DNA of 64,000 nucleotides from Dehalococcoidia bacterium (GTDB lineage: Bacteria; Chloroflexota; Dehalococcoidia; Tepidiformales; Tepidiformaceae). The DNA is taken from the NCBI GenBank assembly GCA_009839725.1, contig VXPF01000117.1:83531-147530 (forward strand). Reading direction: 5' to 3'. Under the pieces are notes generated by a model. That model searched no databases and was not told the DNA's origin. It was given only the letters and a program-made list of their open reading frames with translations. A program made the translations under genes and the position numbers. Positions 1-64,000 of this stretch are shown piece by piece (positions within the stretch are counted from its first letter, which is position 1; each line of letters starts with the position of its first letter).

Positions 1-4
1 GCCG

Positions 5-1528
5 ATGCTTGCACGCGTGCAGTCGAGCGCGGTCGTTGGGCTCGACGGCGTCATGGTCGACGTCGAGGTCGACATTTCCCGTGCGCAGAACCCGACGACG
101 GCGATCGTCGGGCTGCCCGACGCGGCCGTACAGGAGTCGAAGGAGCGGGTGCGGGCAGCCATCCGCAATAGCGCGCTCACGTGGCCGTTCAACAGCCGCA
201 TCGTCGTGAATCTGGCGCCGGCCGACCTGCGCAAGGAGGGCCCCGCCTACGACCTGCCCATCGCAGCGGGAGTGATGGTCGCGAGCGGGCAGGTGGAAGC
301 CGACCTCGGCGACGCGGTGTTCGTGGGGGAGCTGGCGCTCGATGGGGAGGTGCGGAGCGTGCGGGGGGCACTGCCGATGGTGGCGGTGGCGCGGGACCGG
401 GGCGCGCGGCGAGCGTTCGTGCCGGCCCCGAACGCGCCCGAGGCAGCACTGGTGGACGGGCTCGAGGTGTATCCCGTGGAGTCGCTCACGCAGCTGGCGG
501 CGCACCTGCTGGGGAAGGCGCCGATCGCCCCGTACTCGCCGGACGACATAGACGAGGACGCGGAGTCACTGGGCCCGGACCTGGCCGACGTCATCGGGCA
601 AGAGCACGCGAAGCGGGCGCTGGCGATGGCCGCGGCGGGCGGTCACAACCTGCTGATGCGGGGTCCGCCCGGCAGCGGAAAGACGCTGCTGGCGCGGGCC
701 ATCCCCTCGATCCTGCCGCCGATGACGAACGACGAGGCGCTGGAGGTGACGCGCATCTACAGCGTCGCGGGCCTCCTGCCGGCAGGCGCGGGGCTCGTGC
801 GCGAGCGGCCGTTCCGGGCGCCCCACCACACGATCTCGCACGCGGGACTGGTGGGGGGAGGGTCCGTGCCGCGACCGGGAGAGATCACCCTGAGCCACCA
901 CGGCGTGCTCTTCCTCGATGAGCTTCCCGAGTTCGGGACGCAGGTGCTGGAGGTGCTGCGCCAGCCTCTGGAGGACCGCATCGTGACCATCAGCCGGGCG
1001 CGGCAATCGGCCACGTTCCCGGCGAGCTTCGCGCTGGTGGCGGCGCAGAACCCCTGTCCCTGCGGCTACCTCGGCGACCCCGTGCGGGAGTGCCGCTGTC
1101 CGGCGAACGCGGCGGCCCGCTACCAGCGGCGCGTCTCGGGGCCGGTGCTGGACCGGATCGACATCTTCATCGACGTGCCCCGCGTCGACTACGAGAAGCT
1201 GGCGGCGGGGGCGAAGGGGGAGGCGTCGTCGGTGGTGGCGGCGCGGGTGCGGGAGGTGCGGGCGATCCAGCGGGAGCGCTTCGCGGGGACGGCCACGCGC
1301 CTGAACGCGGAGATGGGGCCGACGGAGGTGCGGGAGCACGCCCAGTGGAAGCTGGACGAGCAGGCGCAACGCATCCTGAGCCAGGCGACGGCGCAGATGG
1401 CGCTCTCGGCACGGGCGTTCCACCGCGTGCTCAAGGTCGCGCGCACGGTGGCGGACTTCGACGGCAGCGATGTGATCGGGAGCGCGCACGTGGCGGAGGC
1501 GTTGCAGTACCGGGAGCGGGCGGAGTAG
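5..1528 (+). CDS. comM: YifB/ComM family Mg-chelatase-like AAA ATPase
   Basis: 507-aa ORF; ChlI-like N-terminus, Walker A GPPGSGKT, Cys motif CPCGYLGDPVRECRC. Confidence 0.93.
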   Translation: MLARVQSSAVVGLDGVMVDVEVDISRAQNPTTAIVGLPDAAVQESKERVRAAIRNSALTWPFNSRIVVNLAPADLRKEGPAYDLPIAAGVMVASGQVEADLGDAVFVGELALDGEVRSVRGALPMVAVARDRGARRAFVPAPNAPEAALVDGLEVYPVESLTQLAAHLLGKAPIAPYSPDDIDEDAESLGPDLADVIGQEHAKRALAMAAAGGHNLLMRGPPGSGKTLLARAIPSILPPMTNDEALEVTRIYSVAGLLPAGAGLVRERPFRAPHHTISHAGLVGGGSVPRPGEITLSHHGVLFLDELPEFGTQVLEVLRQPLEDRIVTISRARQSATFPASFALVAAQNPCPCGYLGDPVRECRCPANAAARYQRRVSGPVLDRIDIFIDVPRVDYEKLAAGAKGEASSVVAARVREVRAIQRERFAGTATRLNAEMGPTEVREHAQWKLDEQAQRILSQATAQMALSARAFHRVLKVARTVADFDGSDVIGSAHVAEALQYRERAE

Positions 1529-1552
1529 GCAAACACGGTTAGAACATACGTG

Positions 1553-1581
1553 TTGACAGGCGAACGGACGTTCGCTATGGT
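1553..1581 (+). promoter_or_regulatory. Predicted SOS promoter: TTGACA (1553-1558) - N17 - TATGGT (1576-1581) with palindrome CGAACGGACGTTCG (1561-1574) in the spacer
   Basis: Exact match to Firmicutes-type LexA/DinR core CGAACNNNNGTTCG; perfect -35, 17-bp spacer. Confidence 0.75.
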
Positions 1582-1602
1582 GTTCGGACCCTGCGAACGG
1601 AT

Positions 1603-1869
1603 GTGCTAGCCATGGTGAACACCATCCCCACCATCATCGTCGAAGTTCTCCTCGCCGGATCTGCGGTCGCGCTTCTTGGAGCGACCATTCGCTCCATGCT
1701 TCCGCGGCGGGGAGCGCGGCGCCGGGGTGGGTTGCGCGTGCTGGACGTCCCGCGAGTGGCCCTGTGGCAACCGCGGCGGCGGTCCGTTCGAGGAGAGTTG
1801 CGTCCGGCCCTGGGCCGCGTGGAACCCCTCGCCACGCGGCGCCAGGAGCTGGCGCGGCGCGCTTCGTAG
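1603..1869 (+). CDS. Small hypothetical single-TM protein (GTG start; alternative ATG at 1612)
   Basis: Hydrophobic segment IPTIIVEVLLAGSAVALLGATIRSML followed by Arg-rich tail; directly downstream of SOS promoter. Confidence 0.55.
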   Translation: MLAMVNTIPTIIVEVLLAGSAVALLGATIRSMLPRRGARRRGGLRVLDVPRVALWQPRRRSVRGELRPALGRVEPLATRRQELARRAS

Positions 1870-1873
1870 CAGC

Positions 1874-4069
1874 CTAGTTGGTCTTGCGCGCGCAGCTGCG
1901 CACGCCGCGAATCGTCTCGATTCGGGTGAGCAGCCTCGATATCTGTGACAACCCGCTTGTTTCCAGCGTGGCGAGGACGGAAACGGTTCCGTTGCCGTTC
2001 TTGGTCGTGTTGACGTTGACCATGTTGACGTCTTCCGCCGCCACCAGCGTGCTGATATCGCGAAGAAGCCCGACGCGGTCCCAGGCGTCGATGTGGACGG
2101 TGGCCGGGTAGCGCTGCTCGTCAGTGCGGCCCCAGTCGAGATCGATGAGGCGGTCGGGCTCGCGCTCGTGCAGGACGTTGTGGCAATCGGCGCGGTGGAC
2201 GGTGACGCCACGGCTGCGCGTGACGTAGCCGCGCACGCTGTCTCCGGGCACGGGATTGCAGCAGCGCGCGAGGGTTGTCTCCAGGCCTCCGGCGGCGAGG
2301 CCGCGCAGGCCCGGGCCGCTGCCCGGGCTGGAGGGACGGCCCAGGGGAATCTCGTCGAGGTCGTCGGGTTCGTGGTGCTGCTGGAGGAGGGCGCTCGCCT
2401 TGTGCGTGACCGATTCGACGCTGACATCGCCGTAGCCGATGTTGGCGAGCAGGTCGTTCCAGGTCTTTCCGGGGAAGAGGGCAACGAGCTCGTCCTGGTG
2501 GTCGGCGATGTCGAAGCCGAGGCGGCGCAGCTCGCGCTCCAGCATGTCGCGCCCGCGATCGATGCTCTCCGCCTTGCGCTGCTTGCGGAACCATTGCCGC
2601 ACCTTCTGGCGGCCGGTGGTGGTCTGCAGGTAGCCGAGGCTCTCGCTGAGCCAGTCGCGCGAGGGGCCGCTGCGGGAGCGGCTGCGCATGATCTCGACGA
2701 CGTCGCCGTTCTGCAGGGTTGAGTTGAGCGCCGCCATCTTGCCGTTGACCTTGGCGCCGATGGTCTGGTGGCCGAGGTCGGTGTGGATGCGGTAGGCGAA
2801 GTCGAGGGGGGTGGCGCCGGCGGGGAGGTCGAGCACATCGCCCCGGGGCGAGAGCACGAACACCTGGTCGTCGAACACGTCGGTCTTGACGCTCTCGACG
2901 AACTCCTCGGCGCCCGAAAGTTCGCGCTGCCACTCAAGCAGCTGGCGCAGCCAGGCGATGCGCTCCTCATCCTGGGAAGAGCGGTCGGTGGACCCCTTGT
3001 AGCGCCAGTGGGCGGCGACGCCGTACTCGGCCACGCGGTGCATCTCGTAGGTGCGGATCTGCACTTCGAGGGGGCGGTTTCCCGGGCCGATGACGGTCGT
3101 GTGCAGGGACTGGTACATGCTCGCCTTGGGGCTGGCGATGTAGTCATCGAACTGCCCCGGGAGGGGACGCCAGGTGGAGTGGACCACGCCGAGGGCGGCG
3201 TAGCAGTCGGAGACGTCCTTCACGAGGATGCGGAGGGCGAGGAGGTCGTAAATCTGATCGAAAGACTTGGCCTCGCGGCCGTAGCGATTCGCCTTCTGGA
3301 AGATGGAGTAGATGTGCTTGGCGCGGCCGGTCACCTCGGCCTCGATGCGGGCGTCGTCGAGCTGGGTTCGCAGCCCCGCGGCGACGTCCTCGATGTAGCG
3401 TTCGCGGGCAAGCCGGGTCGCGTCGAGGCGGGCGGCAATCTCCTGGTAGCGCTCCGGCTCGAGGTAACGGAAGGCGAGATCCTCCAGCTCCCACTTGATC
3501 TGCCAGATCCCGAGGCGGGTCGCGAGTGGGGCGAAGATCTCCATGGTCTCGCGGGCGATGCGGTGCTGCTTCTCATCGGAGAGCGCATAGAGCGTGCGCA
3601 TGTTGTGGAGGCGATCGCAGAGCTTGATGAGGACGACGCGCACGTCGGCGGCCATAGCGAGCAGCATCTTGCGGAGGTTCTGGGCCTGGACCCCGCCGCC
3701 CTCCTCCTCCGTCACGCGCAGGGGGAGGCTATCGAGCTTGGTCAGCCCCTCGACGAGCTGGGCGGCGTCGTCGCCGAAGCGGTCGGCGATCTCCTCGTTG
3801 GGCACGCCGCAGTCCTCCTGCACGTCGTGCAGGAGGGCGGCGATGAGGGAAGGCTGGTCGAGCTCGAGCCCGGCGACGAGCTTGGTCACTTCCAGGGGAT
3901 GGGTGATGTAGGGGTCGCCGGTGCGGCGCATCTGGCCCTGGTGGCTCTTCTCGGCGAAGGCGTAGGCCTCGGCGATACGCTCGACTCGCTCGGATGGGAG
4001 GTAGCTCCCGACGGTGTCGAGGAGGTCCGTGACGGCGGTGGTTTCCGGAGAGCTCTCCAGGACGCTCAC
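1874..4069 (-). CDS. relA: RelA/SpoT family bifunctional (p)ppGpp synthetase/hydrolase
   Basis: 731 aa; HD domain (HPLEVTKLVAGLELDQPSLIAALLHDVQED), synthetase, TGS and ACT regions. Confidence 0.95.
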   Translation of the reverse strand: MSVLESSPETTAVTDLLDTVGSYLPSERVERIAEAYAFAEKSHQGQMRRTGDPYITHPLEVTKLVAGLELDQPSLIAALLHDVQEDCGVPNEEIADRFGDDAAQLVEGLTKLDSLPLRVTEEEGGGVQAQNLRKMLLAMAADVRVVLIKLCDRLHNMRTLYALSDEKQHRIARETMEIFAPLATRLGIWQIKWELEDLAFRYLEPERYQEIAARLDATRLARERYIEDVAAGLRTQLDDARIEAEVTGRAKHIYSIFQKANRYGREAKSFDQIYDLLALRILVKDVSDCYAALGVVHSTWRPLPGQFDDYIASPKASMYQSLHTTVIGPGNRPLEVQIRTYEMHRVAEYGVAAHWRYKGSTDRSSQDEERIAWLRQLLEWQRELSGAEEFVESVKTDVFDDQVFVLSPRGDVLDLPAGATPLDFAYRIHTDLGHQTIGAKVNGKMAALNSTLQNGDVVEIMRSRSRSGPSRDWLSESLGYLQTTTGRQKVRQWFRKQRKAESIDRGRDMLERELRRLGFDIADHQDELVALFPGKTWNDLLANIGYGDVSVESVTHKASALLQQHHEPDDLDEIPLGRPSSPGSGPGLRGLAAGGLETTLARCCNPVPGDSVRGYVTRSRGVTVHRADCHNVLHEREPDRLIDLDWGRTDEQRYPATVHIDAWDRVGLLRDISTLVAAEDVNMVNVNTTKNGNGTVSVLATLETSGLSQISRLLTRIETIRGVRSCARKTN

Positions 4070-4138
4070 ACGCTTTCTCGTTGGGCCTTTTCTGCCAGTA
4101 TCTTAGCAGGCAACCCCACTACACCTGACGGGATGGGC

Positions 4139-5413
4139 ATGAGCGGACGGTACCAGACGCCGCGGGGGACGGAGGACATCCTCCCCGAAGAGCAGCCGTA
4201 CTGGCGCGCGATTCGCGACGCCGCCGAGGACGTGACGCGGCTGTTCGGCTACGAGCGGCTCGATACGCCGACCTTCGAGGACGCCGCCCTCTTCGAGAAG
4301 GGGACGGGCGACACGACGGACATCGTCGAGAAGGAGATGTACGGCTTCGAGGACCAGGGGGGCGAGTCGCTCTCGCTCATCCCGGAGGCGACGCCGGCTA
4401 TCTGCCGGGCCTACCTCGAGCACGGGCTCGCCAGCCGTCCGCAACCGGTGCGGCTCTTCACGATCGCGCGCATGTTCCGCTACAACCGCCCGCAGCTCGG
4501 GCGGCTGCGCCAGTTCAACCAGTTCGACTGCGAGGTGCTGGGCTCGGACACGGCGTTGGTCGACGCCGAGCTGATCGAGCTGCACTGGCGCTTCTACGAG
4601 CGGCTCGGACTGCGCGACCTGGAGATCCGGCTGGGGAGCATCGACGACCCGGAGCCGCGCCGCGCCTATCTCGACCGGCTGCGCGCGTACTACCTGCCCC
4701 TCCGGGACCAGCTCTCGGAAGACAGCCAGCGCCGGCTCGAGCGCAACCCCCTGCGCCTGCTCGACAGCAACGACCCGGGCGACCAGGCGCTGCGCGAGGG
4801 CGCGCCGACGATGATCGACGCGCTGAGCGCGGAGGCGAGGGAGCACTTCGAGGGCGTGAAGGACGCACTCACGGCGGCGGGCGTGCCCTTCGTGGTCGAC
4901 CCGCTGCTGGTGCGGGGGCTCGACTACTACAACCGCACGGTCTGGGAGATCGTGCCGAAGGGCGACGGGCGCCAGCAGAGCTCGATCGGCGCAGGCGGGC
5001 GGTACGACGGCCTGATCGAGACGATCGGGGGCAAGCCCACGCCGGCGAGCGGCTTCGCCACCGGCCTCGAGCGGGTGATCATCGAGATGAAGCGGCAGGA
5101 GCTGACCCTGGCCGAGGCCGGGGCGCCCGACGTGTTCATCGTGCACGCCGGCGAGGAGGGGGCGCGGGGGGCGGTGCGCGCGGGCGCGGACCTGCGCGCC
5201 GCGGGCTTCGTGACGCTGCTGGGGGAGTCGGGGCGCTCGTTCCGGGCGCAGCTGCGCCGCGCGAACGGGAGCGGTGCGCGGTTCGCGGTCATCATCGGGG
5301 AGGACGAGGCGGCGCGGGGCGTGGCCGCGCTGAAGGACCTGCGCGAAGAGGGGGAGCAGGAGGACGTTCCCCTCGGCGAAGTCGCCGCCCGGCTCGGCCG
5401 GGAGCTGCGCTAG
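4139..5413 (+). CDS. hisS: Histidine--tRNA ligase
   Basis: [18 protein letters not shown]...; class II motifs; [13 protein letters not shown]; alternative ATG at 4133. Confidence 0.94.
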
Positions 5414-5450
5414 CCGAGCGCGAAGGGCGTGCCGCCCGCAGAATAGACCC

Positions 5451-6527
5451 ATGGACGAGGCCGTTCGCCAGAGGCTCAGCGAGATCCGGGTCCGATTCGA
5501 CGCGATCACGGAGGAGATGGGGCAACCCGAGGTTGCCGCCGACTACGACCAGGTCGCGAAGCTTGCGCGCGAGCGCTCCGAGATCGCACCGATAGTCGAG
5601 CTGCTGACCGCGTACACCGAGGCTGAATCGGCCCGTGCGGACGCGCAGGAGCTGCTGGACGAGGGCGACGAGGAGATGCGCGAGCTGGCGGAGGCGGAGC
5701 TCGCCGGGGCCGACGAGAAGCTGGAGCAGCTCGACGGGGAGATCCTGCGGGCGCTCCTGCCGAAGGACGAGCGCGACAGCCGCAACGTGATCATGGAGAT
5801 CCGGGCGGGGACGGGCGGCGAGGAGGCGGCCCTGTTCGCGCAGGAGCTGTACCGCGCCTACTACCGCTACGCCGAGCGGCGCGGCTGGCGCACGCAGGTG
5901 CTGAACGTCTCGGAGACGGGCCTCGGCGGGTACAAGGAGGTCATCTTCAGCGTGACCGGCGAGGGCGCCTTCTCGAGGCTGAAGTACGAGAGCGGCGTTC
6001 ACCGCGTCCAGCGCGTACCCGAGACGGAGGCGCAGGGCCGGATTCACACCTCCACGGCCACGGCGGCGGTCCTGCCCGAGGCGGAAGAGGTGGACGTGGA
6101 CGTCCAGGAGAAGGACCTGCGGGTCGACATCTTCCACGCCTCGGGGGCGGGCGGCCAGAACGTGAACAAGGTCGCGACGGCCGTGCGCTTGACCCACCTC
6201 CCCACGGGGCAGGTGGTGGTGTGCCAGGACGAGCGCTCGCAGCTCAAGAACCGGGCGAAGGCGATGACGGTCCTGCGCTCGCGGCTGCTGGCGATGGAGC
6301 AGGAAAAGCAGGAGGCGGAGCTGGCGGCCGATCGCCGCACGCAGGTGGGGAGCGGCGACCGCAGCGAGAAGATCAGGACCTACAACTTCCCGCAGGACCG
6401 AATCACGGACCACCGCATCGGGCTGACCGTGCACAACATCCCCGACCGGCTGGACGGCAACATCGACGACATCATCGATGCCGTGGCGGCGGCGGAAGAG
6501 GCTGCGAAGCTGCAGGCGACGGCGTGA
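5451..6527 (+). CDS. prfA: Peptide chain release factor 1
   Basis: 358 aa; [16 protein letters not shown]. Confidence 0.95.
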
Positions 6528-7345
6528 AAGCCCGGGAGGCGGCGGCTCAGGTTCGCGCCGAGCTGGAAGCCGCCGGCATTCCCGATGCGGCCATGGAGGC
6601 GGAACTGCTCACGCGCCACGCGAGCGGACTCAGCCGGAGCGCGTTCTTCGCCGACGAGCCCGTGGCGGAGGGCGCCTGGGACGAGCTCCGGGCGCTCATG
6701 ACGCGAAGGCTCCGGCGCGAGCCAACCCCCTACCTGACGGGATTGCGGGAGTTTCACGGACTCGAGCTGGTGGTGGGGCCGGGCGCCCTTATCCCACGGC
6801 CGGAGACGGAGCTGCTGGTGGAGGTGGGGCTGCGCGAGCTCGAACGCGACCCGGCGGCGACCGTGCTCGACCTGGGCACGGGCTGCGGGGCCATCGCTAT
6901 CGCCGTAGCGAAAGCGGCGCCGGGGACGCGCGTGATCGCGGCCGATGTGAGCGCCGAAGCCCTGCGGGTCGCGGCCCTGAACGTGAAGCGGCACGGCGTG
7001 CCGGTCTCGCTCGTGCAGAGCGACCTGGCACGGGCCATCCGTCGGGCGGACATCATCCTGGCGAACCTGCCGTACGTGCCCGAGGGCATCATCGAGACGT
7101 TGCAGCCCGAGGTTCAGCACTACGAACCGCGCGTCGCGCTCAACGGCGGCGAGGACGGGCTCGACCTCGTGCGGGCGCTGCTCGCGGACTGCGAGTCGCG
7201 ATTGCGGCCGCGGCTGGTGGCCTTCGAAATCGGGATGGGGCAGGCCAGGCACGTGGTGGAGGCGGCGGAGGCGCTGGGGGCGGAAGCGGGCATCGAGCAC
7301 GACCTGGTGGGGTGGGAACGGGTGGTCACGGCACGGTGGGCGTGA
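6524..7345 (+). CDS. prmC: Peptide chain release factor N5-glutamine methyltransferase
   Basis: GTG start overlapping the prfA stop; [29 protein letters not shown] motif. Confidence 0.9.
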
Positions 7346-8127
7346 AACTGATCGCCCTCGATATAGACGGCACGCTCCTGCCCTACGAGGGACCGTACAA
7401 GGGGGAGCTCTCGCCGCGCCTGCGGGCGGCGGTACGGGCGCTCGTGGAGCACGGCCACACGGTCATGCTGGCGAGCGGGCGGATGCGGGCAGGCGTCATG
7501 AGCATCGCCCGCGAGCTTGGTCTCGACACGCCCTTCGTCGCGCAGGAGGGCTGCCTGATCGCGGAGGCGAGTGGGAAGATCGTGCAGGAGATCAAGCTGG
7601 AGCGGCGGCTGGCGCTGGCCGTCTCCGACTACGCGCGCGAAGCGGGCTACGCCTACGAGTGGTTCAGCTCGGATCGCTATGCGGTGACGGAGCGGTCGCC
7701 GGCCACGGACTACTACTCGGAGCTGGGCGAGGTGACGCCGGAGTACCACCCACGGCCGGAGTCGCTGGGCTTCGAGCCGAGCGGGGTGGGGGTGCTGGGC
7801 GACCGGGACAGCTCGTCGGAGGTGCACAGGACCCTCGACGCGCTGCACGGGGACTCGCTCCACCTGCTCGACTTCCCCTTCGTGACGGTCGCGCTGGCGC
7901 CGGAGGCGACCAAGGGGAACGCCCTCTCGCTCATCGCCGGCGACCTCGGCGTCGCACGCAGCGAGACGGTCGCGATCGGGGACAGCGTGAACGATGTCTC
8001 CATGCTCGCGTGGGCGGGGCGGGGCCTCGCGACGGCGAAGGCCGATCCCCGTGCACAGGCAGCCGCCAACGAGTCCCTCCCGGACGAGGTGGACGCGGTG
8101 GCGCAGGCGCTCGAGGAGCTGCTCTAG
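7342..8127 (+). CDS. Cof-type HAD-IIB family hydrolase
   Basis: DIDGTLL motif I; TKGNALSLIAGDLG...IGDSVNDVSML. Confidence 0.88.
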   Translation: MKLIALDIDGTLLPYEGPYKGELSPRLRAAVRALVEHGHTVMLASGRMRAGVMSIARELGLDTPFVAQEGCLIAEASGKIVQEIKLERRLALAVSDYAREAGYAYEWFSSDRYAVTERSPATDYYSELGEVTPEYHPRPESLGFEPSGVGVLGDRDSSSEVHRTLDALHGDSLHLLDFPFVTVALAPEATKGNALSLIAGDLGVARSETVAIGDSVNDVSMLAWAGRGLATAKADPRAQAAANESLPDEVDAVAQALEELL

Positions 8128-8720
8128 CCCTCCGGGTCGATGCGGTGCCAGATACGGAGGAGGACGAGCGCGATCCCGAGGATGAGGATGGCCGCCAGCG
8201 TGACCGGCAGGACAACTCGCAGCCAGTCGATGGAGGCGCCCTCGGACTCGTCGACGGCAAGAACGGCGTACTGGCCGCTCACCTCGCGGATGCGTGAGAC
8301 GAGCTCGTCCTCGGGGAGGGACACGGGCGCGTCTCCACCGTTGGTCGCGATGCCGCCCTCGACCACGAAGAGGGCGGCGGGGACGGGCCACTGGAACGTG
8401 CGCCCATCCCGGCGGAGGCCGACGACGACGCGGGCGCCCTCGGACGGTTCTTCGGCGCGAGGGCACTCGGATGGGGCGGTCGAGAACCTGAGGTCCTGGG
8501 CGATGGCGGAGCCCTTCAGGTAGACCTCGGGCTGGACCGCCGGCGCCCCACCGAGCGCCACTACCTCGCCGACAACGATCACGTCCAGGTCCTCGATGGA
8601 CGCCCAGAGGTCATCCAGGTCGAAGTGGGGGCAGTCGTCGTGGGCGCGGGCCGTTTCGGCTTGCGCCGTCGCGAGCCCGACAAGAGCTGTCGCCAGCGCG
8701 AAGAGCGCCGCGAAGACCAC
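8124..8720 (-). CDS. Hypothetical protein with N-terminal signal/TM and C-terminal TM
   Basis: About 198 aa; VVFAALFALATALVGLATAQA at N-terminus, VVLPVTLAAILILGIALVLL at C-terminus. Confidence 0.55.
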   Translation of the reverse strand: MVFAALFALATALVGLATAQAETARAHDDCPHFDLDDLWASIEDLDVIVVGEVVALGGAPAVQPEVYLKGSAIAQDLRFSTAPSECPRAEEPSEGARVVVGLRRDGRTFQWPVPAALFVVEGGIATNGGDAPVSLPEDELVSRIREVSGQYAVLAVDESEGASIDWLRVVLPVTLAAILILGIALVLLRIWHRIDPEG

Positions 8721-8752
8721 CCGGGGAGCGCCGGTCGTTTCCGTCGGACGGC

Positions 8753-9898
8753 CTACGATTCGGCCTGGGCGAACTGGTAAATCTTGCCCTCGGTCTTGAT
8801 GGAGGGCGCGATGACCATCTCGGCGTCCTGGAACTCGCGGATGGTGTGGGCGCCGCACATGCCCATCGCCGTCTTGAGCGCGCCGGCCAGGTTCTCCGTG
8901 CCGTCGGTGCGGCTGGTCGGGCCGAAGAGGGTCTTCTGCAGCGTCGTGTTGACGCCGACGAAGACGCGGGTGCCCCGGGGGAGGTCGGCGTGGGAGGTGG
9001 CCATGCCCCAGTGATAGCCGCGCCCAGGCGCCTCGGTGGTGGCGGCGAAGGGCGAGCCCATCATGACGCCGTCGGCGCCGGCGGCGAAGCACTTGCAGAC
9101 GTCACCGCCGGTGCGGATGCCGCCGTCGGTGATGATGGGGATGTAGTTGCCGGTCTCGGCGAGGTAGGCCTCGCGGGCGGCGGCGCAGTCGATGGTGGCG
9201 GTCACCTGGGGGACACCGATGCCGAGGACCTCGCGGCTGGTGCAGCCGGCCCCGGGCCCCACGCCCACGAGGACGCCGGCGACGCCCGAGCGCATCACCT
9301 CGAGGGTGGCGCTAAAGCCGACCGTGTTCCCAACGACGACGGGGATGTGAATCTGCTCGAAAAGCTTCTCGAAGCGCAAACCCTCGATGCTGGTGGACTC
9401 GTGACGGGCGGTCGTGACCGTGCTCTGGACGACGAGGATATCGGCGCCCGCTTCCTGCACGAGGGGCGCGTACTGCTTGGTGCTCTTGGGGGTCACGGAC
9501 ACGGAGGCGACGGCGCCGCCCGCCTTCATCTCCTTGATGCGCTGGGCGATGAGGTCGTCGCGAATGGGCTGCTGGAAGGCCGACTGGAGGATGGCCGTGG
9601 CCTCGTCGCGATTGACGGAAGCGACCTCGTCGAGGATGGGGCGGGGGTCATCGTAGCGGGTCCAGATGCCCTCGAGGTTGAGGACGCCGAGGCCGCCAGC
9701 CTCGTGCATCAGAAGGGCGAACTCCGGGTCGACGACCGCATCCATGGCGGAAGCGATGAAGGGCAGCCCGAAGTGGTAGTCGCCGATGTCCAGGCCGATC
9801 TCGACCAGCTCGGGGTTGATCGTGACCTCGCCGGGAACGATGGCGACGTCGTCGAACCCGTAGGCATGTTTGAGCTGCTTGAATCGCGGTGCAGGCAC
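8753..9898 (-). CDS. GuaB3 family IMP dehydrogenase-related protein
   Basis: IMPDH barrel motifs GVGPGAGCTSREVLGIGVPQ, DGGIRTGGDVCKCFAAGADGVMMGS; no CBS pair. Confidence 0.88.
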   Translation of the reverse strand: MPAPRFKQLKHAYGFDDVAIVPGEVTINPELVEIGLDIGDYHFGLPFIASAMDAVVDPEFALLMHEAGGLGVLNLEGIWTRYDDPRPILDEVASVNRDEATAILQSAFQQPIRDDLIAQRIKEMKAGGAVASVSVTPKSTKQYAPLVQEAGADILVVQSTVTTARHESTSIEGLRFEKLFEQIHIPVVVGNTVGFSATLEVMRSGVAGVLVGVGPGAGCTSREVLGIGVPQVTATIDCAAAREAYLAETGNYIPIITDGGIRTGGDVCKCFAAGADGVMMGSPFAATTEAPGRGYHWGMATSHADLPRGTRVFVGVNTTLQKTLFGPTSRTDGTENLAGALKTAMGMCGAHTIREFQDAEMVIAPSIKTEGKIYQFAQAES

Positions 9899-10129
9899 GG
9901 ACAAACCCTCCTCCTGGGTATGCAAAACGCCGCGCTCTGGCGAATCAGGCGCGGCGACGGTTGCGGGTGCTGTTTCGAGGCTCACCGAGGCAGTTTCCGT
10001 TCGATGCTGGATGACTCGAATGGGAGTGTCACGGCTATGCAGAAAGCGTATCCCGAGCGGGCTGCAAGGGTCAATGAACAGCCACCAGAATTCGCGCTCG
10101 CCGCGCGCTTCTGTGAAGCTGACCGAAGC

Positions 10130-10957
10130 ATGAATGACCTCGCGCCCGGCCTCTACGTCGTCGCTACGCCGATCGGGAACCTCGGCGACCTGAGCGAGCG
10201 CGCGGCGGCTGTGCTCCAGGCAGCGTCGCTCATCGCCGCGGAGGATACGCGCGTGCTGCGCACGCTCACGGAACGGGTCGGCAGCGGGGCGACGCCCCTG
10301 AGCCTGACCGAACACAACGTGGAGGCGCGCATCCCGCGGCTGCTGGAGGCGGCGCGCGAGGGGGTCGTGGCGCTCACCTCGGACGCAGGCACGCCCGTGG
10401 TGGCCGACCCCGGAGGGCGCGCGGTCGAGGCCGCGCACGAGGCGGGCATCCCCGTCTTCGCGGTGCCGGGACCCTCCGCGCTGGCGGCGGCCGTGTCGGT
10501 GGCGGGGTTCGACGGGAGCGACGTGCACTTCCTCGGCTTCCTGCCCCGCGCGCAAGGCGACCGGCGGCGGCGGTTGACGGGGGCCGCATCGACGGCGAAC
10601 ACGCTCGTGTTCTTCGAGAGCCCGCGACGGGTGGCGGCGTCACTCGGGGACGTGGCGGACGCGCTCGGGGATCCACCGGCGGTGGTCTGCCGGGAGCTCA
10701 CGAAGGTGCACGAGGAGGCGGTGCGTGGGCGCGCCTCGGAGCTGGCGGAACGCTTCGGGGAGACGCGCGGGGAGTGCACAGTGGTGGTCGACGTGCGGGG
10801 CTGGGCGGCCGGGAGCGACGAGCGCGAGCTTCGCGCCTACCTGGAGGAGATGCGGGAGGCGGGGGCGCAGCGCAGCTCGGCAGCGAGCGCGGCGGCGCGC
10901 CGCTTCGGCGTGTCGCGGGCGGAGGCGTACGAGGCGTGGCCGGACGACAAGGAATAG
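10130..10957 (+). CDS. rsmI: 16S rRNA (cytidine-2'-O)-methyltransferase
   Basis: LYVVATPIGNLGDLSERA, AEDTRVLRTL; 275 aa. Confidence 0.92.
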   Translation: MNDLAPGLYVVATPIGNLGDLSERAAAVLQAASLIAAEDTRVLRTLTERVGSGATPLSLTEHNVEARIPRLLEAAREGVVALTSDAGTPVVADPGGRAVEAAHEAGIPVFAVPGPSALAAAVSVAGFDGSDVHFLGFLPRAQGDRRRRLTGAASTANTLVFFESPRRVAASLGDVADALGDPPAVVCRELTKVHEEAVRGRASELAERFGETRGECTVVVDVRGWAAGSDERELRAYLEEMREAGAQRSSAASAAARRFGVSRAEAYEAWPDDKE

Positions 10958-10999
10958 GAAACGCCTGCTTTACCCGCTCTAAGCCGTAAAGCGGCGCGG

Positions 11000-11008
11000 T
11001 GCTAGACT
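11000..11008 (+). promoter_or_regulatory. Extended -10 (TGC-TAGACT) upstream of metG
   Basis: TGn extended -10; the same TGCTANNNT pattern recurs upstream of mdh, infC and other genes. Confidence 0.4.
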
Positions 11009-11039
11009 CGCCACCGAGGGCTCTCCCAAAGGGGCATCC

Positions 11040-12689
11040 ATGGCCGAACGCATCTTCGTGGCGGTGGCCTGGCCGTACGCGAACTACCTCCTGCACGCCG
11101 GACAGGCGGCGGGGGCGTACCTCCCCGCAGACATCTTCGCCCGCTACCACCGCATGCGCGGCAACGACGTCCTCATGGTCTCCGGCTCGGACTGCCACGG
11201 AACGCCCATCACCGTGGCGGCCGACAACGAGGGCATCACGCCCCGGGAGATCGTCGACCGCTACCACCCGAAGATCCTGGAGGCGTGGGAGCGTTTTGGC
11301 ATCTCGTTCGACCTCTACACCACGACCCTGACCGATAACCACTACGAGACGACACAGGACCTGTTCACGCGGCTGCTGGAGCAGGATCTGCTCTACACCG
11401 GAACCCAGGAGCAGCTCTACGACCCCGAGGCCCAGCGCTTCCTGCCCGACCGCTACGTGGAGGGCACCTGCCCGCTCTGCGGGTACACCGAGGCGCGCGG
11501 CGACCAGTGCGACCAGTGCGGCTCGCAGCTCGACGCGATCGACCTGATCGAGCCGCGCAGCAAGGTGAGCGGGGCCACGCCCGAGGTGCGCGAGTCGGAG
11601 CACTTCATGCTGCGTCTGTCCGCGTTCAACCAGCAGCTGCGCGAGTGGGTGAGCGCCCAGCCGCACTGGCGCCGGAACGTGGCCAACTTCACGCTCGGCA
11701 TCCTCGAAGAGGGGCTGAAGGACCGCGCGATCACACGCGATATCAGTTGGGGCGTGCCGGTGCCGGTCGAGGGGTACGAGGACAAGCGCATTTATGTCTG
11801 GTTCGACGCCGTCATCGGCTACCTTTCGGCGGCGAAGGAGTGGGCCAGCCAGAGCGGGGACCCCGAAGCCTGGCGCCTCTACTGGGAAGACGAGGACACG
11901 AAGGCGTACTACTTCATCGGGAAGGACAACATCCCCTTCCACACCCTCATCTGGCCGGCGATGCTGCTCGGCTACGGGGGCCTGAACCTCCCCCACGACG
12001 TTCCCGCAAACCAGTACGTCAACTTCAGCGACGGACAGAAGCAGAGCAAGTCGAAGGGCACGGCGACGTGGCTGCTGGACCTGCTCGACACGTACGACGC
12101 CGACGTCGTGCGTTTCTACCTGACGCAGATCATGCCCGAAACGAGCGACTCCGAGTTCCGCGAGGAGGAGCTGATCCGGGCGAACAACGAGGTCCTGATC
12201 GCGACCTGGGGGAACCTGGCGAACCGCGTGCTCGCGATGATCCGGCGGAACTTCGACGGCGTCGTGCCGGACCCGGGCGCGCTGGGCGCGGAGAGCGAAG
12301 CGCTGCTCGCGACCGTGCGCGAGGGCTTCGAGCGCGCGGGCGCCGAGTACGCAGCCTGCCAGTTTCGGGGAGCGCTGCGCGAGGGGCTCGCCGTCGCCCA
12401 GGCCGCCAACAAGTACCTCGACGACCGCGCCCCCTGGCGAGCGGTGAAGGAAGACCGCGATCACGCAGCGGAGACCCTCTACACGGCGTTGCAGGCAATC
12501 TCGGGACTGTGCGCGCTGCTGCACCCCATCCTGCCCTTCTCCACGAACCAGCTCCACGCCACGCTCGGGAACGAGGGGACGCCCGAGATGTCGGGCTGGA
12601 ATCTGACGGAGGCCCCCGCAGGGCGGGCCCTCGGCGAGGGCGGCGCGCTCTACCGCAAGCTGGACCTGCCCGAGCCGGTCTCGACCTGA
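11040..12689 (+). CDS. metG: Methionine--tRNA ligase
   Basis: 549 aa; VAWPYANYLLHAGQ, Zn motif CPLCGYTEARGDQCDQCG, KMSKS-like KQSKSKG. Confidence 0.95.
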   Translation: MAERIFVAVAWPYANYLLHAGQAAGAYLPADIFARYHRMRGNDVLMVSGSDCHGTPITVAADNEGITPREIVDRYHPKILEAWERFGISFDLYTTTLTDNHYETTQDLFTRLLEQDLLYTGTQEQLYDPEAQRFLPDRYVEGTCPLCGYTEARGDQCDQCGSQLDAIDLIEPRSKVSGATPEVRESEHFMLRLSAFNQQLREWVSAQPHWRRNVANFTLGILEEGLKDRAITRDISWGVPVPVEGYEDKRIYVWFDAVIGYLSAAKEWASQSGDPEAWRLYWEDEDTKAYYFIGKDNIPFHTLIWPAMLLGYGGLNLPHDVPANQYVNFSDGQKQSKSKGTATWLLDLLDTYDADVVRFYLTQIMPETSDSEFREEELIRANNEVLIATWGNLANRVLAMIRRNFDGVVPDPGALGAESEALLATVREGFERAGAEYAACQFRGALREGLAVAQAANKYLDDRAPWRAVKEDRDHAAETLYTALQAISGLCALLHPILPFSTNQLHATLGNEGTPEMSGWNLTEAPAGRALGEGGALYRKLDLPEPVST

Positions 12690-13510
12690 TGCGCTTCTTC
12701 GACTCCCACAGCCACCTCCAGGACGAGCGCTTCGACGAGGACCGCGCGGCGGTCCTCGGGCGCGCGGCCGCGGCGGGCGTAGAGACGATCGTCGTGTGCG
12801 GAGAGGATGTTGCGTCAAGCGAAGCGGCGATCAGCCTGGCCGAGCGGACGGAGCGCCCGGGACTGCTGGCGACCGCGGGCTTCCACCCGCACGAAGCGTC
12901 ACGGGCGACCACGGCCGCGCTCAGCGCGATCGAGACCCTGGCCAGGAACGCCGGAGTAGCGGCGATCGGCGAGATCGGGCTCGACTTCTACCGCGACCTC
13001 TCGCCCCGCGACGTGCAGCGCCGCGTCTTCGACGCACAGCTCGCGATCGCGGCGCGGCTAGGGCTGCCGGTGACGGTTCACTCCCGCGACGCCGAGGAAG
13101 ACCTGGCCCCGCACCTGGAGACGTTCGCAGCCGAGTCGCCGCTCGGCGGCGAGGGGCGACCGCTGGGCGTCCTGCACGCCTTCGGGGGAACGCTCGAGCA
13201 AGCGCAGCGGCACGTCGAGCTGGGCTTCCTCATCTCGCTGACCTGCGCGGCGGGCTACCCGCGCAACGACGAGGCCCGGCGCATCGCCGCGGGCCTGCCC
13301 CTTTCGGCGCTGTTGATCGAGACCGACAGCCCGGCCCTGCCGCCGCAATCGGCGCGGGGCACCCGCAACGAGCCCGCCAACGTGCGCGCCGCCGCCGAGG
13401 TTGTGGCCGAAGCTCGGGGCATCGGCGTGGAGGCGGTCGCCGCCGCGACCACGGCCACCGCGGAGGCGCTCTTCGCGGCGCCCGTCCCGGTGGTGGAGGC
13501 CCCGGCGTGA
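12689..13510 (+). CDS. tatD: TatD family metal-dependent hydrolase
   Basis: MRFFDSHSHLQD, GEIGLDFYRD, LIETDSPAL. Confidence 0.92.
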   Translation: MRFFDSHSHLQDERFDEDRAAVLGRAAAAGVETIVVCGEDVASSEAAISLAERTERPGLLATAGFHPHEASRATTAALSAIETLARNAGVAAIGEIGLDFYRDLSPRDVQRRVFDAQLAIAARLGLPVTVHSRDAEEDLAPHLETFAAESPLGGEGRPLGVLHAFGGTLEQAQRHVELGFLISLTCAAGYPRNDEARRIAAGLPLSALLIETDSPALPPQSARGTRNEPANVRAAAEVVAEARGIGVEAVAAATTATAEALFAAPVPVVEAPA

Positions 13511-14481
13511 CGCAGACGCAGATGTCGCTGTACGGCCCCGTGGCGGAGGACCTGATCCTGGTCGAGGACCTGCTCGAGTCGGTGAAGCGCGTGGACCTCG
13601 CGCCCCTGCGCCTGATGCTGGACCACGCACTGGCGCCGCGAGGCAAGCGACTGCGGCCCGCCCTCGTGCTGCTGGCGGGCACCTTCGGCGACTACAACCT
13701 GAACCGGCTCGTCCCGCTGGGAACGGCGATCGAGCTCCTCCACACGGCGAGCCTCGTGCACGACGACGTGGTCGACGGAGCGACGAGCCGCCGGGGCCGC
13801 CCCACCGCCAACGCCGTCTTCGACAACGCGCTGACGGTGCTGCTGGGCGACTTCATGTTCGCGAACGCGGCTGAGATGGTGACGCGCACGGGCAGCCTGC
13901 CAGTGACGCGGCTCTTCGCACTGGCGCTCATGAAGATGACGAACGGCGAGCTGGACCAGGACTCGGCCGCCTTCGACGTTGGGCGCGACGTGCAGCACTA
14001 CCTCTGGCGCATCGGCGGAAAGACGGCGGCGCTGTTCGGGCACTCGACCCAGGGCGGGGCCCTGCTGGCGGGCTGCAGCGAGGGACAGGTCGAGGCGCTG
14101 CGGAGCTACGGCTACAACCTGGGCATGGCCTTCCAGATTGTCGACGACATCCTCGACTTCACGGGGGACGAGGCGGAGATGGGGAAGCCGGCGGGGGGCG
14201 ACCTTCTCGAAGGCACGATCACGCTGCCGGCGCTCTTCTACCTGGACTCGGCGCCGCAGGAGAACCCGGTGCGCCGCTTCCTCGCGGCGGACGGCGACCG
14301 CGCGGCGGTCCTGCCGGACGCGCTGGAGGCGGTGGTGGAATCGGAAGCGATCGGGCGGGCGCAGGGGATGGCGCAGGAGTTCGTGGACCGCGCCCTCCAG
14401 GGCCTCTCGACCCTGGAGGCGACCGACGCCCGCCGCACGCTCGAAGAGCTGAGCGGCTACGTGCTGTCCCGGCGAAGCTAG
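13507..14481 (+). CDS. Polyprenyl synthetase family protein
   Basis: GKRLRPALVLL, LLHTASLVHDDVVD, MAFQIVDDILDF. Confidence 0.92.
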   Translation: MTQTQMSLYGPVAEDLILVEDLLESVKRVDLAPLRLMLDHALAPRGKRLRPALVLLAGTFGDYNLNRLVPLGTAIELLHTASLVHDDVVDGATSRRGRPTANAVFDNALTVLLGDFMFANAAEMVTRTGSLPVTRLFALALMKMTNGELDQDSAAFDVGRDVQHYLWRIGGKTAALFGHSTQGGALLAGCSEGQVEALRSYGYNLGMAFQIVDDILDFTGDEAEMGKPAGGDLLEGTITLPALFYLDSAPQENPVRRFLAADGDRAAVLPDALEAVVESEAIGRAQGMAQEFVDRALQGLSTLEATDARRTLEELSGYVLSRRS

Positions 14482-14945
14482 CGGAACTTCCTCTTCAGGT
14501 CCTTGTGGATGCGGGCGGGCACGCCCTTCTTGATGACGTCGCGCCGCTCGTAGGCATCCTTCACCTCCCGGGGGGAGATGGGGTTGTTGAACATGTCGAC
14601 GAGGTCGCCCCTGGCGGCCACTTCGCGCATGTCGTTGAGGGCGGAACGCTCGCCCCTGCTGAGGCGCTTCTTCGGAACGGGCTTGTTGATCTCGGGGTGC
14701 TCGTTAGGGCGGCCACCCGTGAGGCGCTTGCTGACCTTCTGGCCCAGGTGCCAGTAGGTACCGTCATCGGGAATCTTGCGGGGGTACCCGTCACGGAACG
14801 TGAACGCCGCGAACGATGTGGGCATGATGCGCTCGGCATCCACGTAGCACTCGGGGCAGGGAACGGCCTCGCCGGCCTCGCGCATGGGCCGCAGCTCTTC
14901 GAACACGCCGTGGCAGGGGTCGCAGTAGTACTCGTAGAGGGGCAT
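14478..14945 (-). CDS. FmdB family zinc ribbon protein
   Basis: MPLYEYYCDPCHGVFEELRPM...CPEC; 155 aa. Confidence 0.85.
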   Translation of the reverse strand: MPLYEYYCDPCHGVFEELRPMREAGEAVPCPECYVDAERIMPTSFAAFTFRDGYPRKIPDDGTYWHLGQKVSKRLTGGRPNEHPEINKPVPKKRLSRGERSALNDMREVAARGDLVDMFNNPISPREVKDAYERRDVIKKGVPARIHKDLKRKFR

Positions 14946-15025
14946 GGAGAACCTCCGCTCGCCTTTGGAGCGACTCTTCGTAACGAAGATTCTACCGCGA
15001 TCGTCAAATCTGGGAACGTTGCCGG

Positions 15026-15796
15026 TTACTCGCCCTTGTCGAGCGCGCTCACACCCTCGACGAAGCGGCGGGCGTTGGGGTCGCGGTCGAGGTGGTAGCG
15101 GACCAACTCGGCGATGGCCGTTCGCAGCTCCCGCTGGACCTCGGGAGGGATGCCTACGGCGGCGAATTCGGCGGCGGTGGCGCGCCTCGCGAAGCGCAGC
15201 AGCTTGATCACGGGCACTGAGACGATCCGTCCGCCGCCCGCCTCGGGCCGGCACTCGCGGCAGACGAGTCCGCCCGCTGAGGGAGAGAGCAGCGTCTCCT
15301 CCTCGGGCAGGCGATCCCCGCAGGCCACGCAGCCGTCGATGTGCGGCTCGTAACCGAGGAGGGCGAGGAGGCGCAGCTCGAAGTGGCGCGTGACGGAAGC
15401 CCCCTTGCCGCCTTCGAGCAGCTCCAGGGCGTTCACGAGGAGGGCATAGAGCTCGGGAAGCGGCTCGCGCTCCTCGGTGAAGCGGTCGACGAGCTCGAGG
15501 CAGTAGAGCGCCTCGGCGCTGGCGTCGAGGTCCTCGCGCAGGCGCCGGTAGGCGTCGACGGTTTCGGCCTGGGTGAACACGTCGAGGCTGCGGCCGTGGG
15601 CGACGAGGACGCGGCTGCGGGTCAGCGGTTCGAGGTGGCCGCGCATGCGGCTGCGGGCCTTGCGCACGCCCTTCGCGATCGCCTCGAACTTGCCTTCGCT
15701 GCCGCTGAAGACGGTGAGAATGCTGTCGGCCTCGCCGAGATTGCGGCGGCGCAGGACGACTCCCTCGGCACGGTAGACGCGGGGCCGCGCGGCCAC
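15026..15796 (-). CDS. recO: DNA repair protein RecO
   Basis: VYRAEGVVLRRRNLGEADSILTVFSG; CVACGD...CREC zinc finger. Confidence 0.9.
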   Translation of the reverse strand: MAARPRVYRAEGVVLRRRNLGEADSILTVFSGSEGKFEAIAKGVRKARSRMRGHLEPLTRSRVLVAHGRSLDVFTQAETVDAYRRLREDLDASAEALYCLELVDRFTEEREPLPELYALLVNALELLEGGKGASVTRHFELRLLALLGYEPHIDGCVACGDRLPEEETLLSPSAGGLVCRECRPEAGGGRIVSVPVIKLLRFARRATAAEFAAVGIPPEVQRELRTAIAELVRYHLDRDPNARRFVEGVSALDKGE

Positions 15797-15797
15797 G

Positions 15798-16403
15798 CTA
15801 CAGCTCCTGCCGCCCCTCGAGCGCGCGGGAGAGGGTGAGGTCGTCCATGTATTCGATGTCAGCGCCGCTGGGGAGGCCACGGGCGAGACGGGTGACGCGC
15901 ACCCCGAGGGGCTGGAGGAGGCGCTGCACGTACATGGAGGTGGCCTCTCCCTCGAGGCTCGGATTGGTGGCCATGATGACCTCGGCCACCGCGCCCGCTT
16001 CCACGCGCCGCAGCAGCTCCTGGATGCGCAACTGTTCGGGGCCGACGCCGTCGATCGGGTTCAGCGACCCGTGGAGCACATGGTAGAGGCCGCGGAAGCC
16101 GCCGGTGCGCTCGACGACCAGCACATCGAGGGGCTGCTCGACGACGCAGACGAGGGTGCGGTCGCGTTGCTCATCGTCGCAGAGGGCGCAGGGGTCGCTC
16201 ACGGTGATGTTGAAGCAGGACTCGCAGAGGACGACGCGCTCCTTCACGTCGGCGAGGGCCTGGCCGAGAGCGCGGGCGTCGTCCTCGGGGGCCCTGAGCA
16301 CGTGGTAGGCGAGTCGCTGGGCCGACTTGGGGCCGATACCCGGGAGCTTGGAGAACTCCTGGATCAGGCGGGCGATCGGCTCGGGCGCGCCGGCCTCGGG
16401 CAC
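15798..16403 (-). CDS. recR: Recombination mediator RecR
   Basis: 201 aa; LPGIGPKSAQRLAYHVL, C4 zinc finger, Toprim. Confidence 0.95.
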   Translation of the reverse strand: MPEAGAPEPIARLIQEFSKLPGIGPKSAQRLAYHVLRAPEDDARALGQALADVKERVVLCESCFNITVSDPCALCDDEQRDRTLVCVVEQPLDVLVVERTGGFRGLYHVLHGSLNPIDGVGPEQLRIQELLRRVEAGAVAEVIMATNPSLEGEATSMYVQRLLQPLGVRVTRLARGLPSGADIEYMDDLTLSRALEGRQEL

Positions 16404-16409
16404 GCCGCC

Positions 16410-16781
16410 TCAGCCGCCGAGTCCCGGCAGGTCGAGCCCGCCGGTGAACATGCCGAGGGAATCCGCCTGGAGCGCATTGGCGCGCTCGGCGGCATCGTGG
16501 ATGGCGGCCAGCACGAGGTCCTCCAGCATCTCGACGTCTTCCGGGTCGACGACGTCGGGCTCGATGGCGATGGCTTGGATCTTCTGCTCGCCATTCATAG
16601 TGACGCGCACGGCGCCGCCGCCGGCGGTGCCCTCGACGGTCTTGGCGGCAAGCTCTTCCTGCGCGCGCTGGAGCATGGCCTGGGCCTCGGCGAGCTGCCC
16701 CGCCTGGGCGCCGCCCCGGCCACGCTGGCCGCCGCCGCCTCCGCGACGCATGTACCGGTTGCGACCACTGCTCTTGGCCAT
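16410..16781 (-). CDS. YbaB/EbfC family nucleoid-associated protein
   Basis: Position between dnaX and recR; MNGEQKIQAIAIEPDVVDPEDVEMLEDLVLAA. Confidence 0.92.
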   Translation of the reverse strand: MAKSSGRNRYMRRGGGGGQRGRGGAQAGQLAEAQAMLQRAQEELAAKTVEGTAGGGAVRVTMNGEQKIQAIAIEPDVVDPEDVEMLEDLVLAAIHDAAERANALQADSLGMFTGGLDLPGLGG

Positions 16782-18289
16782 CAGGCGTTCTCCTCGGGGG
16801 GCTGGGGGCGTTGGGGAGGTTCGGGCGACTCGACGGGTTTCGCGCCCATCTCGCGCGCGGCGGCCGCCAGGTGGCCGCCCTTGGCGGGGCGGCTTGCGGG
16901 CGCGGTCCGCTCGATACGCTCGACCGCAAGGGTGACGGGGCGCTTCAGCAGCTCCTCCGCCTTCTGCTCCACCAGGGTGCGTCCGTCGCTCGCGATCTTG
17001 TTCATGTGGATGGGATGGTAGAAGCCGAGCCGCAACTCGTCACCGTCCATCGCCAGCACCTTGCAGGAGTCGTTCAGCCAGGCGGCGAGGGCCGGCTGGG
17101 TCATCCGGCAGCGCTGGTAGAGCTCCCTGAGGAAGCGATCCTCGCGGCTTTCGCTGGCGGGGTCGCGACGACGGGCCCGGGACCCGCGTTGCGGGCGCTG
17201 GCCGCCGCGGGTCGGCTGTCCGTTCGCAGCGGCGGCTGCCGGAGCGGCGGCGGGTTGGGCGGGGCCGAGGACGGCGGCCGCACAGGCGACCTCAAGGGGC
17301 ACGGGGCTACCGGGGTCGCGGCGGAAGTCGGCGGCGGCGAGCTCCGCCACCGCCGTCGTCAGGACGCCGACGTCGGGCGTGCGCTCGCGGGCGGCCACGA
17401 GCAGGCGCTCGCGGAGGGTGTCGATGGCCTCGCGCGTGAAGCGGGCGATATCGAGGCCGTCGCCGGCGACCTCGCGGGCGATCTCGAGAGCCGCGCCGAG
17501 ATCACGGTCGGCGATGGCACCGGCGAGCTTCTCGGTGCGCTCGTCGCGCACGAGCCCGAGGGATTCGAGCACGTCGTCGGTGCTCGGGGAGTTGCCGTAC
17601 ATGGAGGCGATCTGTTCGAGCAGGGTGATGGCGTCGCGGAGCGCGCCCCGCGCCTCGCGGGCGATGGCCAGGAGGCCTTCCTCGGGGAGGCTGTAGCCCT
17701 CCTCTCCGGCGATGAAGCGCAGGCGTTCGACCATCGCCTCGATGGGGATGCGGCGAAAGTCGAAGCGCTGGCAGCGGGAGGTGATGGTGGCGGGGATCTC
17801 GTGCAGCTCGGTGGTCGCGAGGATGAAGATGGCGTGGGGCGGGGGCTCCTCGAGCGTCTTGAGGAGGGCGTTGAAGGCGCCGGTCGTGAGCATGTGAACC
17901 TCATCGAGGAGGTACACCTTCCGCTCGAGGTCGCTTGGGGCGAAGGCAATCTTGTCGCGGAGCTCGCGCACGTCGTCGATGCCGCGGTTGCTGGCGGCGT
18001 CCATCTCGATCAGGTCGAGGGCGGCGCCGCGGTTGATGGCGTCGCAGGAGGGGCAGGCGTTGCAGGGCTCGCCGCTCACGCGAGTCGTGCAGTTCACGGC
18101 CTTGGCGAGGATGCGGGCGGTGGTGGTCTTGCCGGTGCCGCGAGGCCCGGCGAAGAGGTAGGCGTGGGCGACCTTATCCGTTACGAGGGCATTGCGAAGG
18201 GTCTCGACGACGTGGTCCTGGCCGACCACTTCCTCGAAGCCGCGTGGGCGCCACTTCCCGTAGAGCACCGTCCCTCCCCGGAGAGCCAA
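16781..18289 (-). CDS. dnaX: DNA polymerase III subunit gamma/tau
   Basis: KWRPRGFEEVVGQDHVVETL, GPRGTGKTTTARILAKAVNC; start uncertain (TTG 18289 or GTG downstream). Confidence 0.94.
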   Translation of the reverse strand: MALRGGTVLYGKWRPRGFEEVVGQDHVVETLRNALVTDKVAHAYLFAGPRGTGKTTTARILAKAVNCTTRVSGEPCNACPSCDAINRGAALDLIEMDAASNRGIDDVRELRDKIAFAPSDLERKVYLLDEVHMLTTGAFNALLKTLEEPPPHAIFILATTELHEIPATITSRCQRFDFRRIPIEAMVERLRFIAGEEGYSLPEEGLLAIAREARGALRDAITLLEQIASMYGNSPSTDDVLESLGLVRDERTEKLAGAIADRDLGAALEIAREVAGDGLDIARFTREAIDTLRERLLVAARERTPDVGVLTTAVAELAAADFRRDPGSPVPLEVACAAAVLGPAQPAAAPAAAAANGQPTRGGQRPQRGSRARRRDPASESREDRFLRELYQRCRMTQPALAAWLNDSCKVLAMDGDELRLGFYHPIHMNKIASDGRTLVEQKAEELLKRPVTLAVERIERTAPASRPAKGGHLAAAAREMGAKPVESPEPPQRPQPPEENA

Positions 18290-18343
18290 CGTACAGCGTT
18301 GACACGGGAGAGTATAGAACGGATGTCCCGCCGTGGATCACGA

Positions 18344-18369
18344 AGGAGGGGGCCGATCGGCCCCCTCCT
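18344..18369 (-). terminator. Strong GC hairpin downstream of the 62-aa ORF
   Basis: AGGAGGGGGCC-GATC-GGCCCCCTCCT; weak T-tract (TTCGTG). Confidence 0.6.
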
Positions 18370-18424
18370 CCCGTTGGTACCCAGACCGGAGCCTCGCCCG
18401 GGGCGAGGTCCCAGGTTGAGGCGG

Positions 18425-18613
18425 TTACGCCGCCCGATCGAGCTCCTTCCCCTGCAGGAAGACGTCGACGGGATGCAGCCCCGCTTCGCTGTCGCTGATG
18501 CGCTCCTTGTTGGAGCGCAGGGCCTGCCACTCCTTGCGGAATCGAGCCTTGGGCGAGTTCGCCTCGTGAAGGCGCCCCAGAAGGACCGCGCGGGCCAGTT
18601 CATACTCAGTCAC
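18425..18613 (-). CDS. Hypothetical 62-aa protein downstream of a ydaO riboswitch
   Basis: GTG start preceded by GGAGGAG at 5-nt spacing; VTEYELARAVLLGRLHEANSPKARFRKEWQALRSNKERISDSEAGLHPVDVFLQGKELDRAA. Confidence 0.65.
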   Translation of the reverse strand: MTEYELARAVLLGRLHEANSPKARFRKEWQALRSNKERISDSEAGLHPVDVFLQGKELDRAA

Positions 18614-18749
18614 AGATACTCCTCCGATTGAGCAATGGCGGCGGCGCTCCCGCCACGGGAGCATCGCCAGGCGACGCCGTCGGGGTCCCACGACTGCTTG
18701 CGGCCGTTTCGGGTCTGGGCGTTCGCTGCGAACCGGAGTCGAAGCGATC

Positions 18750-18774
18750 GAGAGACCCCCACGTGAGGTCCCTC
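18750..18774 (-). promoter_or_regulatory. Candidate riboswitch expression-platform hairpin overlapping the 3' pseudoknot strand
   Basis: GAGGGACC-TCACGTGGG-GGTCTCTC, 8-bp stem (one G.U), no U-tract. Confidence 0.45.
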
Positions 18775-18895
18775 CTACGCCGGCGGGGTTAGCTGTCGGG
18801 CTACGACTGGAGGTGCCGTCCGCTTTCGCGGTACGCCCCTGAATGTGGCGGTTCCCCCGCTCCCCCGGAGGGGATTTGGCGGCAGCAGATGCTGC
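18769..18895 (-). ncRNA. ydaO/yuaA-family c-di-AMP riboswitch
   Basis: Minus strand GCTGCCGCCAAATCC...GCGGGGGAACC...GGGGCGTACCGCGAAAGCGGACGGCACCTCCAGTC...AGCCCGACAGCTAACCCCGCCGGCGTAGGAGGG matches conserved ydaO elements (GGAACC, CCCGACAGCUAACyCCG, CCUCC/GGAGG pseudoknot arms). Confidence 0.88.
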
Positions 18896-18950
18896 CCATC
18901 CAGCGTTTCAGGTCGCCCCGCAACAAGCAAGGGGCCGGCGCCACAGTGGG

Positions 18951-19268
18951 TCAGAAATGGAGCGCGAGCCAGACCGTGGGCTCGTCCGGGGCCGTCCAGG
19001 CGACGCGGTGGCGGCGGTGCGGGGGGATGTCGGTCCAGCCGCCGGCCTCCAGATCCAGCGTCTCGCCGTCATCGAACTCGAGGCGGGCGCGGCCCTGAAC
19101 GACGAGCACGAACTCGCGCCCGGGCTGGTCGTACCAGAACCCCTCGGGCGAGGCGTGCCCCGTAGAGACGATGCGCTCGATGCGGACGCCGTCGCCCTCC
19201 ACAAGCGTCTCGACCAGCTCTTCCGGGAGGTCCGGCGGGAGGTCGCGGAGGAGGTCGCCGGCGCTCAC
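18951..19268 (-). CDS. Cupin domain-containing protein
   Basis: GREFVLVVQGRARLEFDDGETLDLEAGGWTDIPPHRRHRV. Confidence 0.85.
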   Translation of the reverse strand: MSAGDLLRDLPPDLPEELVETLVEGDGVRIERIVSTGHASPEGFWYDQPGREFVLVVQGRARLEFDDGETLDLEAGGWTDIPPHRRHRVAWTAPDEPTVWLALHF

Positions 19269-20089
19269 CGGGAGGCTGCCAGCACCGTGCGGGCTGCATC
19301 GGAGGCGAGGCGGGCGCCCTCGTCGATGGGGTGGCCGCGGAGCCAGTCGCTGAAGACCTCGACGGCGGTCGGGCCTCGCCGGCCCGTCTCGTCGAGGATG
19401 CGGAGGAGGCCAGCCAGGTCGACATCGCCCTGGCCGGGGAGGAGGCGGTGGCCGATCGTCTCTGCGACGACGTCGGGCGAGGGTTGGGCGGGGGCATCGC
19501 TGATCTGGAGGTGGATCACCTTCTCGCCGGGGATGGCGCGGAGCAGATCGGGGTCGGGGCCTGAGCGGAACCAGTGCCAGGCGTCGAGGACGAGGCCGGC
19601 GTTGAAGCGTTCCGCATCACGGACGACGGGCCAAGCCGCAGCCAGGTTGGGGATGCCAGTCCAGGGAAGGAACTCGACGCCGAGCTGCTGCCCGTGGCGC
19701 GCGGCCACGTCGCAGGCGATGGCGAGGCCCTCGGCAGCGGCGGCAAGGTCTGTTGCCGGCTCCATGGTCACCGCCAGCACGGTGTCAGCCCCCAGCTCCT
19801 CGGCGATGCCACAGATGCGGGCGGTTTGCTCGACGATGGCGTCGCGATCGCCGGGGCCGTTCGCCCAGGCGGTGATGTACTCCAGCATCGCGAGAACGAC
19901 GCCCGCATCGTCGAGGAGGGCGCGCATGTCAGCGTGCGAGAGGCCCTCGGCGCGGGCCTCGTCGTAGTGCGACATCCACATGGAGATGCCCGCGAAGCCG
20001 TTCGCGCGGGCGGCGCGGACACGCTCGGCGAAGGGCGCGGTCTGGACCGCCCCGAGGCAGAGGACGAGGTCAGCGGGCGTCAGCACCAC
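19265..20089 (-). CDS. Sugar phosphate isomerase/epimerase family protein (xylose isomerase-like TIM barrel)
   Basis: GVEFLPWTGIPNL, LVLDAWHWFRSG, IHLQISDAP, LLPGQGDVDLAGLL. Confidence 0.82.
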   Translation of the reverse strand: MVLTPADLVLCLGAVQTAPFAERVRAARANGFAGISMWMSHYDEARAEGLSHADMRALLDDAGVVLAMLEYITAWANGPGDRDAIVEQTARICGIAEELGADTVLAVTMEPATDLAAAAEGLAIACDVAARHGQQLGVEFLPWTGIPNLAAAWPVVRDAERFNAGLVLDAWHWFRSGPDPDLLRAIPGEKVIHLQISDAPAQPSPDVVAETIGHRLLPGQGDVDLAGLLRILDETGRRGPTAVEVFSDWLRGHPIDEGARLASDAARTVLAASR

Positions 20090-20915
20090 CGCTCTCCCAG
20101 GTAATGAGCAGGCCTTGGAGGGGCGGCCGCCAGGTGGGGAGCCACTCACCGCCGGGGCCGCGTTCGAACAGCTCGTCGAGGCGGGCGGCGACGCGCTCCG
20201 CCGCCCCGGCCGCGCCCGTCGCCTCAACGTCCTCGAGTGCGAAGGCGACGGCCTCCTCCTCGCTCGCGGGGTAGGCGACGCGCTCGGGCCAGGTGAAGGG
20301 CTCGGGAAGGAGGCGAACCTCCGGGAGGAGGCCGGCATCCCACATGACGGGCAGCAGCTCGCGATGGTCAGGGGAGCGGACCATCTCGACCCCGTGGGCG
20401 ATGCGGAAGAGGCGGGCATTTCGGGCAGGGGGCGTAGGGCTCCAGATCCAGATGGCGGCGCGGCGTGAGGCGGCGCGGTCGAGCTTCAGCACGAACTCGT
20501 CGATCTCGCGCACGAAGTAGACGACATCGACGCTGATGACGAAGTCGCCCTCAGCCCCGGCATCGAGCCAGGGGGCGCGTTCGAGCGCGGCGGTCGTGAT
20601 TCCGGCTTCCTCGGCGGAGGCGAGAAACTCATCGCCCATGCCCGGGGCGGGCTCGGCGTTGGTGAGGGCGCGGCAGCGCAGGGCGAGGGGCAGGCCGACG
20701 CGGCCTGCCCCGCCCCCCACGTCGACGACGTGGTCGTCGGGCCGGACGAGGGCCGCGATCTCGACGAGATTCGCATCGAGGGGACGGTGCGGGTCGAAGC
20801 GGTAGGAGGGAGCGTGCTTGCTCCAGCGATCCGCATTGAGCTCGTCTAGTCCGAGCGCCTGGCGTTGCTCCCGCCGGGCGTCGATCAGGGACTGGTAGCG
20901 ATCGAGGGCGGTCAT
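20070..20915 (-). CDS. SAM-dependent methyltransferase-like protein
   Basis: DHVVDVGGGAGRVGLPLAL motif I. Confidence 0.8.
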   Translation of the reverse strand: MTALDRYQSLIDARREQRQALGLDELNADRWSKHAPSYRFDPHRPLDANLVEIAALVRPDDHVVDVGGGAGRVGLPLALRCRALTNAEPAPGMGDEFLASAEEAGITTAALERAPWLDAGAEGDFVISVDVVYFVREIDEFVLKLDRAASRRAAIWIWSPTPPARNARLFRIAHGVEMVRSPDHRELLPVMWDAGLLPEVRLLPEPFTWPERVAYPASEEEAVAFALEDVEATGAAGAAERVAARLDELFERGPGGEWLPTWRPPLQGLLITWESGGADAR

Positions 20916-20958
20916 GACAGGGGCAGGATAGCCCGTCGACGGCGAGTCGTCGTTCGCG

Positions 20959-21705
20959 TTATGACGAGTCGTTGGCCGGCGAGCGCCGCGCTCGCAGGAG
21001 CGAATACACAAGCACGGCGAGCGTTGCCCCCACGACCGGCCCGACCCAGTAGATCCAGTGCGCGCTCCACTCGCCACCGGCGATGGCGGGGCCGAGGGAG
21101 CGGGCGGGATTCATGGAGGCGTTGCCGACGGGACCCCAGGCAAGGATCGCGAGGCCGACGTAGGAGCCGACCGCGATAGCGGCGAAGCTGCCCTGGGCCC
21201 GCTCGTCGGTGGCCACGCCCATGATCACGAGAGCGAGGAAGAAGGTGAGGATGACCTCGGCGAGGAAGGCGGCATCCACGCCGCCGATGCGAGGGGCGGT
21301 CGCCCCGGCGTCGCCGGCATCGCCCACGATGGCGACGATGGCGAGCCCCGCGAGGACGCTCCCGATGAGCTGCGCCACGACGTAGGCGAGGGCGCGGAGG
21401 GAGCCGATGCGGCCCGCCAGCCGGAAGGCCAGCGTCACGACCGGGTTGATGTGCGCGCCGGAGACGTGGCCCAGCGCGAAGATGGCGGCGACCACGACCA
21501 GGCCGGCGGCAAGCCCCATCCCCACGGGCGTGACACCGCCACCACTGGCAGCGTCCACGGCCACCGCGCCCGCGCTGAAGAACACGAGCGCGAACGTGCC
21601 AAGCACCTCGGAGAGCAGGGTGGCGGCTGCGCCACGGCGATCGCCGCGCCACTCCCGGTCGATCGCGGTTCCCGTCACGGCCTGCGCGAGGCTTCTCTCG
21701 GTCAC
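20959..21705 (-). CDS. MIP family aquaporin/glycerol channel-like protein
   Basis: Two NPA-type motifs: SGAHINPVVTLA and NASMNPARSLGPA. Confidence 0.9.
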   Translation of the reverse strand: MTERSLAQAVTGTAIDREWRGDRRGAAATLLSEVLGTFALVFFSAGAVAVDAASGGGVTPVGMGLAAGLVVVAAIFALGHVSGAHINPVVTLAFRLAGRIGSLRALAYVVAQLIGSVLAGLAIVAIVGDAGDAGATAPRIGGVDAAFLAEVILTFFLALVIMGVATDERAQGSFAAIAVGSYVGLAILAWGPVGNASMNPARSLGPAIAGGEWSAHWIYWVGPVVGATLAVLVYSLLRARRSPANDSS

Positions 21706-21766
21706 GGTCGCACACCCCCGGTGCGGCGACGGAGTATACGGACGCGATGTGGTCGGACGGCTGCGC

Positions 21767-23098
21767 TCAGCGGACGGACTCGTCGTACTTCGTGGCGATG
21801 TGGCCCTCGGCGACGAGGCGGTCGTACTCGTCGTCGGAGACACCCAGCAAGTCGCGGTAGACGTAGTCGTTGTCCTGTCCGAGGGCCACGGGGGGCCGGC
21901 GAATGCCACCCTCGGACGCGGGCAGGGCGTAGAGGGGTCCGGGGTAGAGGTACTCCCCGATGTCGTCCTCGATCTCGCAGGGCTGGTACAGATCGCGCGA
22001 CTGGACGTGGGGGTCGGCGAGCACCCGCCATGCGTGGAGGACGGGCGCGGCGGGGATCCCCGCTTCCTGCAGGCGGTGGAAGAGGCGCTCATCCTCGAAC
22101 TGGCAGGTCCACTCCGCCAAATTCGCGTCGAGGAGGTCGTGGTGGGCGGCGCGGCCGGCGCCGGTTGCGAGTTCGGGCGCGGCTGCCCAGGCGGGATCGC
22201 CCATGACGCCCCGGAGCGCCTCCCACTCGGCGTCGCTGGAAATGGTGATGGCGATCCAGCAGTCGTCGCCCTCGCCACCGTGGTCGGCGGGAAGGCAGGG
22301 GTAGAGGCCCGCGGGGGCGACGCCGTCGGCGGCGTAGATCGAGCGGTTGCCGATGGCGCGCTGCACGTTCCCGGTGAGGGCGTAGTCGAGGTACGCATGG
22401 GAGAACATGGCGACGGCGTTCTCGGCCTGGGCAAGCTCGATGAGCTGCCCCTCGCCAGTGTTGTTCCGATGCCACAGGGCAAAGAGGACCGAGAGCGCGA
22501 TCTGGGTGCCGCTCACGTAGTCGGCGGCGAAGACGCCGATGATGGGGTCGTCGCCCTCGTAGCCGCGCAGCATCTGGTGGCCCATGACGCTCTCGAGGTG
22601 GATGCCGAGGACGCGGGCATCGGAATAGTCGCCGCTCAGGCCGTAGCCGGAGGCGCGCACGAAGATGATGTCGTCGCGCTGTTCACGCAGCCACTCGTAG
22701 GTGATGCCGAGCTTCTCCATCGTTCCGGCGAGGCTGTTTTCGATGACCACGTCCGACTCGGCGATGACGCGCCCGAGGATCTCGCGGCCCTCGGGACGGC
22801 GGAGGTCGACGGTGAAGCTGCGCTTGTTCCGGAACATACCGACAAAGAGCGAGCAGTAGTTCCAGGAGCGTTCGCCGGGATCGTTGTTGGGGAAGCAGAT
22901 GGTGGAGGGGTAGTTCTTGACCTCTTCGGGGGTGGGGTGGGCGCGCGATCCGCGCGTGAGCGGCTGCCAGACGTACTGGTTCTCGGCCTTCAGCACCTCG
23001 GCGCCGAGGTCGCCGAGGATGGCGGTGGAGAAGGATCCCGCCCACACGCCCGTCAGGTCGACGACACGCACGCCTTCAAGGGGGAGAGGAACGGTCAC
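21767..23098 (-). CDS. CaiB/BaiF family CoA-transferase
   Basis: LEGVRVVDLTGVWAGSFSTAILGDLGAEVLKAE; NKRSFTVDLRRPEGREIL. Confidence 0.92.
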   Translation of the reverse strand: MTVPLPLEGVRVVDLTGVWAGSFSTAILGDLGAEVLKAENQYVWQPLTRGSRAHPTPEEVKNYPSTICFPNNDPGERSWNYCSLFVGMFRNKRSFTVDLRRPEGREILGRVIAESDVVIENSLAGTMEKLGITYEWLREQRDDIIFVRASGYGLSGDYSDARVLGIHLESVMGHQMLRGYEGDDPIIGVFAADYVSGTQIALSVLFALWHRNNTGEGQLIELAQAENAVAMFSHAYLDYALTGNVQRAIGNRSIYAADGVAPAGLYPCLPADHGGEGDDCWIAITISSDAEWEALRGVMGDPAWAAAPELATGAGRAAHHDLLDANLAEWTCQFEDERLFHRLQEAGIPAAPVLHAWRVLADPHVQSRDLYQPCEIEDDIGEYLYPGPLYALPASEGGIRRPPVALGQDNDYVYRDLLGVSDDEYDRLVAEGHIATKYDESVR

Positions 23099-23150
23099 GG
23101 CGCGCACCGTACGCCTCGATCGTGACAATCGCGAGTCCGCGCGGCGGGCG

Positions 23151-23846
23151 TCACAGGAGAGCGTCGGCGAGTTCGGTGAAGGTGGACACGGTCAGGTCGG
23201 GCTGGAGAGGCGAGTCCTCGTAGGGCAGGTTCTGGCGGTTGACGAAGGCGGCGCGGAAGCCGCAGGCGCGCGCGCCGAGCACGTCGAAGGAGTTGGCGGA
23301 GACCATGAAGCACTCGGCCGGCTCGAGACCCAGCCTGGCGGCGGCGTGGCGGTAGACGGCGGGGTGCGGCTTGAACGCCCCGATCTCGGCGACGGAGATG
23401 ATGGCATCGAAGTCCCAGCCGATGCGGTTGGTTGCGAGGTGCTCGAGGAAGTGCGGGTCGCCGTTGGAGAGGGCGACGAGGTCGTAGCTCTTCTTGAGCC
23501 GGTGGAGTGCATCAAGCACCTCGGGGTAGGGGTGCAGGTCCTGCCAGAAGGCCATGATCTCGTCGTCCGCGCCGTCGTCGGAGTCGATGCGGTTGAGCCG
23601 CAGGGTGTAGCGGAGGGCGCGGCGGCAGGTCTCGAGGTAGCCGCTGTGGCCAAGCAGAAGGATGTTGTCCTGGTACTGCTCGATGCGCTGGCGGGCGCGC
23701 CACTGCGCCCAGAACTCCGCCGGGTCGGCGTCGATCCCGCGTTCGGCGAACCAGCGTCCCACCGGCGGCTCGAGGCTGCCGCCGAGGTCGAGCACGGTCC
23801 CGAAGAGGTCGAAGGTCAGGGCGCGGACGCCACCGAGGCGGGTCAT
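23151..23846 (-). CDS. HAD family hydrolase, haloacid dehalogenase type II-like
   Basis: LTFDLFGTVLDLGG; ALSNGDPHFLEHL; FKPHPAVYRHAAARLG; SANSFDVLGARACGF. Confidence 0.85.
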   Translation of the reverse strand: MTRLGGVRALTFDLFGTVLDLGGSLEPPVGRWFAERGIDADPAEFWAQWRARQRIEQYQDNILLLGHSGYLETCRRALRYTLRLNRIDSDDGADDEIMAFWQDLHPYPEVLDALHRLKKSYDLVALSNGDPHFLEHLATNRIGWDFDAIISVAEIGAFKPHPAVYRHAAARLGLEPAECFMVSANSFDVLGARACGFRAAFVNRQNLPYEDSPLQPDLTVSTFTELADALL

Positions 23847-23966
23847 GGGCCGGGAGGATAGCCGGTTCGCACATCGTGGACGCGGGCGCAGGTTCGACAA
23901 GAACGGCGAAAGTGTCCACGATTGCCGTTGACTCGCGGCCGCCCGGTTCGCGAGGGGAGCAACAGC

Positions 23967-25085
23967 ATGAAGTTCGGGGTCTTCTTCGAGATATCGGTGC
24001 CGCGTCCGTGGGGCCCGGAGACCGAGTACACGGTGTACCAGAACTGCCTGGAGCAGGCTCGGGTCGCCGACGAACTGGGGTTCGACCAGGCATGGGCGGT
24101 GGAGCACCACTTCCTGGAGGAGTACTCGCACTGCTCGGCGCCGGAGATCTTCCTGACGGCGATCGCGATGCAGACGAAGCAGATCCGCGTGGGGCACGGC
24201 ATCGTGACGTGCGTTCCCGAGCTGAACAGCCCGATCCGTGCGGCCAAGCGCGGCGCCGTGCTCGACCTCGTGTCGGGCGGGCGGCTGGAGTTCGGCACGG
24301 GCCGCTCGGCGACGTGGACGGAGCTCGGCGGCTTCGGCGCGAACCCGGACGAGACGAAGAAGACGTGGGACGAGTACGTGCGCGTCATCCCGAAGATGTG
24401 GACGCAGGACCGCTTCAGCTGGCAGGGCCGGGCGTTCTCGATGCCCGAGCGCAGCGTCCTCCCGAAGCCGTACCAGAAACCGCACCCGCCTATGTGGGTG
24501 GCAGTGACGAGCGTGGGCACGGAAATCGACGCGGCCGAGCGGGGGCTCGGCAGCCTGGGGCTCTCCTTTGGGGGCGTGGGCGAGCAGGCACAGAAGATCG
24601 CCGGCTACCGCAAGCGCATCCAGTCATGCGACCCCGTGGGCGAGTTCGTGAACGAGCAGGTCAACACCGTCAGCTTCCTCTACTGCCACGAGGACGACGA
24701 GAAGGGGATCACGACGGGCCAGCGCATGGCCGGGACGTTCAACTACCTCTCCGAGCAGACGCTGGCGACGCGGCAGGCGTACCCGACGCCGTCGTACCTG
24801 TCGCCGGGGCTGCTGTACCAGCTGCGGCAGGAGTCGACGAGCGGACCCGAGGGCCGGGTGCCCGAGGGCCTCACGATCGGCGATCCGCACCGGGTGGCGC
24901 AGGCCGTGCGTCGCTGGGAAGAGGCAGGCGTGGACCGCATCAACTTCCTGCTGAACGTGCACGAGATGGTCCCGCAGGAGGACGTGCTCGCCTCGATGCG
25001 GCTGTTCGCGAGGGAAGTGATGCCGCAGTTCCAGGGCGACCAGGCGGCTGAGCCCGCCGGGGCCACGGCGGCGGGCGGCGCCTGA
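23967..25085 (+). CDS. LLM class flavin-dependent oxidoreductase
   Basis: MKFGVFFEIS...ADELGFDQAWAVEHHFLEEYSHCSAPEIFLTAIA; RLEFGTGRS. Confidence 0.92.
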   Translation: MKFGVFFEISVPRPWGPETEYTVYQNCLEQARVADELGFDQAWAVEHHFLEEYSHCSAPEIFLTAIAMQTKQIRVGHGIVTCVPELNSPIRAAKRGAVLDLVSGGRLEFGTGRSATWTELGGFGANPDETKKTWDEYVRVIPKMWTQDRFSWQGRAFSMPERSVLPKPYQKPHPPMWVAVTSVGTEIDAAERGLGSLGLSFGGVGEQAQKIAGYRKRIQSCDPVGEFVNEQVNTVSFLYCHEDDEKGITTGQRMAGTFNYLSEQTLATRQAYPTPSYLSPGLLYQLRQESTSGPEGRVPEGLTIGDPHRVAQAVRRWEEAGVDRINFLLNVHEMVPQEDVLASMRLFAREVMPQFQGDQAAEPAGATAAGGA

Positions 25086-25846
25086 TGCCACTGACAGGCA
25101 CCCGCGACCTCTCCGAGATCGCCGACACCGCCCCGCTCCTCGCGAGCCTCGAGACAGAGGAGTGGGAGTTGAAGGGCGCCCAGCATCTGCAGCTCCACTA
25201 CGAGCTCGGCGGCGACCGTGAGGCCCTGTTGCCTCCGGCTCTCCACCCCAGCATTCCCCCGACGCTGCTGGTCAACGTGACGCAGGTTCCCGACAGCGAG
25301 GTGGGCGCGTTCACGTTCGCGACGGTGCGCGTGGGATGCCGCGCGGGGGCGCGGCCGCGAGGGCTGCTGGTAAGGGGCTACTGCGACTCGGCCGCGGCGG
25401 CGAGCGTGCTGCGGGAGCGCTGGGGCCTCCCGCTGGAGGTTGCGGACGTGGAGCTCGACCCGAGCTACGCCCGCGCCACGACGAGCGTGACCGTCGACGG
25501 TACGTGCGTGCTGGCGGGGGAGCTGGTCGACCCGCAGCCCATCACGGGCGCGGACGTGCAGTACATGGCGACGCTGGCCCTCGCGCGGGTGGCTCGCGAC
25601 GGCGAGGAGACGCTGCTGCTCCAGGTCGACCCCGACTACACGTTCGACCGGGCGCAGCGGGGCCGCGCGAGACTCACCGCCTTCGAGGCGGAGGCGTGGA
25701 ACCTGCCCGGCGCGAGCGCCTCGCACCCGATCTCGGCCTCGCTGACGACGGTCGACATGACGCTGCCGCGGCTGCGCTACCTGATCCACCCGGACAAGGA
25801 TCCGCTGAGCGCGGTCGAGCGGCTCCCGCAGCCGCAGCCGGCCTGA
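25085..25846 (+). CDS. Acetoacetate decarboxylase-like superfamily protein (tentative)
   Basis: TGATG overlap with the LLM oxidoreductase; 253 aa; PPTLLVNVTQVPDSEVGAFTFATVRVGCRAGARPRGLLVRGYCDS. Confidence 0.6.
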   Translation: MPLTGTRDLSEIADTAPLLASLETEEWELKGAQHLQLHYELGGDREALLPPALHPSIPPTLLVNVTQVPDSEVGAFTFATVRVGCRAGARPRGLLVRGYCDSAAAASVLRERWGLPLEVADVELDPSYARATTSVTVDGTCVLAGELVDPQPITGADVQYMATLALARVARDGEETLLLQVDPDYTFDRAQRGRARLTAFEAEAWNLPGASASHPISASLTTVDMTLPRLRYLIHPDKDPLSAVERLPQPQPA

Positions 25847-25891
25847 GGGGCGCTTGGGACACCTCTCGCAGCCTGCAGCGGAGAGCTACGG

Positions 25892-26996
25892 TCACTCCGG
25901 TGGCTCTGGAGACCTGCACCCCCGTCCACGGGACGCTGTCCGGTTCTCGCCACGCCACTCAAGGGAGGCTCTGATCTCGCGAAACAGAGCGCCTACATCC
26001 CTCAGGCTCGCATCGTCCGAACCTGACGATGCCTGCTCGATGAGCTCGCGTCCCGCCTCTTCCCCAGCCTCATCGAACCAGATGCTGGAACCACTCTCCA
26101 CATCGGTGAGACCCGTGCACCAGCCGCCCGTGTAGGCGCCACCGACCCGAACGGTCATGCCGTCCGGAATCGTGACGATCAGATTGTCGCTTATCCAGTA
26201 GCGCCCTGGGCCCGGAACCGGCTCCCCGAAGACCTCCCGCACACCATCTGGTCCCACCAACCATGGCGGTTGGCGCCAGCGAAACTGCACTGGCTGGAGT
26301 TCATCAGGGTCTGTCAGTTCATCACCACAACCCCGGTAGTCGTGGGCAAGACTCTCGACGACGAGCAGGGTACGCAGGCGATGGCCCGTGGGGTCAGGCC
26401 GTAGCTCCGCCACCTTGAACCGGACCAGGCACTGGTCTCCCCAAGTCCAGTCGATACGGTCTCCCGCCTCAATCGTCCCATAGAACGCCGCCCGGGAGGC
26501 TCCTGTGGCGTCCGCAACATGCAGCAGCAGGCCTACGGGCGTGTATCGATCGGGCCAGTCGATAGTGCTCGTCAAGTCGTTCACATCGGAGAGGAAGGCG
26601 TAGGAGCCCGGCGCTGACACAGCCCCCATCGTGTGGAGGTTGTAGGACGTGGACTCCACCCTGAAAGCGGCCGCCACAGCCACCGGCCCATCCACAGTGA
26701 AGCTTGCCGTGCTCGTCTCCGTGCCCCTCGTCGTCGTCACCGCGGCCGGTCCGGCCGTGACGGTGGCGCCCTTCGGGAGACTCCTCCACACGCTGAAGTC
26801 GTACCCCTTTTCTGCCTCCGCCACCAGCGTCACCACTGTACCGAGGACGTACGTTCCGTCCTCGCGCGGCTCAGGATTAACCGCCACACTCCCACCCTCG
26901 CCCACCATCACCGCCAGCACGTATCCCCGTGGCGCCCCCGTGAAGTGTGCCGTCGCCGTTGTGTCCCGGGTGAGCCGGAACTGCGTGGGATTCATG
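25892..26996 (-). CDS. InlB-type bacterial-repeat-containing hypothetical (second half of a possibly split secreted protein)
   Basis: ATG at ATGA overlap with the upstream ORF stop; GYDFSVWRSLPKGATVT...STASFTVDGPVAVAAAF repeat. Confidence 0.6.
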
Positions 26997-27294
26997 GCCG
27001 CTTCAACGACGCCCCGCTTCCGTCTTCGAGCGTCCATCGGCTGAATGTACAGCCCTCATCGGCCAACGCTTCAACTTCGATGGAGACGTCCCCGGGAAGA
27101 GTCCACTCCCTCGCGGGGTCGGAAGCCAGGCCACCGTTGCTCGCCTCGCGGACAAGGACCGTGCCGCATCCCTCCGGGGTGACGGGAGTTAGCAGCCGAT
27201 GGGTGGAGCCGCGCGTAGCGAGAACTCCCGCAGTCACCATCCCGGCAACCACGGCCAAGGCCCACAGCGCAAGGGCGATGTTGCGCTTGCTCAC
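26992..27294 (-). CDS. Signal-peptide/TM N-terminal fragment with a partial InlB-type repeat
   Basis: MSKRNIALALWALAVVAGMVTAGVLA...EGCTFSRWTLEDGSGASLKRP*; stop overlaps next ATG (ATGA). Confidence 0.55.
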   Translation of the reverse strand: MSKRNIALALWALAVVAGMVTAGVLATRGSTHRLLTPVTPEGCGTVLVREASNGGLASDPAREWTLPGDVSIEVEALADEGCTFSRWTLEDGSGASLKRP

Positions 27295-27378
27295 AGCTCA
27301 CCTCCCCCGGGGGCGACCCCAACGCGCCCTCGCGAGCGTAGCAGGGGCCGCGTGATGCGGATAAGAGGCGTGGCGGCC

Positions 27379-28125
27379 TTAGCGCCCGAAGAGCTTGGAG
27401 CCGAGCCAGCGGATGGGGTCGAAGTAGCGGTCGGCGACGCGCTCCTTCAGGGGGATGATGGCGTTGTCCGTGATGTGGATCTCTTCCGGACAGACCTCGG
27501 TGCAGCACTTGGTGATGTTGCAGTAGCCGACGCCCGCATCCTGGCGGGCCAGCTCGAGCCGGTCCTCGGTGTCGAGGGGGTGCATCTCGAGCTCGGCGAG
27601 GCGCACGAAGAAGCGCGGACCGGCGAACTCGGGCTTGTTCTCGGGATGGTCGCGGATGACGTGGCAGACGTTCTGGCAGAGGAAGCACTCGATGCACTTG
27701 CGGAATTCCTGCCCGCGCTCGATGTCTTCCTGCATCATGCGATAGGTGCCGTCGGCCTCCCGAGGGCGAGGCTTGAAGGCGGGAATGGTCTTGGCGACCT
27801 CGTAGTTGAAGGAGACGTCGGTCACGAGGTCGCGGATGAGCGGCCACGTCTTCATGGGAGCGACGGTAATCTGCTCGCCGGGCTCGTAGAGGTTCATGCG
27901 CGTCATGCACATGAGGCGGGGTTCGCCATTGATCTCGGCGCTGCAGGAGCCGCACTTGCCGGCCTTGCAGTTCCAGCGGACGGCGAGGTCGGGGGCTTCG
28001 GTGGCCTGGATGCGATGGATGACGTCGAGGACGACCTGGCCTTCCTCAACCTCGACCGAGTAGTCCTGCCAATCGCCGCTCTCGCCGTCGCCACGGAACA
28101 CGCGCATGTTCGCTGTTTCGCTCAT
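27379..28125 (-). CDS. sdhB: Succinate dehydrogenase/fumarate reductase iron-sulfur subunit
   Basis: RWNCKAGKCGSCSAEING; CIECFLCQNVC; CCTEVCPEEIHITDNAIIPLKER. Confidence 0.93.
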   Translation of the reverse strand: MSETANMRVFRGDGESGDWQDYSVEVEEGQVVLDVIHRIQATEAPDLAVRWNCKAGKCGSCSAEINGEPRLMCMTRMNLYEPGEQITVAPMKTWPLIRDLVTDVSFNYEVAKTIPAFKPRPREADGTYRMMQEDIERGQEFRKCIECFLCQNVCHVIRDHPENKPEFAGPRFFVRLAELEMHPLDTEDRLELARQDAGVGYCNITKCCTEVCPEEIHITDNAIIPLKERVADRYFDPIRWLGSKLFGR

Positions 28126-28127
28126 GG

Positions 28128-29924
28128 TTACTCCTCGAACAGCTCCTGCAGGTCGGCGGGCATCTCGGGAAGGGGCGAGGTGGTGACCTCCATCTCCCCG
28201 TCCGCGCCCTGGCGGATGACGACGTTCTTGTTGCCCCACTCTGCATCGTTGGGGCCGGGGTAGTCGTCGCGGGTGTGGCCGCCACGGCTCTCCTGGCGGA
28301 CGTTGGCGGCGCGCGCGGTGGCCTCGGAGACGGTCAGGAGGGCCTGCAGGTCGATGGCCAGGTGCCAGCCCGGGTTGTACTGCTGGTGCCCGTAGACGCC
28401 CACGCTGGCGGCGCGCCCCTTGTAGCCCTCGATGCGCTCCTGCGCCTCGATCAGCTCCGACTCGGTGCGGATGATGCCGACGAGGTTGTGCATCGTGTCC
28501 TGGAGGTCTCGCTGGATGTCGTAGGGACCCTCGGCGCCGTCGCGCTCGAAGGGGGCGCGCATGGCCGCCACGATCTCCTCGACCTGCGCATCGTCCGCCT
28601 CGGGAGCGGAGGCCTGGGCGGCGGCGTCCTCGGCGGCGCCCAGGCCGGCGCGGCGTCCGAAGACGACGAGGTCGGAGAGGGAGTTGCCGCCGAGGCGGTT
28701 GGCGCCATGCATGCCGCCGGCGCACTCGCCCGCGGCGTAGAGCCCGGGGACGGTCGTGGCAGCGGTGTCGGCATCGACACGGATGCCGCCCATGATGTAG
28801 TGCATCGTGGGACCGACTTCCATCGCCTGGGAGGTGATGTCGACGTCGGCGAGCTGCTTGAACTGGTGATACATGCTCGGCAGGCGGCGGCGGATGTACT
28901 CGGTGGAACGGCGCGTGGCGATGTCGAGGAAGACGCCGCCGTGGGGGCTGCCGCGCCCCGCCTTCACCTCGGAGTTGATGGCGCGGGCCACCTCGTCGCG
29001 GGGGAGGAGGTCGGGGGTGCGGCGGTTGTTGACCTTGTCCTCGTACCAGGCGTCCGCTTCCTCGATCGAGTCGGCCGTCTCTGCCGCGAAGAACTCGGGG
29101 ATGTAGTTGAACATGAAGCGCTCGCCGTCGCTGTTGCGCAGCGTGCCGCCGTCGCCGCGGACGCCTTCGGTCACGAGAATGCCGCGCACGCTCGGGGGCC
29201 AGACCATCCCGGTCGGGTGGAACTGGACGCACTCCATGTCGATGAGCTCGGCGCCGGCCCAGTAGGCGAGGGCGTGACCGTCGCCGGTGTACTCCCAGGA
29301 GTTCGAGGTGACGGCAAAGGCCTTGCCCGTGCCGCCAGTAGCGAGCACGGTCGACTTCGCGTTGAAGACCAGCAGGTTGCCGCTTTCGCGCCAGTAGGCC
29401 ACAGCGCCGGAGACGCGGTCGCCATCCTTGAGCAGCCGCGAGACCGTGCACTCCATGAACACGTCGATGCCGTTGTGGACGGCGTGCTGCTGGAGCGTGC
29501 GGATGAGCTCGAGGCCGGTGCGGTCGCCAACGTGGGCGAGGCGGGCGTAGCGGTGGCCGCCGAAGTCGCGCTGGAGGATGCGGCCGTCGTTGGTGCGGTC
29601 GAAGAGGGCGCCCCACTCCTCGAGCTCGTTCACGCGGTCGGGGGCTTCCTGGGCATGGAGCTGGGCCATGCGCCAGTTGTTGAGCATCTTGCCGCCGCGC
29701 ATGGTGTCGCGGAAGTGGACCTGCCAGTTGTCCTGGGGCCAGACGTTGCCGAGCGCGGCGGCGATGCCGCCCTCGGCCATCACGGTGTGGGCCTTGCCCA
29801 GCAGTGACTTGCAGATGAGGGCGGTGCGGGCGCCCCGAGCGGACGCCTCAATGGCGGCCCGTAGCCCGGCGCCGCCGGCCCCGATGACGATGACGTCGTA
29901 GTCGTGGCGTTCGTACTCAACCAT
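28128..29924 (-). CDS. sdhA: Succinate dehydrogenase/fumarate reductase flavoprotein subunit
   Basis: VIGAGGAGLRAAIEA; AEGGIAAALGN; LVFGRRAG. Confidence 0.95.
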   Translation of the reverse strand: MVEYERHDYDVIVIGAGGAGLRAAIEASARGARTALICKSLLGKAHTVMAEGGIAAALGNVWPQDNWQVHFRDTMRGGKMLNNWRMAQLHAQEAPDRVNELEEWGALFDRTNDGRILQRDFGGHRYARLAHVGDRTGLELIRTLQQHAVHNGIDVFMECTVSRLLKDGDRVSGAVAYWRESGNLLVFNAKSTVLATGGTGKAFAVTSNSWEYTGDGHALAYWAGAELIDMECVQFHPTGMVWPPSVRGILVTEGVRGDGGTLRNSDGERFMFNYIPEFFAAETADSIEEADAWYEDKVNNRRTPDLLPRDEVARAINSEVKAGRGSPHGGVFLDIATRRSTEYIRRRLPSMYHQFKQLADVDITSQAMEVGPTMHYIMGGIRVDADTAATTVPGLYAAGECAGGMHGANRLGGNSLSDLVVFGRRAGLGAAEDAAAQASAPEADDAQVEEIVAAMRAPFERDGAEGPYDIQRDLQDTMHNLVGIIRTESELIEAQERIEGYKGRAASVGVYGHQQYNPGWHLAIDLQALLTVSEATARAANVRQESRGGHTRDDYPGPNDAEWGNKNVVIRQGADGEMEVTTSPLPEMPADLQELFEE

Positions 29925-29927
29925 CGG

Positions 29928-30728
29928 CTAGAAGTGGCTCCAGGTGTTCGGGTCGGTCATGTGGCCGTTGGCGACCAGCCGGATGTAGACATCGACGGTG
30001 ACGATGACCAGGAGGCTCGACCATGCCCAGAAGCGGTGGTTCTCGTTCCAGATCGTGACGTAGTCCCAGACGCGCTTGCGGGCGCGGGTGAAGGCGGAGC
30101 AGCTGAAGCAGTTCAGTCCACCGCCCACGAAGTGGCGCAGGGAGTGGCAGGAGAAGGTGTACATCATGAGGAGGAAAGCGTTGAGGATGAGGAGGGTGGA
30201 GCCGACCCCGATGCCCCAGCCCTCGCCTGAGACGTAGAGGCTGCGGATGGCGCCGATCCAGAGCAGGGGTACGAACACGAGGGCGACGTACATCACGTAG
30301 CGGTGCAGGTTCTGCATGATGAGGGGGAAGGTTGACTCGCCCTTGTAGGTCGGTCCCACATCGCCCACGGCGCAGGCGGGCGGGCTCAGGAAGTAGGAGC
30401 GGTAGTAGGCGCGCCGGTAGTAGTAGCAGGTGGCGCGGAAGGGGACGGGGCCGATGAGCACGATGAAGGCCGGGGAGAGGTACCAGGCGCCCTCCCAGTC
30501 GGCGTTGATCATGGTGAGCCAGGTGGGCTCGAAGACGGGACTGAGGAGGTGGGTGCCCTCGACCTCGTAGTGCCCGATGGGGCCGAAATCCATGATGATG
30601 GAGACGGTGAGCCAGCCGAAGAAGAGCCCGATGCTGGCGAAGACGAGGACCGGTTCAACCCACCAGCGGTCCTCCCGGAGCGTGGTCAGAAATCCGCGTC
30701 GAAGGGGCGCGGCGACAGCCTGAGCCAT
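29928..30728 (-). CDS. Succinate dehydrogenase membrane anchor-like protein
   Basis: 266 aa, multiple TM segments, directly upstream of sdhA on the same strand. Confidence 0.7.
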   Translation of the reverse strand: MAQAVAAPLRRGFLTTLREDRWWVEPVLVFASIGLFFGWLTVSIIMDFGPIGHYEVEGTHLLSPVFEPTWLTMINADWEGAWYLSPAFIVLIGPVPFRATCYYYRRAYYRSYFLSPPACAVGDVGPTYKGESTFPLIMQNLHRYVMYVALVFVPLLWIGAIRSLYVSGEGWGIGVGSTLLILNAFLLMMYTFSCHSLRHFVGGGLNCFSCSAFTRARKRVWDYVTIWNENHRFWAWSSLLVIVTVDVYIRLVANGHMTDPNTWSHF

Positions 30729-30855
30729 GGTTACCCTCGGAAGTGTCAGACCCGCGTAGCGGGCCGTCGGGCATCGTACCGCTGGCCCCAACAGCGGGCA
30801 ATTGCGGGGCGTGGTGATCGGTGGTCGGTGATCGGCGGTTGGTGGCCGGGGCGCG

Positions 30856-30885
30856 TTGACGGTGCTCGCAGCGCCGTGCTACCAA
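30856..30885 (+). promoter_or_regulatory. Putative promoter TTGACG-N18-TACCAA
   Basis: Upstream of the VOC-P450 pair. Confidence 0.35.
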
Positions 30886-30904
30886 CCCTCCGCAGGAGTG
30901 GCCC

Positions 30905-31282
30905 ATGCTTGGATCGAGTGACCTGACCGTGCTCGTGGGAACCGCCCGCCTCGAAGAGACGCGCGCCTTCTACGAGGAGACCCTTGGACTCACGCTGATC
31001 TCCGAAGATCCCTTCGCCGCCGTTTTCGATGCGCATGGCACCACGCTGCGCCTCTCGAAGGTCGAGGAGCTGACGCCGCAGCCCTTCGCCGTGCTCGGCT
31101 GGTCGGTTCCCGACATCGAGACTGCCGTGGACGCGCTCGGCGGGCGCGGCGTCGGGTTTGAGCGGTATCCGGGCATGGAGCAGGACGACCGCGGCCTCTG
31201 GCAGGCGCCGGGCGGGCCCCGCGTCGCCTGGTTCCGGGATCCGGACGGGAACACCCTCTCACTCACCGAGGCTTCCGCATGA
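30905..31282 (+). CDS. VOC family protein (glyoxalase-like)
   Basis: TVLVGTARLEETRAFYEETLGLTLI; WFRDPDGNTLSLTE. Confidence 0.9.
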   Translation: MLGSSDLTVLVGTARLEETRAFYEETLGLTLISEDPFAAVFDAHGTTLRLSKVEELTPQPFAVLGWSVPDIETAVDALGGRGVGFERYPGMEQDDRGLWQAPGGPRVAWFRDPDGNTLSLTEASA

Positions 31283-32505
31283 CCGCAACTGCCGACCTGA
31301 ATCCGTACAACGCCGACGTGATCGAGTGTCCGTACCCGATGTACGAGCGCATGCGCGAGCAGGGCGCGTACTACCTCGAGTCGGCGGACGCCTGGATCGT
31401 GACGCGCTGGGAGGACGTGCAGTTCGTCCTGAAGCGGTCGGACCTGTTCTCGAACTTGCCCGGGGTTGATCCGCACGGAGTCACCCCTGAGCAGGTGCAG
31501 ATGGCCCGCGAGACGGGAGCGCTGCCGGCGAGCGATCCGCCCGAGCACACGCATTACCGGCGGCTTGCGGGCCCGTGGCTCTCGAAGCGCGGCATCGAGT
31601 CGTTCGAGCCGAACGTCTACCGCGTGATCGACGGGCTCATCGACCGCTTTATCGACGACGGCGAGGTGGAGCTGGCGAGCCAGTTCTCGACGCCGCTGAC
31701 GGTGCTGGTGTTCGTCGAGCTGATGGGCATCCTCGACGAGGACATTCCGCAGGTGACGAGCTGGGTGAACGACACGATCGAACTGATGGGCGCAGGCTTC
31801 GGGCTGGTGGAGCGGGAGCGAGTGGGGGAGCTGCTCGCGAGCGGCGAGGAGTTCCGGCGCTACCTGCTGAACCTGGCCGAGGGCCGCCGCCGTGAGCCCC
31901 GGGACGACATGCTCACGGACCTCGTGACGGGGCCGCTGAAGGGCTTCGGCGGGCGCACGCTCCACGAGCAGGAGCTGCAGGGGATGCTCGTGACCCTCCT
32001 GATGGGCGGCACGGAGACGACCCTGAACATGGTCGACAGCGGCATGTGGCTGCTGCTGGAGCATCCGGAGACGATGGCCCAGCTACGTGCGGACCAGTCG
32101 CTCATCGAGAACTTCGTGGAGGAGGCGCTGCGGATAGAGTCGCCGGTGCAGCAACTCTCGCGGCGGGCGGTGGTCGACACCAAGATCGGTGGGGTGGCCA
32201 TACCGGCGGGCGCGCGCATCTCGGTGTTCTACGCGGCCGCCAACCGCGACCCCGAACACTGGGAGGCGCCCGAGGCGTTCGACATCCACCGCGAGGAAGC
32301 GAAGCGGCACGTGGGATTCGGGGCCGGTGTGCACTACTGCATCGGGGCGCCCCTGGCGCGGATGGAGGGGCGCATCGCCTTCGAGCGCCTGCTGACGCGC
32401 CTCAAGAACATCCGCTACAGCCCGGGCAAGAACGACTTCCGCCACGGCCCGAACCACGTCATCCGCGGCTTCCGGGAGCTGTGGCTGGAGTTCGACAGGG
32501 CGTAG
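31279..32505 (+). CDS. Cytochrome P450
   Basis: GGTETTLN I-helix, ESPVQQLSRRA, heme-binding HVGFGAGVHYCIGAPLAR. Confidence 0.96.
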   Translation: MTATADLNPYNADVIECPYPMYERMREQGAYYLESADAWIVTRWEDVQFVLKRSDLFSNLPGVDPHGVTPEQVQMARETGALPASDPPEHTHYRRLAGPWLSKRGIESFEPNVYRVIDGLIDRFIDDGEVELASQFSTPLTVLVFVELMGILDEDIPQVTSWVNDTIELMGAGFGLVERERVGELLASGEEFRRYLLNLAEGRRREPRDDMLTDLVTGPLKGFGGRTLHEQELQGMLVTLLMGGTETTLNMVDSGMWLLLEHPETMAQLRADQSLIENFVEEALRIESPVQQLSRRAVVDTKIGGVAIPAGARISVFYAAANRDPEHWEAPEAFDIHREEAKRHVGFGAGVHYCIGAPLARMEGRIAFERLLTRLKNIRYSPGKNDFRHGPNHVIRGFRELWLEFDRA

Positions 32506-32627
32506 GGACACACCGGCGGCGCCCGCCTCTCTCCTCGCTCGCCGCAGGTTCCGTAGGATGGCGGCCAGTCGGGCAGCGCTACACGTAAGGCATAGTCGCC
32601 GGTCGGGCCCCATCGCGGAGTCGACAG

Positions 32628-34358
32628 ATGGCCGAGAACATCCGGTACGAGCCGGAGGAGCAGTCTCCACCCCTGACGACGCTGGCCGTGGGCGTCCAGG
32701 GCACGGCCCTGATCGTGTCGAACACGGTCATGATCGCGAGCATCTTCGCGGCCGCGTTCGACGACGACGGGAGCTACCTGGAGTGGGCGCTCTTCGCGGG
32801 CCTTGTCGTTGCCGGTGCGGTCGTCGCTCTGCAGGCAACCCGATTCGGGCGGCTGGGATCCGGGTACGTGCTGCTGATGGGCCCGGGCGTGCCCTTCCTG
32901 GCGGTGTGCGTGCTGGCCGTCCACGAGGGCGGTCTGGCGCTCATGTCGAGCCTCGTGGTCGCCTCATCGCTGGTCCAGTTCGCGGTGGGGGCCTGGCTCG
33001 CGCAGCTGCGCCGCCTGATCACTCCCGTCGTGGCGGGGGTGGCGTTCATGATGATCGCAGTCTCCGCCATGCCCATCGCCCTGGGACGGCTCAACGATGT
33101 CCCGGCCGATGCCTCCCCGGGAGCGGGCGTGGCCGTGGCGGCGGTCACGCTGGGCGCGGCGGCGCTGCTGATGCTGCGGGGCAGGGGGCTCTGGCGATTG
33201 TGGGCCCTGCCGATCGCCATTGTGGCGGGCTGCGCCGTCGCCGTACCGCTTGGTGTCTACGACGCGCAGCATGCACTCGACACGCCGTGGTTCTACCTCC
33301 CGGACGGCTCGGCCTGGCCCGGCTTCGCCTCGATCTTCGACGAAGACTTCTGGGCGCTGCTGCTCGTGTTCCTCGTCGTGAGTGCGGTGGTCGCCGTCAG
33401 GGCCAGCAACGAGGGCGCGGTGATCCAGCAGGTCTCCCGGCGGACCCCCCGCACGATCGATTTCCGCAGCGTGCAGGGAACCCTGAATGCGGGGGGGATC
33501 GCGATCCTGCTCTCGGGAATCGCGGGCACGCCACCGACCATCATCTACCTGCCCACGACGATCTCGCTCATCGACTTCACCGGCGTGGCCGCGCGGCGAG
33601 TGGCCGTGGTCATGGGAGCGATGGTTGTCGTGCTGGCCCTGCTTCCGAAGATCGTCGCGGTCTTGCACACGGTCCCTCGCTCGGTGACGGGCGCCCTGCT
33701 GTTGATCATCATGGGGCTGTTCTTCGTCGAGGGAACGCGAAGCGTGTTCCGGGAGGGGCTCAGCCGGCAGCGGGCCTTCATCGTCGGCGTTTCCCTCTCG
33801 ATCGCGGTCGGTTTGCAGAGCCAGAACATCCTCGCGGGCGTGATCGCCAGCCCGTGGGATGTGGCGCTGGGGAACGGCGTGGTGCTAGGCGTGTTCGTTG
33901 CGGTCCTGCTGACCCTGGTTCTGGACGTGACCGGATCTCGTCGCAGGCGCCTCGAGACGGAGTTGGACGACTCTGCCTTCCCCAAGGTCGAGGCGTTTCT
34001 CCGCGAACTCGGCGCGGGTGCAGGGTGGGGCGAGGCCGCGAGGGACCGGCTCTGCGCGGCGGGCGAAGAGACCGTGTCGGCGATGCTGCAGCTACGCGAC
34101 GACTACGAGTCCGAGAAGCCTCCGCGACTCGTCGTGCTCGCGCGTCCGGCAACGGAGGCGGTCGAGCTGGAATTCCTGGCGGTGTTCTCGGAGGAGAACA
34201 TCGAGGACCGTCTCGCCTACCTCAGTGAGCAGGCCGAGGAGCCAGACGTGAGCGACATCTCGTTCCGCCTGCTGCGGCACTACGCCTCCTCCGTCCGCCA
34301 CCGCAAGTACCACGGCCTCGACATCGTCACGGTCGAGGTCGAGGGCTCCCGGCAATGA
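32628..34358 (+). CDS. NCS2 (uracil/xanthine) permease-like transporter with C-terminal HATPase/RsbW-like domain
   Basis: Multi-TM N-terminal 430 aa; C-terminus FPKVEAFLRELGAGAGWGEAARDRLCAAGEETVSAML...FRLLRHYASSVRHRKYHGLDIVTVEVEG. Confidence 0.78.
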   Translation: MAENIRYEPEEQSPPLTTLAVGVQGTALIVSNTVMIASIFAAAFDDDGSYLEWALFAGLVVAGAVVALQATRFGRLGSGYVLLMGPGVPFLAVCVLAVHEGGLALMSSLVVASSLVQFAVGAWLAQLRRLITPVVAGVAFMMIAVSAMPIALGRLNDVPADASPGAGVAVAAVTLGAAALLMLRGRGLWRLWALPIAIVAGCAVAVPLGVYDAQHALDTPWFYLPDGSAWPGFASIFDEDFWALLLVFLVVSAVVAVRASNEGAVIQQVSRRTPRTIDFRSVQGTLNAGGIAILLSGIAGTPPTIIYLPTTISLIDFTGVAARRVAVVMGAMVVVLALLPKIVAVLHTVPRSVTGALLLIIMGLFFVEGTRSVFREGLSRQRAFIVGVSLSIAVGLQSQNILAGVIASPWDVALGNGVVLGVFVAVLLTLVLDVTGSRRRRLETELDDSAFPKVEAFLRELGAGAGWGEAARDRLCAAGEETVSAMLQLRDDYESEKPPRLVVLARPATEAVELEFLAVFSEENIEDRLAYLSEQAEEPDVSDISFRLLRHYASSVRHRKYHGLDIVTVEVEGSRQ

Positions 34359-34428
34359 GTCCGCCTTCGTGGGAGCGTGGCAGAATGCGCGCGCTGGCCT
34401 ACGGGTTCTGAATAGAGGAGTCACTCAC

Positions 34429-34734
34429 ATGAACGGCTACATGATCATCAACACCGAGGTGTTCGACCCGGACGTCTTCGCCGAATTCCGCCCGAAGATC
34501 GCAGAAGCCATGCAGGCGCATGGGGGAAGGTTCCTGGTGCGCGGCGGCACGGTCGACGTCACCGAGGGGGACTGGGAGTTTCAGCGCGTCGTGATCATGG
34601 AGTTCGACAGCTTCGAGCGCGCACGCGGCTTTGTGCGGTCGCCGGAGTACACGGCGCTCCAGGGCCTTCGCGATCGGTGCATGCACTCGAAGACGATGGT
34701 GGTCGAGGGGTACAACCCGGACGCCGACTCCTGA
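34429..34734 (+). CDS. DUF1330 domain-containing protein
   Basis: MNGYMIINTEVFDPDVFAEFRPKIAEAMQAHGGRFLVRGG; about 101 aa. Confidence 0.88.
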   Translation: MNGYMIINTEVFDPDVFAEFRPKIAEAMQAHGGRFLVRGGTVDVTEGDWEFQRVVIMEFDSFERARGFVRSPEYTALQGLRDRCMHSKTMVVEGYNPDADS

Positions 34735-34790
34735 TAGAGGTCTAGCGTGGTCGGCGCCAGCAGGGCACAGGTCGAGGCGGCGACATCAAC

Positions 34791-34820
34791 CTTGCCAAGG
34801 CTTGCCAAGCTGGCTAGCGT
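34791..34820 (+). promoter_or_regulatory. parDE-like promoter/operator: CTTGCCAAG twin palindromes 10 bp apart; TTGCCA-N17-TAGCGT
   Basis: CTTGCCAAGG CTTGCCAAGC at 34791-34810; -35 at 34792, -10 at 34815; +1 predicted at the parD A of ATG (34827). Confidence 0.6.
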
Positions 34821-34826
34821 TACAGC

Positions 34827-35066
34827 ATGAGCACGATGAATGTCTCGCTGCCCGAGTCCCTCAAGGCCTTTGTGGACGAGCAGGTCAGCGCCCGCGGTTA
34901 CGGCTCGACGAGCGAGTATGTGCGCGAGCTGATCCGGAAGGAACAAGACATCCAGCACCTGCGCGACCTGCTCCTCGAAGGGGCCGCATCGCCCGTGGCG
35001 GGTGTTGCCGACAAGGCCTTTTTCCAGAGTCTCCGTGAAGAGGTACGGGAAGCCACGCAAGAGTGA
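34827..35066 (+). CDS. parD: ParD-like ribbon-helix-helix type II antitoxin
   Basis: MSTMNVSLPESLKAFVDEQVSARGYGSTSEYVRELIRKEQD. Confidence 0.9.
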   Translation: MSTMNVSLPESLKAFVDEQVSARGYGSTSEYVRELIRKEQDIQHLRDLLLEGAASPVAGVADKAFFQSLREEVREATQE

Positions 35067-35383
35067 GCCCGAAGCCTGTCGTCTACCGTCAACGGGCGAG
35101 ACGCGACATCGATGAGGCCAGGGAGCGCTACCTGTCCGAAGCCTCGGCAGCGGTCGCCCTGAGATTCGTTGACGCCCTTGAACTCGCCTTCGAACGCATG
35201 GGGGAGCACCCTTCCAGCGGTTCGCCACGGTACGCGAGCGTTCTGGGCATCGCGGGCCTGCGGTCCTGGAACGTGACAGGGTTCCCCTACCTGGTCTTCG
35301 CCGTCGAGGAGGAGGACGTCGTCAACGTCTGGAGGGTCCTGCACACGTCAAGCGATATCGCCGCCTGGCTGCAGGAGCCGTAA
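35063..35383 (+). CDS. parE: ParE/RelE superfamily type II toxin
   Basis: ARRDIDEARERYLSEASAAVALRFVDALELAFERMGEHPSSGSPRY; ATGA-type overlap with parD. Confidence 0.9.
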   Translation: MSPKPVVYRQRARRDIDEARERYLSEASAAVALRFVDALELAFERMGEHPSSGSPRYASVLGIAGLRSWNVTGFPYLVFAVEEEDVVNVWRVLHTSSDIAAWLQEP

Positions 35384-35413
35384 GTCGACTGAGCGCTGGG
35401 GGCTGCGCTCGCC

Positions 35414-36709
35414 TTACACCACCGCCAGCGCGTCGACCGCCGTGCCGCGGAGGGCGAAGGGGCCGGCGTGGTCGATGCGCACCTCGACGAGGGCGCCGGG
35501 GCGGGCAGGGGCGTCCAGGTGGACGAGCTTGCCGGTGCGAGTGCGGCCGTAGTGCTGCCCCTTCTTGCTGACACCCTCGACGAGGATCTCCTGCGTCGTG
35601 CCGAGCAGGGATTCGTTGATCTCGCGGGAGATGCGCTCCTCGATCGCGTTGACACGCTGCAGCCGCTCGGACTTGACCTCGGCGGGAACGTCGTCGGGCA
35701 TCTTGCGGTAGGCGATCGTGCCGGGCCGGGGGGAGTAGGCGGCGGAGTGAACCTTATCGAAGCGCAAATCCTCGAGTAGCTCCAGCGTCTCCTCGAAGTC
35801 GTCCTCGGTCTCGCCGGGGTAGCCGACGATGACGTCGGTGGTGATGCCGGCATCGGGCATGAGGGCGCGTACCTCGTCCACCTTCTCCAGGTACTCGGCC
35901 TTCGTGTAGCCGCGCCTCATCGACTCGAGGACGGCGTCGCTGCCGGCCTGGACGGGCAGGGAGAAGCACTCCATGACCTTCGGCAGCTCGGCAACAGCTT
36001 CAAGGATGCGCGGGGTCATGTCCTTGGGGTAGGAGGTGAGGAAGCGGATGCGGGCGAGCCGCTCGATGGCGGAAAGCTCCCGCATGAGGTCCCCGAGGTC
36101 GGGGGCGCCGTCGAGGTCATGGCCGTAGGCCTCGACGGTCTGGCCGAGCAGGGTCACCTCGCGCACGTCGTTGGCAGCGAGGTAGGCGACCTCGCGCACG
36201 ACCTCGTCGACCGGGCGGCTACGCTCGCGGCCGCGGCGGTAAGGAACGATGCAGTAGGTGCAGAACTTGTCGCAGCCGTGGACGACGGGCACGTAGGCGG
36301 TGGGGCCGTCGGGCACGGCGAAGGTCGAGGGCCAAAACTCGCCGCCGAGGTCCTCGGCGGGCTCCTCGACGAGCGCCATGATGGGCTCGAACTGCTGCGG
36401 GCGGGCGAAGACGTCGACGAAGGGGAAGCGCTTCTCGAGGTCGGTCGTGCGGAGGCCGACCATGCAGCCCATGACGGCGACCTTGAGGTCGGGGCGCTCC
36501 TCCTTGACGAGGCGCACGCGGCCAAGCAGGGAGTAGGCGCGATCCTCGGCGTGCTGGCGGACGCTGCAGGTGTTGATCACGACGATGTCGGCGTCGCCGG
36601 CCTCGGGAACGGGCTCCATGCCGAGGCGCGTGAAGCCGGCGGCAAGCTTCTCGCTATCCGCGACGTTCATCTGGCAGCCGACGGTCCAGAGAAAGTAGCG
36701 CTCGGTCAT
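35414..36709 (-). CDS. miaB: tRNA (N6-isopentenyl adenosine(37)-C2)-methylthiotransferase
   Basis: WTVGCQMNVADSE; CDKFCTYCIVPYRRGRERSRP. Confidence 0.95.
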   Translation of the reverse strand: MTERYFLWTVGCQMNVADSEKLAAGFTRLGMEPVPEAGDADIVVINTCSVRQHAEDRAYSLLGRVRLVKEERPDLKVAVMGCMVGLRTTDLEKRFPFVDVFARPQQFEPIMALVEEPAEDLGGEFWPSTFAVPDGPTAYVPVVHGCDKFCTYCIVPYRRGRERSRPVDEVVREVAYLAANDVREVTLLGQTVEAYGHDLDGAPDLGDLMRELSAIERLARIRFLTSYPKDMTPRILEAVAELPKVMECFSLPVQAGSDAVLESMRRGYTKAEYLEKVDEVRALMPDAGITTDVIVGYPGETEDDFEETLELLEDLRFDKVHSAAYSPRPGTIAYRKMPDDVPAEVKSERLQRVNAIEERISREINESLLGTTQEILVEGVSKKGQHYGRTRTGKLVHLDAPARPGALVEVRIDHAGPFALRGTAVDALAVV

Positions 36710-36730
36710 TCGTTGCTCTCGGGTCGCGAG

Positions 36731-36822
36731 TGGCGGAGGGGGAGGGATTCGAACCCTCGACCGACGTTTCCACCGGTAAGCGCTTAGCAGGCGCCCGCAC
36801 TAGGCCACTATGCGACCCCTCC
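36731..36822 (-). tRNA. tRNA-Ser (GCU)
   Basis: Minus strand GGAGGGGTC...CTGCTAA anticodon loop, long variable arm, GGTTCGAATCC, encoded GCCA. Confidence 0.95.
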
Positions 36823-36899
36823 GCAGGCATTGTAGGCACGGGATCGCTTGCGCCACATCCGGCCCGGTTTCGTTTGCCGGCACGTCCTACACTCTCCCT

Positions 36900-37508
36900 A
36901 TGGCACCCGCAGTGGTCGTGGTCATCTTCACCGTGCTGGAGGGACGACTCTCCGTGCTCCTGATCGAGCGCGCGGCGGAACCCTGCCAGGGGGAGTGGGC
37001 ACTGCCGGGGGGCCTGCTTCAGGCGAACGAGACGCTCGACGGGGCAGCCAGCCGCAAGCTCCAGGACGAGACGGGCCTCACGGACGTGTTCCTCGAACAG
37101 CTCTACAGCTTCGACGCGACGGACGAGGGGAACGCGGGGATCGTCGTGGCGTACTTCGCGCTGCTGCCCGCAGCGCAGGCGCGGCTGCGGCGGGAGCTGG
37201 AGTGGCGTCCCGCCTGGCACGCGCTGCGCGACCTGGAGTCCCTGGCGTTCGAGAACGAGCGCATCCTCGAATACGCGCGCGAGCGGCTGCGGAACAAGCT
37301 CGCCTACACGAACGTGGCCTACAGCTTCCTGCCCCGCCGCTTCACGCTGCGGGAGCTGCAGGGCGTCTACGAGGCGATCCTCGAGGAGCCGGTGGACAAG
37401 CGGAACTTCCGCAGGCGGATGGTCGGGCTGGGCATCGTCCGGGCGACGAACGAGACCCGCAAGGAAGGCGCCCACCGCCCCGCCCGCCTCTACGAGTTTT
37501 CTTCCTGA
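36900..37508 (+). CDS. NUDIX hydrolase / NrtR-like protein with C-terminal winged helix
   Basis: NUDIX box GGLLQANETLDGAASRKLQDETGL; C-terminus FTLRELQGVYEAILEEPVDKRNFRRRMVGLGIV. Confidence 0.88.
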   Translation: MAPAVVVVIFTVLEGRLSVLLIERAAEPCQGEWALPGGLLQANETLDGAASRKLQDETGLTDVFLEQLYSFDATDEGNAGIVVAYFALLPAAQARLRRELEWRPAWHALRDLESLAFENERILEYARERLRNKLAYTNVAYSFLPRRFTLRELQGVYEAILEEPVDKRNFRRRMVGLGIVRATNETRKEGAHRPARLYEFSS

Positions 37509-37575
37509 AGCCGGCAGCCTTCGAGCCAGCGCACGGGAGGCGTGGAGAACAGGAGGCGACCGCGGCTGCTGGGCG

Positions 37576-38670
37576 TTACAAGGGCGGTGACCACTCGTCG
37601 CGGAGCGCTTCGTAGAACACGTCGTCGACGCGGGAGCCGCGGTGGAAGCGGTTCTGGCGGGCGACTCCGGTGCGGGTCATGCCGACCTTCTCCATGACTC
37701 GCCAGGAGGCAGCGTTGCGGACGTCGGTCGAAGTCTGGATGCGGGCCAGGTCAGCCTTCCCAAAGCCAAAAGCGAGCACCGCGGTCGCGGCCTGGGTCAT
37801 CAACCCCCGGCCCCAGAGGGACCGCGTGAGGCTGTACCCCATCTCGGCAGAACCGGGGCGGTAGACGGTGAGGCTGATACCGCCGACCACGCGGCTCCCG
37901 TGGACGATGGCCCAGACCGGCGCCTTGTCGGGATCGGCGAGGACCGCCCGGGCCACGTCGGCTTCGGCGCTGCGACGGGTGTAGGGCTCGGGCACGTCCA
38001 GGTAGCGGGCCCACTCGGGGTCCTTCCCGTATTCGAAGACTGCGTCGACATCAGACATGCGGTAGGGGCGGAGGAGGAGACGGTCGGTGCCGAGCTCGGG
38101 TGACCCTTCCTCGGCGGACGCTGCCGCCGTGCGCTCGTCTGGCGGTAGCGAGTCGTCCCGGACTAGCGAGTAGAGGACGTCGTCGACGTACTCACCGCGA
38201 ATCATGCGGCGACGGCGCAGGATGCCCTCTCGCTGCATCCCAAGCTTCTCCATGACGCGCCAGGAGGCCTCGTTGTCGACGACTGCATAGGCGTAGATCC
38301 GGGCCAGTCCGAGCGCCTGGAATCCGTGCTCGATGACAGCGGCTACGCCCTCTGTCGCAAGCCCCTTTCCCCAGAGAGGCCGAGCGATGCCGCAGCCGAT
38401 TTCGGCCGCGCCGGCCGAGGGCATGAGGTTGAGGAACCCTGAGACGTGAGCCTCGTGGACAATCGCCCACCTCAGCTTCCCTCCCACGTCGGGGAGGACC
38501 GCACCAGCAACAAATTCTTCCGCGTCGCGTCGGGAGAAGGGCACAGGAACCTCGATGTAGCGTCCCCACTCCGGGTCGGAGGAGAACGAGAACACGTCGT
38601 CGACATCGTCCGCGCGGAAGGGGCGCAACAGGAGGCGCTCGGTGCGGATCTCGGGCGGGCGTTCGGTCAC
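37576..38670 (-). CDS. Tandem GNAT-domain (RimJ/RimL-like) N-acetyltransferase
   Basis: Two copies of ERLLLRPFRxxDVDDVF...RPLWGKGLATEGV...SWRVMEKLGM. Confidence 0.88.
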   Translation of the reverse strand: MTERPPEIRTERLLLRPFRADDVDDVFSFSSDPEWGRYIEVPVPFSRRDAEEFVAGAVLPDVGGKLRWAIVHEAHVSGFLNLMPSAGAAEIGCGIARPLWGKGLATEGVAAVIEHGFQALGLARIYAYAVVDNEASWRVMEKLGMQREGILRRRRMIRGEYVDDVLYSLVRDDSLPPDERTAAASAEEGSPELGTDRLLLRPYRMSDVDAVFEYGKDPEWARYLDVPEPYTRRSAEADVARAVLADPDKAPVWAIVHGSRVVGGISLTVYRPGSAEMGYSLTRSLWGRGLMTQAATAVLAFGFGKADLARIQTSTDVRNAASWRVMEKVGMTRTGVARQNRFHRGSRVDDVFYEALRDEWSPPL

Positions 38671-38677
38671 GGCTGCA

Positions 38678-39799
38678 TCACCCGCCGGTCTCCGACGGCG
38701 ACCACTCCTCGCGGAGGATGGAATAGAACGCATCGTCCACGTACTCGCCGCGGATTCGGCGGTGGCGGCGCAGGACGCCTTCCTGCTTCATGCCCAGCTT
38801 CTCCATGACGCGCCGGGAGGCGGCGTTGGCGGAGACGGCATAGCCGAAGATTCGCACGAGGCCCATCGACTCAAAGCCATGGGCGAGGACCGCCTCCGCG
38901 GCCTCCGTCACCAGGCCCCGGCCCCAGAGCGGCCAGGCGAGGGCGAAGCCCAGCTCGGCTACTCCCACGGGCCCAGGAGTAAGGTCAACGTTCCCCGCTA
39001 CGCGCCCCTCGTGGACAAGCGCCCACCGCAGGTTCTCCTCCGGGTCGGTGAGGACGAGGCGGGCCACGAATTCCTCGGCATCGCGCGGGGTGTAGGGAGC
39101 GGGAACCTGGATGTAGCGGCCCCACTCCGGGTCTGAGGCGTTGGCGAACACGTCGTCGACATCAGCCATGCAGAAGGGGCGGAGGAGGAGGCGGTCGGTG
39201 CGGAGCTCGGGCGGGGCTTCGGGAGCGGGTTCCGCATCCGATGGCGGTTCCGGCGGCGGCCAGTCGCCACCGACAATGGCGTAGAGCACGTCGTCGATGG
39301 ATTCGCCACGGATGGCGCCGTTGCTGCGCAACACGCCCTCCCGCTTCATGCCGGCCTTCTCCATGACCCGCCAGGAGCCCTTGTTTCGCGAGGCGGCATA
39401 GGCCTGGATGCGGACGATGCCCATCGATTCGAAGGCGTGCCCGATGACGGCTCGCACCGCCTCGGTCATGAACCCCTGGCCCCAGAGGCGCTGGGCGATG
39501 CTGTAGCCCATCTCCGCGAGGCCGGGGCGGCGAATCCTCAGGTCGATGCCTCCGCAGACGCGCCCTTCGTGGACGATGGCCCACATCGGGTTCTTCTCGG
39601 GGTCCGCGAGGATGGCCCTCGCGACGAACTCCTCGGCCATGCCGCGGGTGTAGGGCTCAGGCAGCCCGAGGTAGCGGTTCCACTCCGGGTCGGTGGCGTA
39701 GGCGAATACGTCATCGACATCGCCGTAGCGAAAGGGGCGGAGGAGGAGGCGTTCGGTACGGAGTTCGGGGAGGTCTTCCATCGATTGAGTATTCGGCAT
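38678..39799 (-). CDS. Tandem GNAT-domain (RimJ/RimL-like) N-acetyltransferase
   Basis: Two GNAT copies joined by a Pro/Glu/Ala linker; homologous to the adjacent gene. Confidence 0.88.
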   Translation of the reverse strand: MPNTQSMEDLPELRTERLLLRPFRYGDVDDVFAYATDPEWNRYLGLPEPYTRGMAEEFVARAILADPEKNPMWAIVHEGRVCGGIDLRIRRPGLAEMGYSIAQRLWGQGFMTEAVRAVIGHAFESMGIVRIQAYAASRNKGSWRVMEKAGMKREGVLRSNGAIRGESIDDVLYAIVGGDWPPPEPPSDAEPAPEAPPELRTDRLLLRPFCMADVDDVFANASDPEWGRYIQVPAPYTPRDAEEFVARLVLTDPEENLRWALVHEGRVAGNVDLTPGPVGVAELGFALAWPLWGRGLVTEAAEAVLAHGFESMGLVRIFGYAVSANAASRRVMEKLGMKQEGVLRRHRRIRGEYVDDAFYSILREEWSPSETGG

Positions 39800-39862
39800 C
39801 CCCGGGCTTTACGCGAGGATAGGGCGACCCTGCTGTATTCTTGAGGGTGAGGCTCGCCGGCC

Positions 39863-40126
39863 GTGCATCCCTACGTCGCCCAGTTCACGATGACGTTCCT
39901 GACGATCCTGACGTGGTCGATCGTGGCGCGCGCGCTGCTCAGCTTCCTGCCGATCGACCAGGGGAGCACCATCTACCAGGTGCTGTTCCGGATCACGGAG
40001 CCGGTCATCGACCCAATCAGGCGGGTGCTGCCGAGCACGGGGATGCTGGACCTGAGCCCACTCGCGGCGATCCTCCTGCTGATCATGCTGCAGCAGGTGG
40101 TCCACCAGCTCTCGGAGATCAACTGA
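39863..40126 (+). CDS. YggT family membrane protein
   Basis: LTWSIVARALLSFLP...ITEPVIDPIRRVLPSTGMLDLSPLAAILLLIML. Confidence 0.88.
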   Translation: MHPYVAQFTMTFLTILTWSIVARALLSFLPIDQGSTIYQVLFRITEPVIDPIRRVLPSTGMLDLSPLAAILLLIMLQQVVHQLSEIN

Positions 40127-40136
40127 GGGAACGGGG

Positions 40137-40490
40137 TCAGGCGGCTTCCTTGGCGCGCTCGGCGACGCGGGCGAACGCGTCCGGCCGCGTGACGGCGAGG
40201 TGCGCGAGCATCTTGCGGTCGAGTTCGATGCCGGCCTTCTTCAGCCCGCTGATGAGGCGCGAGTAGCTGATGCCCTCACGGCGGGCGGCAGCGTTGATGC
40301 GGATGATCCAGAGGCGGCGGAAGTCGCCCTTGCGGGCGCGGCGGTCCTCGTAGCTGTAGCGGAGGGCGTGCATGACGCTCTCGTTGGCGCGCCGGAAGAC
40401 GCGGTGGCGCTGGCCGTGGTGGCCCTTCGCCAGGGACAGGATCTTCTTGTGGCGGCGGTGCGAGGTGACACCCCGCTTCACTCGACTCAT
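40137..40490 (-). CDS. rplT: 50S ribosomal protein L20
   Basis: [39 protein letters not shown]. Confidence 0.97.
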
Positions 40491-40535
40491 GGGATGGGCT
40501 CCTTCGTGAACCCGGCGCGGAGCCGGGTGAGCGGG

Positions 40536-40730
40536 CTAGTTGCTGAGCATCTCCCGGATTGTCCGGGACTGCGACACGGAGACGGGAACGGTGCGGCCGT
40601 ACTTGACGCGGACCGGCTTGCGCTTCTTTCGCCGAAACTTGTTACGGCTTCCGTACATCCGCATGATCTTGCCGCCGCCGGTTACGCGAAAGCGCGAGGC
40701 GGCGCCCTTGTGGGTCTTGAGCTTTGGCAC
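40536..40730 (-). CDS. rpmI: 50S ribosomal protein L35
   Basis: MPKLKTHKGAASRFRVTGGGKIMR. Confidence 0.96.
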   Translation of the reverse strand: MPKLKTHKGAASRFRVTGGGKIMRMYGSRNKFRRKKRKPVRVKYGRTVPVSVSQSRTIREMLSN

Positions 40731-40733
40731 TGG

Positions 40734-41405
40734 CTAGTCCCCGGACGCGGCCGCGGTGACCGGTTCTCCGCTCTCGCTCTCGGCCTCTTCCTCCGGCTGG
40801 GCGGCGCCGTTCTGGGCTTCCGCCTCGAGCTGGGCGGCGCGGTCCCGCGCCGCGATCCCGCGCTTGTCGGGAATCAGGATCATCGACATGTGCCGGCCTT
40901 CGAGCGCTGCGTCCTTCTCCTTCGTCGCTACATCTTCAAGGTTCCCGAAGATACGATCGAGGAGGTTCTTGCCGATCTGCGGGTGGGTGATCTCGCGCCC
41001 GCGGAACATCACGGTGACCTTCACCTTGTCGCCCTGGCGCAGGAGCTTCTCGACGGTGCGCGTCTTGAAGTCGATGTCATGGACGTCGATCTTCGGCTTC
41101 ATGCGCACTTCGCGGAGGCGCGTCTTGGCCTGGTGCTTGCGCGCTTCGCTCTCCTTCTTCGACTGCTCGTACTTGAAGCGGCCGAAGTCCATGAGGCGGG
41201 CAACGGGCGGGGTGGCCTGGCCGGAGACCTCGACGAGGTCGACGTCGCGCTCGCGAGCCATGGCGATTGCGTCTGCGGTTGGGAGCACGCCCACCTGCTG
41301 ACCCTCTTCGTCGATAACCCGCACTTCGGGAACGCGAATGCGCTCGTTAATGCGCGGCTGCGGCGGCGGTGGCTTGGGCGGAACCTTCGAGCGTCGTTTT
41401 CTCAA
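40734..41405 (-). CDS. infC: Translation initiation factor IF-3
   Basis: RINERIRVPEVRVIDEEGQQVGVLPTADAIAMA; probable TTG start preceded by GGGGAG; C-terminal extension. Confidence 0.94.
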   Translation of the reverse strand: MRKRRSKVPPKPPPPQPRINERIRVPEVRVIDEEGQQVGVLPTADAIAMARERDVDLVEVSGQATPPVARLMDFGRFKYEQSKKESEARKHQAKTRLREVRMKPKIDVHDIDFKTRTVEKLLRQGDKVKVTVMFRGREITHPQIGKNLLDRIFGNLEDVATKEKDAALEGRHMSMILIPDKRGIAARDRAAQLEAEAQNGAAQPEEEAESESGEPVTAAASGD

Positions 41406-41492
41406 GCTGCTCCCCGTTGAACGTGCGGAGGATGATAGCACCCCCATTTACGCCCTGTATATCGGAAGGGCTTCGCGCTCTACCATGCCTTT

Positions 41493-42371
41493 ATGGCGAG
41501 CGTGCGACGAGCGGTCATCCTCGCGGCCGGGCTCGGCACCCGCATGCTGCCGGCCACCAAGTCCGTCGCCAAAGAGATGCTGCCGATCGTCGACCGGCCC
41601 ATCATCCAGTACGCGGTCGAGGAAGCGGCGGCGGCGGGGATCGAGGAGATCGTGATGGTGCTCGCGCCCGACCGGGGCGCCATCCGCGAGCACTTCGGCG
41701 GGGGTTCGCGCACCGAGGCGATCGCTCGGGCACGCGGGAACGCGGCCCTGATCGAGCGCGTGGTCGCGCCCGAGCGCCTGGCCAGGTTCACGTTCGTGGA
41801 GCAGCGGGAGCCGCTGGGCACCGGACACGCCGTCCAGCAGGCACGGCCCTACCTGGAAGGCGAACCCTTCGCCCTCCTGTTCCCGGACGACATCATCCTC
41901 GGGGCCCCGCCCTGCACGGCGCAGCTCATCGCCACATACGAGGGCTGCGGCGCGGCTGCGGTCGTCGCGGTCCAGCAGGTAGCGGCGGAGCAGATCCCGC
42001 AGTACGGCATCGTGGACCCGGAGGGCCCGGGGAACCCCACCCGCCTTCGCGGCATCGTGGAGAAGCCGGCGGCGGACGAGGCGCCCTCCGACCTCGGGGT
42101 GGTCGGACGCTACGTGCTCGGCCCTTCCATCTTCGACCAGATCGAGAAGCTCGAGCCCGGCGCGGGCGGCGAACTCCAGCTGACCGACGCCATCGCCGGA
42201 CAGATCGCGTCGGGCGAGGCGGTCTACGCCTGCCGCTTCGAAGGCCGGCGCTACGATGCGGGACGGCCGGCGGGGGCAATCGCCGCCGCGGTCGCGGCCG
42301 CGTTCGATCGGGAGGAGATCCGCACGGACCTCCTCGCCCACCTCACCACCCTCATGCCAAGGGAGCAGTAG
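41493..42371 (+). CDS. galU: UTP--glucose-1-phosphate uridylyltransferase
   Basis: RRAVILAAGLGTRMLPATKSVAKEMLPIVDRPIIQYAVEEA. Confidence 0.95.
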   Translation: MASVRRAVILAAGLGTRMLPATKSVAKEMLPIVDRPIIQYAVEEAAAAGIEEIVMVLAPDRGAIREHFGGGSRTEAIARARGNAALIERVVAPERLARFTFVEQREPLGTGHAVQQARPYLEGEPFALLFPDDIILGAPPCTAQLIATYEGCGAAAVVAVQQVAAEQIPQYGIVDPEGPGNPTRLRGIVEKPAADEAPSDLGVVGRYVLGPSIFDQIEKLEPGAGGELQLTDAIAGQIASGEAVYACRFEGRRYDAGRPAGAIAAAVAAAFDREEIRTDLLAHLTTLMPREQ

Positions 42372-42373
42372 CC

Positions 42374-43729
42374 ATGCGCATCCTGACAATCGGGTATTCC
42401 TTGCCGAACCAGGTCGTGGATAACCACACGGTCCTCAACGCCCCCAGCCTCACGGACTACGACGCGGCGTTCATCGACCCGGAGGCGATCACGGGGGCGG
42501 TCCAGCAGCTGCTGGAGGGGGAACGCCCCTTCAACGCGCAGGACGGACGTCCGGTGGTCAACGGGGCGACAACGGCGACGCAGGTTTCGGCCGCGGAGCA
42601 GCTCCTGCGGCGGGCCGAGGAGGCGGAGCGGCTGCTCGAGCAGGGCGGGACGCTGTTCATCGTAGGACGCCCGAACGCCGTGCTCCCGGGGGTCGTCGGC
42701 TTCGAGGGGTTCGACCGCTACAGCTGGCTGCCGGCGCCGAAGGGTGGGGGCTGGAATCCGCCCCACCTGCGGGCCGCCGAAGGGAAGAACATCCGCATCG
42801 CGGACGACCAGCACCCCCTCAGCGGGGTCCTGCGCGAGTACCGCCGTCACATCACCTACCGGGCCGTGCTCGATCCGGCTGTGTTGACGGCCGATCGTGA
42901 GGGACACGTCATCGCGACGGGGGGCGCGAACATGCCCATCGCCGCCGAGTTCGATGTCCTCGCCGGCCACGTGGTCGTGACCCCGGTGTTCGGCAGCGTC
43001 ACGGGAACGATCCGCGCAAAACTGGCCCAGGAGCTCGTCGACGCCATGACGCAGGTGGCGACAGGGCTCAGGAACGAGGATCCGCCCACCTGGACTCGCA
43101 CCTACGCCCTGCCCGGCTCGGAGCAGATCGAGGCTGAGCTGGAGGAGGCGCAGGAAGCGGAGTCCGCGGCGGTGGCGAGGACGGCCGCCGTCAGCGAGCG
43201 GCTCGGCCGGCTGACGGCCCATCGCCGGCTCCTCTGGGCCAGCGGCCCCGCCTTCGAGGCGGCTGTGCGCGACGCCCTGGCGCTGGTCGGGCTCGCAGCC
43301 ACGGAGGCGGACGAGGGGCTCGCGGTCACGGAGGGTGAGCACACCGCCCTGGTGGAGGTCGAGAGCTCGCAGGAAGACGTGGCCGAGTGGCCGTACGTGC
43401 GACTCCAGCGGCGGCTGGAGCGGCGCCTGCTCGACGAGGGGGAGCAGCTGCGCGGAATCATCGTGGCGAACGGGAGGCGGGGCTCCAGCCCGCCGGGCCG
43501 CCGGAGCCAGTACACGGACGCCCTGCGCATCGCCTGCGAGAACTACGGCTACGCGCTGGTCACCGCCGACACGCTCTTCTCGCTCGTTCAGCGCGCGCTG
43601 GGAACGGACGCGGAGGGGACGACCCCCTATGAGGCCGCGGGGCGGCGTCTCATCCACGGCCGGGGCCTGATCACGACGGAGCAGGCCATGGGCGAAGCCG
43701 AAGAGGAGAGCGACGCAAGCATCTTCTAG
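42374..43729 (+). CDS. Hypothetical protein with possible C-terminal PD-(D/E)XK nuclease-like fold
   Basis: C-terminus AAVRDALALVGLAATEADEGLAVTEGEHTALVEVESSQEDVAEWPYVRLQRRLERR...LRGIIVANGRR. Confidence 0.65.
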   Translation: MRILTIGYSLPNQVVDNHTVLNAPSLTDYDAAFIDPEAITGAVQQLLEGERPFNAQDGRPVVNGATTATQVSAAEQLLRRAEEAERLLEQGGTLFIVGRPNAVLPGVVGFEGFDRYSWLPAPKGGGWNPPHLRAAEGKNIRIADDQHPLSGVLREYRRHITYRAVLDPAVLTADREGHVIATGGANMPIAAEFDVLAGHVVVTPVFGSVTGTIRAKLAQELVDAMTQVATGLRNEDPPTWTRTYALPGSEQIEAELEEAQEAESAAVARTAAVSERLGRLTAHRRLLWASGPAFEAAVRDALALVGLAATEADEGLAVTEGEHTALVEVESSQEDVAEWPYVRLQRRLERRLLDEGEQLRGIIVANGRRGSSPPGRRSQYTDALRIACENYGYALVTADTLFSLVQRALGTDAEGTTPYEAAGRRLIHGRGLITTEQAMGEAEEESDASIF

Positions 43730-43753
43730 GGCGCGCTCACGGCGAGCGACCGC

Positions 43754-43990
43754 CTAGGCGTCTGGGAAGGTTACGCAGGTGGTCGTGCTCTCGATGCCCT
43801 CCACCACGCGGATGTGCTGGCTGATCAGCGCCGGCACCTGCGTGATGCTGGGGGCCTCGATGACCGCGACGATGTCGTACGGCCCCATGACCTGGTACAC
43901 CTCGGCGATGCCGTCGACATCCTGTAGCGAGTCGAAGACGCGCTGGGTTTCGGCGGGGTCGACGACGATGAGCACGAACGCCTTGATCAT
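43754..43990 (-). CDS. Stand-alone Lrp/AsnC ligand-binding (RAM) domain protein
   Basis: MIKAFVLIVVDPAETQRVFDSLQDVDGIAEVYQVMGPYDIVAVIEA. Confidence 0.88.
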   Translation of the reverse strand: MIKAFVLIVVDPAETQRVFDSLQDVDGIAEVYQVMGPYDIVAVIEAPSITQVPALISQHIRVVEGIESTTTCVTFPDA

Positions 43991-43999
43991 CTGTAGCTC

Positions 44000-45826
44000 C
44001 TAGTCCTCACGTAGCTGCAGGACGGCCATGAAGGCCTCCTGCGGAATCTCAACGTTGCCGACGCGCTTCATGCGCTTCTTGCCCTCGGCCTGCCGCTCGA
44101 GCAGCTTCCGCTTTCGCGTTATGTCGCCACCGTAGCACTTGGCGAGGACGTTCTTGCGCAGCGCGCGGACCGTCTCGCGGGCAATGATACGGCCACCGAT
44201 CGCGGCCTGCAGGGGCACGTCGAACATCTGGCGGGGGATGAGGCCACGCAGCTTGAGCACGAGGGAACGCCCCTCCCGCGTGGCGTTCTCGCGGTGCGTG
44301 ATGATGGAGAGCGCATCGACGACCTGGCCGTTCACCAGCACGTCGACCTTCACGAGCGAAGCGGCGCGGTAGCCGGCGGGCTGGTAGTCGAGGCTGGCGT
44401 ATCCGCTCGTGGACCCCTTCAGGTTGTCGTAAAAGTCGACGAGTATCTCGGCCATGGGGATCTCGTAGGCGAGGAGGACGCGGGCCTCGCCGGGGGCGAG
44501 GTCGTTCTCCGGTTCGAGGTACTCCATCCGCAGGAACTGGCCTCGCCGGTTCGTCACGAGGTCCATCACCTGGCCGATGTGGCGGCTGGGAGTGACGACG
44601 TCGATGGTGGCCCAGGGCTCCCGTATCTCCTCGATGCGGGAGGGGTCGGGCAGGCGGGAGGGGTTCTCGATGGCGACCACCTCCCCGGAGCGGAGCTCGA
44701 CCTCGTACTCGACGCTCGGCGCGGTGGTCAGCAGGCCGAGGTCGTACTCGCGCTCGAGCCGCTCCACGACGATCTCGAGGTGCAGCAGCCCGAGGAAGCC
44801 GCAGCGGAAGCCGAACCCGAGCGCCGCCGACGACTCGGGCTCGTACACGAGCGAGGCGTCGTTGAGGGCAAGGCGCTCAAGCGCCTCGCGCAGCTCCTGG
44901 TACTGGTCGGAGTCCGTCGGGTAGATGCCGGCGAAGACCATCGGCTTGGCCTGTCGGTAGCCGGGGAGGGGTTCGGCGGCGGGGCGCCCGGCGAGCGTGA
45001 CGGTGTCGCCCACGCGGCAGTCGGCGACCTCCTTGAGGCCGGTGGCGATGTAGCCGACCTCCCCGGCGGCAAGCCCCGGAAGGGGCTGCATGGCCGGCGC
45101 GAAGGTGCCGAACTCCAGGGGCTCGAAGCTCTTGCCCGTCTGCATCAGGCGGAGGTCGGCGCGGCCCTCCATCGCGCCGTCGACGACGCGGACGTGCGCG
45201 AGGACTCCCTTATAGGCGTCGTACTTGGAATCGAAGATGAGCGCCTTCACCTCCCCGGCGCGTTCGCCGGCGGGTGGGGGCACGCGCTCGCGGATGGCCT
45301 CGAGTATCTCGTCGATGCCGCTGCCTTCCTTGGCGCTCGCGAGGATGATCTCGTCCTCGGAGAAGCCGACGACGCGCTCCAGCTCGTGGGCGACGCGCTC
45401 GGTCTCGGCGTGGGAGAGGTCGATCTTGTTGATGACGGGGATGAGGGTGAGGCCCTGGTCGAGGGCGAGGTAGACGTTGGCGAGGGTCTGCGCCTCGATG
45501 CCCTGGGAGGCGTCGACGACGAGGATGGCGCCTTCGCAGGCGGCGAGGGAGCGCGAGACCTCGTAGGTGAAGTCGACGTGCCCGGGGGTGTCGATGAGGT
45601 TGTACTGGTACTCCTCGCCGTCGGCTCCGCGGTAGTTCATGCGGGCGGCGGCGGCCTTGATGGTGATGCCGCGCTCGCGCTCGAGGTCCATGGTGTCGAG
45701 CACCTGGTCGGCCATGGCGCGCACGGCGACGGTGCCCGTCACCTCCAGGAAGCGATCGGCGAGCGTCGACTTGCCGTGGTCGATGTGGGCGATGATGCAG
45801 AAGTTGCGGATGCGGGACTGATCCAC
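44000..45826 (-). CDS. lepA: Elongation factor 4 (LepA)
   Basis: [23 protein letters not shown]; 608 aa. Confidence 0.96.
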
Positions 45827-45943
45827 GGCCTCAGTGTATGGGCAGACCGGCCTGCGAGCTTGCGCAGGCGCGGCGGCGGTCCCTAGGGAGGGCCCGTGCT
45901 AGTCTCGCCGCACCAACCTGCACCCCCAGAGGAAACAGAAACG

Positions 45944-46882
45944 ATGGCACGAAAGAAGGTCACGATCGTTGGCGCCGGCATGACGGGCGGCGCCATGGCG
46001 CAACGGCTCATCGAGCGCGACATCTGCGACGTCGTCCTGCAGGACGACCCCCAGTTCGCCCGCACCATGCACTTCGGCAAGGCGCTGGACGAGTCGCAGG
46101 CGGCCGCCTGGAGCGGCTTCAGCGCCTCCATCAGCGCCACCGACGGCTGGGACGAGACGGCCGGTTCGGACGTGGTGGTCGTGACTGCGGGGGCGCCCCG
46201 CAAGCCGGGCATGAGCCGCGAGGAGCTACTGAACAGCAACGCCGCCATCGTTCGGGCGAAGGTGGCCGATGCGGCCAAGGCCTCGCCGGATGCGGCACTC
46301 GTGATCTTCTCGAACCCGATGGATGCGATGTGCCACGTCGCCCTTGAGGCGAGCGGCTTCCCGCGGGAGCGCGTCATCGGACAGGGGGGCGCGCTGGACA
46401 GTGCCCGCTACCGGCACTTCGTCGCCAACGCCTGCGGCGTCTCACCGCAGGACGTGCACGGCTACGTCATCGGCGGACACACGGACACAACGATGGTGCC
46501 GGTCGTCTCGCAGACCCGGGTCGGGGGCGTGCCGCTGACCAGCCTGCTATCGGCGGAGAAGATCGACGAAGTCGTGGCCCGCACGATGCGGGGCGGGGCC
46601 GAGATCACCGAATTGATGGGCGTCGGCAGCGCCTTCTACGCGCCCTCGGCGGGGACGATCGCGATGGTCACGGCGATCCTGCTCGACCAGCGCCGGCTGA
46701 TGCCGTGCTCGACGCTCCACCAGGGCGAGTACGGTATCGAGGGCGTGTTCTCGGGCACGGTCGTGCAGCTCGGGGAGGGCGGCATCCAGCGCACCTTCGA
46801 GCTGGAGCTCTCGGACGAGGAGCGTGAGCGGGTGGTGGCTGCAGCGGAGGCGACGAAGGGCCTGGTCGCGCAGCTGGACTAG
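45944..46882 (+). CDS. mdh: Malate dehydrogenase (LDH/MDH superfamily)
   Basis: KVTIVGAGMTGGAMAQRL; VVVTAGAPRKPGMSREELLNSNAAIV; VIGGHTDTTMVPV. Confidence 0.93.
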   Translation: MARKKVTIVGAGMTGGAMAQRLIERDICDVVLQDDPQFARTMHFGKALDESQAAAWSGFSASISATDGWDETAGSDVVVVTAGAPRKPGMSREELLNSNAAIVRAKVADAAKASPDAALVIFSNPMDAMCHVALEASGFPRERVIGQGGALDSARYRHFVANACGVSPQDVHGYVIGGHTDTTMVPVVSQTRVGGVPLTSLLSAEKIDEVVARTMRGGAEITELMGVGSAFYAPSAGTIAMVTAILLDQRRLMPCSTLHQGEYGIEGVFSGTVVQLGEGGIQRTFELELSDEERERVVAAAEATKGLVAQLD

Positions 46883-46888
46883 CGCCAG

Positions 46889-47287
46889 CTACCCAGCCAC
46901 CACTCGAGTCCAGGCGAGGTCATCGACGTGTTCGAAGTGGGAGTCGGCCGACACCAGGTCGGCACCGGTTTCCATCGCGTGGGCAGCGATCCAGATGTCG
47001 TTGGTGGGAATGGGCCGTCCCTTTGCACGCAGGGCGGAGGCTATCCGCCCATAGCGGTCGGAAGTAGCCGGGCCCACTTCCACTACCGACGTGTGAGGCG
47101 CCTGAAGGAACGACTGGAGTCGTTCCATGTTCGCTTCGAAGTGGGTGCCCCAGCGGAATCCGTAGAGGAGTTCCCCAAGGACGATCACCGACAGGATCAC
47201 CTCTTCCGCCCCGCGCACAAGTTCCGAGACCTGTGGGTCGCCTTCCACTGAGAGCCGGTAGGCGTTGGCGTCGAGAAGGATTTTCAC
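46889..47287 (-). CDS. vapC: PIN domain VapC-like toxin
   Basis: MKILLDANAYRL; TNDIWIAAHAMETGADLVSADSHFEHV. Confidence 0.88.
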   Translation of the reverse strand: MKILLDANAYRLSVEGDPQVSELVRGAEEVILSVIVLGELLYGFRWGTHFEANMERLQSFLQAPHTSVVEVGPATSDRYGRIASALRAKGRPIPTNDIWIAAHAMETGADLVSADSHFEHVDDLAWTRVVAG

Positions 47288-47547
47288 TGCCAGATCGACT
47301 CGTCGATGACGTCAAAGTACTGCAGTGCTTCCCGCAGTTCCGCAGATTCCTCCGCAGTCATGGAGCCGATGAGGTGGTCGAGCGACTTGCCAATGGTGCG
47401 GGAAGGGAGGGCCTCTTCCGGCAGTCCGGCTCCCTTCCGGAGCAGCCGTAACGCAGCCTCACTCGTCGAGATCCCCTCACGAGCCGCTAGTTCGCAGATG
47501 CGGGAGTCGAGTTCGCCATCAATGTCGCTGACGGTCAGTTGACTCAC
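47284..47547 (-). CDS. vapB: VapB-like antitoxin
   Basis: Overlaps vapC by 4 nt; 87 aa; N-terminal MSQLTVSDIDGELDSRICELAAREGISTSEAALRLLR. Confidence 0.75.
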   Translation of the reverse strand: MSQLTVSDIDGELDSRICELAAREGISTSEAALRLLRKGAGLPEEALPSRTIGKSLDHLIGSMTAEESAELREALQYFDVIDESIWQ

Positions 47548-47567
47548 GCTGCACCCCCTCCCGGTGG

Positions 47568-47578
47568 CTACATTGTAG
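47568..47578 (-). promoter_or_regulatory. Candidate vapBC operator overlapping the -10 (TACAAT)
   Basis: CTACA-T-TGTAG palindrome upstream of vapB. Confidence 0.4.
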
Positions 47579-47597
47579 GCAACAAGAACCGGCCTTG

Positions 47598-48974
47598 TCA
47601 GCCCCTGGCCTCTCGCCGAAGGATCTCGGCGGCTTCGCGAACGCGTGCCGGGGCGGTGCCGCCGACGGCATCGCGGGCGGCGAGGGCGGAGTCGACGTCG
47701 ATCTGCAACACGTCGCCCTCAAACAGGTCGCTGGCGGCGGCGTAGACCTCGAACGGGAGCTCATGGAGCTCGCAGCCACGGTCCTCGGCCTCGCGCACGA
47801 GGCCACCGGTGACGGCGTGTGCATCACGGAAGGGCATGCCCTTGCGCACGAGGTAGTCGGCAACGTCGGTGGCGAGCGCGAAGCCGCCGGAGGCGGCGTT
47901 CCGCATGCGCGCCAGATCGAACTCAAGCGCGGGAACCATCGCCGCGAAGATGCGCAGCGAGGGGACGACGACCGCCGACGCGTTGAGGATGGCGGCCTTG
48001 TCCTCCTGGAGGTCGCGGTTGTAGGCGAGGGGCTGGCCCTTGAGGTTCGTCAGGAGGTTCACCAGCTCGCCGAAGACGCGGCCGGAGCGGCCCCGGGCCA
48101 GCTCGGCGACGTCGGCGTTCTTCTTCTGGGGCATCATGCTGGAGCCGGTGGCGAACGCGTCGGGGAGGCGCACAAACGCAAACTCGGCGCTCGACCAGAT
48201 GACGACTTCCTCGGCCAGGCGCGAGACATGCGCCTGCGTGATGGCGCAGCACGATAGGAACTCGATGGCGTAGTCGCGGTCGGCGACGGCGTCGAGGCTG
48301 TTCCGGGAGACGCCGTCGAAGCCGAGTTCGCGCGCGACCATGTCGCGGTCGAGCGGGTAAGGGGATCCCGAGAGCGCGCCCGAGCCAAGGGGGAGCACGT
48401 TCGCGCGGGCGCGGCAGGCGCGGAAGCGGTCGCGGTCGCGCAGGAGCATCTCGCCGTAGGCGAGCAGGTGGTGGCCGAGCGTGACCGGCTGCGCCCGCTG
48501 CAGGTGCGTGTAGCCCGGCATGGGGTCGGCGGCGTGCGTGAGGGCGAGGTCGCACAGCGCTTCTACGAGGCTCCCGGCGGCGGCCGCCGCGAGGTCACAC
48601 TGCTCGCGCACGAGCATGCGGTTGAGCAGCGACACCTGGTCGTTGCGTGAGCGGGCGGTGTGGAGGCGCCCGGCGGCCGCGCCGATCTGGTCCCGCAGGA
48701 GCACCTCGACGTGGGTGTGGATGTCCTCCAGATCGGGGCGCCACTCGACCTCGCCCGCGCGGAACTGCTCCAGCACGCGGCCAAGGCCGGCGACGATCGC
48801 GTCGGCGTCGGCCTCGGGGATGATTCCCGTGGCCCCGAGCATGCGCGCATGCGCGACCGAGCCCGCGATGTCGTGCTCGTACAGGTCGCGATCGGCGCCC
48901 GCCGTGTAGTCGCGCGTGAGGTCATCCATCGAGCCTTCGAAGCGACCGCCCCACGTCCGCTGTGCTTCGCTCAT
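47598..48974 (-). CDS. argH: Argininosuccinate lyase
   Basis: WGGRFEGSMDD; GSSMMPQKKNADVAELARG signature. Confidence 0.96.
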   Translation of the reverse strand: MSEAQRTWGGRFEGSMDDLTRDYTAGADRDLYEHDIAGSVAHARMLGATGIIPEADADAIVAGLGRVLEQFRAGEVEWRPDLEDIHTHVEVLLRDQIGAAAGRLHTARSRNDQVSLLNRMLVREQCDLAAAAAGSLVEALCDLALTHAADPMPGYTHLQRAQPVTLGHHLLAYGEMLLRDRDRFRACRARANVLPLGSGALSGSPYPLDRDMVARELGFDGVSRNSLDAVADRDYAIEFLSCCAITQAHVSRLAEEVVIWSSAEFAFVRLPDAFATGSSMMPQKKNADVAELARGRSGRVFGELVNLLTNLKGQPLAYNRDLQEDKAAILNASAVVVPSLRIFAAMVPALEFDLARMRNAASGGFALATDVADYLVRKGMPFRDAHAVTGGLVREAEDRGCELHELPFEVYAAASDLFEGDVLQIDVDSALAARDAVGGTAPARVREAAEILRREARG

Positions 48975-49044
48975 CGGTCCATTGTCCCTTGCGGGAGCGC
49001 TGTGTCCTACCGAGGCCTGCAGGAGGGCCGGGTACACTGCGCGC

Positions 49045-49851
49045 GTGGAAGCCGACACGACCCCGGAGCCCATCCCCGACGACCTGCGACAGTTCGAAGC
49101 GCTGGAGGCGATCATCCGCCGTCTGCACGGCCCCGAGGGGTGCCCCTGGGACCGGGAACAGACCCACGAGTCGCTCCGTCCGCACCTGCTGGAGGAGGCG
49201 TACGAGCTCCTCGAAGCGATCGACTCGGGCAAGGGGGACGCGATCGCGGAGGAGCTGGGGGATGTGCTTCTGCAGGTGCTGATGCACTCGGCGGTGGCGG
49301 AACGGACCGGCGAGTTCGAGTTCGGTGACGTGTACTCACGCATCGCCGCGAAACTCGTCGCGCGCCATCCCCACGTCTTCGCGGACGCCGAGGCGGAGAC
49401 GGCCGAGGACGTGCGCGAGAGCTGGGAAGTGCTCAAGCAGAAGGAGCGGCCGAACCGGCCGCGGCTCGAGGGCGTGCCGGCCACGCTGCCCGCCCTGGCG
49501 GAGTCGCAGACGATCCAGGGTCGGGCGCGGCGGGCCGGGTTCGACTGGCCTGACATCCACGGCCCCCTGGAGAAGCTCTCCGAGGAGATCACGGAGCTGG
49601 CGCTGGCGGAGACGGATGAGGACCGCGAGGAGGAGTTCGGCGACGTGCTCTTCGTGATCGCGCACATCGCGGCGACGATGGGCATCGACGGCGAGCAGGC
49701 GCTGCGGAAGGCGAACGGGAAGTTCCGCCGCCGCTTCGGACTCGTCGAGCAGTGGGCCAACGAGGAATCGCTGGACCTGCAAGAGATGGACATCGACGCA
49801 CTCGACGAACTGTGGACGCGGGCGAAGGCGTTGGAGCGGGGCGAGTTGTAG
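49045..49851 (+). CDS. mazG: Nucleoside triphosphate pyrophosphohydrolase MazG
   Basis: GCPWDREQTHESLRPHLLEEAYELLEAI...EELGDVLLQV; second domain EEEFGDVLF. Confidence 0.95.
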   Translation: MEADTTPEPIPDDLRQFEALEAIIRRLHGPEGCPWDREQTHESLRPHLLEEAYELLEAIDSGKGDAIAEELGDVLLQVLMHSAVAERTGEFEFGDVYSRIAAKLVARHPHVFADAEAETAEDVRESWEVLKQKERPNRPRLEGVPATLPALAESQTIQGRARRAGFDWPDIHGPLEKLSEEITELALAETDEDREEEFGDVLFVIAHIAATMGIDGEQALRKANGKFRRRFGLVEQWANEESLDLQEMDIDALDELWTRAKALERGEL

Positions 49852-49905
49852 CACCCGCGCGCCGTCGATAGGCTGAACTCACAGAGACCGGCACGGGAGA
49901 GAGCA

Positions 49906-50544
49906 GTGGCGCAGGCAACGGAATCGGTGATCACGCGCGAGCGCTTCGCGCAGGGCAAGACCTACCAGGAATACATCGACTCGGGCATCCGCAACCGCGA
50001 GCAGTTCGACGACAACTACGCGAGCCTCAGCATCAGCGAGGAGCAGCAAGCCGCCCTGGGCGAGCTGGCGGGCCACTCGAACGGGCCCGACCACATGGTC
50101 ATCATCGGTGAGGACTGGTGCCCGGACGTGTACCGGGGCATGCCGGTGGGGGTTCGCATCGCCGAAGCGCTCGGCATCGAAGTGCGCATCTTCGAGCGAG
50201 ACGAGAACAAGGACATGATCGCGGAGTACCTGAAGGACGGGGAGTTCGAGTCCATCCCCGTCTACATCTTCTACAACGCCGAGCACATGGAATTGGGGCA
50301 CTTCATCGAGCGGCCGGTGCTCGCGAACGAGCAGATGGACCAGCTCTACGCCGTGCTCGGCGATATGCGTCCGGAGGCGATTGCCCAGCGGATCGGGCAC
50401 GAGCCGAGCGAGGAAGAGATCCAGCAGGCTCGGGCGGAAGGGCGCGAGCGCTACCTGGAGTGGCAGCGCACGAGCGAAACGTGGGCGAACTGGCGCGTGG
50501 CTGCAGTGGACGAAGTCATCGAGCTGTTGCGCGGGGCGGTGTGA
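49906..50544 (+). CDS. Thioredoxin family protein
   Basis: HMVIIGEDWCPDVYRGMPVGVRIAEALGIEVRIFERDENKDMIAEYL; 212 aa. Confidence 0.82.
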   Translation: MAQATESVITRERFAQGKTYQEYIDSGIRNREQFDDNYASLSISEEQQAALGELAGHSNGPDHMVIIGEDWCPDVYRGMPVGVRIAEALGIEVRIFERDENKDMIAEYLKDGEFESIPVYIFYNAEHMELGHFIERPVLANEQMDQLYAVLGDMRPEAIAQRIGHEPSEEEIQQARAEGRERYLEWQRTSETWANWRVAAVDEVIELLRGAV

Positions 50545-50624
50545 TCGATCCGGGAGCTTTCCCGGGTGTCTCCCGGAGTTGTTGTCGGGCGCGAAGCCGC
50601 TTCGGTATACTCCGCGCGACCTTG

Positions 50625-50700
50625 GGGCCGCTAGCTCAATTGGCAGAGCAAGTGACTCTTAATCACTAGGTTGAAGGTTCGAGTCCTTCGCGGCTCACCA
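50625..50700 (+). tRNA. tRNA-Lys (CUU)
   Basis: GGGCCGCTAGCTCAATTGGCAGAGC...CTCTTAA loop...GGTTCGAGTCC...GCGGCTCACCA. Confidence 0.96.
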
Positions 50701-50747
50701 CTTTTCGGAAAGGTCTCGCCGGATGGTTCGCCAGCCGGCTCAGGACC

Positions 50748-50829
50748 GGGGAAGTGTCGGAATTGGCAGACGAGCATGATTTAGGATCATGTGCCGCAAG
50801 GCGTAGGAGTTCGAATCTCCTCTTCCCCA
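50748..50829 (+). tRNA. tRNA-Leu (UAG)
   Basis: GGGGAAG...TTTAGGA anticodon loop, long variable arm, AGTTCGAATCT, CTTCCCCA; CCA not encoded. Confidence 0.94.
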
Positions 50830-50901
50830 TGGCCCCATGGGGAGCCCGTTTCTCGTCGGAGCGGTGCGCAGGAAAATCCGAGTCGGGGGAAAGGGGGCGT
50901 C

Positions 50902-51903
<1,002 letters not shown>

Positions 51904-51922
51904 CACCGTCGAAGAGGCCACG

Positions 51923-52918
51923 ATGAGTAACGGGGCGGGCGATGCCCTCCTCGAAGTCGAGGACCTTGAGGTCTACTTCCCAGTCACCGCCGGCCTGATC
52001 ATCCAGCGTCGCGTGGCCGACGTGAAAGCAGTCGACGGCGTCACCTTTGACGTGAAGCGCGGCGAGACCCTCGGTCTCGTGGGCGAGTCGGGCTGCGGCA
52101 AGAGCACGACCGGCAAGGCCATCCTCCAGTTGAACCGCCCCACGGCGGGCACGGTCAACTTCGCGGGCACGGACCTGACCAGGGTGCGTGGCCGTTCCCT
52201 GCGGAATTACCGGCGCCGTATGCAGATGATCTTCCAGGACCCGTACGCGAGCCTGAACCCGCGTATGTCGGTCGGGTCGATCGTTTCGGAGCCGATCACG
52301 ATCCACAACCTGGCACGGGGCCAGGAGAAGCGCGACCGCGTCCACAGCCTGCTGCAGACGGTGGGCCTGAACCCGTACTTCGCCAGCCGCTACCCGCACG
52401 AGTTCTCGGGCGGCCAGCGGCAGCGCATCGGCATCGCCCGGGCGCTGGCGGTGGAGCCGGAGTTCATCGTCTGCGACGAGCCCGTCTCGGCGCTCGACGT
52501 GTCGATCCAGGCGCAGATCATCAACCTCCTGCAGGACCTGCAGGAAGAGTTCAACCTCACGTACCTCTTCATCGCACACGACCTCTCGGTCGTGCGCCAC
52601 ATCAGCGATCGAGTGGCGGTGATGTACCTCGGGCACATCATGGAGCTGACCGACCGCGACACGATTTTCGACGACCCCCTGCATCCGTACACGAAGGCGC
52701 TGCTTTCGGCGGTTCCGATTCCGGACCCCGAGGTGGAGCGAGAGCGCGAGCGCATCATCCTGCTCGGCGACGTGCCGAGCCCGCTGTCGCCGCCTCCGGG
52801 CTGCGTGTTCAACACGCGCTGCCCGATCGCCGTGGACGAGTGCCGCGAGCGCATCCCCGAGTGGCGCAACGTCGGCACGGCCGGCAAGGAGCATTGGGTC
52901 TGGTGCCACCGCGTCTAG
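51923..52918 (+). CDS. Oligopeptide/dipeptide ABC transporter ATP-binding protein (OppF/DppF-like)
   Basis: [47 protein letters not shown]; upstream TTG alternative. Confidence 0.94.
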
Positions 52919-52943
52919 CGCGCGGCTCACGGAACCGAACCGG

Positions 52944-52969
52944 AAGGGGTGGCCACGAGGCCACCCCTT
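52944..52969. terminator. Bidirectional intrinsic terminator between oppF-like gene and ilvC
   Basis: AAGGGGTGGCC-ACGA-GGCCACCCCTT, 11-bp perfect stem between convergent genes, followed by TCTTGG. Confidence 0.75.
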
Positions 52970-52996
52970 CTTGGTGTTCCGGCAGGAGACGGGGCC

Positions 52997-53995
<999 letters not shown>

Positions 53996-54050
53996 GCGGG
54001 CACTCCTTGTGGGGTTGGGCCGCAGCGGGGAGGCGCGGCGGTTCGGGCGG

Positions 54051-54857
54051 CTAGGTGGGCAGGATCACCTGGCGGCGATGGCGGTCGCGGGCGTACTCCA
54101 CGAAGGGATTGATCCCGATCTCGCGCAGCATCCAGTGGCGCTCGATGACCTGGACCTTGCCCTCGACGATCCGCACCCAGTCCGCGATGCGGGGGCGGGC
54201 GGGGTCGATGGCGATCTCGACGGCGGCGTCCTTCTCGCCGGCCACCACCGCCGTCAGACGGGGGTAGCCGAAGGCGGGGCGGGGTGTCGCATCGAGCAGG
54301 TCGAGCACCGCGTCGACGCCGGAGACGATGCCGTAGACGGAGTCGACGAGGGTGATCTTCTCGTCGAGGGAGGCGGCCGCCTCGTCACGCTCGCCGGCGA
54401 TGAGCTGCTCGTAGAGCCCGCGTACGAGCCGGCGCGTCGAGCGGGCCGAGCCGCCGCGGAACTCGTTGGCGGCATCCATGGCCGCCAGAGCGGGCTTGTC
54501 GAGCTCGATGTCACGCATCATGCCGTAGAGCCGGCGGTCGACGATCAGGTCGTCCTCGACCCGCGAGATATCGAGCACCCGCTGCTGGAAGGCGCGCCAG
54601 TCGTAGCCCTTGGCCTCGATGGTGGCGCGGACGGCGACGGCGCCGCCGTCCTCCACCGCCTCCACCTCGGTGTAGGTGCAATCGGCATAGCGCTCAAGCA
54701 GCTCGTGGTGGAAGTCGCGAACGGCCACGCTGTCGCGCAGCATGGGGCTGCGGAACGAGTGGAAGACGACGCCCGGGGCGTGCAGGTCCTGGATCTCGTC
54801 GAAGCGGTCGTAATTGATGGCGGTGACGAGCGCCTCGACAACGGCACTGTTGGGCAT
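54051..54857 (-). CDS. SnoaL-like/NTF2-like protein, two-domain
   Basis: [60 protein letters not shown]; second NTF2-like segment. Confidence 0.7.
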
Positions 54858-54995
54858 GAAAGCGGGACACCTCGGGCTGAGCTTGGGCGATTGTACCCCG
54901 CGTCACGAACGCGGGACAGGAGCGCCCGGCCTGACGCTGAGGGCGTCGAGCGGTAGCCTTGGCGGGCCACCTCCCCACGAGAAGCGAGGACACCC

Positions 54996-57542
54996 GTGAC
55001 CGAGCCAATCCCCACCCAGGAACGCGACATTCTCACCGAGACCGACGCCTCGGCGCGGGCGGAGCGCGTCTCCAACTGCCGCTACGAGCTGGCGCTCAAC
55101 CTGACCAAGGGCGCCCCCACCTACGGCGGCGCCGTCACGATCACCTTCGACCAGGACGGCGACGACGACCTGATGCTGAACTTCCGGGGGAAGCGCATCG
55201 ACCTGCTGGAGCTCAACGGCACGGCGGTCGACTTCGAGTGGCGCGGGCGCGAGCTGACGCTGCCGTGCGCGGCGCTCGCGGCCTCGAACACCCTGCGAAT
55301 CGAGTACGAGAACGAGTACGACCACGGCGGCGACGGCATCCACCAGTTCGTCGACCCGGAGGACGGCGAGGAGTACCTGTACACGAACTTCGAGCCGTTC
55401 GACGCCCACCGCCTGTTCCCCTGCTTCGACCAACCCGACATCAAGGCGCGCTACCAGCTGACCGTGACGGCGCCGTCCGAGTGGACGCTGACGGCGAACT
55501 CGCAGGAGGTCTCCGCGGAGACGCTCGGGGACGGGCGCACCAGGCGGGTGTACGCGGAGACGCCGCCGTTCAGTACCTACCTGTTCGCGCTGATCGCGGG
55601 GCCGTACCACGTGGCCATGGCCGAGCACAACGGGATTCCGCTCGGCCTGCTGTGCCGGAAGTCGATGGCGCAGTACCTCGACACGGACGAGCTGTTCACG
55701 ATCACGCGGCAGGGGCTCGACTTCTTCGGGGAGTTCTTCGACTACCCCTACGCCTTCGGGAAGTACGACCAGATCTTCGTGCCGGAGTTCAACCACGGGG
55801 CGATGGAGAACGTGGGGGCGGTGACCTTCAACGAGTCGATGGTGTACCGCGATCCGCCCACCGAGAACCAGCGCCGGCGCCGGGCCGAAGTGATCCTTCA
55901 CGAGATGGCGCACATGTGGTTCGGCAACCTCGTGACGATGAAGTGGTGGAACGACCTCTGGCTGAACGAGAGCTTCGCGACCTACATGTCCTACCTTGCG
56001 ATGGAGGGGGCCACCCGCTTCCAGTCGGGGTGGCAGGACTTCAACAACGGGATCAAGAACTGGGCCTACCGGCAGGACCAGCTCATCACGACCCACCCGA
56101 TCGCCGGGACGGTGCGGGACACCGACGAGACGTTCCTGAACTTCGACGGGATCACGTACGGGAAGGGCGCCTCGGTGCTGAAGCAGCTCGTCGCGACGAT
56201 CGGCATCGACGGGTTCCGGGAGGGGATGCGGCATTACTTCCGCACGTATGACTACGGCAACGCCTCGCTGCACGACTTCCTGGGCGCGCTGGAGGAGGGG
56301 AGCGGACGCGATCTCGGCGAGTGGTCCCGGCTCTGGCTGGAGACCTCGTCCCTGAACACGATCCGGGCAGATTGGGAGAGCGATGGGGAGCGCGTAACGC
56401 GGCTTGAGCTGAGCCAGACCGCCCCGGTCGACTACCCAACCATCCGCCCCCACACCCTCGAGACGGGCCTCCTGACCGACGACGGCGCCACGACCGCCAT
56501 CGAGGCCGTGCCGGCGGTGCTCGAAGGCGAGAGCACCGAGATCGAGGCGGCTCGGGGACAACCCCGGCCTGCCCTCGTCTACCCGAACTTCAACGACCAC
56601 GCCTACGCCAAGATCGCCCTCGACGACGAGTCGGTGGCGTGGGCGCGGGAGAACATCGAGCGGGTCGGGGACGACCTGCTGCGCCAGCAGCTCTGGTCGA
56701 CGCTCTGGAGCATGGTGCGTGACCAGCAGCTCAAGTCGACGGACTTCCTCGCGATCGTGCGGGAGAAGATCGGGTTCGAGCAGAACATCGAGCTGGTCGA
56801 CTCCGTCCTCGGGCACGCGGCCAGCTCCCAGAGCCGCTACGTCCCGGCCGAACGGCGGGACGCCGAGGCGCACCTGCTGTTCGAAACCGCGCGGGAGGGG
56901 CTCCTAGCCGCTTCCGAGAACGACACGCGGATCATCTGGGGGCGGGCGCTGGTCGGCCTCGCCGTGAACCCGGACGACCTCGCCTACGTCGGCCGCCTTG
57001 CGGACGGCGAGGAATTGATCGCGGGTTTCGAGCTCGACCAGGACATGCGCTGGGGCGTTGCCGCGCGGCACGTGGCCTTCGGCCTGCCCGGGGCGGCTGA
57101 GCGCGTTGCCACCGAGGCCGAGCGCGACCCTTCCGACCGGGGCCAGCGCGCGCAGCTCCGCTGCGAGACGGCAGTGCCGGACGCGGGCGTGAAGGCGGAT
57201 GCGTGGGAGCGCTTCAATGGCGAAGGGTACGGCTCACGCTACCTGAACCAGGCGGCGATGAGCGGCTTCAACTGGACGCACCAGGCGGACCTGCTGGCGC
57301 CCTACGTCGACGCCTTCTTCGATCAGGTCGGCGGCATCTTCGTGGAGCGCGACCGAGAGTTCGCGACGGTGTTCTACGGGGGGCTGTTCCCGAGCTACCG
57401 GGTCGAGCAGGACACGCTCGATCGGGCGCAGGCGCTCCTGGACGAGACGCCGGAGGAGCAGGCGGTGCTGCAGCGCATGCTGCGCGAGGCGATCGACGAC
57501 CTCGGCCGTGCGATCGCGTGCCGGGAGTTCGCGGCGAGCTAG
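54996..57542 (+). CDS. pepN: M1 family aminopeptidase N
   Basis: GAMEN and HEMAHMWFGNLVTMKWWNDLWLNESFA motifs. Confidence 0.95.
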   Translation: MTEPIPTQERDILTETDASARAERVSNCRYELALNLTKGAPTYGGAVTITFDQDGDDDLMLNFRGKRIDLLELNGTAVDFEWRGRELTLPCAALAASNTLRIEYENEYDHGGDGIHQFVDPEDGEEYLYTNFEPFDAHRLFPCFDQPDIKARYQLTVTAPSEWTLTANSQEVSAETLGDGRTRRVYAETPPFSTYLFALIAGPYHVAMAEHNGIPLGLLCRKSMAQYLDTDELFTITRQGLDFFGEFFDYPYAFGKYDQIFVPEFNHGAMENVGAVTFNESMVYRDPPTENQRRRRAEVILHEMAHMWFGNLVTMKWWNDLWLNESFATYMSYLAMEGATRFQSGWQDFNNGIKNWAYRQDQLITTHPIAGTVRDTDETFLNFDGITYGKGASVLKQLVATIGIDGFREGMRHYFRTYDYGNASLHDFLGALEEGSGRDLGEWSRLWLETSSLNTIRADWESDGERVTRLELSQTAPVDYPTIRPHTLETGLLTDDGATTAIEAVPAVLEGESTEIEAARGQPRPALVYPNFNDHAYAKIALDDESVAWARENIERVGDDLLRQQLWSTLWSMVRDQQLKSTDFLAIVREKIGFEQNIELVDSVLGHAASSQSRYVPAERRDAEAHLLFETAREGLLAASENDTRIIWGRALVGLAVNPDDLAYVGRLADGEELIAGFELDQDMRWGVAARHVAFGLPGAAERVATEAERDPSDRGQRAQLRCETAVPDAGVKADAWERFNGEGYGSRYLNQAAMSGFNWTHQADLLAPYVDAFFDQVGGIFVERDREFATVFYGGLFPSYRVEQDTLDRAQALLDETPEEQAVLQRMLREAIDDLGRAIACREFAAS

Positions 57543-58895
57543 CTAGCGGACTCCGGGGAGGCGCTCGGCGAGGGCCTCGACGAGGCCGGCGATGGGGACG
57601 CGTACCTGCTCCTGGGTGTCGCGCTCGCGGATGGTGACGGCCTCGTCCTCCAGCGTGTCGAAGTCGACGGTGACGCAGAGGGGAGTGCCGATCTCGTCCT
57701 GGCGACGGTAGCGGCGGCCGATCGACTGCGTCTCGTCGTACTGGGTCATCCAATGGGAGCGGATGAGGGCGTGGATGCGCTTCGCGGTGGGCGTGAGCGT
57801 GTTCTTCTTGGAGAGCGGCAGCACGGCCACCTTGATGGGCGCGATCACGGCGGGGAGCTTGAGTACGACGCGCTCGTCGCCCTTCTCGTCGGGCTCGACG
57901 GTGTAGTTCTCGAGGAGCGCGACGGCGAGGGTGCGGGTGAGACCGGCGGCGGGCTCGATCACGTAGGGCGTGAAGCGCTCGCGGGTCTCCTCGTCGAAAT
58001 AGCTGAGGTCCTGGCCGCTGTGCTCGCTGTGCGCCTTCAGGTCGAAGTCGGTGCGGTTGGCGATGCCTTCGAGCTCGCCCCAGCCCCAGGGGAACTCGTA
58101 CTCGATGTCGCTCGTGCCGGCGCTGTAGTGCGAGAGCTCCTCGGGCTCGTGGTCGCGGATGCGCATGCGGACGGGGTCGATGCCGATGGTCTCGGCGTAC
58201 CAGCGCTGGCGCTCGTCGATCCAGTAGCGGTGCCACTCGGCGGCGTCGGCGGGGCGGCAGAAGAACTCCATCTCCATCTGCTCGAACTCGAGCGTGCGGA
58301 AGATGAAGCGGCCGGGCGTGATCTCGTTGCGGAAGCTGACGCGGGTCTGGGCTATGCCGAAGGGGAGCTTCCGGCGCATGGAGCTGCGCACGTTCTCGAA
58401 GTTCACGAACATGCCCTGGGCGGTCTCGGGTGGCAGGTAGGCGGTGGAGCCCTCGTCGACGACCGTCCCCACCTGGGTGCTGAACATGAGGTTGAAGAGG
58501 CGGGGCTCGGTCAGCTCGCCGCCGCAGGTCGGGCAAAGGAGATTGCCCGCCTCGTCGCGCTGTACCGCACCGTACTGACCCTCCTCGATATGGTCGGGGC
58601 GGAAGCGCTGGCGGCAGGTCTTGCAGTCGACGAGGGGGTCGTTGAACGTCTCGGTGTGGCCGCTGGCGACCCAGACGCGGGGGTTGGTCATCATGGCCGC
58701 ATCGATGCCGACGACGTCGTCGCGCTCGCGCACCATGGCGCGCCACCAGGCGTCGCGGATGTTGCGCTTCAGCTCGACGCCGAGGGGGCCGTAGTCGTAG
58801 GCGTTGGCGAAACCGCCGTAAATCTCGGACGAGGGGAAGACGAAACCCCGGCGCTTGGCCAGGGAGACGATGGTGTCGAGGTCGGGTGCGGGCAC
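57543..58895 (-). CDS. glyS: Glycine--tRNA ligase
   Basis: RRGFVFPSSEIYGGFANAYDYGPLGVELKRNI; class II alpha2-type. Confidence 0.95.
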   Translation of the reverse strand: MPAPDLDTIVSLAKRRGFVFPSSEIYGGFANAYDYGPLGVELKRNIRDAWWRAMVRERDDVVGIDAAMMTNPRVWVASGHTETFNDPLVDCKTCRQRFRPDHIEEGQYGAVQRDEAGNLLCPTCGGELTEPRLFNLMFSTQVGTVVDEGSTAYLPPETAQGMFVNFENVRSSMRRKLPFGIAQTRVSFRNEITPGRFIFRTLEFEQMEMEFFCRPADAAEWHRYWIDERQRWYAETIGIDPVRMRIRDHEPEELSHYSAGTSDIEYEFPWGWGELEGIANRTDFDLKAHSEHSGQDLSYFDEETRERFTPYVIEPAAGLTRTLAVALLENYTVEPDEKGDERVVLKLPAVIAPIKVAVLPLSKKNTLTPTAKRIHALIRSHWMTQYDETQSIGRRYRRQDEIGTPLCVTVDFDTLEDEAVTIRERDTQEQVRVPIAGLVEALAERLPGVR

Positions 58896-58959
58896 GGGTG
58901 GCTCCAATCTCGCGCTGGCTGCGCAGCCTGGGGAGGCTTCACCTTCGCCCAACGGGGAG

Positions 58960-59454
58960 TTAGGCGCCAGAGTCGAGGGCGGCGACCAGCATCTCCAGGG
59001 CGTGCTCGGCGATCTGCTCCATGATGGCGACGCGCGAGCCCTCGAGCTGGAGCTCCTCGCTGATCGTGCCGTCGGGCCCGGCCACCGCGAAGGAGACGCC
59101 GCCGATGGGCCTGGAAGTGCGGCCCTTCGTGGGCCCGGCCATGCCGCTTTCGGCAATGACGTAGTCGGCTCCGGTGCGTTCGCGCACAGACTCGGCGATG
59201 GCGGTCACGCCCGCGGGGGTGACGGTGCCGTGCTCTCGCAGGAACTCGATGCTGACGCCGAGGGTGTCCGACTTCGAGGGCATCGTGTAGGCGACGAGGC
59301 CCCGGTCGAACCACTTCGAGGCGCCGGAAACGCTGATGAGGCGGGCGGAGATAAGGCCGCCGGCGGTGCTCTCCGCAACGGCCACGCGCGCCTCGCGGGC
59401 AAGCAGCAACTCGCCGACGCGGGCGGCGAGGGCATCGTTCTCTTGAATGGACAT
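58960..59454 (-). CDS. CinA C-terminal domain family protein (nicotinamide-nucleotide amidohydrolase)
   Basis: VAVAESTAGGLISARLISVSGASKWFDRGLVAYT. Confidence 0.9.
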   Translation of the reverse strand: MSIQENDALAARVGELLLAREARVAVAESTAGGLISARLISVSGASKWFDRGLVAYTMPSKSDTLGVSIEFLREHGTVTPAGVTAIAESVRERTGADYVIAESGMAGPTKGRTSRPIGGVSFAVAGPDGTISEELQLEGSRVAIMEQIAEHALEMLVAALDSGA

Positions 59455-59476
59455 GGCCCGATGCTACGCTGCCGCG
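59455..59476. promoter_or_regulatory. Divergent leaderless promoters with overlapping -10 elements
   Basis: Minus -10 TAGCAT (59466-59461) N6 ATG; plus -10 TACGCT (59465-59470) N6 ATG. Confidence 0.55.
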
Positions 59477-60367
59477 ATGCCCGAGTACGAGATCACGATC
59501 GTCGATTCGTTCACCACAGAGCGGTACGCCGGCAACCCTTGCGCCGTGGTCACGCGGGCGGAGGGCCTCGCGCCGGAGCAGATGCAGGCGATCGCGCGCG
59601 AGATGAACCTGAGTGAAACGGCGTTCGTCACGCCCTCACAGGTGGCGGATGTGCGCGTGCGCTTCTTCACGCCCAGGAAGGAGATCCCGCTCGCGGGGCA
59701 CCCGACGATCGTCACGATGCACGCGCTCGTGGAGCAGAGCCGCTTCGAAGTTGGTGAGGAGCCGCGACGGATCACGCAGGAGCTGAACGTCGGTGTGCTG
59801 CCGGTGGACCTCTCCCGCGGGGACGGCGGGCGGGTGCGCGTCGCCATGACGCAGGCGACACCCCAGTTCCACCAGGAGCTCGACCGGGCCGCGTTCGCGG
59901 ACGTCCTCGGCATCTCCGCTTCCGACCTGCTCGCCGAGGCGCCACCCCAGGTCATAAGCACGGGCACACGGCAGGCGATGATCCCCGTGCGGTCGCTGGC
60001 TGTGCTGGAGCAGGTAAGTCCCGACCTGGAGCGGCTGGCCGCTCTGGAGACGGCGGAGGGCTACTTCAGCACGCACGTATTCGCGCTGGAGACGTACGAC
60101 CCGGCGAACCGTGTGCACTCGCGACACTTCGGCCCGTCGTCGGGGGTCTGGGAGGATCCCGTGACGGGGAGCGCCACGGGCGGCATGGCGGCGTACCTGT
60201 GGCGCCACGGCCTTCTGCGCGAGGCCTCTTACACGGTCGAGCAAGGGCACCTCATGGGGCGGCCGGGCAGGGTCGAGGTGGAGGTGGAGGGCGAGGGGGA
60301 CACGCCGATGGTCGTGCGCATCGCGGGGACAGCCGTCACGGTCCTGCGGGGGAGTATCACGATCTAG
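59477..60367 (+). CDS. PhzF family phenazine biosynthesis-like protein/isomerase
   Basis: VDSFTTERYAGNPCAVV; MNLSETAFV; PLAGHPTI; ATGGMAAYLWRHG. Confidence 0.93.
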   Translation: MPEYEITIVDSFTTERYAGNPCAVVTRAEGLAPEQMQAIAREMNLSETAFVTPSQVADVRVRFFTPRKEIPLAGHPTIVTMHALVEQSRFEVGEEPRRITQELNVGVLPVDLSRGDGGRVRVAMTQATPQFHQELDRAAFADVLGISASDLLAEAPPQVISTGTRQAMIPVRSLAVLEQVSPDLERLAALETAEGYFSTHVFALETYDPANRVHSRHFGPSSGVWEDPVTGSATGGMAAYLWRHGLLREASYTVEQGHLMGRPGRVEVEVEGEGDTPMVVRIAGTAVTVLRGSITI

Positions 60368-60407
60368 CGCTCCGCCGCGGGCGGAGGCCTCTGCTACGCT
60401 GCCCGCC

Positions 60408-61142
60408 ATGAGCCAGACCGTGGACATGGCCGGGGCCGAGAAGCTGCTCAGCGAGGCGGACTTCGAGGATGTGAAGCTGCTGTGGTCATCCAGCAACTAC
60501 GTCTACCTGGCGAAGCTCTGCAGCGGCGACGGCCAGGAGATCGCGGCCGTCTACAAGCCGGAGTCGGGCGAGACGCCGCTGTGGGACTTCCCCACGGGCA
60601 CGCTCTACGCGCGGGAGGTGGCGGCCTATCAGCTCGCGCAACTGCTGGGGTGGTCGTTCATCCCGCCGACGGTGGTGCGGGACGGGCCGCAGGGGGTGGG
60701 GTCGCTGCAGCTCTACGTCCCCCACGACCGCGCCTCGCACTTCTTCGAGCAGCGCGATGATCCGGCGCTCGTGCCGCAGCTCCAGCGCATGGCCGTGTTC
60801 GACTACGTGGCCAACAACGCCGACCGCAAGGGCGGTCACAGCCTGCTCGACGAGCAAGGGCGGATCTGGGGGATCGACCACGGCCTCTGCTTCCACCGGG
60901 AGTACAAGATGCGCACGGTCATCTGGGACTGGGCGGAGCAGCCCATCTCGGACGAGTGGCTCGCCGACGTCGAGCAGACGGCGCTGGCCGTCGCGGGGGA
61001 TGCCGACGAAACCGAAGCGCTAAGAGGCCTCCTCTCGCACGGCGAGATAGAGGCGCTGCTGGGACGGGCGGACCGCCTCCTGCGGACGCGCGCCATGCCC
61101 ACCCCGGGACCACACCGGAGCTATCCCTGGCCGCTGGTCTGA
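60408..61142 (+). CDS. SCO1664 family / phosphatidylinositol kinase-like protein
   Basis: VYKPESGETPLWDFPTGTLYAREVAAYQLAQLLGW; VFDYVANNADRKGGHSL; WGIDHGLCFH. Confidence 0.88.
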   Translation: MSQTVDMAGAEKLLSEADFEDVKLLWSSSNYVYLAKLCSGDGQEIAAVYKPESGETPLWDFPTGTLYAREVAAYQLAQLLGWSFIPPTVVRDGPQGVGSLQLYVPHDRASHFFEQRDDPALVPQLQRMAVFDYVANNADRKGGHSLLDEQGRIWGIDHGLCFHREYKMRTVIWDWAEQPISDEWLADVEQTALAVAGDADETEALRGLLSHGEIEALLGRADRLLRTRAMPTPGPHRSYPWPLV

Positions 61143-61155
61143 AGGACGCCGGTCC

Positions 61156-61536
61156 TCAGTCCGGGAGCTGCAGAAGCTGGAGCGTGTTCCCGTCGGGGTC
61201 GGCGAAGGTCGCGACCCAGCCTCCCCAGCGCTCCTGCTCGGGCGGACGCGAGAACGCGACGCCGCGGTCGGTCAGGCGGCGGTGGGCGGCGGCGATGTCC
61301 GGCACCTTGAAGTGCACCATGATGCGTAGAGGGTCACGGGCAGGACCGTGGACCTCGTCGTGGGCGGCCACGCTGAGGCGGAAGCCGCCCCACTCGAAGT
61401 TCGCGAAGGTGGGCCGCTCGCTGCGGGGCGCCAGGCCAAGCACGTCGCGGTAGAAGGCGAGCATCTCCGGGTACTGGTCCGTCCAGACGATGACGCCGGC
61501 GACACCCTCGATATCCGTGCCGTCTTGAGCAGCCAT
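61156..61536 (-). CDS. VOC family protein
   Basis: IVWTDQYPEMLAFYRDVLGL; GGWVATFADPDGNTLQLLQ. Confidence 0.9.
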   Translation of the reverse strand: MAAQDGTDIEGVAGVIVWTDQYPEMLAFYRDVLGLAPRSERPTFANFEWGGFRLSVAAHDEVHGPARDPLRIMVHFKVPDIAAAHRRLTDRGVAFSRPPEQERWGGWVATFADPDGNTLQLLQLPD

Positions 61537-61539
61537 GCG

Positions 61540-62382
61540 TCAGTTGAGGGGCTGGTAGGTGCGGCCGCCGTCGCCGGCGACCGCGTGACCGAGGCCGGGG
61601 AAGGGGAAGTGGCCGCTCGCGATGAGGGCGCCCTCTTCCTCGATTCGCGACATGAGCGCCTTGCGGCTCGCCGCCGAGGAGACCTTGTCAACGTCGGCGC
61701 CGGCGCACCAGCCATCCTCGCACACCTGCACGGGCTGGTGGGCGGCGTCGCCGATGAGGTAGGCACGCTCGCCGTCGCTGGCGAGGACGAAGGAGACGTG
61801 CCCGGGGGTGTGGCCGGGCGTGGGGACGGTCACCAGCTCGCTCGTGACGGCGTGCTCGCCCTCGACAAGGTCCAGGAGACCCGCCGACTCGATGGGACCG
61901 AGCACGTTGTCGTACTGGGCGGCGGCGCGAAGCTCGTCGCTTCCCGTCCAGTAGTCCCACTCGGTCTGCTGGACGACGTGGCGGGCGTTGGGGAAGAGGG
62001 GGACGGCCGCGCCGTCGTCGTCGACGGTGTTCCAGCCGGTGTGGTCGAAGTGGAGGTGGGTGTAGACGACGTAGTCGACGTCCGTGGGCGGTACGCCGGC
62101 CGCCTCCATGACGGAAGGGAGGGCAGTGTCTTCCTTCAGGGGCATGGGAGCGGGTCGTCCGCCCAGGCCGGTATCGACGAGGACGGCGTTGCCCTCGCTC
62201 ACGACGAGCCAGGCGCCGAGGTTGAGCGTGAGGTTGCCGTCGCCGTCGAGGAACTCGCCGTAGGCGGCCCAGGCGTCGGCGGGAACGTCGGGGTAGAACA
62301 TCGACGGAGGCATCGCCGTCCAGCTGTCCTGGAGGGCGATGATCTCGGCGTTACCGACCTGGTGGCGCTGGAACTGCCCCAT
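61540..62382 (-). CDS. MBL fold metallo-hydrolase
   Basis: VVYTHLHFDHTGWN; VPTPGHTPGHVSF. Confidence 0.92.
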   Translation of the reverse strand: MGQFQRHQVGNAEIIALQDSWTAMPPSMFYPDVPADAWAAYGEFLDGDGNLTLNLGAWLVVSEGNAVLVDTGLGGRPAPMPLKEDTALPSVMEAAGVPPTDVDYVVYTHLHFDHTGWNTVDDDGAAVPLFPNARHVVQQTEWDYWTGSDELRAAAQYDNVLGPIESAGLLDLVEGEHAVTSELVTVPTPGHTPGHVSFVLASDGERAYLIGDAAHQPVQVCEDGWCAGADVDKVSSAASRKALMSRIEEEGALIASGHFPFPGLGHAVAGDGGRTYQPLN

Positions 62383-62477
62383 CTCGATCCTCCTGCCGGC
62401 TGGCGCGGGCGCGGGCAGTATGTGACGGCGCGCCGCCCCGCGTCTATGGGCAGCCCCCCGACCGCTAGAATGCCTGC

Positions 62478-63143
62478 GTGGGCGGCATGGCGAGGGCAGC
62501 GATCGCAGCCAGGCGAGGCTTCACGCTCGGCGAGGTGGTCGTGGAGTTTCGTGGGGGAAGCGTCGTGCTCTCAGGACCATCATCGGGCGCCCCTCCGGCT
62601 GAGCTGGAACCCACAGTCGAGGCCTTGCAGGCACATGTGCGCCTCGACGAGCACGCTCGCTACCGGCCGCTGAGCGGGGCGCGCACGATGTCCGGGAACT
62701 GGCGGGTCTCGCTGCCGGAAAACCTAGCCGAAGCGGCAATTGACGCAATCTACCCCCAGGCATTACTCCACCAGGAGCAATCGGCAAGCGAGACGCTTCG
62801 CATCGTCACGTTCGACGAGATGGTGGGGCGGCAGCGGGGCCGGTATCGGGTTGCCGGGGAGCTGGGAGCGGCAGGCCGGGAACGGGCGCGCGAGGTCCTG
62901 TGCGGACGCTGCGTGCGGACCCCCGTGTGGGCCGGCGGGACGGCCGAGGAGCGGGACATTCCCTGCCCGGAGCCGTGCAGCGTCATGGTCGCCCTCGCCC
63001 GGGAAGCGGCGCTGTGGCAGGAGGATCCACCCCCGGTCGCGAGCCCGGACTCGACCGTGCCGTTCGCGGATTTCTCGACGCCGGGGAACGAGGTGCGCGA
63101 AGCCTACCTCGCGCGGACGCCCGCGGAGGTTCCCGGTGGATAA
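62478..63143 (+). CDS. Hypothetical protein with C-terminal CxxC/CxxxC cluster (DR2241-like, tentative)
   Basis: VLCGRCVRTPVWAGGTAEERDIPCPEPCSVMVALAREA; GTG start; adjacent to hemL. Confidence 0.6.
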   Translation: MGGMARAAIAARRGFTLGEVVVEFRGGSVVLSGPSSGAPPAELEPTVEALQAHVRLDEHARYRPLSGARTMSGNWRVSLPENLAEAAIDAIYPQALLHQEQSASETLRIVTFDEMVGRQRGRYRVAGELGAAGRERAREVLCGRCVRTPVWAGGTAEERDIPCPEPCSVMVALAREAALWQEDPPPVASPDSTVPFADFSTPGNEVREAYLARTPAEVPGG

Positions 63144-63939
63144 CGCCGAGCTGCGGGAGCGCGCGGGCGCGCTCTTCCCGGGCGGCGTCTCCAGCCCGGT
63201 GCGCTCCTTCAAGGCCGTGCCGGATGAGCCCGTCCCCATCGCGAGGGCGGCCGGGGCGCGCCTGTACGACACCGAGGGCGGGGAGTACATCGACTATGTC
63301 GCGGCCTACGGTCCCCTCATCCTCGGGCACGCGCATGCGGCGGTCGTCGAGGCGGTGGGGGAGGCGGCGGCAGGCGGCACGGCCTTCGGGGCGCTCTCGC
63401 CGGGGGAGGTGGATCTGGGGAAGCGCATCAAGGAGGCGACGGGGCTCGAGCGGCTCCGCTTCGTCAACTCCGGCACGGAATCGACGATGACGGCCATCCG
63501 CCTGGCTCGGGCGGCGACGGGTCGCGACCTGGTCGTGAAGTTCGACGGCTGCTACCACGGCCACAGCGACGGTCTGCTGGTGAAGGCTGGGAGCGGCGTG
63601 GCGACGCTGGGGCTGAGCGACTCGGCCGGGGTGCCGGAATCGATCGCGGCGGGGACCGGGGTCCTTCCCTACAACGACCCGGAGGCGCTGGCGCAGTGGT
63701 TCCGCGAGCATGGCGACGAAACGGCGGCGGTCATCGTCGAGCCGGTGGCGGGGAACATGGGGGTCGTGCCCCCCGAGGATGCGTTCCTGGAGGCGCTCCA
63801 GACCGTTCCGAAGCAGCACGGCGCGCTGCTGATCAACGACGAGATCATCACCGGGTTCCGGCTGCGGTACGGGCTCAGCGGGCTCCTTCCGGAGGCCGAC
63901 CTGGTCTGCCTGGGGAAGGTGATCGGGGGCGGGCTGTAA
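63136..63939 (+). CDS. hemL: Glutamate-1-semialdehyde 2,1-aminomutase, 3'-truncated
   Basis: LFPGGVSSPVRSFKAV; VNSGTESTMTAIRLARAATGRDLVVKFDGCYHGHSD; stops right after LGKVIGGGL (normally continues PVGAYGG...). Confidence 0.9.
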   Translation: MDNAELRERAGALFPGGVSSPVRSFKAVPDEPVPIARAAGARLYDTEGGEYIDYVAAYGPLILGHAHAAVVEAVGEAAAGGTAFGALSPGEVDLGKRIKEATGLERLRFVNSGTESTMTAIRLARAATGRDLVVKFDGCYHGHSDGLLVKAGSGVATLGLSDSAGVPESIAAGTGVLPYNDPEALAQWFREHGDETAAVIVEPVAGNMGVVPPEDAFLEALQTVPKQHGALLINDEIITGFRLRYGLSGLLPEADLVCLGKVIGGGL

Positions 63940-64000
63940 TCACAAACACCCAGCCAACCAGCCGTAGAGCAAGGGGGGGGTGAGAGAGGGGGTGATAAAA

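Follow-up and report, generated by a model that had tools for sequence, protein, structure and literature searches.

The window, by which we mean the whole 64,000-nt stretch of Dehalococcoidia bacterium DNA that was analyzed, comes from an assembly of 2.83 Mb in 160 contigs. Its minus strand carries a c-di-AMP (ydaO/yuaA) riboswitch aptamer, a 62-aa open reading frame (ORF) that begins 149 nt downstream on the same strand, a GC hairpin and then dnaX (Table 1). The aptamer, predicted originally on this strand as near-complete, scores 61.6 bits against Rfam RF00379 (gathering threshold 38 bits; E 7.4e-12), and because the match spans positions 1–134 of the 134 in the model the aptamer is in fact complete. 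The RF00379 alignment pairs the P1 strands CGCC and GGCG, and the conserved core of the class (GGGAACC, a GTCAGCTAACC-like element and a closed P1) is present, appearing in the alignment as GGGGGAACC and GACAGCTAACC; this core hardly varies among the nine genus genomes. As a member of its class the riboswitch is ordinary, and its RNA would be expected to bind c-di-AMP. Literature searches on c-di-AMP riboswitches in Chloroflexi or Dehalococcoidia returned nothing relevant.

Three RF00379 riboswitches are present in the window's genome, including the one that precedes the 62-aa ORF; the second precedes a gene for a 72-aa zinc-ribbon protein and the third, as judged on an orthologue, a KamA-like radical SAM gene. 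The genome also encodes a DAC domain (PF02457, the domain of c-di-AMP synthases; E 2.2e-41), as do all 13 genomes tested (the window's own and 12 others), and the presence of this gene argues that the host makes c-di-AMP.

Table 1 Features of the riboswitch locus in the window.
Feature	Position	Strand	Evidence
c-di-AMP (ydaO/yuaA) riboswitch aptamer, complete	18763..18891	minus	RF00379, 61.6 bits, model 1–134 of 134
GGCGTAGGAGGGACC, 3′ strand of aptamer P1 and tail; potential pairing with codons 9–15 (helix A)	18767..18781	minus	
Local hairpin GAGGGACC...GGTCTCTC by the aptamer, alternative partner of the tail	18750..18774	minus	Folding
Spacer segment GCCCAGACCCGAAACGGCCG; potential pairing with ORF codons 8–14 (helix B)	18701..18720	minus	Synonymous shuffles
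Hairpin GCTCCCG-TGG-CGGGAGC, upstream of the ribosome-binding site	18646..18662	minus	
Shine-Dalgarno sequence GGAGGAG	18619..18625	minus	Sequence; GGAGG invariant in the alignment
62-aa ORF, GTG start; riboswitch-controlled small protein (predicted)	18425..18613	minus	9/9 genus genomes; 13 family members in 4 genera
ORF codons 9–13, synonymously unchanged across nine genomes; probably belong to the expression platform	18575..18589	minus	
Terminator-like GC hairpin of 13 bp following the ORF, without U-run	18342..18371	minus	Sequence and orthologous loci
TATACT box upstream of dnaX	18311..18316	minus	Alignment, kept in 8/9 loci; promoter scan calls none
dnaX, next gene downstream	16781..18268	minus	Pfam DNA_pol3_delta2 and DNAX_ATPase_lid

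The small protein and its relatives behind riboswitches

The GTG-started ORF and its Shine-Dalgarno sequence lie where they had been predicted, and every one of the nine genus genomes has the unit of riboswitch and ORF. Among these genomes the riboswitch scores 60.5–71.3 bits, the spacer between aptamer and ORF measures 145–151 nt, and the orthologous proteins are 47–85% identical to the window copy. For the ORF as a whole pN/pS is 0.64, a value that alone is weak evidence. By segment, pooled over pairs, pN/pS is 0.13 over codons 19–29 (N-S-P-x-x-R-F-R-K-E-W), a stretch with normal synonymous change (pS 0.45) that lies outside the frozen codons described below, 0.37 over codons 16–33, and 0.78 from codon 34 on, where the C-terminal half is almost neutral. 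From these segment values we conclude that selection at the protein level acts on the N-terminal part and barely on the tail; clear selection is limited to only about the first 33 residues, a point missed originally. Kept behind every orthologous riboswitch and with its motif so constrained, the ORF is, by these comparisons, a real gene. Neither of the two outcomes named beforehand as counting against the original reading, a covariance score under the gathering threshold and an ORF without conservation downstream of orthologous riboswitches, was observed.

A single-sequence search of 60 relatives placed the protein in its own genus only. When a profile of the genus proteins was run against 38 genomes of the bacterial family, blind to riboswitches, the weak matches included proteins in genomes G013 (E 0.001) and G015 (E 0.05), which are encoded directly behind different RF00379 copies, one of 63.4 bits and one of 33.1 bits; the riboswitches of genus g8, at 33.1 and 30.7 bits, are under the gathering threshold of 38. 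Two further members, in G017 and G033, were added from the ORFs behind 166 RF00379 matches, giving 13 units in four genera, with all 13 convincing matches behind a riboswitch. The genomes of the relatives with the ORF are MAGs named Dehalococcoidia, Chloroflexi or Tepidiformaceae. Residues P21, R24, E28 and W29 are in register from the start codon across genera with different spacers, and hhalign of the genus profile against the four proteins from other genera gave P 6e-6 (probability 85). In a direct shuffle test all 10,000 shuffles scored below the G013 and G015 proteins, which was not so for those of G017 and G033; when the test was reversed, some shuffled sequences scored level with real members. 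Homology to the proteins of the other genera, which would be remote, is therefore likely, though sequence by itself does not make it secure. Genomic context adds a good deal to the case: outside the genus the copies are away from dnaX and yet behind a riboswitch, and three of the four are followed by a strong hairpin after the stop codon. On this evidence the family extends beyond a single genus, which the original prediction had not noticed.

Rescanning 393 Dehalococcoidia genomes with the profile returned only the 13 members with convincing scores, a scan of 400 Chloroflexota genomes added no convincing member, and viral contigs held none. The weak extra matches from the two genome scans were set aside because they contained stops, lay in long frames or were without a riboswitch. 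Also set aside was a small RFREEY-containing protein of genus g13 (L142, L146) that looks similar and has no riboswitch upstream; its PE.RFREEY, which recalls the motif, is accompanied by a conserved tail, NIGRF.ARPS.

No family had been recognized for the protein from the sequence, and database searches agreed: Pfam, NCBIfam, PHROGs and PADLOC gave nothing significant (a single PHROGs match, at E 0.006, came from one member out of nine), a search of PDB sequences found no relative (best match E 0.94), and Foldseek with the AlphaFold model, whose pTM is low, found no match at E ≤ 10. That model (pLDDT 78 and pTM 0.39 as a whole) is all-helical, with a confident N-terminal helical hairpin (pLDDT ~90) and a poorly defined tail. 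Most likely the protein is a small soluble adaptor that would bind a partner through the N-terminal hairpin with its P-x-x-R-[FYH]-x-[KR]-E-W motif. With riboswitch and ORF paired in four genera or more, the protein has the look of a genuine output of c-di-AMP signaling that has yet to be described; the suggestion that it is a new member of the c-di-AMP regulon gains support from nine of nine genus genomes, from four units in three other genera, from the lack of a known family and from the DAC gene in every genome tested.

Pairing between the leader and the coding sequence

Codons 9–13 of the ORF have a pS of 0.000 across the nine genomes, and none of 205 five-codon windows of dnaX is so low (minimum 0.074). 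At codon 11 each of the nine carries CTT, a codon that accounts for 0–15% of dnaX leucine codons in eight of them and is rare in the GC-rich ones. Two segments of the leader could pair with this part of the ORF, one at the 3′ end of the aptamer (helix A), invariant in eight of nine orthologues with one A-to-G change, and one in the spacer (helix B); the predicted leader-ORF pairing places GGAGGGACC opposite codons 9–12. We compared the duplexes formed by the real codons with those formed after swapping them for synonyms drawn from each genome's own dnaX usage. The real codons out-paired the shuffles in seven of nine genomes for helix A (p ≤ 0.026) and likewise in seven of nine for helix B (p ≤ 0.031), p-values that are not mutually independent because the nine genomes are related. 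The two failures of helix B are the window's own genome (p = 0.449) and its nearest relative (p = 0.232), and in the window's own genome helix A alone is supported (p = 0.011). Since they use overlapping ORF codons the two helices would compete, and helix A takes up part of aptamer P1.

Elsewhere in the leader, which folding indicates is long and strongly structured, the arms of the local hairpin by the aptamer are invariant in the nine genomes, and in the hairpin upstream of the ribosome-binding site three of eight sequences have U-A in place of C-G at one pair, both sides having changed. Covariation in the leader is nearly absent (term 0.08), a measure with little power here as the sequences are too alike. 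The ribosome-binding site is largely paired in all folds, and forcing the aptamer to form left exposure of the Shine-Dalgarno sequence unchanged and opened the ribosome-binding site in no genome. A consensus scan of positions 18200–19050 called neither a promoter nor a terminator, and between aptamer and ORF no intrinsic terminator was found by the scan and no U-run by eye. Given that codons 9–13 are frozen and pair in prediction with the leader, the expression platform probably extends into the coding sequence, another feature that had been missed; and because no terminator is seen in the leader, control is probably exerted on translation.

Other genes behind sister riboswitches

The 72-aa zinc-ribbon protein (MPALQEAPP..CPKC..CGYVHEV..QPSHGKLRL) is highly conserved and is an apparent target of c-di-AMP riboswitches in its own right, its BLAST cluster covering up to 17 genera and 29 of the 166 riboswitches (for example G000:C91:13293-13428; L001/L042); it has only sub-threshold zinc-ribbon matches in Pfam and none in NCBIfam. 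A second zinc-ribbon protein, of 57–62 aa and ending in PEWRFG or PEWRYG, forms a cluster of about 12 genera and 21 of the 166 riboswitches (for example L065, L068, L089, L103, L119 and L149) and matches no curated family at cut-off. Like the 62-aa protein, these proteins of the same bacterial family (72 and 60 aa) are all very small and encoded directly behind RF00379; they differ from it in being cysteine zinc ribbons, with no detectable homology to it. The zinc-ribbon proteins suggest that the regulon is rich in small proteins. Two more groups, of ~140–190 aa, recur behind c-di-AMP riboswitches, one (L082, L094; 11 loci) with no Pfam or NCBIfam match and the other (L071, L081; 18 loci) with a coiled-coil look by eye. 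A ~580-aa protein (L046, L128 and others; 17 loci in 14 genera) combines membrane-like segments with a weak match to glycosyltransferase-2, and starts ~20 nt behind its riboswitch, which suggests a different expression platform. The regulon of the relatives includes KamA-like enzymes, trehalose-phosphate-synthase-like proteins, MFS and SulP-like transporters and a membrane glycosyltransferase, some of these names coming from reading the sequence and not from a scored family match.

Mode of control and what the unit may do

The unit had been described as a single gene ahead of dnaX, closed by an 11-bp GC terminator. The GC hairpin itself is borne out, with 13 paired positions on each side and recurrence in most orthologous loci; as it has no U-run and the scan is silent, we infer termination at 18371–18342 from that recurrence. 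The TATACT box suggests a promoter for dnaX separate from the riboswitch unit, and dnaX is probably outside that unit. That the riboswitch instead controls dnaX through read-through, the small ORF being incidental, would suit both the missing U-run and the presence of dnaX downstream on the same strand in nine of nine genus genomes. We think it very unlikely, however, because the conserved hairpin and the TATACT box intervene in most loci and because other genera keep the ORF with the riboswitch, with dnaX in no riboswitch-flanking locus there. Nor does much favor the protein being a degenerate relative of the 60-aa zinc-ribbon protein that ends in PEWRFG: a Pro-x-x-Arg-Phe string, a similar length and the same kind of control are common to both, but the 62-aa protein has no cysteines, carries the string elsewhere and falls in a separate BLAST cluster, which makes a shared origin scarcely credible. 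The ORF could also be a piece of the expression platform that only looks like coding sequence (a leader peptide or decoy), its nucleotides mattering and its protein not. The frozen codons that pair with the leader, the near-neutral C-terminal half and the attenuator-like position of a hairpin directly after the ORF would all be expected of such a piece, whereas the low pN/pS of codons 19–29 alongside normal synonymous change, and a motif at equal distance from the start in other genera despite different spacers, would not. Nothing would be left to attenuate, moreover, with dnaX served by its own TATACT box and the copies in other genera away from dnaX, and we regard this explanation as improbable.

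The literature treats c-di-AMP riboswitches as OFF switches; that of Bacillus subtilis acts by termination, and the Corynebacterium glutamicum nlpC riboswitch, which is without a terminator, appears to be a translational OFF switch for which pairing of the ribosome-binding region has been proposed (PMC9960051). With ydaO/kimA of B. subtilis, the RF00379 prototype, the riboswitch described here has in common the aptamer family, a score above gathering and a leader position on the same strand as its gene, whereas the target there is a K+ importer and here an orphan 62-aa protein. The prototype's use of a terminator (PMC9960051) and the length and strong structure of the present leader would be in keeping with transcriptional control of the same riboswitch-ORF unit (premature termination, Rho or RNase). 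We consider such control fairly unlikely, since the leader, unlike that of the terminator-type B. subtilis switch, has no intrinsic terminator or terminator-like site that we could find and, by prediction, pairs with the ORF in the region of the ribosome-binding site. In lacking a canonical terminator it resembles nlpC; it differs in that the nlpC target is a cell-wall peptidase and in the predicted pairing inside the ORF. By analogy with these systems we infer OFF polarity, and a translational mode of control would fit the leader.

The locus is best read as a genuine c-di-AMP riboswitch whose sole apparent target is a small protein not described before. On this reading, binding of c-di-AMP by the aptamer would refold the leader and lower translation of the 55–64-aa helical protein, and a drop in c-di-AMP would lead to the protein being made; c-di-AMP falls during hyperosmotic or low-K+ stress. 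Control would act at translation initiation, the 3′ strand of the aptamer and the spacer segment competing for the same ORF codons with the Shine-Dalgarno sequence and start codon held between two helices. We hold the whole of this, a monocistronic riboswitch unit working as a translational OFF switch with a small adaptor as its output, to be reasonably probable. The more specific proposal, that the 55–64-aa helical family is a dedicated c-di-AMP effector in one family of Dehalococcoidia and that the genus riboswitch uses the first 15 codons of the gene as switching RNA, seems to us evenly balanced. An adaptor made under osmotic stress would fit the regulon of the relatives.

In many bacteria c-di-AMP governs osmotic and K+ balance, and riboswitches are a direct route from it to outputs. 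What is new here is the target, an undescribed small-protein family, together with the platform, and not the riboswitch itself; the setting is a little-studied group of Chloroflexota and the signal, c-di-AMP, is one of stress. A platform that includes coding sequence, a plausible new variant, would be a testable variation on the way this riboswitch class acts, and for an uncultured lineage a small protein found solely behind c-di-AMP riboswitches is a strong lead toward a new effector.
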